A DNA stretch of 64,000 bases, taken from Leminorella grimontii ATCC 33999 = DSM 5078 (lineage in GTDB: Bacteria > Pseudomonadota > Gammaproteobacteria > Enterobacterales > Enterobacteriaceae). A program made the translations under genes and the position numbers. The notes beneath the pieces were generated by a model. The model did no database searches. It worked only from the letters and a program-made list of their open reading frames with translations, and was not told the DNA's origin. The stretch spans positions 124,001 through 188,000 of the forward strand of contig NZ_AUUA01000008.1 in the NCBI RefSeq assembly GCF_000439085.1. Reading direction: 5' to 3'. Shown piece by piece: positions 1-64,000 of this stretch (the stretch's first letter is position 1; the number at the start of each line of letters is the position of its first letter).

Positions 1-328
1 CTTCTTCGCTATCGGCTGCGCCAGGCTTAAAGTTGAGATAGCTAAAAGGGTTGCTGGACGCCATGTCAGGCAGCAGGGTAGTAGAGCTTTTCACCATATG
101 CTTGTGAAATTGGCGATAGTCCTGAGCCATTTTTTCAAGCAGTTCGGCGCTGTGGGAAAAGTGATTGACCAGTTCCTGACGGTAGGTTTCCAGTTCGGCT
201 CTGCTCTTATCAAGCTCTTGTTGTAGTGCCGTTTGCTGACGCAGCTTCCGGTTGCCGAACCGCATGGCTAAGGCGCCAATAATAAGCCCGACGACTAAGC
301 CAACGATCAGTGCATATTCCCAAGTCAT
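1..328 (-). CDS. zapG: YhcB/ZapG inner-membrane cell-division protein (3' end cut off by window)
   Basis: Reading down the minus strand from the ATG at 328 gives MTWEYALIVGLVVGLIIGAL, an N-terminal membrane anchor, followed by a basic, glutamine-rich coiled-coil stretch (RFGNRKLRQQ onward) and a NPFSYL segment. This is the pattern of the YhcB/DUF1043 family, which links cell division, envelope growth and cell shape at the inner membrane. About 109 codons are visible and the frame is open at the window edge; the family is about 130 residues long, so only the tail is missing. In E. coli the gene is divergent from zapE and rplM lies just beyond. Here the citrate island takes the place of zapE. 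Confidence 0.88.
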   Translation of the reverse strand, partial: MTWEYALIVGLVVGLIIGALAMRFGNRKLRQQTALQQELDKSRAELETYRQELVNHFSHSAELLEKMAQDYRQFHKHMVKSSTTLLPDMASSNPFSYLNFKPGAADSEE

Positions 329-518
329 AGTGACTCCTTGTTACGGTCATAAATTACAGAGGGACAAACCCGACAAAAGGCCGGAAAACGGTGACACAGC
401 CCGCAGTTCCCCCGCGTTCTCGCGCATCACTATACCTGCAAAGATAGGGTTGGGGGAACCTCAATCAGTATGTTGTTATATCCTATCATGATAAAGACGC
501 GTTTTTCATCTCAAAAGG

Positions 519-545
519 CCGGGCAGAAAGCGAACGTCTGCCCAC
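519..545 (-). terminator. Probable terminator of the dpiB-dpiA operon
   Basis: A perfect 7-bp inverted repeat (GGGCAGA at 521-527, TCTGCCC at 537-543) with a 9-nt loop lies 10 bp after the dpiA stop. On the minus strand it is followed by GGCCTTTTGAG, which is only a short T run, so termination may be partial. Confidence 0.5.
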
Positions 546-552
546 CAGTCGA

Positions 553-1254
553 TTAGTTCTCTTTTCTCTGCGGGCTGAGCCGGTAAATGCGTTGAGGACG
601 GCCTACTTTACCGTAAATGATCTCTGCCTTAAGGAAGCTTTCTTTTGTGCAAAACTCAAGGTAGCGTCGGGCCGTCGTGCGGCTTAAGCCTAGCTTTTTG
701 GCAATGTCTTCGGCCGTGTAGCCAATTTCCTCGCCGCTGTCGATGAAGGCGTCCTGTACGACCTTCAGCGTAATTTCATCGATGCCGATAGGCATTGACG
801 GTTTGGCTTGAATGCGAGCAAACGTATTGAACATTTCATCGACCTGCCACTGGCTGACGTCTTCTGCCTGACGCTGTACGCGGTGCAGGTGGCTTAGGCG
901 TTCCAGTGTTTGCTCCAGCCTGTCGTAGGAAACCGGCTTTATCAAATAGTCAAATACGCCATAGCGGATAGCGTCAGCGACGGTTTCAATATCGCTGGCG
1001 GCCGTAATGAAGATAATTTGCCCTTGATACTTGGCGGCGGACAGTTCTTGTAATAGTTCGATCCCTTTGCCGTCGGGCAAGTAGTTATCCAGCACGATTA
1101 AGTCGGGTTTGAAGTTGGCAATCATCATCCGGCCCTGTTCCAGATTGCCGGCCAACCATACCTGACGGCAGGCGCTGTGGCGCTTTATAAATTCAGCGTG
1201 CATTTCGGCCAGCGGCGTTTCGTCCTCGATGATTAATATGTTCAGGTATTTCAT
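553..1254 (-). CDS. dpiA: DpiA/CitB-type response regulator for citrate fermentation
   Basis: A 233-residue response regulator. The receiver domain (about residues 1-120) has the acidic pair E10-D11, the phospho-acceptor Asp56 in LIVLDNYLPDG, and the conserved Lys in DYLIKP. The C-terminal part contains a helix-turn-helix (YTAEDIAKKLGLSRTTARRY), as in the CitB/DcuR family. Phosphorylated DpiA activates citrate lyase operons, and here it is co-transcribed with its sensor two bases downstream of that gene and divergent from citC. The target promoter is most likely in the AT-rich 2892-3257 gap. The call is firm because sensor, regulator and target operon are all adjacent. Confidence 0.93.
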   Translation of the reverse strand: MKYLNILIIEDETPLAEMHAEFIKRHSACRQVWLAGNLEQGRMMIANFKPDLIVLDNYLPDGKGIELLQELSAAKYQGQIIFITAASDIETVADAIRYGVFDYLIKPVSYDRLEQTLERLSHLHRVQRQAEDVSQWQVDEMFNTFARIQAKPSMPIGIDEITLKVVQDAFIDSGEEIGYTAEDIAKKLGLSRTTARRYLEFCTKESFLKAEIIYGKVGRPQRIYRLSPQRKEN

Positions 1255-1256
1255 GA

Positions 1257-2891
1257 CTAATTTCCTTTTGCTGTCCCCTTAGGAATAAAAATAGAAAACA
1301 CAGTACCGTAGGGCTCGTTATCTTCTATCGTAATGGTGCCGTTGTACTGATCGATATAGGTTTTAACCAGATAAAGCCCTATTCCGTGATCGCCGCTTCG
1401 TTTGGAGGATACGCCGCGGGTAAAAATTTTGTCGCGAATGTCGGGTGCTATGCCAGAACCCTGATCCGAAACCTCAATCACCAGCTCTTCGCCTTCGTCC
1501 GAGATATAGCACTCAACTATCTTGCTACCGTCCGGATTCTTTAGCGTAGCCTCAAAAGCGTTATTAAGCAGGTTGCCCAAAATGCTGGCGAGCTCATTTT
1601 CGGTGAGCGGCCCCGGAGTGGCGCTCAGTGAACTCCCCGATATAAAGTCGATCTCAAGCCCCAGTTCCTTCGCTCGATGATATTTGCCAAACAGCAGTCC
1701 CGCAATCAGGCGGTTTTTAAACATGCTGCTGATATTGTCGATAATAGACTGTTGATTAGACGACTCAAATTTCACCATCTCCAGCGCCCGATCGTACTCT
1801 TTTAGCTGAAGCAGCCCGCCAATAGTGGACATCCAGTTCAGGTGTTCGTGGCGCAGGGTGCGTAAATTCTCTACGTACTGTTGGATTTGCGACAGCTGGG
1901 CGCTCAGCATGTTGAGCTCGTCCTGACGCCGGAAGCTTATTACCCATCCTTGGAATTCATTGTCTATCCAAATGCCAACGCGGTTAGCGATGATTTTTAC
2001 TCCGTTAAGAACCAGCAAATCATCAATACGGTTATTGCCCTGGTTTTCAGTAAAGTAGTCAGAAGGCGTAACCAGCGTTTTGATTCCCAGACCGATGAGA
2101 TGTTTCGGCGCGCCGGTCAGCTTTAGCATTTTTTGTGCATTTTGGTTGATAGCGGTGATCTTCCCCTCCGTATCGACGGCGATCAGGCCTTCAAATACGG
2201 CGTCGAAAAGCGCGTCCTGCAGTCGCTGCACGCGTGCGATCTCTGCAGGTTCCATACCCATCATCTGTTTTTTGATGTGGGTGGAGAACTGCCAGGAAAG
2301 AAAAATCAAAACAAACAGAATAAGCAGCAGGGCGCTGGTCAAAGGAAGTATCTGATTTGAGCGCCAGATATCGATTTTACTGTTGAGATAGCCAAGGGAG
2401 ATAACGCCGATAACCTTGTTGTTTTTATCCCATATCGGCGTTTTGGCTCTTAGCGCGAGGCCCATAGAGCCTTCGCTGCTGATGATGTAGCTCTCCCCGC
2501 GTTCCAGCGCGCCCGGCTTGTTCCACTGCATGGTGTAGCCGATTTTTTCCGGATTGGGGTGATAAAGCCTGACGGAGTTTTCATCACCTATGACCAGATA
2601 GCTGAAGTTGGACTCCATGCTTAGTCTGTCGGCAATTTTTTTAAGCTTTGTCGTATCCCTATGTTCCACGCCTTCGATGATGTCATCCATAGAAGCGATG
2701 ATTTTGGCCTGGTTCATAGCGATTTCGCTGACTTTATCGGTTAGATAGATATCTAGCTGATATTCGACGAACTTGTTTAATGCGCCCAAGAGTAACGTAA
2801 ACACGACAAGCAATAGTAAAAAAACACGCCATTGAAACGACATGTTCTTTAACATACTTTTCATATAATCTTTGGTTAATTTAATATGCAT
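1257..2891 (-). CDS. dpiB: DpiB/CitA-type citrate sensor histidine kinase
   Basis: A 544-residue membrane sensor kinase. TM1 is at about 21-43, followed by a periplasmic PAS sensor domain (44-180), TM2 (181-200), a cytoplasmic PAS domain (about 220-315), the H box with LRHEHLNWM (His348) and a GHKL ATPase with DQGSGI and GDHGIGLYLVK. The sensor domain keeps the RLYHP and RAKTP motifs (Arg108/His111, Arg148/Lys150), matching the Arg/His and Arg/Lys residues that hold citrate in Klebsiella CitA. The ligand is therefore probably citrate. An internal ATG at codon 11 (MKSML) could be the true start; nothing in the sequence settles this. Confidence 0.92.
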   Translation of the reverse strand: MHIKLTKDYMKSMLKNMSFQWRVFLLLLVVFTLLLGALNKFVEYQLDIYLTDKVSEIAMNQAKIIASMDDIIEGVEHRDTTKLKKIADRLSMESNFSYLVIGDENSVRLYHPNPEKIGYTMQWNKPGALERGESYIISSEGSMGLALRAKTPIWDKNNKVIGVISLGYLNSKIDIWRSNQILPLTSALLLILFVLIFLSWQFSTHIKKQMMGMEPAEIARVQRLQDALFDAVFEGLIAVDTEGKITAINQNAQKMLKLTGAPKHLIGLGIKTLVTPSDYFTENQGNNRIDDLLVLNGVKIIANRVGIWIDNEFQGWVISFRRQDELNMLSAQLSQIQQYVENLRTLRHEHLNWMSTIGGLLQLKEYDRALEMVKFESSNQQSIIDNISSMFKNRLIAGLLFGKYHRAKELGLEIDFISGSSLSATPGPLTENELASILGNLLNNAFEATLKNPDGSKIVECYISDEGEELVIEVSDQGSGIAPDIRDKIFTRGVSSKRSGDHGIGLYLVKTYIDQYNGTITIEDNEPYGTVFSIFIPKGTAKGN

Positions 2892-3257
2892 TTAACATTC
2901 GCTTTTTTATTTCTTATTCTACGATATCCGATATACTAAATATAATTAATTTGGTTATAAAATGCATTTAATTAATAAAGTTAATAAAAACCATTAAGTT
3001 ATTTCTATTTATTCAGTTATCTGTGAAGCAGATCAATTAACTGGCTATAGCTAATTAATATGATGTGGTTCGCCATAATATTAGTCAATTGGCTTATCAT
3101 TTCTAATGATTAAAAAGACATTTTCATTTATGCCGCCTATTGCTGGGGATAGGCTGCGCTTTGACTCTGACTGTGGTTTCGGCCGGGCGCCCGTGCGTGT
3201 CGCCTGCCTTTAAGTATTTCTTTGTTGTCTTATTAATACGTCTATAGAGAATGAATT
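2892..3257. promoter_or_regulatory. Divergent dpiB/citC regulatory region
   Basis: A 366-bp gap, strongly AT-rich in its first 230 bp, between the divergently transcribed sensor gene and citC. It should contain the promoters of both operons and the binding sites of the response regulator, which in this family are AT-rich. A CRP-like site is listed separately. No clear FNR site was found by eye. The citC start at 3258 is preceded by AGAGAATGAATT, a modest ribosome-binding site. Confidence 0.6.
3022..3037. promoter_or_regulatory. CRP-like site upstream of citC
   Basis: TGTGA at 3022-3026, a 6-nt spacer and TCAAT at 3033-3037 match the CRP consensus TGTGA-N6-TCACA at 8 of 10 positions. Citrate lyase operons of Klebsiella are known to be under catabolite control through CRP in the same type of divergent gap. 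The exact role here is inferred. Confidence 0.45.
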
Positions 3258-4334
3258 ATGTATAATTCAACAATATTCAATCGGGTAAAGCGTTCGGAGT
3301 TTAAAAAAATTGCCGAGATCGTGAAATTCCTTCGTCAAAACGATTTGAATATTGACACCACCGTTGAAGAATTTATTACCGTAACTCGCGATTCCCAAAT
3401 TATCGCCTGTGGCGGAATTGCCGATAATATTATCAAGTGCGTAGCGATAAGCGAGGATCTTCGCGGTGAGGGCATCGCCCTTTCTCTGGCGACGGAGTTG
3501 GTCAACCTGGCCTACGAGCGCCACCATACTCATCTTTTCATCTATACAAAGACGCAAAACGAAGTGCTATTCCGCCAGTGCGGCTTTTTCCCGATCGCTT
3601 CCGTTCCCGGAACTATCGTTTTAATGGAAAACAGCAGCTGTCGCCTGAAGCGCTACGGCGAGCAGTTGGCGAAAAGCCGTAAACCGGGCGATAAAATCGG
3701 CTGTATCATCATGAACGCTAATCCGTTCACGCTAGGCCATCAATACCTGGTTCAGCAGGCCGCCGCGCAGTGCGACTGGCTCCACCTTTTTCTGGTTAAA
3801 GAAAATACCTCCACGTTCCCCTATGTCGATCGCCTGAAGCTGGTGACGGAGGGAACGGCCAATATTCCTAACCTGACGGTGCATCCCGGTTCGGAATACA
3901 TGATTTCGCGCGCGACCTTCCCCTGCTATTTCATTAAAGAGCAGGGCATCGTCGACAACTGCTATACCGAAATCGACCTCAAAATTTTCCGGCAGTATCT
4001 GGCTCCGGCCTTGGGCGTAACGCATCGTTTCGTTGGCACGGAACCCTTTTGCGAAGTGACCCGCAAATACAATGCCGACATGCGTTATTGGCTCGGCACG
4101 CCAGAGCTTGCCAGCCCGCCGATTGAACTGGTTGAAATAGAACGTCTGCAGCATGAAGGGACGGCCGTTTCAGCCTCATGGGTGCGTCGTTTGCTGTCGA
4201 AAGGGCAGATGGACACCATTTCTCATCTGGTTCCGGAGTGCACGTATCAGTATTTGTTAAAAAGCCCGCTCCTTCGCCAGAAGTCCACGGACGCCCCAAC
4301 AGAAGATTCCGTTATTACCGTAGGTGAACTATGA
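3258..4334 (+). CDS. citC: [Citrate (pro-3S)-lyase] ligase CitC
   Basis: A 358-residue enzyme that acetylates the prosthetic group of citrate lyase using acetate and ATP, switching the lyase on. The N-terminal 125 residues resemble a GNAT domain ([15 protein letters not shown], with VLFRQCGFF). A nucleotidyltransferase domain follows, with [10 protein letters not shown] at about 155-164; this is the family's HxGH-type motif, seen here as TLGH. It is the first gene of citCDEFXG, and its stop overlaps the citD start in an ATGA. Length and neighbours match E. coli and Klebsiella CitC. Confidence 0.95.
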
Positions 4335-4627
4335 AAATTATCAAAGAAGCCGTAGCCGGCACGCTTGAGTCAAGCGATGTCATGATGCGGGTCGCTCCAA
4401 TCGATGGACAGGAGATCGACCTACAGTTGAACAGCAGCGTAGAGAAGCAGTTTGGCGACGCTATCCGGGAGACCGTGATGGACACCTTAGCCAAGCTTGG
4501 CGTTACCGGCGTTCAGCTCATTGTTGACGATAAAGGCGCGCTGGACTGCATCCTGCGCGCTCGCTTACAAACCGTACTGCTAAGGGCCAGTGACAGCAAA
4601 ACGCTACCGTGGGAGGCATTGAAATGA
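4331..4627 (+). CDS. citD: Citrate lyase gamma subunit (acyl carrier protein) CitD
   Basis: A 98-residue acyl carrier protein. Ser14 in [10 protein letters not shown] is the expected attachment site for the phosphoribosyl-dephospho-CoA arm that CitX and CitG, encoded downstream, make and install. The acetyl thioester on this arm is exchanged for citrate by CitF and cleaved by CitE. The gene overlaps citC by 4 bp and citE by 4 bp, so the three are translationally coupled. Confidence 0.96.
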
Positions 4628-5520
4628 AGCCTGAATTGAAAAAACGCGTCCGCCGCAGCATGCTGTTCGTTCCCGGCGCTAATGCCGCTATGGTCAGCAA
4701 CTCTTTTATCTACTCCGCTGACTCCATCATGTTCGACCTGGAAGACTCCGTCGCGCTCAGAGAGAAAGACGCTGCTCGACTGCTGGTTTTCCATGCGCTG
4801 CAGCATCCGATGTATCAAAAGATTGAAACCGTCGTTCGCGTTAACGCTCTGGATTCCGAATTCGGTATTAAAGACCTTGAAGCCGTAGTTCGCGGCGGCG
4901 TCGACATCGTTCGCCTGCCAAAAACCGACCGCGCGCAGGACGTCGTCGATATGGAAAAAGAGATCGAGCGCATCGAGCGTGAGTGCGGACGCGAAGTCGG
5001 CAGCACCGGCATGATGGCCGCGATTGAATCCGCCGAAGGCATCAACAATGCGGTAGAGATCGCCCATGCTTCCGAGCGCCTGATTGGTATCGCTCTGGGT
5101 GCGGAAGACTACGTGCGCAACCTGCGCACCGAGCGTTCTCCCGAAGGCATCGAGCTGCTGTTTGCGCGCTGTTCCATTCTGCAGGCCGCTCGCCATGCCG
5201 GCATCGCTGCGTTTGATACCGTATATTCCGACGCGAACAACGAGCAGGGCTTCCTCAACGAAGCTTCTCACATCAAACAGCTGGGCTTTGACGGTAAGTC
5301 TCTGATTAACCCTCGCCAGATTGAACTTCTTCACAACCTTTATGCGCCAACCGCAAAAGAGCTTGACCACGCTCAGCGCGTGATTGAAGCGGCTGAAGCG
5401 GCTGCGGCAGAAGGATTAGGCGTCGTTTCTCTTAACGGCAAAATGATTGACGGCCCGATTATCGAACGTGCCCGTCTGGTGGTTCAGCGCGCAGCGCTGT
5501 CCGGCATCCGTGAAGAATAA
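4624..5520 (+). CDS. citE: Citrate lyase beta subunit CitE (citryl-ACP lyase)
   Basis: This subunit cleaves citryl-ACP to oxaloacetate and acetyl-ACP. It belongs to the HpcH/HpaI aldolase family, with MFDLEDSV (Asp38, Glu40, Asp41) and AIESAEGI as the usual Mg-binding and active-site stretches. An in-frame ATG at 4609 exists, but the start at 4624 ([15 protein letters not shown]) is preferred. GGAGG lies at 4612-4616, 7 nt upstream, the start overlaps the citD stop in ATGA, and Klebsiella CitE begins in the same way. This gives 298 residues. Confidence 0.96.
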
Positions 5521-5536
5521 GGTGGGGTGAATCGAA

Positions 5537-7051
5537 ATGTCTCGTCAACAACAAGTAATGAATATCTGTAACGGTTCTGAAGGCCGTAAGCTGTCGCCGT
5601 TTAGCGATATGCCGAAAGCAGAACTGCAGGCTCAAAGGCCGCGTAATAAAAAGATGTGTTCTTCTTTGGAAGAGGCTATCCGTCGTTCAGGTCTGAAAGA
5701 CGGCATGACTATCTCTTTCCACCACGCGTTCCGCGGCGGCGACCTGACTATTAACCTGGTTATGGCGCAAATCGCAGCGATGGGCTTTAAAAACCTGACG
5801 CTGGCGTCAAGTTCGCTGGCCGGCTGCCACTCTCCGGTCATTGAACACATTCGCAACGGCGTCGTGACCAAGATCTATACCTCTGGCCTGCGCGGCCCGC
5901 TGGCGGAAGAGATTTCCCGCGGCCTGCTGAAAGAGCCCGTACACATTCACTCCCACGGCGGACGCGTGAATCTGGTTCAGTCCGGCGAGTTGAATATTGA
6001 CGTCGCTTTTCTGGGCGTCCCGGCCTGTGATGAGTTCGGCAACGCCAACGGTTACACCGGCAAAGCGTGCTGCGGCTCGTTGGGCTATGCTCGCGTAGAC
6101 GCTGAAAACGCCAAGACGGTCGTTATGCTGACCGAAGAAATCCTTCCTTATCCGCATCATCCGCTGAGCATCTGTCAGGATCAGGTCGACATGATTGTGC
6201 AGGTTGAGCGCGTAGGCGATGCTGAAAAGATCGGTGCCGATGCGACCCGTATGACCACCAACCCACGCGAACTGCTGATTGCCCGCCGCGCGGCGGACGT
6301 CATCATCAATTCTGGCTATTTCAAGCCGGGCTTCTCCATGCAGACCGGTACCGGCGGCGCTTCTCTGGCGGTAGTTCGCTTCCTGGAAAGCAAAATGCGC
6401 AGCCAGAACGTGAAGGCCGGATTTGCTTTGGGCGGCATTACCAGCGCAATGGTCGATCTGCACGAGAAGGGGCTGATTGAAAAGCTGCTGGACGTTCAGA
6501 GCTTTGACGCCGGCGCGGCGGCCTCTTTGGCCCGCAACCCGAATCACGTTGAGATCAGCGCTAACCAGTACGCTAACTTCACCTCCAAGGGCGCGTCCGT
6601 TGAGCGTCTGGACGTGGTTATCTTAAGCGCCTTGGAAATCGACACCAAGTTCAACATCAACGTACTGACCGGTTCTGACGGCGTACTGCGCGGCGCCTCT
6701 GGCGGCCACTGCGATACCGCTGCGGCTTCTCAGCTGGCTATCATCGTAGCGCCGCTGGTGCGTGGCCGCATTCCGACCATCGTTGAGCACGTTACGACGA
6801 TGATCACTCCGGGAAGCAGCATCGACATTCTGGTTACCGACCACGGTATCGCCGTTAACCCGGCGCGTCCGGAACTGGCTGAGCGTCTGAAAGAGGCCGG
6901 CATGCCGGTGACCACCATCGAAGCGCTGTACGAACGCGCGGTGGCTCTGACCGGCGCGCCTAAGCCGATTGAGTTCACTGACCGCGTTGTGGCAGTGGTG
7001 CGCTATCGTGACGGCTCCGTGATTGACGTTGTTAATCAAATAAAAGAGTAA
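5537..7051 (+). CDS. citF: Citrate lyase alpha subunit CitF (citrate:acetyl-ACP transferase)
   Basis: This 504-residue subunit exchanges acetate for citrate on the acyl carrier arm. It shows the family's conserved stretches along its whole length: SFHHAFRGGDLTINLV, the HSHGGRVNLVQSGE segment, ACDEFGNANGYTGK, and near the end GASGGHCDTAAASQ and ILVTDHGIAVNP. It lies 16 bp after citE in the same operon. Length and motifs are normal, with no sign of damage. Confidence 0.96.
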   Translation: MSRQQQVMNICNGSEGRKLSPFSDMPKAELQAQRPRNKKMCSSLEEAIRRSGLKDGMTISFHHAFRGGDLTINLVMAQIAAMGFKNLTLASSSLAGCHSPVIEHIRNGVVTKIYTSGLRGPLAEEISRGLLKEPVHIHSHGGRVNLVQSGELNIDVAFLGVPACDEFGNANGYTGKACCGSLGYARVDAENAKTVVMLTEEILPYPHHPLSICQDQVDMIVQVERVGDAEKIGADATRMTTNPRELLIARRAADVIINSGYFKPGFSMQTGTGGASLAVVRFLESKMRSQNVKAGFALGGITSAMVDLHEKGLIEKLLDVQSFDAGAAASLARNPNHVEISANQYANFTSKGASVERLDVVILSALEIDTKFNINVLTGSDGVLRGASGGHCDTAAASQLAIIVAPLVRGRIPTIVEHVTTMITPGSSIDILVTDHGIAVNPARPELAERLKEAGMPVTTIEALYERAVALTGAPKPIEFTDRVVAVVRYRDGSVIDVVNQIKE

Positions 7052-7058
7052 GCTCGCG

Positions 7059-7583
7059 ATGGGCATTCTCCCGGAACTCGTCGAAGAACGCAGCGTCTCT
7101 CTGGAGGAAGTTTTACTCAGCAGAGAGGCTCGTCAGGAACGGCAGCGGGCTTGGATTAGCCGCTACGAAATGGCCATAGTTTCTTTGACGATAGTCGTTC
7201 CGGGAGAGTTTAAAGACACTCGACTGTCCCGCCAGGCCTTTAACATGGCCTGGCAGGCGCTGGACGCACTAAGCCTTGAAAAGGGCTGGCGCACGGTGGC
7301 CAAGGAAGTCTTTTGTCTGCCGACCGGCCCGGAAGGGCTGATGGCGATAGATTTACCCGCAGAAGACGTCAAACGCGCCAGCGTTGAGCTGGAGCAGCAA
7401 AGCGCCGCAGGGCGCCTTTGGGATATTGACGTTATCGGTAAAAACGGGATTTTGTCCCGGCAGGCGCTAGGCCTGGGTCCTAGGCGCTGTCTGGTTTGTG
7501 AGCGTGATGCGCGCATTTGCGCCCGCGAACGAACCCACTCTTTACAAGCGCTGAATCAGGCAATGGAGGCGCTGTTCTTATGA
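7059..7583 (+). CDS. citX: Apo-citrate lyase phosphoribosyl-dephospho-CoA transferase CitX
   Basis: This 174-residue protein transfers the 2'-(5''-triphosphoribosyl)-3'-dephospho-CoA precursor onto Ser14 of CitD. RLWDIDVI at about 119-126 and [20 protein letters not shown] near the C-terminus (Cys144, Cys147, then Cys154) are the family's signature. It is a separate gene, as in E. coli, and not fused to citG as in Haemophilus. The N-terminus ([11 protein letters not shown]) lines up with E. coli CitX, which supports the start despite a poor ribosome-binding site. Its stop overlaps the citG start. Confidence 0.94.
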
Positions 7584-8494
7584 TGTTGAAATCCACCGAT
7601 CCCGTTCAAAAACCCGTTTCCCTTGAAATTAACAAGCTGCCTTGGGTTGTCCGCTGTAGCCAGCTGGCGCATGGCGCCATGCTGAACGAAGTCAACCTGA
7701 CGCCGAAACCGGGGCTTGTGGACATGCGCAACAGCGGCGCCCACAAGGATATGGAAATTGTTGATTTCTACCGCAGCGCGGACGCCATCAGAACGTGGAT
7801 CCCCTATTTTGTCGAATACGGCATGAGTTCATATCAGCAGGCGAGTCGCGACGTGCTGCACGGCATTCGCCCGCTGGGTCTGGCCTGTGAATCGTCAATG
7901 TATAAAGCGACGTCGGGGGTGAATACCCATAAGGGAACCATTTTCTCTCTCGGCCTGCTGGCCACAGCAATGGGGCGGCTGGTGGCTGGGCAGCGCCCCG
8001 TCACGCAGCTTAACCTGTGTAAAGCGGTGGCTGACATGTGTCAGGGAATGGTCGCCAACGAACTTGCTCAAAATAACCCTTCGCTCACTGCCGGCCAGCG
8101 GCTGTACCGAGAGTTCGGCTTAACCGGCGCAAGGGGAGAAGCCGAGTCAGGCTTTTCTTTAGTATTGACGGTTTCTCTTCCCGTTTATCAGCAGGCTATT
8201 TCTCAAGGCATCGACCCACAGAGGGCGCTTCTTCAGGCGCTGTTAAGCCTGATGGCGGTAAACGGCGACACTAACGTTGCTTCCCGCGGCGGCGCACAAG
8301 GGCTGAGCTGGATTAAGCACACGGCTCAGCAGTTTTTAGCCGACGGCGGCGTTATGCAGCCGGATTACATCACCCGCCTGAAAGAGTTCGACAATCAGTG
8401 CATTGAAAGAAACTTAAGCCCCGGCGGCAGCGCCGATCTTCTTATTGTGACTTGGTTTTTGGCTCAATTTCCCGAGTCATACGGAAAAAATTAA
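7580..8494 (+). CDS. citG: Triphosphoribosyl-dephospho-CoA synthase CitG
   Basis: This enzyme makes the citrate lyase cofactor precursor from ATP and dephospho-CoA. The signature [18 protein letters not shown], the later [17 protein letters not shown] and the [10 protein letters not shown] segment are all present. The start is set at the ATG overlapping the citX stop (ATGA at 7580), with GGAGG at 7565-7569. An in-frame upstream ATG at 7517 would run 60 bp into citX and has no support. The product is 304 residues, and it closes the citCDEFXG set. Confidence 0.94.
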
Positions 8495-8522
8495 AACGAC
8501 GAAACGTCACTGGAGGTTTTAT

Positions 8523-9668
8523 ATGAAAAGTCATAGCGTACCCTGCTTCTGGATGCGGGGTGGAACCAGTAAGGCCGGCTGCTTTGTTGAAAGCGATATG
8601 CCTGCCGATGTCGCCACGCAGAACGAGTGGCTTTGTAAGATTTACGGCAGCAGCGATCCGTCAGGTAGACAGATTAACGGCATGGGGGGCGGAACGTCGA
8701 CCACCAGCAAAGCAATGATCGTAAGTCGACGCCCGGAAGAGAAAAACGGCGTCAACTATACGTTCTGCCAGGTTGAAACGGCGGCTAATGCGGTAGATCG
8801 TAAAGGAAACTGCGGCAACATCTCTTCGGCGGTGGGCCCCTTTGCAATTGAAAGAGGCCTGGTGGATGAAATCACCGAGCCGGTAACGCAGGTCAGAATT
8901 TATAACACCAACACCAAGAAAACCATCGTGTCGCACGTGCCGGTCAAAAACGGCAAGGTCGTGTACGACGGCAACTTCGCCATCTCGGGCGTACCGGGTA
9001 CCGGCGCTCGCATTCAGCTGGACTTCCTGTCTCCTGGCGGTGCGGTAACGGGCAAGCTGCTGCCAACGGGTAACGTCAAGGATACGATAGACGTTCCCGG
9101 CGTTGGTCCTGTGGAAATCTCGATTGTTGACGCGGCAAACCCTCTGGTGTTTGTCAGAGCAGCGGACCTTGGGCTAACCGGCGGCGAACTTCCCGCCCAG
9201 ATTGACAGCGACCCTGAACTGTTAAGAAGAATGCTTTCTATCCGCGAAGCCGCTGCGGTACTGATCGGGTTAGCGAAGGATATGGACGACGCTCGCGTCA
9301 ACAGCCAGGCCGTGCCGAAGTTTTGTTTTGTCGCTCCTGCCGCTGGCTACGTCAGCCTGGCCGGTGAGAACGTCAACAAGAATGACGTCGACATTCAGGC
9401 CCGCATGCTGTCAATGGGAAAACTTCATCCCGTATTGGCTATTACCGGGGGCGTTTGTATTGGCGTTGCGGCAAAAATTGAAGGAACGCTGGTTAATGAG
9501 ATCACTAAAGACATTAACCATAAAGATGAATTAAATATTGGACACTGTAGCGGAATACTTTCCGTCAGCGCCAACGTTGAAAATCATCAGGGAGAGTTCA
9601 ACGCGTTAAATGGAACCGTATACCGAACGGCTCGTGTCTTAATGAAAGGCGAGGTTGAGGTATATTAA
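8523..9668 (+). CDS. PrpF/4-oxalomesaconate tautomerase-family isomerase (YbhH-like)
   Basis: A 381-residue member of the PrpF (DUF453) family, which shifts double bonds in unsaturated tricarboxylates such as 2-methylaconitate or 4-oxalomesaconate. Family marks are MRGGTSKAGCF near the N-terminus, NGMGGGTSTTSK, and DRKGNCGNISSAVGPFA. It has an excellent ribosome-binding site (GGAGG at 8512-8516) and starts 28 bp after citG, so it is probably read with the lyase operon, and a terminator follows. The substrate is unknown. Citrate lyase itself does not need an isomerase, so an aconitate-type substrate is one possibility. E. coli YbhH also neighbours a DASS transporter gene (ybhI), as this gene does. 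Confidence 0.85.
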   Translation: MKSHSVPCFWMRGGTSKAGCFVESDMPADVATQNEWLCKIYGSSDPSGRQINGMGGGTSTTSKAMIVSRRPEEKNGVNYTFCQVETAANAVDRKGNCGNISSAVGPFAIERGLVDEITEPVTQVRIYNTNTKKTIVSHVPVKNGKVVYDGNFAISGVPGTGARIQLDFLSPGGAVTGKLLPTGNVKDTIDVPGVGPVEISIVDAANPLVFVRAADLGLTGGELPAQIDSDPELLRRMLSIREAAAVLIGLAKDMDDARVNSQAVPKFCFVAPAAGYVSLAGENVNKNDVDIQARMLSMGKLHPVLAITGGVCIGVAAKIEGTLVNEITKDINHKDELNIGHCSGILSVSANVENHQGEFNALNGTVYRTARVLMKGEVEVY

Positions 9669-9751
9669 TCTGGCGCGCTCAGCTGTCTACGCGTTATGTA
9701 GTTTTCCTCAGTAAGCTATTTTAAATAGAATAACGTTACACTATGTTAAAC

Positions 9752-9781
9752 GGCGCCTATTTTGATGGGCGCCCTTTTTTA
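9752..9781 (+). terminator. Terminator after the cit-prpF operon
   Basis: GGCGCC at 9752-9757 pairs with GGCGCC at 9768-9773 across a 10-nt loop, followed by CTTTTTT. This is a standard rho-independent terminator about 85 bp after the isomerase stop. Confidence 0.85.
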
Positions 9782-10089
9782 TTCGGGTTTTAGCCATAGG
9801 AGTAATTAAATCCATAAGGTTGATAAGGAATAAAACGGAAATTAAAAACATTAAATTTATGATATCAACTTTAGCCTGTGTCACATATTTATCGTCAAGT
9901 ATGGCGCATTATGCGAAACATTATAGAAGCGAAAATCCCGCTTCGAATTTTTTAATTTATTATTAACGGTTAGATAACGAAATAACTCCATAACCTAATT
10001 TTAAAATTCTTTAATAAGTATTTTCACGTTTAAGTTTTTTTAAACGTGGGGCCAGACTGTGTTTTTTATTATCAAGGAGAATGTCCGTA
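9782..10089. promoter_or_regulatory. Leader and promoter region of the DASS transporter
   Basis: 308 bp of AT-rich non-coding DNA between the terminator and the transporter gene, so the transporter probably has its own promoter. No confident -35/-10 pair was picked by eye. A perfect inverted repeat in the leader is listed separately. Confidence 0.5.
10025..10048. promoter_or_regulatory. Perfect inverted repeat in the transporter leader
   Basis: CACGTTTAA at 10025-10033 and TTAAACGTG at 10040-10048 form a perfect 9-bp dyad around GTTTTT. It lies 41 bp before the transporter start and has no T run after it, so it looks more like an operator or leader hairpin than a terminator. Confidence 0.45.
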
Positions 10090-11544
10090 ATGAGTAAAGA
10101 GAAAATGTGGAAGCTATTATTGCTAATAGCCATTCCCATTATCGTGGCTCTGATACCGACACCCGCAGGACTATCAAGTCTCGCATGGGTATTGTTCGGT
10201 CTCTATTTGGCCGCTATCGTTGGTTTGGTGCTAAAGCCTTATTCCGAGCCGGTTATCCTGTTGGGAACAATTGCCGCAACTGCCGTTGTCATTGGCGTGT
10301 TCGGCGAGTTTGGACTTGGCGAAAAAGGGCTGAAAGCCGGTGAAGTATTGAGAGGCTATTCCTCCGGTACGACCTGGCTGGTATTCGCTGCGTTTACGCT
10401 AAGTTCCGCGTTTGTTCTGACAGGTTTAGGTAAGCGTATTTCCTATATCCTTATCGGCAAGCTGGGCGGAACGACGCTGGGCCTGGGCTACGTTACCGCA
10501 ATTCTGGACCTGTTAATCGCTCCGGCAACGCCATCCAACACGGCGCGCGCCGGTGGGATCGTGTTCCCAATCATCAACAGCGTCTCCGTCGCTTTAGGTT
10601 CAGATCCGAATGAAAGCCCGCGTAAGGCCGGTCATTACCTGATGGTTAACATCTATATGGTGACGAAAACCACCAGCTATATGTTCCTGACGGCGATGGC
10701 GCCTAACGCGTTGGCGCTGGAGATGATGTCCAAGATCCTGAACATCCAGCTGAGCTGGGGTCAGTGGGCGCTGGCCGCCTGCGTACCGGGTCTGATCATG
10801 CTGATCCTGACGCCGTTTATGATCTACAAAATGTATCCGCCTGAGCTTAAGAAAGTCGACAACAAGAAGATCGCAAGAGAAGGTCTTGAGCTACTTGGGC
10901 CGATGTCTCTGCGCGAGAAGCTGCTGCTGGTTCTGTTCGTTCTTGCTCTGCTGGGCTGGATGTGTTCAGACTTCATCGGCGTTGACGCTTCAACCGTTGC
11001 TATCTGCGTCATGGCGCTGACCATTCTGTGCGGCGTAGTGACTTGGGACGACATTCTGAAGAATAAGGGCGGTTGGAACACCCTGATTTGGTACGGCGGC
11101 ATCATCGGTATGTCCGGCGTATTGACCAAGGCCAAGTTCTTTGAGTGGCTGGCGACAGTAATGAAAGACAACCTGTCCTTCGGCGATAGCGCGATGATGG
11201 CCCTGTTTGTCATCCTGTTTATCAGCGTGGCTATTCGCTACCTGTTCGCCTCCGGCGGCGCTTACGTTGCTGCGATGGTGCCGGTGTTTGCGACCGTAGG
11301 TTTGGTTGCCGGCGCTCCTCCGATGCTGCTGGCGCTGGGCCTGCTGTTCTCTAACTCCTACGGCGGCAGCCTGACCCATTACGGAGGCGCTGCGGCTCCT
11401 ATCGTATTCGGTGCTGGCTACAACGATACCCGCTCCTGGTGGATTATCGGCGGCGTCGTAGCCTTCCTGAGTCTGGCTATTCATATGACAGTTGGCTTGG
11501 GCTGGTGGGAAATGTTAATCAGCATGGGCATCATCGGCGGCTGA
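10090..11544 (+). CDS. DASS-family di/tricarboxylate transporter (CitT/YbhI-like)
   Basis: A polytopic membrane protein of 484 residues with about 12-14 hydrophobic segments and the DASS/CitT features APATPSNTARAGGIVFPI and SNSYGGSLTHYGGAAAP. CitT of E. coli, also about 487 residues, swaps citrate for succinate. Its position after citrate lyase suggests it imports citrate, though it could serve the substrate of the neighbouring PrpF homologue. The start is set at 10090 (MSKEKMWK): the AAGGAGA ribosome-binding site ends at 10080, directly against the upstream ATG at 10081 and 9 nt from this one. No CitS-type carrier or oxaloacetate decarboxylase is in the window. Confidence 0.88.
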   Translation: MSKEKMWKLLLLIAIPIIVALIPTPAGLSSLAWVLFGLYLAAIVGLVLKPYSEPVILLGTIAATAVVIGVFGEFGLGEKGLKAGEVLRGYSSGTTWLVFAAFTLSSAFVLTGLGKRISYILIGKLGGTTLGLGYVTAILDLLIAPATPSNTARAGGIVFPIINSVSVALGSDPNESPRKAGHYLMVNIYMVTKTTSYMFLTAMAPNALALEMMSKILNIQLSWGQWALAACVPGLIMLILTPFMIYKMYPPELKKVDNKKIAREGLELLGPMSLREKLLLVLFVLALLGWMCSDFIGVDASTVAICVMALTILCGVVTWDDILKNKGGWNTLIWYGGIIGMSGVLTKAKFFEWLATVMKDNLSFGDSAMMALFVILFISVAIRYLFASGGAYVAAMVPVFATVGLVAGAPPMLLALGLLFSNSYGGSLTHYGGAAAPIVFGAGYNDTRSWWIIGGVVAFLSLAIHMTVGLGWWEMLISMGIIGG

Positions 11545-11590
11545 TAGATTTCCAGAATGCTCTGCGGCGCGTTCGCAGAGCGTTGGATGG

Positions 11591-11626
11591 AACGGCATCG
11601 AGTTTATCGATGCCGTTTTCTTTTAT
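11591..11626 (+). terminator. Terminator after the DASS transporter
   Basis: An 11-bp perfect stem (AACGGCATCGA at 11591-11601, TCGATGCCGTT at 11607-11617) with loop GTTTA is followed by TTCTTTTATA. It is a strong terminator that separates the citrate island from the ribosomal protein operon. Confidence 0.9.
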
Positions 11627-11639
11627 ATAGAATAAATCA

Positions 11640-12288
<649 letters not shown>

Positions 12289-12299
12289 TCGGGATATAG

Positions 12300-12695
<396 letters not shown>

Positions 12696-12730
12696 TTGTT
12701 TGCCGTTTCGGCAGCCAATTAATATTAAAA

Positions 12731-12754
12731 AACCCGGCATTGCCGGGTTTTTTT
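12731..12754 (+). terminator. Terminator of rplM-rpsI
   Basis: AACCCGGCA at 12731-12739 pairs with TGCCGGGTT at 12741-12749, followed by TTTTT. It is a short-loop, high-GC stem with a T run about 35 bp after the rpsI stop. Confidence 0.92.
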
Positions 12755-13010
12755 ATCTTCACGCTTTGCAAAATAACGTTATTTTACGGTGGAATAATAA
12801 TCTGCCGTGAATGATGGATAAATTATCACGCTCATCTGATCAAGTGCGTAGAAAATCTGCTAAACTAGCCGACGTTTAGTATGCGTTATTGAATCAATAA
12901 GTGAATTCTATTACTGATGTTCCCTATTGAGACAGGCGTTTGGCGGATGAACGCTTAAGCCGCCGCTGTCACTATACATAAGCTATCAATTGAGAAACTT
13001 GGAGGTTTTC
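12755..13010 (+). promoter_or_regulatory. sspAB promoter region
   Basis: A 256-bp gap between the rpsI terminator and sspA. The sspA ribosome-binding site GGAGG is at 13001-13005. The sequence TAAACT near 12861 could serve as a -10 element, but no good -35 was seen, so no promoter is placed firmly. Confidence 0.4.
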
Positions 13011-13652
13011 ATGGCTGTCGCTGCCAATAAACGTTCGGTAATGACGCTGTTTTCCGGCCCGGCTGATATTTATAGCCATCAGGTTCGTATCGTTCTGGCT
13101 GAAAAGGGTGTGAGCGTTGAGATTGAACAGGTCGACATGGATAACCTGCCGCAGGATTTAATCGACCTGAATCCTTATGGTTCTGTCCCTACGCTGGTCG
13201 ATCGCGAGCTGACGCTGTATAAGTCCCAAATCATTATGGAATATTTGGACGAGCGTTTCCCCCATCCTCCGCTAATGCCGGTTTATCCCGTCGCCCGCGG
13301 CACCAGCCGCCTGATGATGCACCGTATTGAGCAGGACTGGTATTCGCTGCTCGACGCTATCCTGACCGGCAGCGCTCAGGACGCTGACGCAGCACGCAAG
13401 CAGCTGCGTGAAGAGCTTCTGGCTATTGCGCCTATTTTCAACGAATCGCCTTATTTTATGAGCGAAGAGTTTAGCCTGGTTGACTGCTATCTTGCTCCGC
13501 TGCTTTGGCGTTTGCCGCAAATGGGCATTGAGATTAGCGGAAGCGGCGCGAAAGAGATTAAGGCCTATATGAACCGCGTATTCGAGCGCGAGTCGTTCTT
13601 AGCTTCACTCACGGAAGTTGAGCGCGAAATGCGCCTGCAGATGAGAGGATAA
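13011..13652 (+). CDS. sspA: Stringent starvation protein A, RNA polymerase-associated
   Basis: A 213-residue glutathione-S-transferase-fold protein that binds RNA polymerase and helps acid tolerance and stationary-phase gene expression. The N-terminus MAVAANKRSVMTLFSG, the LDERFPHPPLMPVYPVARG stretch (the surface pocket region of the family) and the SLVDCYLAPLLWRLPQ helix all match E. coli SspA. The ATG at 13011, 5 nt after GGAGG at 13001-13005, is preferred over an upstream ATG at 12990. sspB follows after 5 bp. Confidence 0.97.
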   Translation: MAVAANKRSVMTLFSGPADIYSHQVRIVLAEKGVSVEIEQVDMDNLPQDLIDLNPYGSVPTLVDRELTLYKSQIIMEYLDERFPHPPLMPVYPVARGTSRLMMHRIEQDWYSLLDAILTGSAQDADAARKQLREELLAIAPIFNESPYFMSEEFSLVDCYLAPLLWRLPQMGIEISGSGAKEIKAYMNRVFERESFLASLTEVEREMRLQMRG

Positions 13653-13657
13653 GCGGG

Positions 13658-14146
13658 ATGACGCCTCGTCGACCCTATCTGCTGCGAGCCGTTAATGACT
13701 GGCTGTTGGACAATGGGCTGACGCCCCACCTGATCGTCGACGCCACGGTTGTAGGCGTCGTTGTTCCTATGGAGTTCGTTCGCGACGGGCAGATAGTTTT
13801 AAACATCGCGCCGCGTTCCGTCGGTAATCTGGAGCTGGGCAATGATGAAATTCGATTCAATGCTCGCTTCGGCGGCGTTCCTCGCCGCGTAGAGATCCCT
13901 TTGGCGGCCGTATTGGCTATCTACGCCAGAGAGAACGGAGCCGGGATGGCGTTTGAGCCAGAAGAGTATCCGGATGCGCACGGCTTTGAGCAGGAAGAGA
14001 TCTTTTCCGATGAGATTCAGCCCGAAAGCGGGATCCATCTGGTATCAACGCAGGAAGAGTCCGCTGGAAAAAGCGACGCCGATGGAGATGATGATGAACC
14101 TACGCCGCCGCCTCGCGGAAGGCCCGCTCTGAGAGTCGTGAAGTAG
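13658..14146 (+). CDS. sspB: ClpXP adaptor protein SspB
   Basis: A 162-residue adaptor that delivers ssrA-tagged proteins to the ClpXP protease. It has the substrate-binding domain (about residues 1-110, MTPRRPYLLRAVNDWLLDN to AIYARENGAGMAF), a flexible acidic linker, and the C-terminal ClpX-binding motif RGRPALRVVK. Both ends of the protein are intact. Confidence 0.97.
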   Translation: MTPRRPYLLRAVNDWLLDNGLTPHLIVDATVVGVVVPMEFVRDGQIVLNIAPRSVGNLELGNDEIRFNARFGGVPRRVEIPLAAVLAIYARENGAGMAFEPEEYPDAHGFEQEEIFSDEIQPESGIHLVSTQEESAGKSDADGDDDEPTPPPRGRPALRVVK

Positions 14147-14172
14147 CTGTAGCGTACGGCGAATAGAAAAAT

Positions 14173-14204
14173 AAAAAAGGCGAAGCATTGTGCTTCGCCT
14201 TTTT
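14173..14204. terminator. Bidirectional terminator between sspB and dsbI
   Basis: GGCGAAGCA at 14179-14187 pairs with TGCTTCGCC at 14191-14199. A6 lies before the stem and T5 after it, so it can stop transcription from sspB on the plus strand and dsbI on the minus strand. Confidence 0.92.
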
Positions 14205-14220
14205 GCATCTATCTCACCGG

Positions 14221-14907
14221 CTATGCAATGGCCGTCTTTTTACTGTTACCTCGGGTAAGCTTGATTCCCCAGGCGATGGTCATAACCACCAAAATGAGGA
14301 AGCAAAGCCCGAACGCCAGGAAGCAGGATTGCGCCATGTTCATAAACTTCAGTGAAGGGATGAGGTACCATCCTTCGGCCTGAACGTACATGTCGACAAA
14401 AAACTGCTGGAAGCTGCTCAGCGTTACGCCGTCCGGAACGATAGGAGCATCGTAACCGCAGTCGCCGGTAGGCATGAACCACTCGGGCGCCCATTGGGCC
14501 AAAGGGAGGCCAAAGGGGAAGTTAGGATCGGTAGAGCACCCCTGAACGCCGAACAGCGCATCCGGGCTGTGAACGGCGTGGTGTATATTGTTCAGCTTAA
14601 TGGAGTAAAGCATTCCCGTAATGGCGCCATAAAATGCGGCAATACAGCCAATCAGCTTTAGAACTACATTTTTGGGATTGATTGCAGCAATAAGCCCGCC
14701 AATGACCATAACGAACATGGCAAAGCGGATGTATACACACTGTTCACAGGGCGCCATGTAGAGATAGATTTGAAAAAACGAGTGCGCAAGAATGATAAGC
14801 CCACCCATGACAACTACCATCAGAAGCCACAGGAAGCGCTGTTCTTGCCATCTCACCAGCGTATCTACCGGAGTAGTACGCAGGTCTCTCCACATTTTCT
14901 TAAACAT
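14221..14907 (-). CDS. dsbI: DsbI, membrane thiol oxidase partner of DsbL
   Basis: A 228-residue four-helix membrane protein of the DsbB family. The first periplasmic loop carries Cys54-Glu-Gln-Cys57 ([10 protein letters not shown]) and the second loop carries Cys123 and Cys150 ([16 protein letters not shown]). It passes electrons from DsbL to quinone. It is larger than DsbB and lies 12 bp after dsbL and behind assT, the same three-gene set as in uropathogenic E. coli, where DsbL/DsbI form the disulfide of AssT. All four cysteines are present. Confidence 0.93.
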
Positions 14908-14919
14908 AATGTGAAATCC

Positions 14920-15588
14920 TTATTTAGCGGCCAGCTCTTTGATTAAGTCGGCCATAGAGTCGACAGACTTGATGCTCTTGGTCAGGATCAAATACTTGCC
15001 GTTGACGACGTAGGCCGGAACGCCCTGGATCTTGGCGACGTCATAGGCCGCTTTCCATTTTTCCAACGTTTCCTGAACCTTTGGATCTTTCAGCGCGGTG
15101 TCGAAATCGGCTCTGCTCATACCGGCTGCGTCCAGACCCGTTTTGATAAAGGCGTCCGGATCTTTACCGTCAGACCAGCGCTCCTTCTTATCGTGGTAGG
15201 CGGCGTAATAGGCGAATTTGGCCTTTTTAAACTGTGAATTTGCGTCAAACAGGGAGAGGCCTGCGGCCTGATCTTTGGCGATCAGTACGGCGAAAACTTC
15301 GCTGCCTTGACGACCATATTCACCTTTTGTTTCCAGGTGGAAGGGGACGAAGGTCACGACGTCGGCCACTTTTTCAGAGACCTGAGCCGTTACGGCCTTA
15401 TCATACTTGTAGCAGAACGGGCAGGCATAGCTGAAGACCTTAATCAGCGTCTTTTCGGCGTTAGGAATTGGCTTTTCCAAAACGACATAGTCAGTTCCCT
15501 CAGTAAAGGCTGACGCCATAAATGACGTAGCCAGCAGGCCTGCGCACAGAACGCTTTTAAATACTTTCTTAAACGGACTGGTATACAT
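14920..15588 (-). CDS. dsbL: DsbL, periplasmic thiol oxidase dedicated to AssT
   Basis: A 222-residue secreted thioredoxin-fold protein. The signal peptide probably ends at ASA before FTEG (residue 27). The active site is Cys56-Pro-Phe-Cys59 in FSYACPFCYKYDK, the DsbL form and not the CPHC of DsbA. The cis-proline loop is GVPAYVVNGK. In uropathogenic E. coli DsbL specifically oxidises AssT. The gene sits between assT and dsbI with an AGGAGTT-type ribosome-binding site. Confidence 0.94.
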   Translation of the reverse strand: MYTSPFKKVFKSVLCAGLLATSFMASAFTEGTDYVVLEKPIPNAEKTLIKVFSYACPFCYKYDKAVTAQVSEKVADVVTFVPFHLETKGEYGRQGSEVFAVLIAKDQAAGLSLFDANSQFKKAKFAYYAAYHDKKERWSDGKDPDAFIKTGLDAAGMSRADFDTALKDPKVQETLEKWKAAYDVAKIQGVPAYVVNGKYLILTKSIKSVDSMADLIKELAAK

Positions 15589-15630
15589 GGAATAACTCCT
15601 TGATGCATAAATATTTTTAAGTTGGCATTT

Positions 15631-15655
15631 AAAGGCCCCGCAGTGCGGGGCCTTT
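15631..15655 (-). terminator. Intercistronic hairpin between assT and dsbL
   Basis: AAAGGCCCCGCA at 15631-15642 and TGCGGGGCCTTT at 15644-15655 form a long GC-rich hairpin just after the assT stop. On the minus strand only three T residues follow, so it probably thins out transcription between assT and dsbL-dsbI, or protects the assT mRNA, without ending the operon. Confidence 0.6.
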
Positions 15656-15662
15656 GGGTTAG

Positions 15663-17462
15663 TTACTTTTTAAACATGTTTTCTGGGCGAACCAGTACGG
15701 CACGATAGTGCGTCTGGTTTGGTTTGTCTGACAGAACGTCGATTTCTACCTTGACCTCTTTGGTTTTGTAATCGATTTCATTCAGTTTACCGATGGTTGG
15801 CTGACCGACGTCAAACAGGTGAATCGAGCCGCCGAAGCCAAACATGGTGTTGCGGTCAGGCTGATATTCAACGATAGAGGTGATTGGGCTATACCAGTCA
15901 TAGCCGCGGTCTTTGCCGTATTCCCAGACCTGCTGAACGGTCATGTTCTTTTCATCAACCTTGTATTCAACAAAGCGCGAGTACTTCATGGTTGGCAGCG
16001 CGGGTTGTTCAAGGTTGCGGCCGTCGCCGTTATCGAAAATCGTTAACGTCCCCTTGCTGGAAAGCCAAGCGGTGTGCTGGGTGTAAACAAAGTCGAAGTC
16101 GGTGTTTTCACACTTGCCGTTTTCGTCACACTTGAGCGGCTTGCCGTTAGCGTCCACCGGCTTAAGCAGCTTCGGCGCCAGCTTCTCGTTCCAGCCTTTG
16201 GACGGCGCCAGAATCCACTTCACCTTCTTGTCGCGGGTGACTTTTACGACGCCCTGATGGCGGAAAGAAAGAATGATGGAGTCATCCTTATCGTCGTAGG
16301 CGATGGAGTTGACGTGCGCCCAGTTGCGGCCAGGGCCAACGCCCAAAGCGTCGCCGTACGGCGTATCCGGCTCAAGCTTGGCCTGTTGGCCCGCGTGGGC
16401 CAAGTCGACGTTAACGCAAACCGCACCGGCATCCAGCGCGCCCAGCAGGCTGTCGCGCAGCGGGTCGAGGATCAGGTTGAGGTCCCAAACGTCGAGAACG
16501 CGGCCCGCTTTGTCCACTTCGATAATGTGGTCACGGATAGTGTGAACGTGAAGGCCGTCATCGCGCTTATAGTTGCGTTTACCGACGCGCAGCAGCACGG
16601 TGCCTTTGGAGGTTTCAATCGACTCGTGGGTTGCATCCTGGAAGCCGCGGGGAAGCTTATGATCGACCAGAATCTGGCCCATCATGTCAAACTCGTACCA
16701 GTGCTGGCCCTGAACGGCGGTAAACGTACCGCGAGGCGTCTCGCGGATGCCCATCAGGTAGCCGCGTTTGTTAATGTTAACGTCGCGACCGTCGTAGGTG
16801 GCGTTTTGATCCAGCCACCAGCGGTATTCACCCTGAGTGTCAACGATGAAGGTGAACGGCGCGATGTCAAAAGGCAGGGCGCCGCCCGCCGGGCCTGCGT
16901 CAAGAATGCCGGCATTTTTGTCTTTTTCGCCGTGCCAGTGCAGATCAGAGCCGCGGGCGGTAAAGGTGTGAGTATTGACCAGATAAAGGCGGTCTTCAAA
17001 ACCAGGAGCGACCTTGACGACCTTCGTTTCCTGCAGGTCGGTGATAGAACGGTTGTCCATATAGTTGTTTACGATGGCGGACGTTTTTATCGTGTATTCG
17101 TCCTTCATCGGCTTGCCGTTTTCTTTAAACTCAACGGTCACCTTGTTGTCGTGCTTTTGATAAAGGCCGAAGATGGGAACGCCGTCGTAGTTTTTCAGCG
17201 CTTCGGCGCCGACGTCGTATTTAATATCTACGCCCTTATCGCCTTTACCGTGAACGACAACCTTAACGTCGGAAATCTTGTGGCCGTCGAGCTCAACCAG
17301 AGCCGTCAGCGGGGCATTGCCGTACGGATCCACGATGACGGCGCCCAGGCTTGCCGCCGGCTGAGGCGGCTTAAAGCCTGCGGCAAGCGCGCTGGTTGCG
17401 GTCAAGCCGAAGGCTAATACGATTGCACTAGCTACCAGCGTTTTTCTGGTCTTTGTAAACAT
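15663..17462 (-). CDS. assT: Periplasmic arylsulfate sulfotransferase AssT
   Basis: AssT moves sulfate from one phenolic sulfate ester to another phenol without PAPS. The protein has 599 residues, with a signal peptide of about 27 residues ending ATSALA before AGFKPP. Residues matching the active site of E. coli CFT073 AssT keep exact spacing: His in DATHES, His in NWAHVNS (+104), Arg in SFRHQG (+122) and His in YTQHTAW (+184). The two cysteines (KCDENGKC) match the DsbL-made disulfide. The start is the ATG at 17462 behind AGGAGAG; an upstream TTG at 17483 is not needed. The long antisense frame is a shadow. Confidence 0.96.
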   Translation of the reverse strand: MFTKTRKTLVASAIVLAFGLTATSALAAGFKPPQPAASLGAVIVDPYGNAPLTALVELDGHKISDVKVVVHGKGDKGVDIKYDVGAEALKNYDGVPIFGLYQKHDNKVTVEFKENGKPMKDEYTIKTSAIVNNYMDNRSITDLQETKVVKVAPGFEDRLYLVNTHTFTARGSDLHWHGEKDKNAGILDAGPAGGALPFDIAPFTFIVDTQGEYRWWLDQNATYDGRDVNINKRGYLMGIRETPRGTFTAVQGQHWYEFDMMGQILVDHKLPRGFQDATHESIETSKGTVLLRVGKRNYKRDDGLHVHTIRDHIIEVDKAGRVLDVWDLNLILDPLRDSLLGALDAGAVCVNVDLAHAGQQAKLEPDTPYGDALGVGPGRNWAHVNSIAYDDKDDSIILSFRHQGVVKVTRDKKVKWILAPSKGWNEKLAPKLLKPVDANGKPLKCDENGKCENTDFDFVYTQHTAWLSSKGTLTIFDNGDGRNLEQPALPTMKYSRFVEYKVDEKNMTVQQVWEYGKDRGYDWYSPITSIVEYQPDRNTMFGFGGSIHLFDVGQPTIGKLNEIDYKTKEVKVEIDVLSDKPNQTHYRAVLVRPENMFKK

Positions 17463-17914
17463 GATTCTCTCCTGAGTTGGCAATAATAATTTTGCAAATC
17501 TTGAGGGCGTCGTTTTGATTAAACCGTCTGTTTGCCCCGTAAGTCTTAAGGCCGTAAAAGTCCCGTCGCGTTTATGTAAAAAAGCGACTCGTTACTTTTG
17601 TTTTCAAAGCGTTATAACTAAATTCTGAAGGCAACCCGTAATTATTCGATGACGATTAAGTAACTACGTGATTCCTTTGCCTTTTTATTTTGATGGTCAT
17701 ACCTCTTTCATTAATTATGTTAAATAAGATATGAGAAAATTTACGATTAGTAGATGATTTATCTAAGTTATTAACGGTCTTAATTCAATTTAATCAAATA
17801 GTTATTTGATATAAGTTTGAACTGGATCACGTTACGTTTTTTACATTTATTTACTTTATGGCGATAGTAGGTTATCTCTAAAAAGAGATAAAGAGCCCTT
17901 TCCGGATAACGATC
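17463..17914. promoter_or_regulatory. Divergent assT/LysR regulatory region
   Basis: About 450 bp between assT and the divergent LysR-type regulator gene, clearly AT-rich over 17690-17880. LysR-type regulators commonly bind such divergent gaps and control both sides. No specific operator was identified by eye. Confidence 0.55.
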
Positions 17915-18868
17915 ATGCGTAAAGTGGAAAATGTACCTCTGGATACTGAACTTCTTGGATTGTTCAGAGCGCTGTCAGAAACAGAGTCTTTGACGCTGGC
18001 GGCCAACAAGCAGGGAATGAGTCAGGCAGCGGCTAGCAGAGCGTTGACCAAGCTGAGATCTATTTTTAACGATAACCTGTTTATCAAAGCGGGATACGGC
18101 ATGCAGGCTACGCCCAGAGCGAAGGCGCTTTCCCCTCGCATTACGGCCGCGCTGCTGGAGCTGGAAAGGCTGACCGAACCGGATATATTCAGGCCTGAAA
18201 CGCTAACGCGGACGCTTTATCTTGGCGCAGTGGATAACGGCGTGTTTTCCATCTTTTCCCGCGTGATAAAAGAGCTGTTTGACCAGGCGCCAAAGGCCAG
18301 AATTGAGATTCTGCCTATCGGCAACGATCTCTGTTCCAGCCTTAAATACGGCAGAATGGACCTTGCGATTTTTCCTCTGGTGACGATGCCGCCCGATTTC
18401 CACGAAATAAACCTGTTTCAGACGTCATACTCCTGCGTTGTGCGCAAGGGACATCCGTTGGTGAGTTACATACAGGAGGGAAACCGGCTGACGCAGGAGA
18501 AAATCAACGGCTATCGGCGCATACAGGTGATGGTGCACGATGGAAAACAGGAACAGGGCTACGCGCTTGATGAAGCCGCATTTCCGCAAACGGGCGAGTT
18601 TGATATCGCAATGACGGTGCCCTATTTTTTAGCTGCGCCGATGGTGCTGGCCGAAACGGATTTTGTCCTGACGCTGCCGCGGCAAACGGCGCTGCACTTT
18701 GCGAAGATGGCTGACCTGGAGGTTTTACCCTATCCCTGCGACTCCCGAACGTTTTTCACCCGTTTGATTTGGCACCACCGCGTGCACCACGATCCTGCGG
18801 TTCAATGGCTGCGTGGGCTGTTTATTAAGCATGCATCAGAGGAAGTTGCGGAGAAGTACGCATCCTAA
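17915..18868 (+). CDS. LysR-family regulator, probably of assT-dsbL-dsbI
   Basis: A 317-residue LysR-type protein with an N-terminal helix-turn-helix (SLTLAANKQGMSQAAASRALTK at about 26-48) and a C-terminal effector domain of the periplasmic-binding-protein fold. The first 90 residues follow the family pattern (FNDNLFIKAGYGMQATPRAK). It is divergent from assT, which suggests it controls the sulfotransferase operon, perhaps in response to an aryl sulfate. The effector is unknown. The ribosome-binding site before the ATG is weak, so the start is less certain than the call. Confidence 0.85.
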   Translation: MRKVENVPLDTELLGLFRALSETESLTLAANKQGMSQAAASRALTKLRSIFNDNLFIKAGYGMQATPRAKALSPRITAALLELERLTEPDIFRPETLTRTLYLGAVDNGVFSIFSRVIKELFDQAPKARIEILPIGNDLCSSLKYGRMDLAIFPLVTMPPDFHEINLFQTSYSCVVRKGHPLVSYIQEGNRLTQEKINGYRRIQVMVHDGKQEQGYALDEAAFPQTGEFDIAMTVPYFLAAPMVLAETDFVLTLPRQTALHFAKMADLEVLPYPCDSRTFFTRLIWHHRVHHDPAVQWLRGLFIKHASEEVAEKYAS

Positions 18869-18884
18869 TGAGTGAAAGAATAGC

Positions 18885-18915
18885 AAAAAGGCGATCGCCC
18901 GATCGCCTTCTTGCG
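18885..18915. terminator. Bidirectional terminator between the LysR gene and gltD
   Basis: AAGGCGATCG at 18888-18897 pairs with CGATCGCCTT at 18900-18909, with A-rich sequence before it and TTCTTGCG after it. It lies between two convergent genes, 19 bp from the regulator stop. Confidence 0.8.
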
Positions 18916-18928
18916 TTTTTCAACTCGG

Positions 18929-24824
<5,896 letters not shown>

Positions 24825-24957
24825 GATGTTGCTCTCCCGTTGCTCCATATATTGTGCATTTGTGCTGTGCAATTAACGTTATGTATCGTTTTTTAATTTA
24901 TTGTTTTTCATTTCTCTACTAACCAAATAGCGGACACCAGTAAACCCGCCACGTGCT

Positions 24958-25031
24958 GCGCTGGCGCGACTTCAATCATTGAATATCAGGCTCAGTCTGG
25001 CGTTAGCCAGAGCGAAATAGTGCGCCAGCGC
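24958..25031. promoter_or_regulatory. Structured element upstream of gltB
   Basis: Ten-base perfect arms, GCGCTGGCGC at 24958-24967 and GCGCCAGCGC at 25022-25031, enclose a second perfect hairpin, TCTGGC at 24996-25001 and GCCAGA at 25006-25011 with loop GTTA. If the gltB transcript starts upstream (beyond 25031 on the minus strand), this would be a folded 5' leader. It could instead be a palindromic intergenic repeat. No known riboswitch class was recognised. Confidence 0.45.
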
Positions 25032-25316
25032 GGATGGCGTACTGAACGTAGAATGCCGGACCGGTTTGGCGGAGAGCCTCATCCAAAGGCCCAGAGAAAC
25101 GTTTGTGACTCCAACTTAATATACAAAGAGAATTCAGGTCAAATGGCTGATAAAAAGGGGGGGGATTTTATTATTTTAATTTAATTATTTGAAAAACAAT
25201 TATTTTATTGATCAATTGAGATTCGAGTTTTAAATCTGAAGAAAAATAAACTGTGACCTAAGTCACTATATAGCCCGCGGAACGTCGCAGTCATATGCTT
25301 ATATTGTCGTTTAATC

Positions 25317-25325
25317 TGGTATGAT
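25317..25325 (+). promoter_or_regulatory. Extended -10 promoter element towards yhcC
   Basis: TGGTATGAT matches the extended -10 pattern TGN-TATNAT. It points towards yhcC, whose start is about 255 bp downstream, and towards the 24-codon frame at 25404. No good -35 is present, which is usual for extended -10 promoters. Confidence 0.4.
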
Positions 25326-25403
25326 ATCCTTACAAACTATTTTTATTTGGTATTTAATTGCGTAATTTGTTGTGGAGATGTTATTGAGTCGTTGAGGAAC
25401 GGT

Positions 25404-25478
25404 ATGAAAAGAAATCATGATTCTATTCGCCGCTTCACTTTGACTAATAATAAAAAAGCGCAGATTACGGATCCCTGA
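25404..25478 (+). CDS. Possible 24-codon small ORF or leader peptide before yhcC
   Basis: An ATG at 25404, 6 nt after a GAGGAAC stretch, opens a 24-residue frame (MKRNHDSIRRFTLTNNKKAQ..., then ITDP and TGA). The peptide is basic and has no hydrophobic segment. It lies downstream of an extended -10 element and about 110 bp before yhcC. It could be a leader peptide or chance. Nothing in the frame matches a peptide I know. Confidence 0.2.
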   Translation: MKRNHDSIRRFTLTNNKKAQITDP

Positions 25479-25586
25479 CGGTTTGATCTCTGTCGTGCCG
25501 TAGAAGGGGAATTATCGGTAGATTGTGGCTCTTTTAGCCAGACGATCTCTGGCATCAACGGCAACGAGAAAGCGCTCAGGTTAACT

Positions 25587-26489
25587 ATGCAACTTCACCA
25601 GTATGTCAACATGTTCGGCGCGGATTTACAGCGACGCTATGGTGAAAAAATACATAAGCTGACGCTGCACGGCGGCTTCAACTGCCCCAATCGGGACGGC
25701 ACGCTGGGAAGAGGGGGATGTACGTTTTGTAACGTCGCCTCTTTCTCTGATGAAGCCCAGCAGTATAAAAGCATTGCCGAACAGTTGGCGACGCAGGCTC
25801 AGAAGGTCAATCGCGCGAAACGCTATTTGGCCTATTTTCAGGCTTATACCAGCACCTATGCGGAGCTTTGCCTGCTGAGGGATATGTACCAACAGGCGCT
25901 GGCGCAGACCGACATCGTCGGCATCTGCGTGGGAACGAGGCCCGACTGCGTATCTGAGCCGGTGCTGGATCTGCTGGCGAGTTACTGTCGGCAGGGGTAC
26001 GAAGTTTGGCTTGAGCTGGGCTTACAGAGCGCCAGCGACAAAACGCTCAAGCGAATTAACCGCGGCCACGACTTTGCCTGCTATTGCGCGACGGCCAGAG
26101 CGGCGAGGCTGCGGGGAATAAAAGTATGCACTCACCTTATCGTTGGGCTGCCCGGCGAGAGAATGGCGGAAAGCCTGAGTACGTTGGAAAAAGTGACTGC
26201 GGAAGGAACCGACGGCATTAAGCTGCATCCCCTCCACGTCGTTACGGGGAGCATTATGGCGAAGGCTTGGAGCGCAGGGCGTTTGCAAGCGCTTACCCTT
26301 GAAGAGTACGTTGATATCGCCAGCGAGATGATAAGGCACACGCCTGTGGAAGTGGTCTATCATCGCATTTCGGCTACGGCGCGGCGTCCAACGCTCTTGG
26401 CGCCCCTGTGGTGTGAAAACCGCTGGCTGGCGATGAACGGCATTGAAGCCCGCCTGGCGCAGGCGGGTGGGCAGGGCTCAGCCTTGTGA
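25587..26489 (+). CDS. yhcC: YhcC-family radical SAM protein
   Basis: A 300-residue radical SAM protein of the TIGR01212/YhcC family. The iron-sulfur ligands are Cys33, Cys45 and Cys48 in NCPNRDGTLGRGGCTFCN, spaced wider than the classic CX3CX2C, as is normal for this family. Other marks are GTRPDCV, EVWLELGLQSA and HLIVGLPGE. The biochemical role is not established. It is divergent from gltB in E. coli and here too, which supports both the call and conserved synteny. It ends at 26489 with SALstop, a little shorter than E. coli YhcC. Confidence 0.92.
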   Translation: MQLHQYVNMFGADLQRRYGEKIHKLTLHGGFNCPNRDGTLGRGGCTFCNVASFSDEAQQYKSIAEQLATQAQKVNRAKRYLAYFQAYTSTYAELCLLRDMYQQALAQTDIVGICVGTRPDCVSEPVLDLLASYCRQGYEVWLELGLQSASDKTLKRINRGHDFACYCATARAARLRGIKVCTHLIVGLPGERMAESLSTLEKVTAEGTDGIKLHPLHVVTGSIMAKAWSAGRLQALTLEEYVDIASEMIRHTPVEVVYHRISATARRPTLLAPLWCENRWLAMNGIEARLAQAGGQGSAL

Positions 26490-26682
26490 TGGTTAAAAGC
26501 GCCTTTATAATGTGTGTTTCTCCGCTCGCCGCAGCGGTATTTTATTGTTTATACTCGTTATGTTTTTACCTGCGGGCGTTTCTCTTCTCGGCGCGCGAGT
26601 TATTTCGAATTATTTAGAGTATGTGCGTGAATTATCGCGCATTTTGTTGTAACTTCGACGCACTGTCATGTCGGGAGTCACC

Positions 26683-29025
26683 ATGAAGCAACTGAGAAAA
26701 CTGGCCCAGTACTACGTTAACGCTATGGTAAAGCTGGGGCTGGTGCGATTTTCTCTGCTGTTGGCCTCTATCCTTATCGTTCTTGCTTTTACGGTACAAA
26801 TCTCCGTTACCGCCGCGCTAAACGGCAACATCGAACGCATAGACGTTGTTCGTTCGATCTTTTTTGGCCTGCTGGTAACGCCCTGGGCGGTCTATTTTCT
26901 TTCCATCGTGGTGGAACAGCTTGAGGACTCCCGCCAGCGTTTGGCAAAGCTTGTCGAAACGCTGGAAGAGATGCGCACGCGCGACCTTGAACTTAACCAC
27001 AAGCTGCAGGACAACATTGAGCGCCTGAATCAGGAAATCCGTGAGCGTATTAAGGCGGAAGAGGCGAGAGAGAGCGCGATTGAAGAGCTGCAGATTGAGA
27101 TAGTCCAACGCCAGCAGGCGCAGACCGAATATGAACAGCAGTCCGTGTTCCTGCGCTCGTTTCTTGATTCGTCTCCCGACTTGGTTTATTACCGCGATGA
27201 GAACGGGCGATTCTCCGGCTGTAACCGGGCTATGGAACTGTTGACCGGGCGTAGCGAAAAGCAGCTTATTGGCCTGACGGCAAGCGATCTGTACCCCAAA
27301 GAGGTGGCGGAAAAGGTTGTCGAAACCGACGACAAAGTGTTTCGCCACAACGTGTCTCTGACCTATGAACAGTGGCTCGACTATCCTGACGGGCGCAAGG
27401 CCTGTTTTGAAGTGCGTAAAGTGCCCTTCTACGCGCTGGACGGCAAGCGCCACGGCCTGATGGGATTCGGGCGCGACATCACCGAACGCAAGCGCTATCA
27501 GGACGCGCTAGAGAAAGCGAGCCGCGATAAAACCACTTTCATTTCCACCATCAGCCACGAGCTTAGAACGCCGCTTAACGGCATCGTAGGCCTAAGCCGC
27601 ATTCTGCTGGATACCGAGCTTAATGATGAGCAGCTGAAGTATTTACGCACTATTTACGTCAGCGCCACCACGCTTGGCTATATTTTTAACGACGTCATCG
27701 AGCTCGACAAGATCGAACGGCGGAAGACGCAGCTGGACTTAGCGCCGCTCGATCTTTTCGCCTTCCTGTCAGATCTGGAAAACCTCTCCGGCCTGCTGGT
27801 TGAGCCAAAAGGGCTCAACTTTACGCTGGAATACAGTAAAGAGCTGCCAAACTTTATCATTACCGACGGCACTCGCCTGCGGCAGATTCTGTGGAACCTG
27901 ATCGGCAACGCGGTCAAGTTTACCAAAGAGGGAGGGATCTCCGTTCGCGTTCGCCGCGAGGGGGAAAGCCAATTCTGCTTTGAGGTCGAGGATACCGGCA
28001 TAGGCATACCGCAGGAAGAAACCGACAAAATCTTCGCGATGTACTATCAGGTGCCCAGCGAGCACGGTGGGCGACCCGCCACCGGCACGGGGATTGGTTT
28101 GGCGATTTCTCTGCGGCTGGCTCAGGCCATGGGCGGCGATATCTTTGTTAAGAGTGAAGTGGGCAAGGGCACGCAGTTTACCGTCTTTATTAAGGCGGAC
28201 GCGGTTTCCCAACTTGAAGAGCCGCTCCATAAGCCCGAAGCGCCGCCTCCTGAACTTAACGTTTTGCTGGTTGAAGACATTGAGCTCAACGTCATTGTCG
28301 CCCGTTCCGTACTGGAAAAGCTGGGCCATCACGTCGACGTCGCCATGACCGGCACGGAAGCGTTGGAAAAATTCAAACCCTACGTATACGATCTGGTGCT
28401 TTTAGACATCCAACTGCCGGATATGACCGGCTTTGATATTGCTCGCCAAGTCAGGGAAACCTACAGGACCGAAGAGATCCCGCCGCTGGTGGCGTTAACG
28501 GCAAACGTATTAAAGGATAAGCGTGAATACCTTAATGCGGGCATGGACGACGTGCTGAACAAACCGTTATCCGTTCCGGATTTGATGGTGGTGATTAATA
28601 AAATTGGCGATACTCATGCGAAGGCGTTACCGAACCTACAGGAGAAAAACGCGATGAAGTCTAACGAGGATATACTCGATTTAACCATGTTGGAGCAGTA
28701 TATCGAGCTGGTGGGACCCAAGTTGATTCTTGACGGCATCGCGATGTATGAACAGGTGATGCCGGGCTATCTGGCGGTTTTAGATTCCAATATGACGGCG
28801 CGGGATCAAAAGGGTATTACCGAAGAGGCGCATAAAATCAAAGGCGCCTCGGGTTCTATCGGATTAAAGCATCTGCAAACCGTCGCCCGTCAAATCCAAA
28901 CGCCGACGCTGCCCGCCTGGTGGGACAACGTAGAAGAGTGGATTGACGAGCTGAAGCTTGAGTGGCGCGAAGACGTACAGATCTTGCGTAGCTGGGTTGA
29001 TGAGCGGGTGAAAAAGCAGCCGTAA
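26683..29025 (+). CDS. arcB: Aerobic respiration control sensor kinase ArcB
   Basis: A tripartite hybrid kinase that phosphorylates ArcA under low oxygen. There are two TM helices (about 22-77), a coiled coil, a PAS domain (153-270), the H box with His292 in STISHELRTPLNG, a GHKL ATPase domain, a receiver with Asp575 in LVLLDIQLPDM, and an Hpt domain with His717 in EEAHKIKGASGS. The quinone-sensing cysteines of E. coli ArcB are at the same positions (Cys180, Cys241). The start at 26683 (MKQLRKL) follows GGGAG by 6 nt and fits the family; the ATG at 26668 adds five residues. The product is 780 residues. Confidence 0.97.
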   Translation: MKQLRKLAQYYVNAMVKLGLVRFSLLLASILIVLAFTVQISVTAALNGNIERIDVVRSIFFGLLVTPWAVYFLSIVVEQLEDSRQRLAKLVETLEEMRTRDLELNHKLQDNIERLNQEIRERIKAEEARESAIEELQIEIVQRQQAQTEYEQQSVFLRSFLDSSPDLVYYRDENGRFSGCNRAMELLTGRSEKQLIGLTASDLYPKEVAEKVVETDDKVFRHNVSLTYEQWLDYPDGRKACFEVRKVPFYALDGKRHGLMGFGRDITERKRYQDALEKASRDKTTFISTISHELRTPLNGIVGLSRILLDTELNDEQLKYLRTIYVSATTLGYIFNDVIELDKIERRKTQLDLAPLDLFAFLSDLENLSGLLVEPKGLNFTLEYSKELPNFIITDGTRLRQILWNLIGNAVKFTKEGGISVRVRREGESQFCFEVEDTGIGIPQEETDKIFAMYYQVPSEHGGRPATGTGIGLAISLRLAQAMGGDIFVKSEVGKGTQFTVFIKADAVSQLEEPLHKPEAPPPELNVLLVEDIELNVIVARSVLEKLGHHVDVAMTGTEALEKFKPYVYDLVLLDIQLPDMTGFDIARQVRETYRTEEIPPLVALTANVLKDKREYLNAGMDDVLNKPLSVPDLMVVINKIGDTHAKALPNLQEKNAMKSNEDILDLTMLEQYIELVGPKLILDGIAMYEQVMPGYLAVLDSNMTARDQKGITEEAHKIKGASGSIGLKHLQTVARQIQTPTLPAWWDNVEEWIDELKLEWREDVQILRSWVDERVKKQP

Positions 29026-29215
29026 TCGGCGAAGAAATCAAAGGTTCAGGCATTTGAATAGATATTGCGCGAGCCAAAGGTCCGCGTTATTAGCTGCGTG
29101 CGGCCTAAGCGGCGCGAACAATTAGGGGACACGCCCTTATTTGTTGGCGTAGAATAAACGTATATAAAGAGCGCAAACTCAAACAAGAAAAGACGTTTTT
29201 TAAGAGGAGTGACCG

Positions 29216-29869
29216 ATGAAACGTGTTGCCGTTGTACTCAGTGGGTGTGGCTTTCTGGACGGCGCGGAAATTCATGAGTCCGTATTGGCTCTGCTCGCAT
29301 TGGATCGCGCAGGCGCGCAGGTAACCTGCTTTGCTCCCGATCAGCCACAGGCTGACGTCGTTAACCACTTTACCGGCCAGCCTGCGTCTGAAAGCCGCAA
29401 CGTCTTAACCGAATCCGCACGCATCGCCAGAGGAAAGATCCAGCCGCTGTCGCAGGCCGACGCCTCTCTGTTTGACGCCCTGATCGTCCCCGGTGGCTTC
29501 GGTGCTGCAAAGAACCTGAGTAATTTTGCAAGCGCAGGGGCGGAATGCGTCATCAATCAGGATTTAGCTCGCCTGGTAAAGGCTATGCATCAGGCCGGCA
29601 AGCCGATGGGCTTTATCTGTATCGCCCCTGCGCTGCTGCCTAAGCTGCTCGGCGTTCCTGTACGCGTGACAATCGGTAACGATATCGACACGGCGGAGAT
29701 TATCGACGCCATGGGTGGGGAGCACATAACCTGCCCGGTTGACGATATCGTGGTCGATGAAGATCAAAAAGTCGTTACTACGCCTGCCTATATGCTGGCT
29801 CAAGGCATTGCCGAAGCTGCTCAGGGCATTGAAAAGCTGGTTTCTCGGGTGCTGGTGCTGAGCGAATGA
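29216..29869 (+). CDS. elbB: ElbB/GATase1-like DJ-1 superfamily protein
   Basis: A 217-residue single-domain protein of the DJ-1/PfpI superfamily. It has [17 protein letters not shown] at the N-terminus, the [15 protein letters not shown] loop and the nucleophile-elbow Cys135 in [13 protein letters not shown]. coli ElbB has been reported to have glyoxalase-like activity and was first linked to isoprenoid synthesis; its true role is unsettled. The ribosome-binding site is AAGAGGAGTG. Its stop overlaps the mtgA start by 4 bp, the same pair as in E. coli. Confidence 0.94.
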
Positions 29870-30588
29870 AAAAATTTGCCCTTTCACGAGTGACGGGGCG
29901 CCTCTTCTTTTGGATAAAACGGTGCATTGTCGCCGTTTTATTACTGTGGTGCGCCGGCATTGCGCTTTTCGCCTTTCTGCCGGTGCCCTTCTCCGCCGTG
30001 ATGTTGGAAAAGCAGCTGGGCGCCTGGCTAACCGGCAATTTTTCCTATGTAGCCCATCAGACCTGGGTATCGATGGATGAGATCTCTCCCCACATGGCGC
30101 TGGCGGTCATGGCATCGGAAGATCAAAAGTTTCCCAGCCACTGGGGATTTGACCTCAACGCCATCGAATCCGCGATGAGCCATAATGAACGCAAGCCGCA
30201 GCGGGTCAGGGGAGCGTCAACCATTTCCCAGCAAACGGCGAAAAACCTCTTTTTATGGAACGGCAGAAGCTGGGTGAGAAAAGGGCTGGAGGCCGGCCTG
30301 ACCGTTGGCCTGGAGGTTGCCTGGACTAAACGTCGTATTCTAACGGTTTATCTCAACGTGGCAGAGTTTGGCGAGGGCGTATTTGGCGTAGAGGAAGCCG
30401 CTCAGCGCTACTTCAAAAAGCCCGCCAGCAGGCTTACGCCGACGGAAGCCGCTCGCCTTGCCGCCGTGCTGCCAAACCCTATCCGATTCAAGGCCAATAA
30501 GCCGTCGTCCTACGTTATTGCGCGGCAAAACTGGATACTGAGGCAGATGAACCTGATGGGGGGAACGCGCGTCGTTGACGGTCTCTAA
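29866..30588 (+). CDS. mtgA: Monofunctional peptidoglycan glycosyltransferase MtgA
   Basis: This protein polymerises glycan strands from lipid II at the division site. It has 240 residues: a short cytoplasmic tail, one TM helix (about 15-40) and a GT51 domain. The catalytic glutamate is Glu85 in [15 protein letters not shown], and the [17 protein letters not shown] and [20 protein letters not shown] motifs follow. Its ATG overlaps the elbB stop (ATGA). Confidence 0.96.
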
Positions 30589-30630
30589 AAGGACTGGCTG
30601 GCGTGTTAAAGGCGTTGAGACAGATAAAAG

Positions 30631-30660
30631 AAACGCTCGCATTGAAAAGTGCGGGCGTTT
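30631..30660 (+). terminator. Hairpin after mtgA, first copy of a duplicated terminator
   Basis: AAACGCTCGCA at 30631-30641 and TGCGGGCGTTT at 30650-30660 form an 11-bp stem with one G-T pair and the loop TTGAAAAG. Only GAGAG follows the TTT, so it should be a weaker terminator than its near-identical partner at 30895. Confidence 0.6.
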
Positions 30661-30894
30661 GAGAGTGTTAACAAAGGTCTTGAATAAAACTTACGGAGTT
30701 AAACGGCGGGAGAGGGTGCCGTGGGGGTCGACTTGGCGTAAGCCAACGAAGTGCCCGTAGGCAGCCTAGGCCCGTCGCACTCTCAAAGATAATACAGGCG
30801 CCCTCCCGGCCGAGCACGATAGTGATATAGGTAGATCGTATTTACGGCCGGAATATCCTCTGAAGATTATTTAAGGGGGTTTGTCATTAATTTG
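30661..30894 (+). ncRNA. Candidate structured RNA or intergenic repeat between mtgA and dolP
   Basis: This 234-bp non-coding segment lies between two hairpins that are 29/30 identical. It contains a perfect TTGGC-GTAA-GCCAA tetraloop hairpin (30733-30746). Longer complementary blocks also occur: GAGAGGGTGC near 30710 with GCACTCTC near 30777, and GGTGCC near 30715 with GGCGCCCTCCC at 30798-30808. The plus strand ends in a good terminator, as a small RNA gene would. No RNA family was recognised and no clear promoter was placed. A palindromic intergenic repeat inserted next to a terminator is the main alternative. Confidence 0.3.
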
Positions 30895-30927
30895 AAACGC
30901 CCGCATTGAAAAGTGCGGGCGTTTTTT
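30895..30927. terminator. Second copy of the duplicated terminator, before dolP end
   Basis: AAACGCCCGCA at 30895-30905 and TGCGGGCGTTT at 30914-30924 form a perfect 11-bp stem with loop TTGAAAAG, followed by TTT. It is strong on the plus strand and lies 22 bp beyond the dolP stop on the minus strand, where it may also end the dolP transcript. Confidence 0.8.
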
Positions 30928-30949
30928 GCTTTCAGCGAACTGCGCAAGA

Positions 30950-31528
30950 TTATTTCAAGTAGTGGAATACGGTCACAACCTGCTTGACGCCGCTGACCTG
31001 GCTTGCGATTTTAGCGGCTTCCTGGCCCTGAGCTTCTGTCACCAGTCCGAGCAGGAAGACTTCGCCGTTTTCAGTGACGACCTTAACGTTGCTGGATTTC
31101 ACCTTATCGCTGGTCAATAGCTGCGAACGCACCTTGGTGGTTATCCAGCTGTCGCTTGAAATTGTGCCGAGCTCTACCGGCTTACCCTCGCGAATGGCGC
31201 TGTAGACTTCCTGTACGCCGTCAACGCCCAGAGCGATGTTCTTAGCGCGCTCAGACAGCTCGGGGCGCGGGGACTGACCGGTAAGCAGCACGTTGCCCTG
31301 ATAGGCTGTGGTAGTGACTCGAGCGTCCTGCTTGATTTCCTGATCCTTGGCGATGGCGCTGCTGACGCGAGCCTCCAGCGTAACGTCGTCTACCTGCGTT
31401 CCCATGGTGCGTGGGTCGGTCGCCGTTTTGGTCGCGACGGCGGCGCCGCCGGCGACAACGGCAACGCATCCGTTTAACACTACGGTACTAAGTAAAACGG
31501 CGAGTACGGTCAATTTATGGATTTTCAT
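30950..31528 (-). CDS. dolP: DolP (YraP), outer-membrane lipoprotein with two BON domains
   Basis: A 192-residue lipoprotein with the lipobox VVLNGC (Cys21) and two BON domains (about 47-113 and 125-192) with the repeated pattern of amphipathic helix and strands. DolP acts at the inner face of the outer membrane, supporting envelope integrity and division-linked amidase control. The start is the ATG at 31528 (MKIHKLTVLAVLL) with GGAGCG upstream; a longer frame to 31576 would run into diaA. It lies 13 bp after diaA, as in E. coli. Confidence 0.95.
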   Translation of the reverse strand: MKIHKLTVLAVLLSTVVLNGCVAVVAGGAAVATKTATDPRTMGTQVDDVTLEARVSSAIAKDQEIKQDARVTTTAYQGNVLLTGQSPRPELSERAKNIALGVDGVQEVYSAIREGKPVELGTISSDSWITTKVRSQLLTSDKVKSSNVKVVTENGEVFLLGLVTEAQGQEAAKIASQVSGVKQVVTVFHYLK

Positions 31529-31541
31529 GCAAAGCGCTCCT

Positions 31542-32132
31542 TCAGTCGTCCTGGTGAGGGAATAAAGTGTCATCAATGAGATCGCAAAGGCAGTTTACCA
31601 TAAGCAAGTGCATCTCCTGTATTCTGGCCGCCCGATGGGACGGGATCCGTATTTCGACGTCTTCCTGACCGAGAAGCCCGGCCAGTTCGCCGCCGTCGGA
31701 GCCCGTCAGCGCAACGATGGTCATGTATCGGGTGACCGCCGCTTCAACGGCCTTAATGACGTCGCGGCAGTTGCCGCGGCTCGTGATGGCCAGCAAAATG
31801 TCGCCGGCTTGCCCTAACGCGCGCACCTGCTTGGCGTAGCCTTCATCTTTGACGCCATCGTTACCGATGGCCGTCAGCGTCACGCTGTCCGCGCTTAGCG
31901 CAATAGCCGGCAGGCTGGGGCGCTCGGTTTCAAAGCGGTTAATCAGGTTGGCGGCAAAGATCTGCGCGTTAGCCGCCGAAGCGCCATTGCCGCAGGTCAG
32001 TACTTTGTTGCCGTTAAGCAGCGACTGGACTATCGTCATGGCCGCTCGCGAAATGGCGTCAGGCAGGGCTTCCGCCGCTGCGATTTGAGTTTGGATGCTT
32101 TCGGTAAAACAGCCTTTAATTCTTTCCAACAT
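31542..32132 (-). CDS. diaA: DnaA initiator-associating protein DiaA
   Basis: A 196-residue SIS-domain protein that promotes DnaA assembly at oriC. It has [36 protein letters not shown] and the C-terminal [14 protein letters not shown]. The start at 32132 ([14 protein letters not shown]) aligns with E. coli DiaA at the same length; the frame open to 32201 overlaps yraN without family support. It belongs to the lpoA-yraN-diaA-dolP operon. Confidence 0.96.
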
Positions 32133-32172
32133 AGTATCTTTTTGCTTTTTAAGGCCCGTAGAGGTTCTTGTA

Positions 32173-32583
32173 CTAGGCGTCGCCGTTGGCGTCAAACGCA
32201 TTGGTCAGCCATTGTAACTGATTCCCGGTGATGGCTAAAACATCGAATCGACAGTCCGCCGTTTCTATAGATAACGAACGCCCGTGAAGCCAGCGTGAAG
32301 CCGCGTACAGCAAGCGCCTGCGCTTGCGCAGGTCGATGGATTCCAACGCATGCCCATAGCGTGCGTGGCGGCGGTAGCGTACTTCAACAAATACCCAGGT
32401 ACCGCCGTCTTGCATAATGAGGTCAAGCTCGCCGCCACGGTACTTTACGTTGGCGGCGATAAAGCGAAGGCCTGAGCGCTCCAGATGGCGGCGCGCCAGG
32501 CCTTCAAAGCGCGTTCCTACGCCATAGTGAGTTATTTCGCCGACTTCACCGGCGTTAGCTGACCCATTCGGTACTGAATCCAT
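32173..32583 (-). CDS. yraN: YraN, UPF0102 endonuclease-like protein
   Basis: A 136-residue UPF0102 protein with a restriction-endonuclease-like core: RGGELDLIM, then VFVEVRYRR, the usual D-ExK-like arrangement. Its cellular role is unknown; genomic neighbours in many bacteria suggest a link to DNA uptake or repair. The start at 32583 overlaps the end of lpoA by 52 bp, which is typical for this pair, and gives an N-terminus of normal family length. Confidence 0.93.
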
Positions 32584-34316
32584 GATAGTTTACGGTGCAC
32601 CACGCAGTTATCGTCAGCGGAAAGTATGCCCGTTGCGCCACTCAGTTGATAGTCGGGCATCTGACGAATCTCTGCGAAATGGCTCGCAAGTTCCCAAGCA
32701 TCTGCACCCAAAGCGTAGAGTCGATACTGGGAGAAGTCGCTGCCGTACTTTTCACCGCCCTTTTGCGCCAGATCCGGCGACAGGCCGACTAGCAGCGGAA
32801 TTTCGCTAAACTGTAGGCCTTCCATCTCAAAGCGGAAGTCTGGGCCTGCGCCTGCCTGATAGCTGCGCGAGCTGGCGTACAGCGTTGCGGACTTGGACGC
32901 CTTGGAGATGTCGAGCATCGGCTTGATGAGCGAAATTTCCGCCGCCGTGGAGACGATATAAATCGCATCTACGGAGGCGCTCGGCGCACTGGCCGCGCCG
33001 GACGCCAGCGAGACGGGTTGACCGTTGGCCGCCATGCCGCCGCCCTGGCTGATAGCCGCCTTCAGGTCGCCGAGGCTGCCGTAAAACTGAACGCGCGCCG
33101 TGTTGCCGGTTTGAATTTTCCACTGTTCGGCAAAGGCCTTGGATACGCGTTCGCCAAAGTTGCCGCGAGAGATGATGATAAGCGGTGACTTCTTACCTTC
33201 GGCATAAATATGGCGGGCGGCGTCGGCAGCTTCATCTTCCGGGGAAAGCGTTAAGTAGCAAACGTTAGGCCGATCGACGATGTTTTCCGGCTGATTGAGC
33301 GCCAGTACGCCCAGCGTCGTGCCGGACTCGATGACTTCTTCAACGTTCTTTTTCAGCAGCGGACCGACGATCATCGTCGCGCCGTCCTGCTCTGCCTGGG
33401 TCAGAATGTCGGCCAGCGGCTTACTGCCGGTATCGTATACCTTCACCTGCGCGGAGGTTTTGCTCAAAGATTTGGCGGTGTTGAAACCGTCTTGAACAAT
33501 CGGGCCAAACTTTCCGCCCGAGCCGCTTAGCGGCAGCAGCAGTGCGATATTCGAACCGGAGAATTTCTGCATTTCCAGTGAACGCATCAGCGAAGTCGGC
33601 GGCATTTTCGCAGCCGGGTGGCTAGCGTAGCGGGTCTGCCAGTCTTTAATGGAAGACTGCAGCATGTCGAGGTTTCTTCTGTTGTTTTGATAGGTCTGCA
33701 GGAGATCCAGCCAGCCGCGCAGCGTTTCTTCGTTGGCGTCAATAACCAGCGACTCCATCATTTTGGGCGTAATGCGCGTTGCGGTATCCCAGGTTTGGTC
33801 AATGACGCTCTGACGCTCCTGTTCCGTAACGCGAGGCTCAAGGTTGATGTAGGCGCGCAGCTGAGCCATGGTGTCACGGCCCTTGTAGACTTGAGTTTCA
33901 AGGCGGAAGTAGCGCGTTTTTTGCGATTCGGACAGCGTGGCCAGGTTGACGTTCTTCAGCCCCTGAATCATTTCCTTGCTTTTTTTCTGCGCTGCGGCAA
34001 GCTCTGCGCTCAACAGATACCGTTCCTGCTGCTGAGCGTCGGTCAAGGTTTTTGGCAATTGTTGTAACATTGCGGACGCTTGTTTGGTATCGTTCTCGCC
34101 AATAAGCGCGCGAATTGCCATCAGCTGCCAGTTTACCTGCGCCTCGCCGCTGCTGCCCGCTGCTTTCTCAAGGTAATAAGCGGCGTTCTGCGTCAGATCG
34201 CCTTGAAACGTATTGGTGGGAGAAGTGATTTGGCATCCTGCCAAAAACAGCGTTGTAGCCAGCACCATCGGCAGCGCGAACGCGGCTTTGGTACGTAATG
34301 AAGTCAATAAACGCAT
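32532..34316 (-). CDS. lpoA: LpoA, outer-membrane activator of PBP1A
   Basis: A 594-residue lipoprotein with the lipobox LFLAGC (Cys28). The N-terminal TPR-like helical domain (about 35-240) is followed by a periplasmic-binding-like domain ([20 protein letters not shown] onward). It spans the periplasm to stimulate the peptidoglycan polymerase PBP1A. E. coli LpoA has 678 residues; this one is shorter mainly because the low-complexity linker between and within the domains is reduced. It is divergent from rsmI. Confidence 0.95.
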
Positions 34317-34379
34317 GCTGTATCCAGTTTTTGTTTAGATTATTAATAGTAACGTCAACGCGATCAATCGGATGAAACA

Positions 34380-35249
34380 ATGAGCACACACAACCAGACT
34401 GCTATCCTGCCGTCGACACTTTATGTCGTTCCTACGCCCATTGGCAATCTTGGCGACATCACGCAGAGGGCGCTGGACGTATTGAACCACGTAAACCTTA
34501 TTGCTGCGGAAGACACTCGCCATACGGGCCTGCTGTTGCAGCATTTTGCCATTAACGCGCAGCTTTTTGCACTTCACGATCATAACGAGCAGGCCAAAGC
34601 CGATATTCTAATCGCAAAATTGCAAGATGGACACAGTATAGCGCTTGTTTCTGACGCAGGAACGCCGCTAATCAACGATCCGGGTTATCATTTAGTGCGG
34701 CGCTGCCGCGAGGCGGGAATACGGGTTATCCCTTTACCGGGCGCCTGTGCGGCGATAACCGCGCTGTCCGCCGCCGGGCTGCCGTCAGACAGATTCTGCT
34801 ATGAGGGCTTTTTGCCGGCGAAAACCAAAGCGCGGTGCGACACGCTGCGCGAGCTGGAACAAGAGCCGCGCACGATGATTTTTTATGAATCCACGCATCG
34901 CCTGCTCGACAGCCTGCGGGACATGGTCGAGGTTTGGGGGGCGGCCCGGTACGTCGTTTTGGCGCGCGAGCTGACCAAAACCTGGGAAACCATCTACGGC
35001 GCCCCGGTGGGGGAACTTCTTGCATGGATAGAAGAGGATGAGGTTCGGCGCAAGGGGGAAATGGTGCTCATCGTTGAAGGATATAAGAGCGATGACGATG
35101 ACGCTTTACCGCCGGAGGCCCTGCGCACTTTGGCGCTGCTGCAAAAGGAGCTGCCGTTGAAAAAGGCAGCGGCGCTGGCGGCGGAAATCCACGGCGTGAA
35201 GAAAAACGCGCTGTATCGCTATGCGCTGGAGTGTCAGGAAGAGGAATAA
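34380..35249 (+). CDS. rsmI: 16S rRNA 2'-O-ribose C1402 methyltransferase RsmI
   Basis: A 289-residue tetrapyrrole-methylase-fold SAM enzyme that methylates the ribose of C1402 in the decoding centre. Marks are [46 protein letters not shown] and the RELTKTWE stretch. It lies divergent from lpoA and directly upstream of rnpB. Length and motifs are normal. Confidence 0.97.
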
Positions 35250-35275
35250 AGAACGCATCGTAGCGCCTTTCTCCG

Positions 35276-35305
35276 CTGGCATATCGCGCCTTGCCCATGT
35301 ATACT
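35276..35305 (+). promoter_or_regulatory. rnpB promoter
   Basis: TATACT at 35300-35305 lies 7 nt before the start of the RNase P RNA at 35313. CTGGCA at 35276-35281, 18 nt further upstream, is a plausible -35 (four of six matches to TTGACA). Confidence 0.7.
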
Positions 35306-35312
35306 CCGCGCC

Positions 35313-35692
<380 letters not shown>

Positions 35693-35728
35693 CTTTTTTC
35701 GTTTAATAGCGCAGGTATTCCTTCTCTA

Positions 35729-35765
35729 CTCAATTTCGCCCAAGGGCGCATTGAGCGCTGGTTTT
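35729..35765 (+). terminator. Possible rnpB terminator
   Basis: CTCAAT-TT-CGCCC (35729-35741) and GGGCG-C-ATTGAG (35744-35755) form an imperfect hairpin about 40 bp past the mature RNA, followed by CGCTGGTTTT. The T run is short and displaced. Confidence 0.45.
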
Positions 35766-35793
35766 GGACGGTTTTTAGCGGACAGGGAAAATA

Positions 35794-36306
35794 ATGGACG
35801 AGATGACCGTTTTGGAAAAGGCCCATCGAGAATACGCCGACCTGCTTGCATTGCCGCCTCTGGAAGACGTCCGAGCGGCGATAAAAAGAGCTTATGAAGA
35901 CGGTCGGGGCTCCGCGTCTTTTTTCTTCGCCCATCTGCCAGAATTTATTGAACCCAAATTCGTCAAAAAGATGTTTTATAAAAGCGACTTCATCTGGCCG
36001 ATGATCTTTGGATTCGCTTTCGCTATCTTATCGATTTTCAACCTCTTTTCCGGCAAAGGAGGGCTTCACCTCATTTCCATTGGCCGCTTTAGCGGCGACG
36101 CGGTTTTTTTGTTCATTCTTTCAATGGCGCTATTGACCTCTTCATTTCCCTGTTTTGTTGATAGCTTCAATGCCAACATGCTGGAACGCCGGTTTCACAA
36201 AAGTTATTTTCGAAGACTGGTTGAATTTTTGGCCTGCTTTTTGTTGATCTCATCGATCGTGACCTGCGGCGCGCTGTTTATGGGGCTGACGCGAGTGGCG
36301 CTATAG
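35794..36306 (+). CDS. Unknown small membrane protein next to rnpB
   Basis: A 170-residue protein I do not recognise. An N-terminal soluble stretch of about 65 charged residues is followed by three hydrophobic segments (about 67-85, 98-120 and 143-165), so a three-helix inner-membrane protein is likely. The start (MDEMTVLEKAHREYADLL) has a modest AGGGAAAA ribosome-binding site. There is no obvious signal peptide or known motif. It stands alone: rnpB precedes it and a 312-bp gap follows. Confidence 0.65.
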   Translation: MDEMTVLEKAHREYADLLALPPLEDVRAAIKRAYEDGRGSASFFFAHLPEFIEPKFVKKMFYKSDFIWPMIFGFAFAILSIFNLFSGKGGLHLISIGRFSGDAVFLFILSMALLTSSFPCFVDSFNANMLERRFHKSYFRRLVEFLACFLLISSIVTCGALFMGLTRVAL

Positions 36307-36618
36307 TCATTTGCTCGCTCTAAAAGCGGCGATGAAGTTGGATATCATAGCTTGTTCATTTTCTTAATCATTTCCTTCTCTTATTTTCGTTTGCTCCTGA
36401 GTGCGACAGTAGTATTTTCCTGCCGATATTTTTATTAATATCTGTCTGTTCATTTACTTACGGCACTGTGCATGTTTTTTGGGAGCCAGATTCCATTTCT
36501 GATATTCCCTGTGCTAATGGCATGGCGCTTTGTCCGTAATTGTGGTTAATATAGTCAAAATGAAACTCAAATCTCATTTGGGTTGAAAAACGTTCAATGA
36601 TGGCGATGGGAGATAGAG
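36307..36618. promoter_or_regulatory. Intergenic region before the Tm-1-like/PEP-hydrolase-like pair
   Basis: A 312-bp AT-rich gap. It should contain the promoter of the following two-gene operon. No convincing promoter pair, repeat or terminator was seen. The downstream start has a good GGGAGATAGAG ribosome-binding site. Confidence 0.35.
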
Positions 36619-37833
36619 ATGGAAAGAGAAAAAGGCCGTATCTATGTTGCAACAACGCTGGACACTAAAGGCGCTGAGGCGTTTTACGTACGCGATCTGA
36701 TAAAAAAAGCCGGTCTGGAAGCGTTGGCGGTTGACCTGTCAACCAAGGATGCAAATGCGAACTACGGCGCCGACGTCAGCGCGGCAACCGTCGCTGCCTG
36801 CCATCCGCAGGGCGCTCAGGCCGTATTTTGCGGCGATCGCGGCAGGGCGATTACTGAAATGGCCGTTGCGTTTGAGCGCTTTCTCGGCCAACGCGACGAC
36901 GTCGCCGCGCTGCTGGGGCTGGGCGGTTCAGGAGGAACGGCGCTGGTGACGCCCGCCATGCAGGCGCTGCCGGTCGGTACGCCCAAGCTTATGGTGTCGA
37001 CTATGGCCTCCGGCGACGTATCGCACTATATCGGCGCCAGCGACATCGCCATGATGTATTCCGTCACCGACGTAGCGGGCCTAAACCGCATTTCTCGTAA
37101 GGTACTGAAAAATGCCGCTAACCAGATTGCCGGCGCGGTCAAGTTCTATGAAGAAGAGAGCGTTGAAGATAAACCCGCCATCGGATTAACCATGTTTGGC
37201 GTAACGACGCCCTGCATTCAGCAGATTACCGAGCAGCTGGAAGGTGAATTCGACTGCCTGGTATTCCACGCGACGGGCAGCGGCGGTAGAGCGATGGAAA
37301 AGCTGGTAGACGGCGGGCTGCTCAATGGCGTGCTCGATATTACGACCACCGAGGTCTGCGACTATCTTTTCGGCGGCGTTTTGGCGTGTTCAAAGGAGCG
37401 TTTTGACGCCGTAGCAAACGCCGGGATCCCCTGCGTGATGTCCTGCGGCGCGTTGGACATGGTCAACTTCGGCAGCCCCGATACGGTGCCTGAAAAATAT
37501 GCCGACCGCCTGTTTTACCACCATAACCCGCAGGTGACGCTGATGCGTACCACGCCGGAAGAGAACCGCAAGATGGGCGAGTGGATCGGCGAAAAGCTCA
37601 ATCAGTACCGGGGCGACGTGCTGTTTCTGATCCCCGAAGGCGGCTTTTCCGCTATCGACAGCCCGGGCGGTCCGTTCTGGCTGCCGGAGGCCAACCGGGC
37701 CTTTATTGAGGCGCTGGAGTCGACCGTGGTTCAAACCGACAAACGCCGGATTATTAAACTGCCTCACAACGTTAACGATCGGGCGTTCACGGAACGCGCG
37801 GTCGCCGAATTTATTCAACTGTTTCACCGTTAG
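36619..37833 (+). CDS. UPF0261 Tm-1-like ATP-binding protein
   Basis: A 404-residue protein of the UPF0261 family, which shares its ATP-binding fold with the tomato Tm-1 resistance protein. Marks are [20 protein letters not shown] at the N-terminus, [17 protein letters not shown], and the C-terminal [19 protein letters not shown]. Its bacterial role is unknown. It is followed after 12 bp by the PEP-hydrolase-like gene, its usual genomic partner. In plants the two domains occur in one protein, which supports a joint function. Confidence 0.88.
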
Positions 37834-37845
37834 GGAGAATTAAGC

Positions 37846-38673
37846 ATGTCTACAACACGCGAAGCGCTTTTAAAAAAATTTCACGACATGATTGCGCGCA
37901 AAGAGCCGATTATCGGCGGCGGTGCCGGAACCGGGCTGTCCGCCAAGTGTGAAGAAGCGGGCGGCATCGACCTTATCGTTATCTATAACTCCGGGCGCTA
38001 TCGGATGGCGGGGCGCGGTTCTCTGGCTGGCCTTCTTGCCTACGGCAACGCCAACGAGATAGTGATGGACATGGCGCGAGAGGTATTGCCAGTCGTTAAG
38101 CATACGCCTGTGCTAGCGGGCGTTAACGGCACCGACCCGTTCTGCCAGTTCGACAAATTCCTGGACGACGTCGCCGCCATCGGCTTTGCCGGCGTACAGA
38201 ACTTCCCGACCGTCGGGCTGATTGACGGCAACTTCCGCGCCAATCTGGAAGAGACGGGCATGGGCTACGGGCTTGAAGTTGATATGATCCGCAAGGCGCA
38301 CGAGAAGGGCCTTTTGACCACGCCGTACGTGTTCAGCGCGCAGAACGCCATCGATATGACCAAAGCGGGCGCGGACATTATCGTTCCCCACATGGGCCTG
38401 ACCACCGGCGGCAACATCGGTGCGGAAACGGCGCTAACGCTTGCAGACTGCGTACCGCTGATTAACGACTGGGCGAAGGCGGCCAAATCGGTACGTGAAG
38501 ACGTGATCGTTTTGTGCCACGGCGGGCCTATCGCCACGCCGGAAGATGCAAAATACATCATGCAGCACTGCCCGGACTGCCACGGTTTCTACGGCGCAAG
38601 CTCAATGGAGCGGCTGCCGACGGAAGTGGCGCTAACGGCGACCACCAGAGAGTTTAAGTCGATTACTCGCTAA
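37846..38673 (+). CDS. Phosphoenolpyruvate hydrolase-family TIM-barrel protein
   Basis: A 275-residue TIM-barrel protein of the PF09370 family, related to PEP mutase/isocitrate lyase folds. It has [57 protein letters not shown] and the C-terminal [16 protein letters not shown]. The reaction is not established in bacteria. It forms a tight operon with the UPF0261 gene upstream and is followed by a terminator. Confidence 0.87.
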
Positions 38674-38681
38674 GCTAAAAG

Positions 38682-38709
38682 AAACGGGCCGTTGATAGCG
38701 GCCCGTTTT
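38682..38709. terminator. Bidirectional terminator between the PEP-hydrolase-like gene and the merP-like gene
   Basis: AAACGGGCCG at 38682-38691 and CGGCCCGTTT at 38699-38708 form a perfect 10-bp stem with loop TTGATAG, with A residues before and T residues after it. It serves two convergent operons. Confidence 0.88.
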
Positions 38710-38729
38710 ACAATGTTCTCAACCTTATC

Positions 38730-39014
38730 CTACGGCTGCTTTTCCACTTTCAGCACCGTCCCCTTATAGCCGGTTTTCTCAATGGCCTTTAAAAGCTCAT
38801 CGGTATTGAAGCCTTCCGGAACGATAACCTCGGCCTGCCGGGTTTTAAGCGAGGCTTTCGCCTTGATGACGCCGTCGGTTTTTCTCAGCGCCTGATTGAT
38901 TGACGTAACGCACAGCGGGCAGGTCATGCCCGTGACGTCCAGCGTGACCTGAACGTTGTTAGCCCAAAGGGCGGGGGAGAGCAGCATCAGCGCCAGAAAC
39001 AGTAAACGTTTCAC
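38730..39014 (-). CDS. MerP-like periplasmic heavy-metal-binding protein
   Basis: A small secreted HMA-domain protein with a signal peptide (VKRLLFLALMLLSPALWA) and the metal motif GMTCPLC (Cys32, Cys35) in the ferredoxin-like fold. Translation most likely starts at GTG 39014, giving 94 residues. This GTG overlaps the TGA of the upstream gene (GTGA), with GGAG about 9 nt before it. The longer ATG frame from 39098 lies inside the neighbour. MerP-type proteins hand Hg(II) to MerT, but without MerA or MerR here the metal could be another soft metal. Confidence 0.85.
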   Translation of the reverse strand: MKRLLFLALMLLSPALWANNVQVTLDVTGMTCPLCVTSINQALRKTDGVIKAKASLKTRQAEVIVPEGFNTDELLKAIEKTGYKGTVLKVEKQP

Positions 39015-39373
39015 TCCAACATCTCCAGTAACCAGGGAAGAACAAAGGGATAAAGCTGAAAAAACAGCACCACGGGAAGCGCAATCCAATAGGCCCACAG
39101 CATTTGCGTTCGGCTAACGCGCCCGCTGCAAAAGGGGCGTTTGGAAAAATAGAGCCGCCAGAATCCCATCACGATAAGTACGGAAGACAGCGCCAGCATC
39201 GGGTATTGCAAAAAGCCGAGCCTCTCCACGCCGGACAGGCCAGCGGCGGAGACGCCGAATACCAGATAAATCAGCGGCCCTATGCAGCACAGGCTGGACG
39301 CCACCGCGGCAATCGCGGCGGCGGCCAGCGTGGCCATAAAGCCTTTAGCGCTGTTCGGCTGAGCTGTAGTCAT
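39011..39373 (-). CDS. MerT-like mercuric/heavy-metal transport membrane protein
   Basis: A 120-residue membrane protein with three hydrophobic segments (about 12-45, 56-75 and 90-115) and a vicinal cysteine pair in the first helix (SSLCCIGPLIYL, Cys29-Cys30), the MerT hallmark. A single Cys82 (RPFCSG) is in the loop where MerT usually has a pair. The start at 39373 (MTTAQPNSAKGF) overlaps the end of the transglutaminase gene by 29 bp. The longer frame to 39481 gives an Arg/Thr-rich shadow N-terminus. Confidence 0.85.
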   Translation of the reverse strand: MTTAQPNSAKGFMATLAAAAIAAVASSLCCIGPLIYLVFGVSAAGLSGVERLGFLQYPMLALSSVLIVMGFWRLYFSKRPFCSGRVSRTQMLWAYWIALPVVLFFQLYPFVLPWLLEMLE

Positions 39374-40487
39374 AGCTGAACGCTTTCGGGTCGTAGTAGT
39401 TGACCGGGTCGCCGTCGACTTCCGCGTAAGGGTAGCCAAAGTTGTTAATCGGCGCCTGTTCCGCTGCGGGGAAGAGGTCAAAGTCGCGGCCGACGTTAAA
39501 GCCCACCCAGTTCATTTCCCAGTTGCCGAACAGGTAGTCGTTCACCGCCTGCACGGCCGGATCGCTGTGCTCTTTTTTCTCCGTCAGGCGCATTTTTGTG
39601 ACGTCCGCCGGGTCGGCCGGCAGCCAGCCGAAGCCCGCCAGGTAGAACATGGCGCGGCAGTGTTGGCCGCCGCTAACGCCCGATACGCCTTGCTCATTGG
39701 CGCTGCCGAACGCGGTTTTTGAGTACTGCGCCAGCTTGACGGATTTACCCAATCGGATGCCGAACATTTCGCGTGCCGGAATGCCCGCCGCGCGGGCTAG
39801 CGCTACGAATACGGAGTTGATATCGGTACACTTGCCGCCCAGCTTGCCGCTTTCAAGAATGGTCGCGACGTCGCCGGTGCCGCAGCCGATAACGTCGTTA
39901 TCGCGGAACATGTTGGCGCTTACCCAGTTATAAATCAGACGCGCTTTTTTCAGCGGATCGGTTTCTTGGCCGACGATTTTATCCGACGTCTCTTTAACGA
40001 TGCCGGCGGTTGGCATGTGGGCGGTAGGCTTTAAGTAGTATTCCACGTCGTTGGGGAATTGAACCTCTTTCGGCGCGCGCCAGTGGGCCAACGCGTCGTT
40101 TTTCAACGGCTCCCAGTCCTGGGTTTCAATCACCATTTCCACCGTCATTTCCATTTTGCCTTTGGCATTGGGCCAGGTGGCGAAGAGGGTTTTAGCGCCG
40201 TAGTGGTTGTTGGTGGTAATGAACGCGTCCTGATAGTTGCCGCTGAATTTCAAAGAGAGAAGCTGCTGAAAAGGCGTATCTTCAACTACCGGGATCCAAA
40301 GCTTCACGACGCCCTCAGATCCTTCCGGTGGCTGGAGGCGATAGGTCTGCGTCAGGGTAAAGCGGCGGCGTCCTTCTAACGGTTGAGATTCATGCGCCTT
40401 TGCGCTGACGCCGTTAGCCATAACGGGGGCAACCAGCCCTGCGGTAGACAGCAGCGCCGCGCTTTTAAGAAAACTACGCCTTTTCAT
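39345..40487 (-). CDS. Tat-exported transglutaminase-like protein
   Basis: A 380-residue protein. The N-terminus KRRSFLKS followed by a hydrophobic stretch and AxA is a twin-arginine signal. The C-terminal half is a transglutaminase-like domain with Cys220 in LGGKCTDINSVFVALARAAGIPAR, His276 in SGGQHCRAMFYL and Asp292 in WLPADPADV, a complete catalytic triad. Such domains act as transglutaminases or cysteine peptidases; the substrate is unknown. It is the first gene of an operon with MerT-like and MerP-like proteins. The Tat route suggests folding in the cytoplasm before export. Confidence 0.88.
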   Translation of the reverse strand: MKRRSFLKSAALLSTAGLVAPVMANGVSAKAHESQPLEGRRRFTLTQTYRLQPPEGSEGVVKLWIPVVEDTPFQQLLSLKFSGNYQDAFITTNNHYGAKTLFATWPNAKGKMEMTVEMVIETQDWEPLKNDALAHWRAPKEVQFPNDVEYYLKPTAHMPTAGIVKETSDKIVGQETDPLKKARLIYNWVSANMFRDNDVIGCGTGDVATILESGKLGGKCTDINSVFVALARAAGIPAREMFGIRLGKSVKLAQYSKTAFGSANEQGVSGVSGGQHCRAMFYLAGFGWLPADPADVTKMRLTEKKEHSDPAVQAVNDYLFGNWEMNWVGFNVGRDFDLFPAAEQAPINNFGYPYAEVDGDPVNYYDPKAFSYDYSSAEQR

Positions 40488-40952
40488 ATGTTGATGGCCT
40501 TATGGTTGAAAACGGAATGAAACAAGAGCGGATGGCCCTATCGCGAAAGAACGATAGGACGAGGCTTTTATATTATTGAACGTTTGAAATAGAGCCGCAA
40601 GCAGCTTAAGTCCGCGTTATTTATAGGGGCATCTCGAATTTCTGTATCAAAAGCTCAGTTATAAAATATTTGTTTGTTCTTTTTTAGCCTTCCTTGACGT
40701 TTTCCCTCTATGGAAAATTAGAAAAATTCTGGAAACCACCCAAAAGATATTATTTTTATCTTCTTTTAAATCATGCGATTAATTTTTATTTGAGTGGCTA
40801 TTTTTGACTCTATTCACATTTTCTTAAAAGGGGATTAGCGCTTATTACATAACGGGCATAGTATCCACGAATAATCAATTGTTATTGTTTTGTTCAAAAG
40901 TTCAAAATAAAAAGACGGCGTGTTCAACTGATGTGGAGAGGGACGTAACGTT
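40488..40952. promoter_or_regulatory. Divergent intergenic region, transglutaminase operon and MFS operon
   Basis: 465 bp, AT-rich over 40670-40920, between two divergent operons, so it should carry promoters for both. No specific operator or hairpin was identified. The MFS start at 40953 has GAGAGGGA about 10 nt upstream. Confidence 0.4.
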
Positions 40953-42260
40953 ATGACCATGCAATATCAAGGGATCGGGCGGCGCTGGCTGCTGTTTATT
41001 CCCATCGCCAGCATTATGTACATGCTGGCTTTTCTTGACAGAACCAACCTGTCGTTCATCTTGCCCTATATTGGCCAAGACCTGCATTTGACCAACAGTA
41101 CCAAGGGCATGGCTTCGGGCATTTTCTTTCTTGGCTATTTGCTGCTGCAGGTGCCGGCGGCGCTGTTGGCCGAGCGCTGGAGCGCCAAAAAGACGATCTT
41201 TCTTCTCATGCTGCTGTGGGGCGTTGCCGCTATCTGGACCGGAATGGTGCAGAGTACGAACGAGCTGCTGCTTGCCAGATTCGTTCTGGGCGTTTTTGAA
41301 GGCGGCGTTCAACCCGCGACGCTGGTGCTGTTGTTAAAGTGGTTCCCTCAGCGTGAAAAGGCGAGAGCGAACGGCTTTTGGCTGATGTGTATCCCTATTT
41401 CCGCCATTATCGCCGCACCAATTACGGGCTTCCTGCTTGAGCACTTTAGCTGGCGGACCGTGCTGATTATTGAAGGCTTCCCGCCTATTATTTGGGCTAT
41501 CGTCTGGTACATCATGGTGGCGGATTCGCCGGCCAAAGTGTGGTGGATGGAGCCCGGTGAGCGTAGCTATATCGTTGAGGCGATTGCCAAAGATGAGGCG
41601 CAGAAGAAAAGTTCGGCGGTCATTAGTCAGGATTCGGCCCGCTATCGCGACGTATTTCGCAACGGTAAGGTGCTGACGCTTATCGTCGCCTGGTTTCTTT
41701 ACTGCGCCGGTTTCTACGGTTTTACCATGTGGCTGCCGCAGGTTATCGCCAATACCTCCGGCTCATCGCCCGCAATGGTCGGTATCCTGACAGCGATCCC
41801 TTATCTGGTCGGCCTTATCGGTATGATTATTATCGCCGTGCGCACCGATAAAATCGGGCTGCGTAAGTCGTCCGCCGCGCTGCCTTTGACGATCACCGCC
41901 GTGGCGCTTTTGTGCGGACAGCTTTTCCCATCGCCCGTCATACAGTTTGTTTTCCTATGCATCGTTGCCTCCGGGCTGTATATCCACGGTGCCTTTTTTG
42001 CGCTGCCGCCGCTTATCCTGCGTTCAGACATTCTGGCTCTGTCGCTTGGCCTGATTGGCGGTATAGGCAACTTAGGCGGATTTGTCGGCCCTTATGTCGT
42101 GGGCTGGCTGATTGACCTGACGGGAACGACGATGGCCGGATTCGGCATTATGGCCGCCGCGCTGTTCTTCTGCGGGGTAGCGTTAGCGTCGGTGACGCCG
42201 AAAGCCGGTGAAAAGACGGCTGAGCAGATAGGCGCCGAGCCTGAAGTCGAATCGCGTTAA
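40953..42260 (+). CDS. MFS transporter, anion:cation symporter (ACS) family
   Basis: A 435-residue protein with 12 predicted membrane helices. The N-terminal pattern MYMLAFLDRTNLSFILPYI and LGYLLLQVPAALLAERWSAKK is typical of the ACS family, which takes up organic anions such as sugar acids, phthalate or tartrate. The amidohydrolase gene begins 26 bp downstream, so the pair probably serves one substrate. The substrate cannot be read from the sequence. A second ATG at 40959 could also be the start. Confidence 0.88.
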   Translation: MTMQYQGIGRRWLLFIPIASIMYMLAFLDRTNLSFILPYIGQDLHLTNSTKGMASGIFFLGYLLLQVPAALLAERWSAKKTIFLLMLLWGVAAIWTGMVQSTNELLLARFVLGVFEGGVQPATLVLLLKWFPQREKARANGFWLMCIPISAIIAAPITGFLLEHFSWRTVLIIEGFPPIIWAIVWYIMVADSPAKVWWMEPGERSYIVEAIAKDEAQKKSSAVISQDSARYRDVFRNGKVLTLIVAWFLYCAGFYGFTMWLPQVIANTSGSSPAMVGILTAIPYLVGLIGMIIIAVRTDKIGLRKSSAALPLTITAVALLCGQLFPSPVIQFVFLCIVASGLYIHGAFFALPPLILRSDILALSLGLIGGIGNLGGFVGPYVVGWLIDLTGTTMAGFGIMAAALFFCGVALASVTPKAGEKTAEQIGAEPEVESR

Positions 42261-42286
42261 CCTGCGGAAAAGAAGGGGGAACAACC

Positions 42287-43243
42287 GTGAAAACCCTACA
42301 CGAAAGAATGGGCATTGAAGTGAAGTCTAACGGACTGACGCTGATTGACGCTCACCACCACCTTTGGGATCTGAGCAAGAACCACTATCCCTGGCTGGCG
42401 ACCTATGAGCCCGGCACTTTCGTCGGCGACTATCGCTCGCTGATGCGCAACTACCTGCCGGAAGATTACGCCGCGGACAGCGCGGGCCACCGCGTGCTGG
42501 CGACGGTTCACTGTGAGGCGGACCACGACTATAGCAACGAAGTGGCGGAAACCCGCTGGGTGCACGAACAGGCGGCGCGCGCCGGCTTTCCTAACGCAGT
42601 GGTTGCCCACATCTGGTTTCATCGTGACGACGGCGAAGAGATCCTGAATCAGCATTTACACTTCCCGCTGGTGCGAGGCATTCGCAGCAAGCCCGTAACC
42701 GCCAAACGGCCAGAATTGGCGCATACGATTAGGGGCGCAAGCTGCAGCATGCAGGACGAAAAATGGCTGAAGGGCTTTGGCCTTTTGGAGAAATACGGCC
42801 TGTCGTGGGACCTGCGCGTGCCGTACTGGCACTTGGAAGAGGCTGCCGAAGTCGCACGCATTTATCCCAACGTGCCTATCGTGCTTAACCATATGGGATT
42901 CCCGTGGGACCGCTCGCCGCAGGGGCTTGATGCGTGGCGACAGGGCATGCGGGCTTTGGCCGCCTGCCCCAACGTCCACGTGAAAGTCTCGGAGCTTGGC
43001 GTACAGGACCGCCCCTGGACGATTGAAGGCAACCGCGGCGTGGTGTTGGAAACCGTAGAGATGTTCGGCATCGAACGCTGTATGTTCGCCAGCAACTTCC
43101 CGGTAGCAGGGCTGCAGCTGTCGTACCGGGAGCTGGTCAACAACATGTCTGAGATTTTCTCCGGCTTTAGCCCCCAGCAGCGAGAGGCCTTCTTCTGGCG
43201 CAATGCAAAGGCGTTTTATCGCATTGACCTACCGGAAGACTAA
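42287..43243 (+). CDS. Amidohydrolase-family (COG3618-type) lactonase-like enzyme
   Basis: A 318-residue TIM-barrel amidohydrolase of the family with 2-pyrone-4,6-dicarboxylate lactonase and sugar lactonases. LIDAHHHLWDL gives the HxH motif (His23, His25). VHCEADHDYSNEVAETRWV, VLNHMGFPWDR and MFASNFPVAGL follow. Asn stands where many relatives have the catalytic Asp (SDxP); this Asn form also occurs in the family. It is probably a hydrolase for a lactone taken up by the adjacent MFS carrier, but the substrate is unknown. Confidence 0.85.
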   Translation: MKTLHERMGIEVKSNGLTLIDAHHHLWDLSKNHYPWLATYEPGTFVGDYRSLMRNYLPEDYAADSAGHRVLATVHCEADHDYSNEVAETRWVHEQAARAGFPNAVVAHIWFHRDDGEEILNQHLHFPLVRGIRSKPVTAKRPELAHTIRGASCSMQDEKWLKGFGLLEKYGLSWDLRVPYWHLEEAAEVARIYPNVPIVLNHMGFPWDRSPQGLDAWRQGMRALAACPNVHVKVSELGVQDRPWTIEGNRGVVLETVEMFGIERCMFASNFPVAGLQLSYRELVNNMSEIFSGFSPQQREAFFWRNAKAFYRIDLPED

Positions 43244-43339
43244 TCGAAGGTTTTGACAAATCATGAAGGGTATAGCGTTTTGGGTGCGGCTTCCCGTTTG
43301 GGGCATCCGCAGCCAAGGCAGCTATATCCTTCGCTTGGC

Positions 43340-44596
43340 TTAGGCCTCACCCTCACCCTCACCCTCTTTTTCAATCGGCGACAGATCCTGCACGCACCGC
43401 AGCAGCATCGTTAAAAACAGCACCGCAAGCCCTCCAGCGACGACGGCCAACAGATGGAAGGGAAGCCTGCCGCCTGCCTCAAACCACAGCCAGCGGGCAA
43501 TTTCTATTGTCGCTGCGCTGACGCTTAGCACCACGATGTTTAGCGCCGCTGAGACCGTGCCTTTCGGTAACTCGTTTGACAGCAGCGTAAAGCGAAACAG
43601 TGACGAGAAAATGAGCCCGATGCCGAAGGCATACAGCGTCGTGCCTGCCACTGACCATAGCCAAACGTGAGGGGACAGAAGGTTGCCAATAATCAGCGTC
43701 CCCAGCCCCAAAAGCTGAATCGGAATGGCGCGACGGATAAAGCTCGGCGCGGAAGGGGCCTTAATGAATTTCGCCACAATCACGTTGGCTATGATAATCG
43801 CGCCGAACACGGGCGTCTGAGTCCAGGCAAATTCGGCGGGCGTCAGGCCGCCGCTTTCAATCAAAATTGCCGGCGATACGGCTACCCAGATCATGAGTGG
43901 AACGTAGTTGAGGGAAATCGTCGCTGCGCCAATGCGAAAAATGCGGTTGTGGAACGTGTCGCGAAAGTTTCGCAGTACGCCGGTCATGCTAAACGGCGCT
44001 CTCTCTTTCGACAGCGTTTCCGGCATATTGAACAAAAGCCCTAACCAGGCGATAAATCCCATCAGCGTCACAATCGCGAACAGCGCTCTCCAGTCGACGA
44101 TGTGCATTAACGCTGCCCCTGCCAGCGGGCCAACGATCGGCGCGATCAGAACAATCGAGGTAATAAGCGCCATCAGCTTGATGGCCTGTGTCTTGTCGAA
44201 AGACTCCTGAACGGTTACGTAGCCAACGGTCGCAATAAAGCACATGCTGGTGCCTTGAATGAAACGGGCGGTTAGAAATTGCTCCATTGATGATGCAAAC
44301 AGCGTAGCGCAACAGGCCAGAGTGAAAATCAGCGCGCCGGTCAGTAGAACGGGGCGGCGGCCCACTCGGTCCGACAGCGGTCCCAGCAGCCACTGTAGCG
44401 CCATGCCGCCCGCCATATACATGCTGATTGAGGCGGGCGCGAGGCTGACGTCAGCGCGAAGGTCCCGCACGACGTTAATAATGCCCGGCTGAATAAGGTC
44501 GGTGGTCAGATAGGCCGCCAGTTCATATAAAATCAGCGAAGCCGGAAAAAGGAACGCTGCCGTACGTCGAGTAAAAAATGTCGGAACCTGCCGCAT
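43340..44596 (-). CDS. mdtM: MdtM multidrug/H+ antiporter
   Basis: A 418-residue 12-helix MFS exporter of the MdfA/MdtM group. It follows E. coli MdtM closely from the N-terminus ([33 protein letters not shown]) through [40 protein letters not shown] and [15 protein letters not shown]. MdtM exports drugs and bile salts and helps alkaline pH tolerance in E. coli. The C-terminus ends in a short Glu-Gly repeat coded by a tandem hexamer (43346-43366). It is convergent with the amidohydrolase gene. Confidence 0.93.
43346..43366. repeat. Tandem hexanucleotide repeat at the end of mdtM
   Basis: CTCACC occurs three times in a row with a further CTC (3.5 units). It codes the C-terminal EGEGEGEA of MdtM. 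Loss or gain of a unit would change the tail by two residues without a frameshift. Confidence 0.9.
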
Positions 44597-44892
44597 ATGA
44601 AATTCCCAATATAAAAATAGTCCCGCATAGGGGGAAACCGTTAACGACGTTTAGCCATTTACATCATTAGCTCAGAACGGTTGTTAAAGGAAAATATACG
44701 GTGAATTTGAAATTATATCTTGATGATAATCAAGAGAAATTTTTTATCTCTACGCCGGGGAGCGTTTGGTGTTTCCTTTTTGGCGCCATATAGCGCACGC
44801 TTTCTGATAAAAAGCGGTCGTTTTTAATGAAACCTGAACTATAGCGTTGCTGTCTAAATAAATAGCTTCCCTGATAAAAAGGTAGGTAGACA
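44597..44892. promoter_or_regulatory. Divergent intergenic region between mdtM and the lipoprotein gene
   Basis: 296 bp, AT-rich in the first half, with divergent genes on both sides. It should hold both promoters. No clear element was recognised. Confidence 0.35.
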
Positions 44893-45549
44893 ATGTCTTG
44901 GCGAACGATAGCGGTTTTTCTGTTGGTCGGCGCGCTCTCAGGCTGCGCCAGTACGGAGAGCGTACAGGTAAGCTCCATTACGGCGAAGAACGCTTACGTG
45001 GGGGATAAGACGTTTACTATTGTGTCTGACGACTACCGGCCGATTGAAAGCGATCTTGGCTTTGTCGAGTATGCGCGTCAGGTATCGGACGTGCTGAGAG
45101 AGCAGGGTTACGTGGCCGTGAAAAAGCCCTCTGACGCGAAGATGTTGATTGCGCTTAGCTATCACGTGGGCCCGCCGCAGACGCAAACCCAGATAGTCAA
45201 CATGCCGGTATATCCTATGCGGGGACCGGTGTATGCGCCCGGGTTCGGCTATTACTATCCGATGTGGAACTATCCGCTCTACGAACCGATGGTGTATCAG
45301 TTTACGGTCTACAGCAAATGGCTTCGTCTTCAGGCCATAGACGCAGCGGCCTATGCGAAAGACAAGACGGTGAAGCCGCTGTGGGACGCGCAGGCGGTGA
45401 GTAACAACGAAAATGGCGACCTGCGCTATATGTTCCCCTATATGTTAACGGCGTTGAAACCGTACATAGGGACGGACTCAGGGCATGCGGTCGACGTTTC
45501 CGTACCGATAGACTCACCCGACGTACAGGCGCTTAGAGTCGGCCAATAG
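44893..45549 (+). CDS. DUF4136-like lipoprotein
   Basis: A 218-residue lipoprotein with the signal MSWRTIAVFLLVGALSGC (lipobox Cys18). The pattern TFTIVSDDYRP, then a FVEYARQVSDVLREQGY helix and ADAKMLIALSYHVG-type strands, fits the DUF4136 family. A Pro/Tyr/Gly-rich insert (about 95-130, MPVYPMRGPVYAPGFGYYY) follows. The function is unknown. It has no operon partner; a terminator comes directly after it. Confidence 0.75.
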   Translation: MSWRTIAVFLLVGALSGCASTESVQVSSITAKNAYVGDKTFTIVSDDYRPIESDLGFVEYARQVSDVLREQGYVAVKKPSDAKMLIALSYHVGPPQTQTQIVNMPVYPMRGPVYAPGFGYYYPMWNYPLYEPMVYQFTVYSKWLRLQAIDAAAYAKDKTVKPLWDAQAVSNNENGDLRYMFPYMLTALKPYIGTDSGHAVDVSVPIDSPDVQALRVGQ

Positions 45550-45560
45550 CGTGTTAAGAT

Positions 45561-45592
45561 GAAAGCCGGCGCCCTGCGGCGTCGGCCTTTTC
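45561..45592. terminator. Terminator between the lipoprotein gene and lgoD
   Basis: GCCGGCGCC at 45565-45573 pairs with GGCGTCGGC at 45578-45586 (one G-T pair), loop CTGC, followed by CTTTTC. It lies between two convergent genes. Confidence 0.82.
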
Positions 45593-45612
45593 ATGCAAAA
45601 AAAGCAGAAGGA

Positions 45613-46629
45613 TTAGTTAAACTCGATAACGCCTTTCAACAGCTGGCGGTTGTTGACGACGTCCTGCTCGTAGCTTTCTCCGATGGTGTCGAAGTTGAAG
45701 CGGTGGGTCAGCATCATGTTCGCGCTAAGCTTGCCTTCGCTCATCAGTCGGCCAACCTTGGCGAAGTCTTCTTTCGTTGCGTTGCGGCTGCCCATCATCG
45801 TGGTCTCTTTCTTGTGGAACTCCGGATCGGAGAAGGAAAGATCGCCTTTGAACAGGCCGACGAAGACGATGGTGCCGCCGTGGCGGATCAGGTTTACGGT
45901 GTTGTTCATCGCAAACTGGTTGCCCGTTGCGTCGATGACCTTGGCCGCCAGCATGCCGTCGAACTGGGCGCGAAGGTCTGCCTCAAAAGAGGCACTGGCA
46001 GGATCGATGACCGCAACGCCCAGTTGCTCCGTCACGTGGGCACGGCGTTCCGGGCTGGTGTCGGCGACGATGACCTTAGCGCCATCGGCTTTGGCAATTG
46101 CCGCAACGCCCAGGCCGATAGGGCCTGCGCCAACCACCAGCACGTGTTCACCCGCCGCGAGCGCGGCGCGGCGAACGGCGTGGGCGCTAATGGCGAAAGG
46201 CTCAATCAGCGCGGCGGCGATGGGATCGACGCCGTCAACGGCAAGCAGGTTGCTGACCGGCACGCTTAAATATTCACAGAATCCGCCGTCCTGATGGACG
46301 CCGATAACGGAGATGTTCTCACAACAGTTTGTCCGGCCGCTCTGGCAGGCGCCGCACTTGCCGCAGGAGAGATAGGGCATGACGGCAACGCGCTGCCCGA
46401 CCTTAAACTGATTAACGCCGGCGCCAAGCGTAGTCACTTCACCGCAGATTTCATGCCCCAGCACGCGCGGATAGCTGAAAAACGGCTGCTTGCCTGACCA
46501 GGCGTGGATGTCGGTGCCGCAGATGCCTACCGCGTTGATTTTAATAACCGCTTCACCGGCGGCGGGAGAGGGAACTTCGCGCTGCTGATAAACCAGTTTG
46601 GTGGGTTCCTGACAAATTAGTGTTTTCAT
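45613..46629 (-). CDS. lgoD: L-galactonate-5-dehydrogenase LgoD (YjjN)
   Basis: A 338-residue zinc alcohol dehydrogenase that oxidises L-galactonate to D-tagaturonate with NAD. The catalytic zinc site is in VGICGTDIHAW and RVLGHEICGE, the structural zinc cysteines are in LSCGKCGACQSGRTNCC, and the Rossmann motif is VVGAGPIGLGVAA. The stretch DPEFHKKETTMMGSRNAT and overall similarity match E. coli LgoD. It is divergent from lgoR. The product tagaturonate is the substrate of UxaB encoded at 50725, so the pathway is complete in this region. Confidence 0.92.
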   Translation of the reverse strand: MKTLICQEPTKLVYQQREVPSPAAGEAVIKINAVGICGTDIHAWSGKQPFFSYPRVLGHEICGEVTTLGAGVNQFKVGQRVAVMPYLSCGKCGACQSGRTNCCENISVIGVHQDGGFCEYLSVPVSNLLAVDGVDPIAAALIEPFAISAHAVRRAALAAGEHVLVVGAGPIGLGVAAIAKADGAKVIVADTSPERRAHVTEQLGVAVIDPASASFEADLRAQFDGMLAAKVIDATGNQFAMNNTVNLIRHGGTIVFVGLFKGDLSFSDPEFHKKETTMMGSRNATKEDFAKVGRLMSEGKLSANMMLTHRFNFDTIGESYEQDVVNNRQLLKGVIEFN

Positions 46630-46776
46630 GTTGATGGTATCCTCGGTTTTTATTCTGTCTTTTTAGTTAAAAAATCGGATTTCTGGTTTTAATTTATTCT
46701 CTTTTGTGACCTAATAACGTTTATTCGGTACTAAATTGGTTTTTAAAGCGGAAAAAAGCAGAGGCGGGAAGAGGGA

Positions 46777-47682
46777 ATGGCACGAACGCAAAACCTGCGG
46801 CAGAACGTAATTAATCAGTTTATTGACGCTATCGGCAATGGACACATTGGCTCACCGCTGCCGTCACAGTCGACCCTGGCGGATATGTACAGCATCAGCC
46901 GCACCACGGTGCGCCACACGCTGGACTATTTGCAGGAGCGGGGCATCTTGGAGAAGGTCGGCAACGACTATGCGATAGTGCGCCAGCCGGAGGATGAAGA
47001 CGGCTTTGACACCATCGCCGAGATGCCGCAGGAGCAGTTGGCCATCTTTGAGCGCGCGTTCTATAAGATGATCCAACAGCGCGAGCTCAAGCCGGGCAGC
47101 ACCTTTACCGAACAGCAGCTGGCCAAGCAGGCCAACGTTAGTCCGACTATCGTGCGCGAATTTCTTCTGCGTTTCTCCCGCTATAATCTGATGGAGAACC
47201 AGCGCCGCGGCCAGTGGAGCATGATGAAGTTTGATCAAAACTACGCTGAAAAGCTGTTTGAACTTCGCGAGCTGCTGGAAACCCACGCGCTGAACCGCTT
47301 TATGAACCTGCCGGAAAGCGATACCCGGTGGGTTCTGGCCAGAGACCTGCTCTATCGCCACCGCCAGTTGAGAGAGACGGTGATGTTCGACTATCGCAAG
47401 TTCTCCCAGCTCGATCATGAGCTGCACGGCCTGATTCTATCTGCGGCTGAAAATCCCTTCTTCAATCAGTCGATTGAGGTGATTACCGTTATTTTCCACT
47501 TCCACTATCAGTGGGACGAGCGGGACCTGAAAGAGCGCAACATTCTTGGGATTGAGGAACACATGGCCATTTTGAGCGCCATGATAAGCCGCAACGATCT
47601 CAGCGCCATGAATGAGCTGAGAAGGCACTTGGATACGGCCAAGCACTCCATGATTCGCTCTATTCGTCAACAAAACGTGTAG
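46777..47682 (+). CDS. lgoR: GntR-family regulator LgoR
   Basis: A 301-residue protein with an N-terminal winged helix (SPLPSQSTLADMYSISRTTV at about 27-46). A second GntR-type segment carries TEQQLAKQANVSPTIVREFL, and an all-helical FCD effector domain (LFELRELLETHALNRFM) follows. It resembles E. coli LgoR (YjjM) throughout, including FHFHYQWDERDLKERNI. E. coli LgoR controls L-galactonate use. It is divergent from lgoD with about 150 bp between them, where its operator is expected. Confidence 0.92.
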   Translation: MARTQNLRQNVINQFIDAIGNGHIGSPLPSQSTLADMYSISRTTVRHTLDYLQERGILEKVGNDYAIVRQPEDEDGFDTIAEMPQEQLAIFERAFYKMIQQRELKPGSTFTEQQLAKQANVSPTIVREFLLRFSRYNLMENQRRGQWSMMKFDQNYAEKLFELRELLETHALNRFMNLPESDTRWVLARDLLYRHRQLRETVMFDYRKFSQLDHELHGLILSAAENPFFNQSIEVITVIFHFHYQWDERDLKERNILGIEEHMAILSAMISRNDLSAMNELRRHLDTAKHSMIRSIRQQNV

Positions 47683-48029
47683 CGTCGGCCGTTTTGGCTC
47701 GGCGACCGGCTCTTCACGCTTAATATCCCCATCGGGCGGGAAGCGTATGCTTTTCGCCTTCTTGCCTTGTTTGCGGCACAGCTCTCTTTTTTTCGTGTTC
47801 ATGGCCTGAACGTTACTTTTCTTAGGGAAATATCCCGCATTTTCAATACGGTTTTGAAAAACGGTAGGGCAGCCCGCTCTCTTTTAAGCTCTAATTTCTT
47901 TCAGGGCTTGGTGCATAAAAGAAGTGCGCTAAGCCTTTCAAATTCATGCTGCAACGAAAAGGAGGCGAAGCTATACTGATGGGAATCTATTTGACACCAC
48001 GTTTGACACCACAAAAAGAGGCGGTCTGG
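47683..48029. promoter_or_regulatory. Intergenic region before the toxin-antitoxin pair
   Basis: 347 bp without a convincing gene. TATACT at 47972-47977 could be the -10 of the antitoxin promoter. A tandem direct repeat follows and is listed separately. No clear lgoR terminator was seen. Confidence 0.4.
47990..48012 (+). repeat. Tandem direct repeat in the antitoxin promoter region
   Basis: TTTGACACCAC occurs twice, at 47990-48000 and 48002-48012, one base apart. It lies just downstream of a TATACT box and 18 bp before the antitoxin start. This is where an antitoxin-toxin complex often binds to repress its own promoter, so an operator role is likely but inferred. Confidence 0.55.
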
Positions 48030-48317
48030 ATGAACAGCACGATCCATTTTCGCATTGATGAAGAGACCAAGCGCCTGGCCATGAAGGCCGCCGAGCGGCA
48101 GCAGACCAGCCTGACCGATCTTCTTCGCCGCAGGGCAGAGGAGCTGGCCGAAGAGGAGCGTAAGCTTCAGAGCAATGCGCATGAAGTCTGGTTGGAAAAT
48201 CAGGTTCAGGAAGCCTTTGCTCGCTATGATGCAGGACAAGGGCAGTTCATTGACGATGAGGAAATGACGCGGAAAATGGCAGAACTGAGAGCGCTGGCCG
48301 AACGGGGCGAACGGTGA
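48030..48317 (+). CDS. RelB/DinJ-type antitoxin
   Basis: A 95-residue protein with an N-terminal ribbon-helix-helix (MNSTIHFRIDEETKRLAMKA) and a charged C-terminal helix (EEMTRKMAELRALAERGER) of the kind that wraps a RelE-fold toxin. The start at 48030 follows GAGG at 48018-48021; a longer frame from 47946 reads through the direct repeats and is less likely. Its stop overlaps the toxin start (GTGA), the usual arrangement of a type II pair. Confidence 0.85.
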   Translation: MNSTIHFRIDEETKRLAMKAAERQQTSLTDLLRRRAEELAEEERKLQSNAHEVWLENQVQEAFARYDAGQGQFIDDEEMTRKMAELRALAERGER

Positions 48318-48598
48318 CGTGCGCCGTTTTTTGGGAACGCCGGGCGCAGCAGGACAGAGAGGATATCTGGCTATATTTGTACAAAGAGGCCGGTTTGCGC
48401 GTTGCGGACGCAACGGATAAGCGGTTTTACGAGGCCGTCGACCTGCTGAAGGCGAACCCCCACATGGGCGTGGAAACCGATCGTCCATATGGGCGCAGGC
48501 TGGCGCTGGCCCAGCTGCCGTTTGTCATTGTGTACGCGACAAAGCCAGGCGAAGTGCACATTCTGCGGCTGCTGCATACATCCAGAAAGCCGGCGTAA
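48314..48598 (+). CDS. RelE/ParE-family toxin
   Basis: A 94-residue protein of the RelE/ParE fold. It has AVFWERRAQQDREDIWLYL (N-terminal helices), the MGVETDRPYGRRLALAQLPFVIVYAT strands and a HILRLLHTSRKP C-terminus that carries the family's conserved arginine. It starts with GTG overlapping the antitoxin stop. Whether it cleaves mRNA (RelE) or poisons gyrase (ParE) cannot be told; the RLLHTSRKP end is nearer to ParE-type proteins. Confidence 0.85.
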   Translation: MTCAVFWERRAQQDREDIWLYLYKEAGLRVADATDKRFYEAVDLLKANPHMGVETDRPYGRRLALAQLPFVIVYATKPGEVHILRLLHTSRKPA

Positions 48599-48662
48599 GA
48601 ATAGCGCCGCGCCCTAATACCTCAGGCGCAACGCTTTTCCGTTAGGGTAACCAAATACGCTG

Positions 48663-50153
48663 TTAAAGCGTTACGCCGCTTTTAAAGATCGCAAGCTCCC
48701 TAAAGTCGTTTTTCTCATTGCGAGCGAGGCGTTCGCCGCTGGCGATTTGGCGGATAAGCTCAACGAACTCGGCGAGCGTGTCCTCCATGGTTTTATCGTA
48801 CACCAGCTGGCCTGCATCAAAGTCTATCCAGTGCGGCTTGCGCTGGGCCAAATCGCTGTTGGTGGCGATTTTTACCGTTGGCACGAATCCGCCGTAGGGG
48901 GTTCCCCGCCCGGTGCTGAACAGCACCATATGGCAGCCGGCGGCGGCCAGTGCGGAGGTCGCGACGGCGTCGTTGCCGGGCGCGCTGAGCAGGCTAAGCC
49001 CCGGTTTTTTCAGCCTGTCACCGTAGTTCAGGATGTCGACGACCGGTGAGTCGCCTGCCTTTTGGGTGCAGCCGAGAGACTTGTCCTCCAGCGTGGAAAT
49101 GCCGCCCTTCTTGTTGCCCGGCGAAGGGTTTTCGTAAATGGGCTGACGGTGGTCGATAAAGTAGCGCTTGAAGTCGTTGACCATCTTCACCGCCTGTTCA
49201 AACGTATCCCGATCGCGGCAGCGGGAGAACAGGATGTGCTCTGCGCCGAACATTTCCGGTACTTCGGTCAGCACGCTGCTGCCGCCGAAAGAAATCAGGT
49301 AGTCGGAGAACTTCCCCAGCAGTGGGTTAGCGGTAACGCCGGAAAGACCGTCGGAGCCGCCGCACTCGAGGCCGACGCGAAGTTTGCCGATGGAAACGGC
49401 CTCTCTGCGGTCGTTTTTCATCGTCCGGTAAATGTCTTTCAGGTGGCTAAGCCCCGCTTCGACCTCGTCGTTTTCCTGCTGGGCTATCATATAGTGGACG
49501 CGCTGTGCATCCACGTCGCCGACAAGCTCCCGGAAGGCATCGACCTGGTTGTTCTCGCAGCCTAGCCCGATGACCAGCGCGCCGCCTGCGTTCGGATGAT
49601 GCACCATGTCGGCCAGAATGCGGCGGGTATTTTCGTGATCGTCGCCAAGCTGAGAGCAGCCGTAGGGGTGGGTAAACAGATAGACGCCGTCAATGCCCTC
49701 GGTGCCGACTTCGGCTTTGAATCGTTCGATAATCTGCCTGGCGATGGCGTTAACGCAGCCGACGGTTGGGATCACCCAAAGTTCGTTACGAATACCGATA
49801 TCGCCGTTTGCCCGCGGATAGGCCTGAATGTTCACTTCCGGCAGTGAGACCTGAACGTGAGGGAACTCGGGCGCGTATTCATAGCTGAGCCCGTCTTTCA
49901 GCAGCGTTTTCAGATTGTGGGTGTGCACCAGCTCGCCTGCGCCGATAGGGGCGATGGCTTCGCCGATGGGGCTGCCGTACTTAATGATGGGATCGCGGAC
50001 GTTAATTGCAAACAGCGCGATTTTCCCACCTTTATCGATATCTTCTTGTAAAACCAGCGTCCGGCCGCCCACCTCCAGCGACGTCCCCTTGGCGAGCGGC
50101 TGAAGGGCCAGCACGACGGAATCGGCTGGGTGGATAAGAATATGCGTTTTCAT
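48663..50153 (-). CDS. uxaA: Altronate dehydratase UxaA
   Basis: A 496-residue enzyme that dehydrates D-altronate to 2-keto-3-deoxygluconate. It has an N-terminal SAF domain (about 1-95, KTHILIHPADSVVLALQPL) and the UxaA core, with HPYGCSQLGDDHENTRR, GLGCENNQVDA, GLECGGSDGLSGVTANP and FSTGRGTPYGGFVPT. Length matches E. coli UxaA (495). It is divergent from uxaB, unlike the uxaCA operon of E. coli; uxaC is not in the window. Confidence 0.95.
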   Translation of the reverse strand: MKTHILIHPADSVVLALQPLAKGTSLEVGGRTLVLQEDIDKGGKIALFAINVRDPIIKYGSPIGEAIAPIGAGELVHTHNLKTLLKDGLSYEYAPEFPHVQVSLPEVNIQAYPRANGDIGIRNELWVIPTVGCVNAIARQIIERFKAEVGTEGIDGVYLFTHPYGCSQLGDDHENTRRILADMVHHPNAGGALVIGLGCENNQVDAFRELVGDVDAQRVHYMIAQQENDEVEAGLSHLKDIYRTMKNDRREAVSIGKLRVGLECGGSDGLSGVTANPLLGKFSDYLISFGGSSVLTEVPEMFGAEHILFSRCRDRDTFEQAVKMVNDFKRYFIDHRQPIYENPSPGNKKGGISTLEDKSLGCTQKAGDSPVVDILNYGDRLKKPGLSLLSAPGNDAVATSALAAAGCHMVLFSTGRGTPYGGFVPTVKIATNSDLAQRKPHWIDFDAGQLVYDKTMEDTLAEFVELIRQIASGERLARNEKNDFRELAIFKSGVTL

Positions 50154-50724
50154 TTAAACAAAGCCTCAACAAGGAATGAATATAGACGTCACTTCCTTGC
50201 CCAACGAAAATATTCTAGCTCGCTTTTCTGGATTTTATCAATTTAAAAACATCGAATATTCCTTTTGTCGGTAAAAAGAAGTTGTAAAGGCAATGGAGGA
50301 TTTGTGTAGCATTTTTACTTGTTTTCAGCGGGGTTAGGAGGCATCTATCGTCGATTTAGAGAGTTTAATCGTTTTATTTTCAGTTGGTTGTAACGTTTCA
50401 GCATCCATTTTAGCGAGTGATAGGGCGCGCCGCCTTATAGTTTTTTCTTATCGACTCATTAACTATTTTCCATCCCATTGGCTGTTTTTTAACAAATAAA
50501 AGCGGATTAAAAACAGCAAAACAAAATCTATCGCACGATCTTGAAACAAGAAAATCTCAAACCCGGATCGCTCCATCTACTCTTCACCCATCAGGTGTCC
50601 TTGCCCAACAGCAAATAAAATAAACTTGATTATATTTACCCAGAATAATTTGAGTCGCATGACAAAACGCCTATAGCGGCTTGAAGCGTGGCGGGTATAA
50701 AAAAGAATAAGGAAGGATTGAGAG
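50154..50724. promoter_or_regulatory. Divergent uxaA/uxaB regulatory region
   Basis: 571 bp of AT-rich DNA between the divergent uxaA and uxaB genes, which should contain promoters and operators for both. No ExuR/UxuR-like palindrome was confidently found by eye. The uxaB start has AAGGAAGGA upstream. Confidence 0.45.
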
Positions 50725-52167
50725 ATGCAGCGTAACTTAAATCGGCAGGATTTCCCCAAGGCCCGCTACCCGGAGAAAATCGTTCAGTTTGGCGAAGGTA
50801 ACTTTCTACGCGCTTTTATCGACTGGATGGTCGATATTCTGAATGAAAAAACCGACTTCAACAGCGGTATTACCGTTGTGCGCCCAATTGATACGCCGCA
50901 GCCCAAGCTTGATGAGCAGGACGGACTTTATACCGCCGTCATTCGCGGCCTTAATGAACAGGGACAGCCGGTTGCCGAGCCGCGCCTGATTAGCTCTATC
51001 AATCGGGAAATTGCCGTTTATAAAGAGTTTGGCGACTATCTGGCCTGCGCCGAGAATCCTGAACTTGAGTGGATTTTCTCTAACACCACTGAAGCCGGCA
51101 TCTGCTATAGCGATAGCGACAGCTATGACGACTGCCCGCCGGCGACCTTCCCCGCCAAGCTGACGCGCTTTTTGCACCACCGCTTTACCCACTTTAACGG
51201 CGCGAGCGACAAGGGGCTGATTATCGTTCCCTGCGAGCTTATCGATTACAACGGCGAGAAGCTGAAAGAATACGTGCTGGCCTACGCCCGCCGCTGGCAG
51301 CTGGGCGATGCGTTTATCGGCTGGGTTAATCAGAACAACACCTTCTGCTCTACGCTGGTTGATCGCATTGTTACCGGTTACCCTCACGCAGAAATCGAGA
51401 AGCTGGAGCAAGAGTTCGGCTATCGCGATCGCTTTATGGTGACGGCGGAATACTTCTATCTGTTCGTTATTCAGGGGCCGCAGTGGCTGAGAGAAAAGCT
51501 GAAGCTTGACCAGGTCGCCCTGAATATCCACATTGTGGACGACATCAAGCCCTACAAAGAGCGCAAGGTCAGCATTCTGAACGGCGCACATACCGCGATG
51601 GTGCCGGTTGCCTATCTCGCCGGTTTGCGCACCGTGGGCGAGTCTATGGCCGATCCGGTGATTTCTTCGTTTATTAATCGACTATTGAATCAGGAAGTGA
51701 TCCCGACGCTCTCTTTAGAGCCGTCAGAGCTGCAGCAGTTTGCTAAAGACGTTATCGCTCGCTTCAATAACCCCTATATTCGCCATGAGCTGCAGGCCAT
51801 TTCGCTTAATTCGCTAACCAAGTTTAAGACGCGCCTGCTGCCTCAGCTGTTGACCTACAGCCATCGCTTTGGCAAGCCGCCGGTACACATCGCCGCCGCA
51901 TTGGCTGCGCTTATCCTCTTTTACCGCGGAGAATTCCGGGGCGAGACGATTCCACTGTCGGACGATCGCCATCTGCTTGAGCGTTTTGAGGCGTGGAAGC
52001 CGCTGTATGACGCCGATCCTCGCGAGCTGGTGCAAAACGTGCTGGCGATGTCAGATCTGTGGGAAAGCGATCTTAACCAACTTCCCGGCCTGACGGATGC
52101 GGTGAGCGGGACGCTGGTCCGTTTTAGTGAGCAAGGTATCAAGAGCGTTATCGAGAAGTTGCAATAA
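50725..52167 (+). CDS. uxaB: Tagaturonate reductase (altronate oxidoreductase) UxaB
   Basis: A 480-residue NAD-dependent mannitol-dehydrogenase-family enzyme that reduces D-tagaturonate to D-altronate. IVQFGEGNFLRAFIDWMVD at the N-terminus is the nucleotide-binding start typical of this family. IVPCELIDYNGEKLKEYV, GWVNQNNTFCSTLVDRIV and ERKVSILNGAHTAMVPVAYL carry the active-site region. It links LgoD to UxaA. The TRAP transporter genes follow on the same strand after 133 bp. Confidence 0.95.
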   Translation: MQRNLNRQDFPKARYPEKIVQFGEGNFLRAFIDWMVDILNEKTDFNSGITVVRPIDTPQPKLDEQDGLYTAVIRGLNEQGQPVAEPRLISSINREIAVYKEFGDYLACAENPELEWIFSNTTEAGICYSDSDSYDDCPPATFPAKLTRFLHHRFTHFNGASDKGLIIVPCELIDYNGEKLKEYVLAYARRWQLGDAFIGWVNQNNTFCSTLVDRIVTGYPHAEIEKLEQEFGYRDRFMVTAEYFYLFVIQGPQWLREKLKLDQVALNIHIVDDIKPYKERKVSILNGAHTAMVPVAYLAGLRTVGESMADPVISSFINRLLNQEVIPTLSLEPSELQQFAKDVIARFNNPYIRHELQAISLNSLTKFKTRLLPQLLTYSHRFGKPPVHIAAALAALILFYRGEFRGETIPLSDDRHLLERFEAWKPLYDADPRELVQNVLAMSDLWESDLNQLPGLTDAVSGTLVRFSEQGIKSVIEKLQ

Positions 52168-52225
52168 GATCAGACTGTGTCTTAATCGTGCCCCGTAAAA
52201 CGGGCGCTTCTGTACCACCCTGAAT

Positions 52226-52246
52226 CCGCCGTCGTTCAGACGGCGG
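52226..52246 (+). terminator. Intercistronic hairpin between uxaB and dctP
   Basis: CCGCCGTC at 52226-52233 and GACGGCGG at 52239-52246 form a perfect 8-bp stem with loop GTTCA. There is no T run, so it may stabilise or attenuate the mRNA more than end it. A weaker CCCGT/ACGGG hairpin precedes it at about 52192-52204. Confidence 0.4.
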
Positions 52247-52300
52247 CCAACGCAAAGAGGTCAGCCGCGCGCAGGCCTCCGGATCTGGAGAACGATAATA

Positions 52301-53308
52301 ATGAAATTGTTTAACACCAAAGGCAAAAAACTCTTAGCAATGGCGCTCGGCGCAACCCTCGCCGTCGCCAGCTTCAGCGGTTCCGCGCTTGCCGCGGCTA
52401 AGTACACGCTGAAAGTGGCTTATGAAAATAACCCGGGAGAGCCGTTCGATTTGGCGATCCGCGAGTGGGCCAAGCTGTTTAACGAAAAAACCAACGGTCA
52501 GGGTGAACTGGTACCTTATCCAAGCTCCCAGCTGGGCTCTAAAAAAGACGTTATTGAACAGATGAAGCTGGGCAGCCCGGTTATCACGCTGGCGGACGGC
52601 GCATTTTTCTCCGACTACGTGCCGGACTTCGGCATCATGTTCGGCCCCTATCTGGGCAGCAGCTATAAGGATATCTACAAGCTGAACGCCTCTGACTGGT
52701 ACAAGGACTTAGAAAACAAGCTGGACGCCAAGGGCCTGCACATCGTCACCAAAGACTGGCTGTACGGTACGCGCCACATGCTGACCAACAAGATGGTGAA
52801 GACGCCTGAAGATTTGAAAGGCCTGAAGATCCGCGTTCCTAACAACCGCATTCAGATTGAAGGCATCAAGGCCATGGGCGCCACGCCTACGCCTCTGCCG
52901 CTGGCTGAAGTGTACACCGCGCTGAACCTGAAGGTGATCGACGGCGCAGAGAACCCGATCCCGGTGCTGTATGGCCAAAAGCACTATGAAGTCGCCAAGT
53001 TCCTTATCCTGACCGGTCACGTAGAGAACGTCACCAACCTGGTGATGGGCAGCAAAACCTTCAAGAAGCTGCCGCCTGAAATTCAGACCGCGCTGGTTGA
53101 ATCCGGCGATCAGGCAGGTGCGTTCCTGACCGATCTGGTGCTGAAGCAGGAGCAGGAAACCATTGAGAAAATGAAGAAAGAGGGTGTGACGGTGGTTGAA
53201 GTAGACCGCAACCTGTTTAAAGAAACGTCCAAGCCTTTCTACGGCAAGTTCCCCGAGTGGACGCCGGGCCTGTACGATAAAACGCAAGAAATCATTAATA
53301 AGCAATAA
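52301..53308 (+). CDS. dctP: TRAP transporter substrate-binding protein (DctP)
   Basis: A 335-residue periplasmic protein with a signal peptide ending SGSALAA. The DctP fold is recognisable from NPGEPFDLAIREWAKLFNEKT, SSQLGSKKDVIEQMKLG, the LKGLKIRVPNN strand with its carboxylate-binding Arg, and DGAENPIPVLYGQKHYEVAKFL. The bound ligand is a carboxylate. Its place after uxaB and near lgoD and uxaA suggests L-galactonate, galacturonate or a relative. In E. coli these acids use MFS carriers (LgoT, ExuT), which are absent here. Confidence 0.93.
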   Translation: MKLFNTKGKKLLAMALGATLAVASFSGSALAAAKYTLKVAYENNPGEPFDLAIREWAKLFNEKTNGQGELVPYPSSQLGSKKDVIEQMKLGSPVITLADGAFFSDYVPDFGIMFGPYLGSSYKDIYKLNASDWYKDLENKLDAKGLHIVTKDWLYGTRHMLTNKMVKTPEDLKGLKIRVPNNRIQIEGIKAMGATPTPLPLAEVYTALNLKVIDGAENPIPVLYGQKHYEVAKFLILTGHVENVTNLVMGSKTFKKLPPEIQTALVESGDQAGAFLTDLVLKQEQETIEKMKKEGVTVVEVDRNLFKETSKPFYGKFPEWTPGLYDKTQEIINKQ

Positions 53309-53316
53309 GTTAGTAT

Positions 53317-53358
53317 GGGGCCGCGGAACTGTTGGAAATCGGCATCGCGGCCCCCTTT
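53317..53358 (+). terminator. Intercistronic hairpin between dctP and dctQ
   Basis: GGGGCCGCG at 53317-53325 and CGCGGCCCC at 53346-53354 form a perfect 9-bp GC stem, followed by CTTTAC. The weak T run suggests partial termination or mRNA protection, which would make more binding protein than membrane subunits. Confidence 0.65.
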
Positions 53359-53418
53359 ACCACCAACTAAAACAATCATAACGCGTCCAGTGAGTCTGGA
53401 AGTTATGAGGGGTGTCTT

Positions 53419-53898
53419 ATGTTCAGGGTGTTAGGAAAAATTACCGATGCGCTGGCGGCTTTAGCCGTTATTGGTATCGTCGGTATCACCGTTGTTGCGG
53501 TGTTCATGCGCTGGCTGTTAAACGATCCTCTGGTGTGGGGAGAGGAAGTTCTGATCGTCTGCTATATCTGGATGATCATGCTGGGCGCAGCGTCCGCCAT
53601 GCGTAAGCGTATGCACGTCAGCATTGACGCCTTTACGTCAATGTTGCCGCCGAGAGGGCAGGCGCTTTTCGCGATTATTACCGATCTGATTTCTATCGTA
53701 GCGCTGGCGATCTTTGGCTATTTGGGTTACGAGCTGGCTGAGATTGCGGAAGACAAGCTGACGTCGATTCTGGCCATTTCCTATTTCTATATCGATATCG
53801 CCGTACCGATCGGCGCGTTTGTGATGGTGTTGTTCTGCCTTCAGCACCTCTATCAGGATATTAAAAAGCTGATAAATGGGGATACGTTATGTCAGTAG
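53419..53898 (+). CDS. dctQ: TRAP transporter small permease (DctQ)
   Basis: A 159-residue protein with four hydrophobic segments. The DctQ marks are FMRWLLNDPLVWGEEVLIVCYIWMIMLGA-type sequence across helices 1-2 and AMRKRMHVSIDAF after helix 2. It pairs with DctM to form the sodium-driven membrane unit. It overlaps dctM by 10 bp and follows dctP after an intercistronic hairpin. Confidence 0.93.
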   Translation: MFRVLGKITDALAALAVIGIVGITVVAVFMRWLLNDPLVWGEEVLIVCYIWMIMLGAASAMRKRMHVSIDAFTSMLPPRGQALFAIITDLISIVALAIFGYLGYELAEIAEDKLTSILAISYFYIDIAVPIGAFVMVLFCLQHLYQDIKKLINGDTLCQ

Positions 53899-55166
53899 CC
53901 GCCGCGTGTATTGTATTACTCTTTTGTTTCTTAATTAACGTTCCTATTTTTACCAGCGTACTGGTTGCGCTTCTGACCTACTTTTTTACCGCAGGCGACA
54001 TTTCGCCGCTTATCGCGGTGCAGCGGATTATCGGTTCAGGCGAGAACGTCACGCTGCTGGCGATCCCGTTCTTTATTCTGTTGGGCAATCTGTTGAACTA
54101 TACCGGTATTACCCGGCGGATGCTGAAGTTCACCGAAGTGCTTTCAGGCCATTATCCGGGCGGCCTGGCGCAGTCTAACGTTCTTTTGAGCACCATGATG
54201 GGCGGCATCTCCGCATCCAACCTGGCCGACTGCGCCATGCTGTGTAAGATGCTGGTGCCGGAAATGACCAAGCTGGGCTACAACCGCGGCTTCTCTGCGG
54301 CGATCACGGCGGCCGGATCTCTGATTACGCCAATTATTCCGCCTGGTATCGCGCTGATTATCTACGCCTTCGTCGCCGACGTGTCGGTTGGCAAGATGTT
54401 TATGGCGGCCATCATCCCCGGCCTGATGTGCTGCGTTGCGCTGATGACGACCGTATATCTTATCGCTAAAAAGCGCGGCTATAAGCCGGCGCGCACCCGC
54501 GGCCCGACCTTCGCCGAACTGTGGGAAACGGGCAAGGGCGCCATTTCCGCGCTGCTGCTAATATTGGTTATTATCGGCGGGATCCGTCTGGGCATCTTTA
54601 CGCCGACGGAAGCCGGTGCGGTGGCCGTTATCTACGTTATCGTAGTCGGCACGCTGTTTTATCGCGAAATGAAGCTTCGGGACATCATCGCCTCCGTGCT
54701 TGAGACGGCGCGCTCTACCGCAGGCGTCATGCTTATCATCATGACCTGTTCCGCGCTGGCCTGGGTACTGACCAACGAGCAGATTGCTCAAGACGTCGCG
54801 GAAACGATGACCAACATTTCCGATAACCCGTACGTGTTCCTGATGATCGTCAACCTGGTGCTGCTGGTGCTCGGTATGTTCATTGAAGGCAACGCGGCGA
54901 TTATCGTACTGGTTCCGCTGCTGATGCCGACGGTGAAGCTGATGAATATCGACCCGATCCACTTTGGTCTGGTGATGATACTGAACCTGGCTATCGGCTG
55001 CCTGACGCCGCCGATGGGGACGGTGATGTTTGTCGCAACCTCCATCACCGGGGTGAAGATATCCGAGTTTATTCGGGAAGTGTGGCCGATGTTCCTTGCA
55101 CTGCTTGCCGTACTGCTGCTGGTTACGTTCTTCCCGGTGTTTACGACGTTTTTACCTAGTTTGTAA
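53889..55166 (+). CDS. dctM: TRAP transporter large permease (DctM)
   Basis: A 425-residue permease with about 11-12 membrane helices. LNYTGITRRMLKFTEVLSGH, GGISASNLADCAMLCKMLVP, SLITPIIPPGIALIIYA and NLAIGCLTPPMGTVMFVA are typical of the DctM family. It moves the substrate with sodium and needs DctP for delivery. A strong hairpin terminator follows the gene. Confidence 0.94.
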   Translation: MSVAAACIVLLFCFLINVPIFTSVLVALLTYFFTAGDISPLIAVQRIIGSGENVTLLAIPFFILLGNLLNYTGITRRMLKFTEVLSGHYPGGLAQSNVLLSTMMGGISASNLADCAMLCKMLVPEMTKLGYNRGFSAAITAAGSLITPIIPPGIALIIYAFVADVSVGKMFMAAIIPGLMCCVALMTTVYLIAKKRGYKPARTRGPTFAELWETGKGAISALLLILVIIGGIRLGIFTPTEAGAVAVIYVIVVGTLFYREMKLRDIIASVLETARSTAGVMLIIMTCSALAWVLTNEQIAQDVAETMTNISDNPYVFLMIVNLVLLVLGMFIEGNAAIIVLVPLLMPTVKLMNIDPIHFGLVMILNLAIGCLTPPMGTVMFVATSITGVKISEFIREVWPMFLALLAVLLLVTFFPVFTTFLPSL

Positions 55167-55180
55167 TAACCACAATTCGA

Positions 55181-55205
55181 CGGGCGCGAAAGCGCCCGTT
55201 TTCTT
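55181..55205 (+). terminator. Terminator after dctM
   Basis: ACGGGCGC at 55181-55188 and GCGCCCGT at 55193-55200 with a GAAA tetraloop, followed by TTCTTATAT. It ends the uxaB-dctPQM unit. Confidence 0.85.
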
Positions 55206-55303
55206 ATATAAAAAGAGAAGTAATTACACGCATTGTTTTATTTAGTTTAGCGGCCTTCCGTATATAATAAGTTTTTTATAAGGCTAAATGGGATGCTAAA
55301 TAT

Positions 55304-56110
55304 ATGAACAGGAATGCAATAAAAATATCTATTTCTGGTACGGGAATATTATTAATGATGATGTCTGCTAATGCGATAGCGGACGAGCGTTATGCCGAAC
55401 CCAAGTTTCGTGATTTAACTGGCGATGAGACTGCATGGATTAAAAGTCAAGATTATGTACGGCAGTTTAATTGTAATTCTTTTAAAATTAATCAGAATAT
55501 AAAAAAACTGGAAGGTTCCTCCGTTAAGTCTGAACCTCCAGCTTTTAGCCAGCGACCTCTTTTTCCAGAGGGACAAATGGAGTGCAGTATTTATCCTGAC
55601 TATGATAATGAGGGCGTAGTTGAGATCGTTGCTCGGGAAAATGGCAAGATTGACGGCGTTCAGTACCGAGTGAGCCATACTGGAAAGGATGTAATAGGCA
55701 GTGTAGGTAATCCATTTGGTTGGGAGTTTTCCTGTGAAGCCGGCCGTAGCGGCCATGTTTGCTTCGTTGAGGGTAATGGCGATCGTTTTTATCTTCAGTA
55801 TACTTCTCAGATTGAGAAGGCAAATATTCCTTCTGGTTACCTTATCAGCATGGGGAAAAACTCCGTTTTTCAAATAGTGAATTTAAGCATCGATGGAAAA
55901 GATATTAAACCGGACAATACTTATTCCATTATCTATGGTAAACAGGCCTCAGAGTTTATTAGCCAGATTAAAGAAAAGTCAGTTGTAATGGTAAGTTATA
56001 ACACTCCGTCTAATAGGCAGGGGGAGTATAAAATTGAGGGGGAGGATATGCAAATTATGAGGGCATCAATTCCTTTGATAAAAAAAGCGTTTGAGCTTTA
56101 TAACGAATAG
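55304..56110 (+). CDS. Unknown secreted protein, AT-rich
   Basis: A 268-residue protein I do not recognise. A signal peptide (about 1-26, ending SANAIA before DERYAEP) points to the periplasm or beyond. The mature part has four cysteines in pairs (FNCNSF, MECSIY, FSCEAG, HVCFVEG), which could form disulfides. Codon use and base composition are clearly more AT-rich than in the flanking transporter genes, a sign of recent acquisition. No operon partner is present; a long palindrome follows it. Confidence 0.7.
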   Translation: MNRNAIKISISGTGILLMMMSANAIADERYAEPKFRDLTGDETAWIKSQDYVRQFNCNSFKINQNIKKLEGSSVKSEPPAFSQRPLFPEGQMECSIYPDYDNEGVVEIVARENGKIDGVQYRVSHTGKDVIGSVGNPFGWEFSCEAGRSGHVCFVEGNGDRFYLQYTSQIEKANIPSGYLISMGKNSVFQIVNLSIDGKDIKPDNTYSIIYGKQASEFISQIKEKSVVMVSYNTPSNRQGEYKIEGEDMQIMRASIPLIKKAFELYNE

Positions 56111-56141
56111 TGGCGGTGCGCGTCATTAGCGTATTTCAATT

Positions 56142-56173
56142 TTAGATAGTAGGGAATTTCCTCTACTATCTAA
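56142..56173. terminator. Long palindrome between the secreted protein and the ABC-2 operon
   Basis: TTAGATAGTAG at 56142-56152 and CTACTATCTAA at 56163-56173 are perfect 11-bp arms; the loop GGAATTTCCT-type sequence extends the pairing with a single bulge. It lies between convergent genes but has no T run on either side, so it could be a terminator-like hairpin or a protein-binding site. Confidence 0.5.
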
Positions 56174-56200
56174 GAAAAAGAGACGCTCTTAATGTATAAC

Positions 56201-57343
56201 CTATACTCCGTGCGCTCTTTTGCTCCTCTTTCTTAATCTTCCATCCCTCAGCGCCCCGACAAACCATCCAATGGCCGCATAGGTCACGCCCAGCACCAGC
56301 AGCATCACGACGTCAAACCCCACTTCGCTAATGGAAAGCCCCATCTGGTTAACGCTGGCGATCATTTTGGTTGCCCAGGTAGAGGGCAGCAGGTGGGAGA
56401 TGAACCATACCCACTTCGGCATGGACTGCAACGGCCAGATAGTGCCGGAAATATAGAATACCGGCGTCGTAACCAGCGCCAGCGTCAGGTAAACCAGCTC
56501 GACGTTGCGCAGGCATTCGGTAATAAGTTTGGCGAGCCCTAACGTGGCGAGCAGGAAGGGGAACGTTAACAGCAGCAGCTCGGGGATCGGCGCGGTTTGC
56601 CGATAGCCCAGCACCATCGGCCAGGCGACGAACAGCACAATGGAGAGAAACATCCAAATCGGAATAAGCGCCGACAGGCAGCCAAGATAGACCGGCAGCG
56701 GCGGCTTGCCCTGCGGCAGCGTGTGCAGCACGATGCTGGTCCGCGTGCCGGCAATCAGCAGCGAGTGCTGGAGCAGCATCACCATCAGGCCGGGAAAGGT
56801 AATGGCGGCAAAGCTGACGCCGGGGTTGAACAGGTCGACGGTCTGCGCATCAATGGGTAAGAGAATGCGTTCTATCTGCGCCGGCGTAAAGCCATTATTC
56901 ATCAGGATGTCCTGATTGTAAGAAAGCGACATGGTTCGATAGGCGGCAACTACGTCCCGCTCTATCTGGCCGTTGGCCAACCGGCTGGTGGCGTCGCCAT
57001 AGGCGGGTATGGTGACGTTTTCGCCGTGAAGAATGCGCTTTTCCATGTTGTGCGGCAGCACGACCATGGCAAACAGCTTGCGGTTCATCAGGTCGCGCTT
57101 AGCGCTTTCAACGTCGCCATAGCCGATAACGGCAATCTTGGCGCTGGCGTCAAGGCTGCGCGTCACCATCCTGCTGGCCGCGCTGTGGTCAAGGTCGACG
57201 ACCGCAACGGGCAGATCCCATACGGTCTGATTGGCATACACCAGGCTCATGATGCACAGCGAGCAGAGCAGCAGCATCCACATCGGCTTTTCCAGCAGGC
57301 GGGTCATGATCATCATGAAACCGCGAAAATAGGCTTTGAACAT
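56201..57343 (-). CDS. ABC-2-type permease subunit (second permease)
   Basis: A 380-residue membrane protein of the ABC-2/YhhJ-like family. It has one N-terminal helix, a large external domain starting DLPVAVVDLDHSAASR, and five or six C-terminal helices (MVMLLQHSLLIAGTRTS to LLVLGVTYAAIGWFVG), with FYISGTIWPLQSMPKW as the usual loop. Its start overlaps the stop of the preceding permease gene by one base (TGATG). Together with its partner it would form an export channel, but no ATPase is encoded nearby. Confidence 0.88.
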   Translation of the reverse strand: MFKAYFRGFMMIMTRLLEKPMWMLLLCSLCIMSLVYANQTVWDLPVAVVDLDHSAASRMVTRSLDASAKIAVIGYGDVESAKRDLMNRKLFAMVVLPHNMEKRILHGENVTIPAYGDATSRLANGQIERDVVAAYRTMSLSYNQDILMNNGFTPAQIERILLPIDAQTVDLFNPGVSFAAITFPGLMVMLLQHSLLIAGTRTSIVLHTLPQGKPPLPVYLGCLSALIPIWMFLSIVLFVAWPMVLGYRQTAPIPELLLLTFPFLLATLGLAKLITECLRNVELVYLTLALVTTPVFYISGTIWPLQSMPKWVWFISHLLPSTWATKMIASVNQMGLSISEVGFDVVMLLVLGVTYAAIGWFVGALRDGRLRKRSKRAHGV

Positions 57344-58494
57344 CAGCGAATGTCACTCCCCTGTAGGCGCTTGGGCAGGCGTTTGCGTACCAAAAGCGCG
57401 GTGAGCAGCGGATAAATAAGCAGCAGGCCGCAGACGTAGAACAGGGACGACGCCGGGAACCCCCGCAGGAAGACGTCGAACAGGGCGTACAGCGCGTGGG
57501 TTAGCGGTTCAATGTTGGCGATTATCTGGGCAATAAGCGGCATGGACAGCTCCGGCACGGCGGTGCCGGAATAGGTCATGGCGATCCCCACCAGCAGGCC
57601 AATTAGCGAGTAGGCGCTGATGATGTCTTTCGTAAAGGTGAACAGCAAAAGCCCGATGCTCTGCGCCGCCATAATGTAGAAAAAGCCGATAGCCAGCATG
57701 AACAGCGGGTTGCCGTTGATGCGCGCGCCGGAATAGAGCGCCAGAGCGGCGATTTCCACCATCAGCAAAATGGTGTAGCCGATGGTGTAGGGTGCAAGCT
57801 TTCCAAGCACCGCCAGCCCAAAAGGACGGGCGTTGAGCAGGATTTTACGGCGGCTTAAAACGTAAATCGTACAGGTAACGACGAACAGCTGGAGGATATG
57901 AACCGTGGCGGCAAACAGCTGGTAATAGATAAAGTTGCCGCTGGCGTTAAACAGGCTCTCGTAAGAGAGGCTGACCTGTGCCAGTGGGGGAAGCGGATGG
58001 CCGATAGCGGTGGCGACGATGGCCGAATAGGTCTGATTCAGCTCAGACGTCAGCCCGGGAAAATCCTGCGTTGAATAGAGCCCCGCGCCGTAAAACAGGC
58101 CGTTATAGTAAAGCACCGTGCTCGGCTGGCGGCCTGCCAGCACGTCGGCCTCAAAGTTGTGGGGAATGTAGAGCAGGCCATAGACCTCGGCCGAGCGCAG
58201 GGCGATAGTCGCCTGCTCCAGATCGTCGCTATATTGATGAACCTGCGCGTGAGATCCCGCGTCCAGCGCCCGAACGAGCTTGCGCGACAGCGTCGAGTGA
58301 TCGTTATCCACTACGGCGACCGGCAAATCCAGCATCGTGCCGGCCGAAAAGTTGGCGCAGATAAGGGTGAACAGCAGCAGCGGAAAGATCCACATCAGCC
58401 AATGCACGACGATACTGCGGGACGCCGCCTGCGCTTCAACGTGGAAGGAACGGTGAAAGCAGCGCCAACGCGCCCTTAGTCTTCCCATTTCCAT
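57343..58494 (-). CDS. ABC-2-type permease subunit (first permease)
   Basis: A 383-residue ABC-2 permease paralogous to the next gene: one N-terminal helix, then DLPVAVVDNDHSTLSRKLVR, an external domain, and a helical C-terminal half ending LYALFDVFLRGFPASSLFYV. The paired DLPVAVVD-DHS motif shows the two arose by duplication or act as a heterodimer. The start at 58494 overlaps the membrane-fusion gene by 19 bp. A second ATG two codons on is also possible. Confidence 0.88.
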   Translation of the reverse strand: MEMGRLRARWRCFHRSFHVEAQAASRSIVVHWLMWIFPLLLFTLICANFSAGTMLDLPVAVVDNDHSTLSRKLVRALDAGSHAQVHQYSDDLEQATIALRSAEVYGLLYIPHNFEADVLAGRQPSTVLYYNGLFYGAGLYSTQDFPGLTSELNQTYSAIVATAIGHPLPPLAQVSLSYESLFNASGNFIYYQLFAATVHILQLFVVTCTIYVLSRRKILLNARPFGLAVLGKLAPYTIGYTILLMVEIAALALYSGARINGNPLFMLAIGFFYIMAAQSIGLLLFTFTKDIISAYSLIGLLVGIAMTYSGTAVPELSMPLIAQIIANIEPLTHALYALFDVFLRGFPASSLFYVCGLLLIYPLLTALLVRKRLPKRLQGSDIR

Positions 58495-59447
58495 AAGGCG
58501 CTCATTCCGGGACGCAGCCCGTCGACAGGTTTGGTCGGATAGAGGCGGACCTCAAAGGTTTTCAGGTCGAAGTCGCCGGTTGCTCGCGTCGCCCGTTTGG
58601 TAGCGAAGTCGCCCATCGGTGAAATAAAGCGGACTTCCGCCTCGACCTGAAGATTATTCAGCGCCGGTACTTGAAGCATCACTTTGTCGCCTTTACGCAC
58701 GTGGGCCAGAATATCTTCACGCAGGTTGTAGACGAAGTAGGCGTCAGGCAGGCGAATGACGGTCATTAGCGGGCTGGCGGCGTTGAGCAGTTCGCCAAGC
58801 TCAGCGGGGATAGTGCCTATCTCACCGTCAACCGGCGCTTTGACCAGCAGGTCTTCCTGCTGAATCTTCACCTGGGTCAGGTTCTCCTGCGCCTGATTCA
58901 GCGCCGCGGTGAAGGCTGCGCGCTGCTCCGAGCGGTCGCCGTGCTGGGCTTCGTCCAGCAGCGCCTTTGCCGCGTTTACCTGATGCAGCGCCGTATCGCG
59001 GGCCTTCAAAGAGGCGTCAAGCATAGAGGCTGACACATAGCCTTGGGACGCCACGCTGCGGTTGCGCTGGTAGTCTTTTTCGGCGTTTTTGTAGGTGGCC
59101 TGAGCCTGCGCCAGCGAGGCTTGAAGATTACGGATGCTCTCTTCGCGAGTGCCGTGCAGTGATTCATCCAGCCTGGCTTTGGCCTGATCGCGAGCGGCTT
59201 CCAGAGACTTCACCTGAGCGTCCAGCTCCGGGCTGTCGAGCTTCATCAGCAGCTGGCCGGCCTTAACGTCGTCACCGCGCTCGAAGTAGCGCTCAACGAC
59301 GCGCCCCTTCGCTTTTGAGGTGACGAGCACTTCCGGCGCGTCGACTTCTCCCTGTAAAAGCACGTACTGATTGTGGGCGCGAAACAAAACGGCCAGCGCA
59401 ATAACGGCGATAATGAACAGCAGCGTGATGATGGATTGTTTCTTCAT
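58476..59447 (-). CDS. HlyD-family membrane-fusion (periplasmic adaptor) protein
   Basis: A 323-residue adaptor with an N-terminal anchor (about 5-23), biotinyl-lipoyl halves flanking a long coiled coil (about 75-195, rich in Ala, Gln, Glu and Lys), and a beta-barrel with VKAPVDGEIGTIPAELGELL and FEVRLYPTKPVDGLRPGMSAL. It would bridge the two ABC-2 permeases to an outer-membrane channel. It is the first gene of the operon; the ribosome-binding site is weak. The drug or substrate is unknown. Confidence 0.9.
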   Translation of the reverse strand: MKKQSIITLLFIIAVIALAVLFRAHNQYVLLQGEVDAPEVLVTSKAKGRVVERYFERGDDVKAGQLLMKLDSPELDAQVKSLEAARDQAKARLDESLHGTREESIRNLQASLAQAQATYKNAEKDYQRNRSVASQGYVSASMLDASLKARDTALHQVNAAKALLDEAQHGDRSEQRAAFTAALNQAQENLTQVKIQQEDLLVKAPVDGEIGTIPAELGELLNAASPLMTVIRLPDAYFVYNLREDILAHVRKGDKVMLQVPALNNLQVEAEVRFISPMGDFATKRATRATGDFDLKTFEVRLYPTKPVDGLRPGMSALWKWED

Positions 59448-59903
59448 GGTTTAAATATTGTTATCGCTATGCTTAGAGTATACGGTTCCGATAAACAGCG
59501 TGAGTTAAGCTCTTGTCTCTTTTAAGTCGCGTGGTTTGGCTTATTCTGGATGCTAAAAATATTCCACCGCACAGCAAGATAGTAGTCTGAAATCAGATTA
59601 ATAGCCGTATTACCAGAAACTTGTTGTTCTTCGTTGTTCTACAAGGAGAGAAGCTGACGCTTTCACGAACGGAAACGGAGTGGATACGTGATTCCTGCTG
59701 TGTGCGGTGAATCGATTCTACCTGAATCTCTGAGCGCCTCATAATCATCCGTTAACATAACGTGCTATATTTTTTAGCATGAAATAAATCGTCCTTTATT
59801 TCACTCTTTGTCCCGTTCATCGCGCTGTAGCCGCCAGAGTTTAGCCACGTTCGTTGCGTTTTGTTTGATGTTAATTAGCGTGAGTTAACAAGTGTGCAAT
59901 GAT
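59448..59903. promoter_or_regulatory. Intergenic region upstream of the membrane-fusion gene
   Basis: 456 bp without a gene. It must hold the promoter of the exporter operon (minus strand) and the end of the neighbouring transcript. GCGTGAGTTAA occurs twice, near 59498 and 59878, but too far apart to read as one site. No regulator gene adjoins it. Confidence 0.35.
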
Positions 59904-60602
59904 TTATGGCGTCGGTATGGCAGAATGCTCTTCGAAACGGCAGTTTGGCGCATTCAGGCGGATAGCGGCCAAAATCTGTTTCAACGCCTCCTGGTACTCA
60001 TCTTCATCCGTCGCTTTGCTTTTCTTCGCAATGACATAGCACAGTCCCAGCTTTTTGTTTAACTCGGTTGCTATTTGGTAGAACGCCTCTTTTTCACGTA
60101 CGTAGGCAATTTTGGTCACCGCAATCGCGCTCGCTTTATTGGCCGGGCTGGTAAACGTCAGCACGCTGTTTTCAAGACGTACGCGGTGCAACCCTTCAAA
60201 CTTCGACAGGCTTTTTAGCATGGCGCTCTTAGTCACGCGGAGCGTTTGATGCCGAATGGCCGCTCTGACGCGTGATTGGGAATGGCGCGCGATGAGGTAT
60301 TGAACGCAGGCGTTTCCATAGCGACGCCAGAGTACGGCATAAAGCGCAATAACGATAACTAGCGCAATGATCGCGCTGAGCGGCGAACCGGTTCTCGGCG
60401 CAACGATGCCCCATTCAGGCAGGCAATAAAAAACGATGATGGCGAACAGCGGAATAGCATACTTAAACAATAGTGGAATAGCCCTGTGCCAAACGGTATC
60501 GATCTTCTTTAACCGAGCGTCATAGTTAGCCTGCGCTTTGAGATCGGCTTTTTCCGCCATAGTGCGGATGTCACTGCTGTCCAGACTGAATTTAAGCTCC
60601 AT
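59904..60602 (-). CDS. Unknown two-helix membrane protein
   Basis: A 232-residue protein I do not recognise. It has an N-terminal charged stretch (MELKFSLDSSDIRTMAEKAD), two hydrophobic segments at about 42-62 and 72-94, then a C-terminal soluble domain of about 140 residues, mostly mixed strands and helices with no known motif. The ATG at 60602 is preferred; the frame open to 60794 runs into the zinc-ribbon gene and is rich in Arg and Ser. It lies about 100 bp after the zinc-ribbon gene, probably in the same transcript. Confidence 0.65.
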   Translation of the reverse strand: MELKFSLDSSDIRTMAEKADLKAQANYDARLKKIDTVWHRAIPLLFKYAIPLFAIIVFYCLPEWGIVAPRTGSPLSAIIALVIVIALYAVLWRRYGNACVQYLIARHSQSRVRAAIRHQTLRVTKSAMLKSLSKFEGLHRVRLENSVLTFTSPANKASAIAVTKIAYVREKEAFYQIATELNKKLGLCYVIAKKSKATDEDEYQEALKQILAAIRLNAPNCRFEEHSAIPTP

Positions 60603-60702
60603 TATCGCTTTTGGTCCTGTGTTTGTGTCGCGAAGGCTTTGGCCCAGCCGACTCTCTTGATGAGATCGTCGAGCAAAGGCGCAACCAAGCGCCATAGATG
60701 GC

Positions 60703-61188
60703 TTAAAGGATCGTTTCTCTACGCTGGGCTGCCTGCGCTTGCGGCAGATCGGCGCCGCAGCTGGAGCAGTTTTCAACCTGCTCATGGAAATCAAAATGAC
60801 AGTTCGGGCAAACCCGATGGTTCCTGTCGGTAACGGAATAGACGATTTCTTCCGCCTCTTGGGGCGTCCAGTCCTGATTGCGAAGCTTACGAATAATCAT
60901 CTGGGCCGGCATGCCTGAAATCAGATCCTGATAGATTTCATACTGCAGCTTTTCCCGCGCGGTAGGCGGCACGTATTCCAGCACGTCTTCGTTATAGTTG
61001 GTTTCACACGCTTGGCACTTAACGTATCTGCCCAGCGTTTCGGTAGGGAAAAGTGGAATGAAGTAGAGCGTGAAGTAGCTCGACACCTTGATTTGACTAT
61101 AGTTTCTTTTTTGCCCATCGCAGTTTGGACAGTGGAACTCTCCCTGCGACTCGACCTTTTCCCTGGACTTGCTGCCCCAAATAATCAT
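60703..61188 (-). CDS. Zinc-ribbon protein of unknown function
   Basis: A 161-residue soluble protein with two predicted zinc sites. The first uses Cys20, Cys23, Cys58 and Cys61 (CPNC and CQAC). The second, near the C-terminus, uses Cys127, Cys130, Cys141 and Cys144 (CPNC and CSSC). A hydrophobic stretch YFTLYFIPLFPTETLGRYV lies between the first pair, a pattern seen in small zinc-ribbon membrane-associated proteins. It is upstream of, and probably co-transcribed with, the two-helix membrane protein. The function is unknown. Confidence 0.75.
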   Translation of the reverse strand: MIIWGSKSREKVESQGEFHCPNCDGQKRNYSQIKVSSYFTLYFIPLFPTETLGRYVKCQACETNYNEDVLEYVPPTAREKLQYEIYQDLISGMPAQMIIRKLRNQDWTPQEAEEIVYSVTDRNHRVCPNCHFDFHEQVENCSSCGADLPQAQAAQRRETIL

Positions 61189-61442
61189 ATATCTTCCTTG
61201 ATAGTAAACGTTAGCCTCAGCATAAGGCTATAGGGATACGAAAAATATCGGATAGGGGAAAAGGAGTCAAATGGCTATTTGTTATATAGGGACAGAAATA
61301 CTTTTCGAGGATGAAAACTAATGGCAGAGCGGTATCAACGCTGAGTGGCGATGGTCCAAATATATCGAGTAGGCGACTGGACGCCCGGCAGCCAACACGT
61401 TAGTCTGACGCCACCCTATTATCAACCGTTTGGCAAAAAGCG
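61189..61442. promoter_or_regulatory. Divergent intergenic region between the zinc-ribbon gene and yhaJ
   Basis: 254 bp between divergent genes, so it should carry both promoters. No clear -35/-10 pair or operator was identified. Confidence 0.35.
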
Positions 61443-62354
61443 ATGAACAAAGACAAAGCGCTGACGCTTGAAGCATTACGAGTGATGGACGCCATCGAAC
61501 GCCGGCGCAGCTTTGCCGCCGCGGCGGAAGAGCTGGGAAGAGTGCCCTCGGCGTTAAGCTATACCATGCAAAAGCTTGAAGAAGAGATGGACGTTCTGCT
61601 GTTTGACCGCTCCGGGCACCGGACCAAGTTTACGCCCGTAGGCCGCCTGCTGCTGGTGCGGGGGCGCGTTCTTCTTGAAGCGGCAGACAAGCTGACGACC
61701 GACGCTATGGCGCTGTCCCGCGGTTGGGAAACTCATATCAACATCGTTGTCGAAGTGCTGGCTCCCGCCTATCGACTGTTTCCTTTGGTTGAGCGTCTGG
61801 CGGAGAAGTCCGATACCCAGATGAGCATCACGACCGAAGTGCTGGCAGGCGCGTGGGAGCGGCTGGAGCAGGGGCGCGCGGATATCGTTATCGGCCCGTC
61901 GGACTACCTTCGCCAGTCGTCGGAAATCAACTCTGCCCCGCTGTATACCGTCACCAGTTTCTACGTTGCCGCGCCGGATCACCCTATTCATCAGGAAGCA
62001 TCGCCGTTGGAAGAGGCCACCCGGCTGAAGTATCGCGGCATCGCCATTGCGGATACGGCAAAGGACCGGCCGCTGGTGACCGTTAAGCTGTTGGAAAAAC
62101 AGCATCGGCTTACGGTCAGCTCTATGGAAGATAAGCGCCGGGCCCTGCTGGCGGGGCTGGGGATCGCCACGATGCCGCTAGACAATATTCGGGAAGATCT
62201 GGAGGCCGGCAGGCTGAAGGTTATCGGCGACGATCCCGGTAGCCGGGTCGATATCATCATGGCCTGGCGTCGCGATCAAATCGGTAAGGCGAAGGCATGG
62301 CTGCTGCGGGAAATACCTAAGTTGTTTGTCGTGCGAGAAAGCAACGCAGACTGA
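61443..62354 (+). CDS. yhaJ: LysR-family regulator YhaJ
   Basis: A 303-residue LysR-type regulator with an N-terminal helix-turn-helix (RSFAAAAEELGRVPSALSYTM at about 18-38) and an effector domain. It follows E. coli YhaJ closely: ALTLEALRVMDAIERR, KLEEEMDVLLFDRSGHRTKF, EVLAGAWERLEQGRADIVI and IMAWRRDQIGKAK. YhaJ of E. coli responds to nitroaromatics and activates yqjF, and affects virulence in some strains. Here a DMT-family exporter gene follows on the same strand and may be its target. Confidence 0.92.
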   Translation: MNKDKALTLEALRVMDAIERRRSFAAAAEELGRVPSALSYTMQKLEEEMDVLLFDRSGHRTKFTPVGRLLLVRGRVLLEAADKLTTDAMALSRGWETHINIVVEVLAPAYRLFPLVERLAEKSDTQMSITTEVLAGAWERLEQGRADIVIGPSDYLRQSSEINSAPLYTVTSFYVAAPDHPIHQEASPLEEATRLKYRGIAIADTAKDRPLVTVKLLEKQHRLTVSSMEDKRRALLAGLGIATMPLDNIREDLEAGRLKVIGDDPGSRVDIIMAWRRDQIGKAKAWLLREIPKLFVVRESNAD

Positions 62355-62391
62355 GTCATCTTTCTATACTTTGGGGTAAGGATAGTAGAAC

Positions 62392-63243
62392 ATGACGCGC
62401 CGTAGCGCTCTGTTGCAAATGCACGTCGCGGCGGTGCTGTTTGGCCTGTCGGGTATTTTTGGCAAACTGATTGTAGCGGGCGTTGCCGTGCTGGTGTTCG
62501 GCCGGGCGGCGGCAGGCCTGTTGGCGCTGTCAGCGATGCTGCTGAAAGAGGGGCGCTCTCCCTGGAAAGGGCTTGGCGTCAGGCGGATTGTCTACCTGAT
62601 GGCATTGGGAACTCTGCTGGCAGCGCACTGGCTGACCTTCTTCGTGGGCATTAAGGTGGGCGGCGTGGCGGTGGCGACGCTCGGCTTTGCGGCCTTTCCC
62701 GCCTTTGTCGCGCTGTTTGAAAGCCTGCTGTTTCGCGAGCCGTTGACGAGGACGGAATATATCCTGATTGCGCTGGTTTCTTTAGGGCTGGTGCTGGTTA
62801 CGCCCGAGGTTAACTTTACCGCCGGTGCGACTCAGGGGCTTCTTTGGGGCGTTCTTTCCGGCTTGACTTACGCCCTGCTGACCATCGGCAATCGGAAGGT
62901 GGCGGCGACGCTTTCGGGCATACAGGTCAACTGGTGGGAGAGCCTGTCCGTGATGCTGTGTCTGCTGCCGTTCGCTATTGGCGATGTGTCGCAGACGCCG
63001 TGGCTGGACTGGCTGTGGATTGCCTGTCTGGGGCTTTTATGTACGGGCCTTTCCTATAGCCTGTTTATTAACGCGCTGCGAGTGATTAACGCTCGCACTT
63101 CGGCGATGATTATCGCTCTGGAGCCGGTATACGCTATCGCCATTGCTTGGCCGCTGTTTCATGAACAGCCTACGCTGCGAACGGCGTTTGGCGGGGCGTT
63201 GATTATTCTGGCCGTCGCCTGGTCCAGCCGACAGAAAGGATAA
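62392..63243 (+). CDS. EamA/DMT-family transporter
   Basis: A 283-residue protein with ten hydrophobic segments in two EamA repeats (about 10-140 and 150-280), each ending in the family's typical helix pattern (ATLGFAAFPAFVALFESLLF in the first, SAMIIALEPVYAIAIAWPLF in the second). It probably exports an amino acid, metabolite or drug. It starts 37 bp after yhaJ. The substrate is unknown. Confidence 0.88.
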   Translation: MTRRSALLQMHVAAVLFGLSGIFGKLIVAGVAVLVFGRAAAGLLALSAMLLKEGRSPWKGLGVRRIVYLMALGTLLAAHWLTFFVGIKVGGVAVATLGFAAFPAFVALFESLLFREPLTRTEYILIALVSLGLVLVTPEVNFTAGATQGLLWGVLSGLTYALLTIGNRKVAATLSGIQVNWWESLSVMLCLLPFAIGDVSQTPWLDWLWIACLGLLCTGLSYSLFINALRVINARTSAMIIALEPVYAIAIAWPLFHEQPTLRTAFGGALIILAVAWSSRQKG

Positions 63244-63244
63244 A

Positions 63245-63278
63245 CGCAGGGCGACTTTCACCCGAAAGTCGCCCTGCG
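63245..63278. terminator. Perfect 15-bp hairpin between the EamA and pirin genes
   Basis: CGCAGGGCGACTTTC at 63245-63259 and GAAAGTCGCCCTGCG at 63264-63278 with loop ACCC. It lies between convergent genes, with no T run on the plus side, and is probably a strong shared stop or RNA-stability hairpin. Confidence 0.7.
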
Positions 63279-63281
63279 GAA

Positions 63282-64000
63282 TTAGCCGACAAAGCGGCCG
63301 CTGTTGTAATCGTCGATCGCCTGGCGTATCTCTTCGACGCTGTTCATCACGAACGGACCGTACTGAACGACCGGCTCGTTGAGCGGTTTACCCGCCAACA
63401 GCATCGCCCGCCCGCCGCGTTCACCGGCTTTCAGGCGCAGGGCGTTGCCTGCGGTGAGCAGGGCGCTTTGGTCGAAGTTCAGCTTTTTCCCCTCAACCTC
63501 CGCTTCGCCCTCAAAGAGAAACAACAGGGCGTTGAGCTCTTCGGATATCGGCAGTTCGACCGTTTCCCCTGCCTCAAGGCGAATATCGGCAATCAGCGGG
63601 CGGGTGGCTGACGCCTGCACCGGGCTTTGATAGCGCATTCCGCCCAGCTCAAGCTGGCCTGCGATAAGTGTGATTTCTCCGCCCTGAGCCAGCGGAACTT
63701 TAGGCAGGTTCGCCGCTTCGATGTTCTGGTAGGCGGGCGCCTTCATTTTTTCAGCGCTGGGCAGGTTTAGCCAAATCTGAAAGCCGCGCATGGCGCCGTC
63801 CACCTGCTGGGGCATCTCTGAGTGAATAATGCCTTTTCCTGCGGTCATCCATTGAATGCCGCCGGTTTTCAATTCGCCCCGATGCCCTGCGTGGTCCTCA
63901 TGCAGCATATTGCCCTCAAGCATGTAGGTAATGGTTTCAAAGCCGCGGTGAGGGTGGCTTGGGAAACCGGCCAGATAGTCTTTAGGATCGTTAGAGAAAA
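63282..64000 (-). CDS. Pirin-family bicupin protein (5' end cut off by window)
   Basis: The frame is open to the window edge and reads SHPHRGFETITYMLEGNMLH, then TAGKGIIHSE, the metal-binding histidines and glutamate of pirin. The C-terminal cupin domain (pirin_C) ends with PVVQYGPFVMNSVEEIRQAI. Pirins bind iron; some act as quercetinases. It is the longer classic pirin type, not E. coli YhaK, although yhaK neighbours yhaJ in E. coli. About 239 codons are visible; about 45-50 N-terminal residues should lie beyond 64000. Confidence 0.88.
   Translation of the reverse strand, partial: FSNDPKDYLAGFPSHPHRGFETITYMLEGNMLHEDHAGHRGELKTGGIQWMTAGKGIIHSEMPQQVDGAMRGFQIWLNLPSAEKMKAPAYQNIEAANLPKVPLAQGGEITLIAGQLELGGMRYQSPVQASATRPLIADIRLEAGETVELPISEELNALLFLFEGEAEVEGKKLNFDQSALLTAGNALRLKAGERGGRAMLLAGKPLNEPVVQYGPFVMNSVEEIRQAIDDYNSGRFVG

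Follow-up and report, generated by a model that had tools for sequence, protein, structure and literature searches.

The window, a stretch of 64,000 nucleotides from Leminorella grimontii, carries a cassette of three genes in which a transglutaminase-like enzyme (TG) is followed by a MerT-like and a MerP-like protein, and we are highly confident that both the TG family and the cassette are linked to selenium. The cassette is always found with SelD in the genomes sampled, some distant TG relatives are encoded next to selenium genes, and the cysteines of the cassette proteins are conserved; it is these observations together that lead us to a role in selenium supply. We take the cassette to be a self-contained, mobile selenium-supply module, exported and acting upstream of SelD, and put the probability of this reading at roughly 0.6. 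It may be part of the missing bacterial machinery for obtaining selenium. According to the available parts of two reviews, a high-affinity transport system specific to selenium is not yet known from any prokaryote (PMC9312934, 2022; PMC13188914, 2026). The parts of the cassette come from known families, and the novelty lies in the system and in its tie to selenium. The preliminary description of this DNA knew of no described system of this make-up, and the literature searched, with most subscription papers and all preprints outside it, likewise yielded no description of the cassette or of a tie between the TG family and selenium.

Organisation of the cassette and its conserved residues

All three genes lie on the minus strand. 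TG (39345..40487; 380 residues) is defined by its open reading frame, by alignment, by a structural model and by its match to PF01841 (78.8 bits, cut-off 23), which is the only such match in its own genome. The open reading frame of the MerT-like inner-membrane protein (39011..39373, with ATG at 39373; 120 residues) passes the PF02411 cut-off of 32.9 bits by a marginal 0.2 bits, at 33.1. The MerP-like HMA protein (38730..39014, with GTG at 39014) has a leader peptide, carries the MxCxxC motif as MTCPLC and matches PF00403 at 43.2 bits. The TG and MerT-like genes overlap by 29 bp and the MerT-like and MerP-like genes by 4 bp (GTGA), and an intrinsic terminator on the same strand, with a 10-bp stem, 7 G-C pairs and a T-rich tail, lies 3' of MerP (38682..38708). 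The three genes form a single minus-strand operon, as the preliminary description had proposed.

In profile scans, the stretch 36619-38673 holds UPF0261 and PEP_hydrolase genes, 40953-43243 an MFS transporter together with an amidohydrolase, and 43340-44596 an MFS efflux protein. Among the eight proteins of the cassette and its surroundings that were scanned there is no MerA, MerR or MerC, which bears out the earlier view that this is no ordinary mercury resistance set. Rfam gives no match in 36000-44000, and a Pfam scan finds PF04143 (Sulf_transp) in none of the three cassette proteins.

TG consists of a twin-arginine leader (MKRRSFLKSAALLSTAGLVAPVMA), an N-terminal beta domain and then the catalytic domain. 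The predicted nucleophile Cys220 in GKCTD (codon 39828..39830), His276 in the HCRA motif (39660..39662) and Asp292 (39612..39614), all encoded on the minus strand, are invariant in an alignment of 23 sequences, as are Cys202 and Cys277, the latter adjoining the histidine. Among the best 80 of 148 TG relatives, GKC[AT]D and HCRA are each present in all 80 loci, the Asp292 motif D[PS][AG]DV in 79 and the Cys202 motif in 78. The AlphaFold2 model (pLDDT 83.3, pTM 0.83; residues 1-37 of low confidence) has a predicted transglutaminase-like fold, for which the closest solved structure is 3isr (Z 21.6 over 262 residues; Foldseek, VIA-align), with further matches to TglA, transglutaminase 2 and TgpA at Z 10-12 (10.6 for TgpA, 6g4h); a search of the PDB with the TG sequence gives no match up to E 1. 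Judged from its PF01841 match, its Cys-His-Asp triad and its modelled fold, TG is a member of the transglutaminase-like superfamily, and the model leaves its substrate unspecified.

The preliminary description had seen in TG a cysteine enzyme exported by the Tat route. The triad and the twin-arginine leader are indeed present in this sequence, but Tat export is not general to the family, the RRxF motif having turned up in 61 of the best 80 of the 148 loci but not in any of the 16 from Pasteurellaceae. The Mer-type thiol pair described at the same time is upheld by the PF02411 match, marginal as it is, and by the match to PF00403. In the MerT-like protein C25, C26 and C78 are invariant in 19 sequences (numbering of alignment A2), with a Cys-Cys pair in the first helix and a single invariant loop Cys; its model is poor (pLDDT 71.5) and has four helical segments. 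In the MerP-like protein M30, C32 and C35 are invariant in the alignment. The CC pair of MerT and the MxCxxC motif of MerP are each kept in 79 of the best 80 of 148 loci, and for MerP the exception is L062, on whose stretch no such gene is seen.

Conservation and spread of the gene order

A scan of genome contigs gave the 148 TG relatives, of which the best 80 were kept as loci L007-L086. The order TG, MerT, MerP is retained in 79 of these 80; the stretch of locus L062 ends before MerP, and in L082 the TG and the MerT-like gene are broken. MerT-like and MerP-like genes also lie downstream of TG in 14 of 14 genomes with an intact TG in the order sample. Could the linkage nevertheless be chance, as it would be, according to the preliminary description, if TG homologues were rarely adjacent to such genes? 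The order in 79 of the best 80 of 148 loci, together with a linkage label that groups on the tree (none of 500 shuffles came as low), leads us to reject chance.

Hosts of the best 80 of the 148 include Enterobacterales, Shewanella, Pasteurellaceae, Wohlfahrtiimonas, Sulfurospirillum, a Helicobacteraceae MAG, Candidatus Adiutrix, and MAGs labelled Acidobacteriota and Proteobacteria. The genes that flank the cassette vary between genera and one copy is carried on a Providencia plasmid, implying that the cassette is self-standing and mobile. In the genus of Serratia sp. Ag1, six of seven genomes have TG, and SelD is present in all three that were tested (G730, G731 and G732). A megablast search of an E. 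coli collection (20,395 records) found no close copy of the Citrobacter cassette.

How often has the Mer-type pair been joined to TG? In a tree of 51 rows, with loci picked for spread, the 33 cassette TGs form one side of a 100/100 branch. Genome G510 has the order Trx-TG-MerT-MerP with a TG that falls outside this clade, implying at least two joinings, and the starred branches of the tree force two changes of linkage state. From these sequence relationships we conclude that the TG-MerT-MerP linkage arose at least twice, on a tree with long branches (L114, L112, L006) and an odd make-up in three rows, L110 being unflagged. The MerT and MerP of G510 look more mercury-like, with two loop cysteines.

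Association with selenium genes and competing explanations

SelD was called by a score above the TIGR00476 cut-off, in samples that overlap (G000 and G140, for example, are in two), so that the counts must not be summed. In the order sample it is present in all 14 intact TG carriers, compared with 88 of 247 genomes overall; G149, whose TG is broken, was left out of the 14 and is also SelD-positive. The family sample, which includes reduced symbionts below 1.5 Mb that are without SelD for other reasons, has SelD in 23 of 23 TG carriers and in 100 of 217 genomes overall, one copy among the 100 being broken by stops (G536) (Fisher 3.9e-9). Counted by genus, with 15 TG genera and 66 SelD genera among 154, p is 1.1e-6. 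The genomes behind named cassette loci (40 of the 80, picked for spread) have SelD in 40 of 40 cases, from Enterobacterales to Sulfurospirillum, Wohlfahrtiimonas and Adiutrix. Distant TGs, mostly without MerT and MerP, are accompanied by SelD in 11 of 12 genomes, the exception being G280; across the phylum 36 of 140 genomes have it (p 3e-6, or 2.5e-4 when counted by genus).

In the order sample, the association loses its significance once genomes are stratified by GTDB family (p 0.14), because the carrier families f9 (17/18) and f6 (16/18) are nearly all SelD-positive; the spread of distant carriers across many families and the transfers suggested by the tree partly answer this objection. TG is not required for selenium use, since most SelD-positive genomes are without it (77 of 100 in the family sample).

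Of 57 TG genomes examined for SelB, 51 have it above the cut-off, among them every one of the 45 that carry the cassette. The six others are G342, G386, G458, G508 and G496, which have SelD, and G280, which does not; a SelU-like gene was read in G342, the one genome of the five examined for it. TG thus tracks SelD even where SelB is not found, implying a step upstream of SelD, and this points to TG following SelD, or selenium supply, rather than selenocysteine insertion.

The TG relatives that are set among selenium genes are distant ones, scoring about 240-280 bits, and a selenium gene lies beside TG in 5 of the 12 distant genomes sampled (selD or selB next door in 4 of the 12). In G342 TG is followed by selD and then by a SelU-like rhodanese/P-loop protein, all in a row, and G508 has TG, a TlpA-like protein and selD. 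In G332 the order is TlpA-like protein, TG, selD, with a divergent formate dehydrogenase (FDH) gene containing an in-frame TGA and with selB about 8 kb off on the same contig. In G478 selB ends about 425 bases before the TG match, and in G401 an FDH gene with an in-frame TGA is beside TG. A TlpA-like thioredoxin adjoins TG in 7 of the 12. Three of six plasmid records also have selD near TG: about 0.5 kb before it on pSymA of S. meliloti 1021 (L005), directly after it on a plasmid of S. mexicanum, and one small gene before it on a plasmid of Rhizobium sp. CC-CFT758, where selB, selA and fdhE follow. S. meliloti and S. mexicanum also have FDH genes with in-frame TGA in the region that surrounds TG. 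Records from Salipiger, Alloyangia and Paracoccus (Rhodobacterales plasmids; L004, L006, L161) have no sel gene in the stretch read.

Around the 80 cassette loci (L007-L086), in flanks that reach 5 kb at most and are shorter for some, tblastn finds no SelD, SelB, SelU-like, YedE-type or FDH gene, and an FdhD query matches in L081 only, a locus that also has FDH genes. The adjacency argument thus rests on the distant homologues, mostly without MerT and MerP. In G004 a pair of PF04143 and rhodanese genes is divergent from the cassette. One tblastn match to SelB, in L123, was dropped because its 176.7 bits (G401:C160) fall below the SelB cut-off; it is probably EF-Tu.

The FDH genes raise a second explanation, that the cassette serves to mature an exported selenoenzyme, formate dehydrogenase N/O for example. 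Their presence beside TG in G332 and G401 and around it in S. meliloti and S. mexicanum, all with in-frame TGA, would suit such a role, as would SelB in 45 of 45 cassette genomes tested, yet no SelB above the cut-off accompanies SelD in five of the distant TG genomes, and we regard this explanation as very unlikely.

The soft-metal cargo suggested by the preliminary description is not supported, in that the family tracks selD and some of its distant members lie beside selD or selB. Handling of mercury or another soft metal (Hg, Cu, Ag) accords with the MerT and HMA family matches and with the retained CC and CxxC motifs. The proteins nonetheless reach only 35.8 of 150 bits for the MerT equivalog and 50.9 of 92.55 for that of MerP, there is one invariant loop Cys and not two, the loci examined contain no mercuric-reductase-type motif (GTCxNxGCxP), and the co-occurrence with SelD would be left unexplained, so that this role, too, appears highly improbable.

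Would the module protect against selenium rather than supply it? It might capture excess reactive selenium, or selenoprotein-poisoning mercury, in the envelope; an association with SelD is also to be expected if selenium users meet more reactive selenium, the cassette is mobile (the Providencia plasmid copy and the varied neighbours), and Mer-type proteins bind soft ligands. Detoxification should, however, help bacteria without SelD as well, and none of the sampled cassette carriers is without it, although the distant TG genome G280 is. MerT-type proteins are importers, no reductase or exporter is regularly found beside the cassette, and the selD-TG gene pairs resemble a single pathway. We consider protection unlikely.

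Supply of nickel, to [NiFe]-hydrogenase or urease, is suggested by the cassettes of Atlantibacter, C. freundii M-21 and Shimwellia (3 of the 80 loci), from which nikABCDE genes run divergently, and by hyp-type genes downstream of the cassette in C. freundii M-21, all named by sequence reading. Hydrogenase or urease is present in 12 of the 14 order-sample carriers compared with 108 of 247 genomes (p 0.0012), where urease stands for the 65 strong matches among 73 genomes with a PF00449 match, the 8 weak ones, none of them TG carriers, having been dropped. Carriers G092 and G185 have neither enzyme, however, implying that nickel is not the common factor, and [NiFe] hydrogenase and urease are each found in 7 of the 14 carriers, whereas SelD fits all 14. 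Of 86 loci, the three linked to nik are the only ones with NikR boxes of at most one mismatch; these boxes lie 26-40 bases from the start of nikA and about 175-500 from TG. Elsewhere, NikR matches before the cassette are no better than in shuffles (84 upstream stretches). We give nickel supply hardly any credence; nickel and mercury both fit worse than selenium.

The same 84 upstream stretches contain FNR-type sites with at most one mismatch in 5 loci, scattered, where about 2 are expected from shuffles, and CRP-type sites in 5 loci, where 0.2 are expected. Four of the CRP-type sites lie at -317 to -346 in two pairs of related loci, the window with Budvicia and two Leclercia, and perhaps serve the divergent gene. 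For Zur and Fur sites these stretches gave nothing clear.

A possible selenium relay and comparison with known systems

Transglutaminase-fold enzymes act on glutamyl amides, selenite and glutathione give a selenotrisulfide, and in mer systems the CxxC of MerP and the CC-to-loop-Cys route of MerT pass on Hg(II). In a selenium-supply module, the exported TG cysteine enzyme would free or activate the selenium of a donor in the periplasm, bound there through a thiol or a glutamyl group; the selenite-glutathione adduct is a candidate for this donor. The MerP-like CxxC protein would take up the protein-thiol-bound selenium, and the MerT-like protein would carry it across the inner membrane in exchanges between cysteines, from the helix-1 Cys-Cys pair to the loop Cys, after which cytosolic carriers would bring it to SelD. 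The selenium could be carried as a protein-bound selenotrisulfide or perselenide, with S-Se-S in place of S-Hg-S. In many distant relatives a TlpA-like thioredoxin is placed beside TG as if providing a reducing step.

Transport as such and the chemistry are inferred; its direction, which may be the reverse, and the substrate of TG are our guesses, and the relay in this detail is tentative. It is possible, though we would not count it probable, that the cassette represents the first dedicated bacterial selenium acquisition system, in which TG sets selenium free from adducts of the glutathione type, a mercury relay put to a new use moves it from the periplasm towards SelD, and TlpA-type thioredoxins replace the relay in other lineages. 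The available parts of the literature describe the selenite-glutathione adduct as unstable and thioredoxin reductase as mattering for selenite assimilation into E. coli FDH (PMC8538045), list a MerT-family protein among predicted selenoproteins (PMC9312934) and, for ocean data, list MerP-type and putative mercuric transport selenoproteins (PMC2398784). If the selenium-supply reading is true, a thiol relay of the mercury type has come to carry selenium, and trace-element nutrition involves an enzyme of the transglutaminase fold. The cassette and the TG family provide genes for testing selenium transport in tractable strains, such as Shewanella sp. ANA-3 (L012) and S. meliloti 1021 (L005).

Like MerT and MerP of the mer operon, the cassette encodes a membrane protein and then a CxxC HMA protein, with a Cys-Cys pair in helix 1 and, presumably, hand-over between cysteines. 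Unlike them, its proteins fail the NCBIfam equivalog cut-offs for MerT (35.8/150) and MerP (TIGR02052, 50.9/92.55), and its MerT-like protein has one invariant loop Cys, whereas the mer MerT pattern is a Cys pair in helix 1 with two loop Cys. The cassette also differs in having no MerR or MerA beside it, in being led by a transglutaminase-like enzyme, and in its tie to SelD. The fold of TG is shared with 3isr, a putative cysteine protease, and with the periplasmic domain of TgpA, yet at only 13-16% identity; TgpA is membrane-anchored, and we know of no selenium link for either protein.

A parallel in approach is YedE/YedF, a predicted selenium transporter and redox protein which, according to the available parts of Lin et al. 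(2015, PMC5322559), were like the cassette found through selD context and include a predicted selenium-related membrane protein. They differ in belonging to other families, YedE-type genes matching Sulf_transp PF04143, and the sole 'transglutaminase' in those parts of PMC5322559 is the Slackia gene Shel_04340, in a context table. Finally, the selenoprotein MerT and UxxU / MerT-CopZ families (NF045683, NF041115; listed in a table in the available part of PMC9312934) are relatives of the cassette Mer-like proteins, which differ from them in scoring below the NF045683 and NF041115 cut-offs and in having Cys where those families have Sec.

Genes and sites around the cassette

In the window, the cassette, which comprises the exported transglutaminase-like protein (TG) and the MerT-like and MerP-like proteins, is adjoined by UPF0261 and PEP_hydrolase genes (36619-38673), with an MFS/amidohydrolase pair (40953-43243) divergent from it; a Budvicia locus (L015) has a like pair at the corresponding place. 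A CRP-type site with one mismatch (40803-40818) is found upstream of TG, at -331, in the interval that separates TG from the divergent MFS gene. Similar CRP-type sites are located at -332 in Budvicia and at -317 and -346 in two Leclercia loci.

Other genes occupy the divergent position elsewhere. In three genera it is taken by nikABCDE, as we read the sequences (L024, 3-4645; L026, 2-4437 and 6934-10638; L056, 1-4772), and in each of these loci nikA has a NikR box nearby. Hyp-type genes follow downstream of the cassette in C. freundii M-21. In genome G004 (L130, 3025-5402) the divergent genes are a Sulf_transp (YeeE/YedE-type) gene and one with three rhodanese stretches.

Broken copies, SelD and cassettes in MAGs

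SelD, selenophosphate synthetase, contains one in-frame TGA in all 11 genomes of GTDB family f9 that have a TG match, one of these TGs being broken (G008, G033, G074, G092, G108, G149, G185, G196, G206, G226 and G246). Because of this in-frame TGA, the SelD of these genomes is probably itself a selenoprotein. The sole TG of G149 is the broken one (L101, G149:C1:385380-385763), matching profile positions 22-149 and carrying an in-frame TAA; SelD is retained there. In Kluyvera genomosp. 3 (L082) both TG and the MerT-like gene are broken.

The cassettes L046 and L061, from MAGs labelled Acidobacteriota and Candidatus Adiutrix, cluster with Wohlfahrtiimonas within the gammaproteobacterial part of the tree, a placement that suggests transfer or mis-binning.

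Thioredoxins and a second origin of the TG-Mer linkage

Among the distant TGs, most of which have no MerT/MerP beside them, TlpA/ResA-like thioredoxin genes adjoin TG in seven of the 12 genomes sampled (L117, L118, L119, L120, L122, L124 and L125). One genome, G510 (L124/L110), has consecutive genes for thioredoxin, TG, MerT and MerP. Here TG became linked to a Mer-type pair independently of the cassette; the MerT and MerP of this genome are mercury-like.
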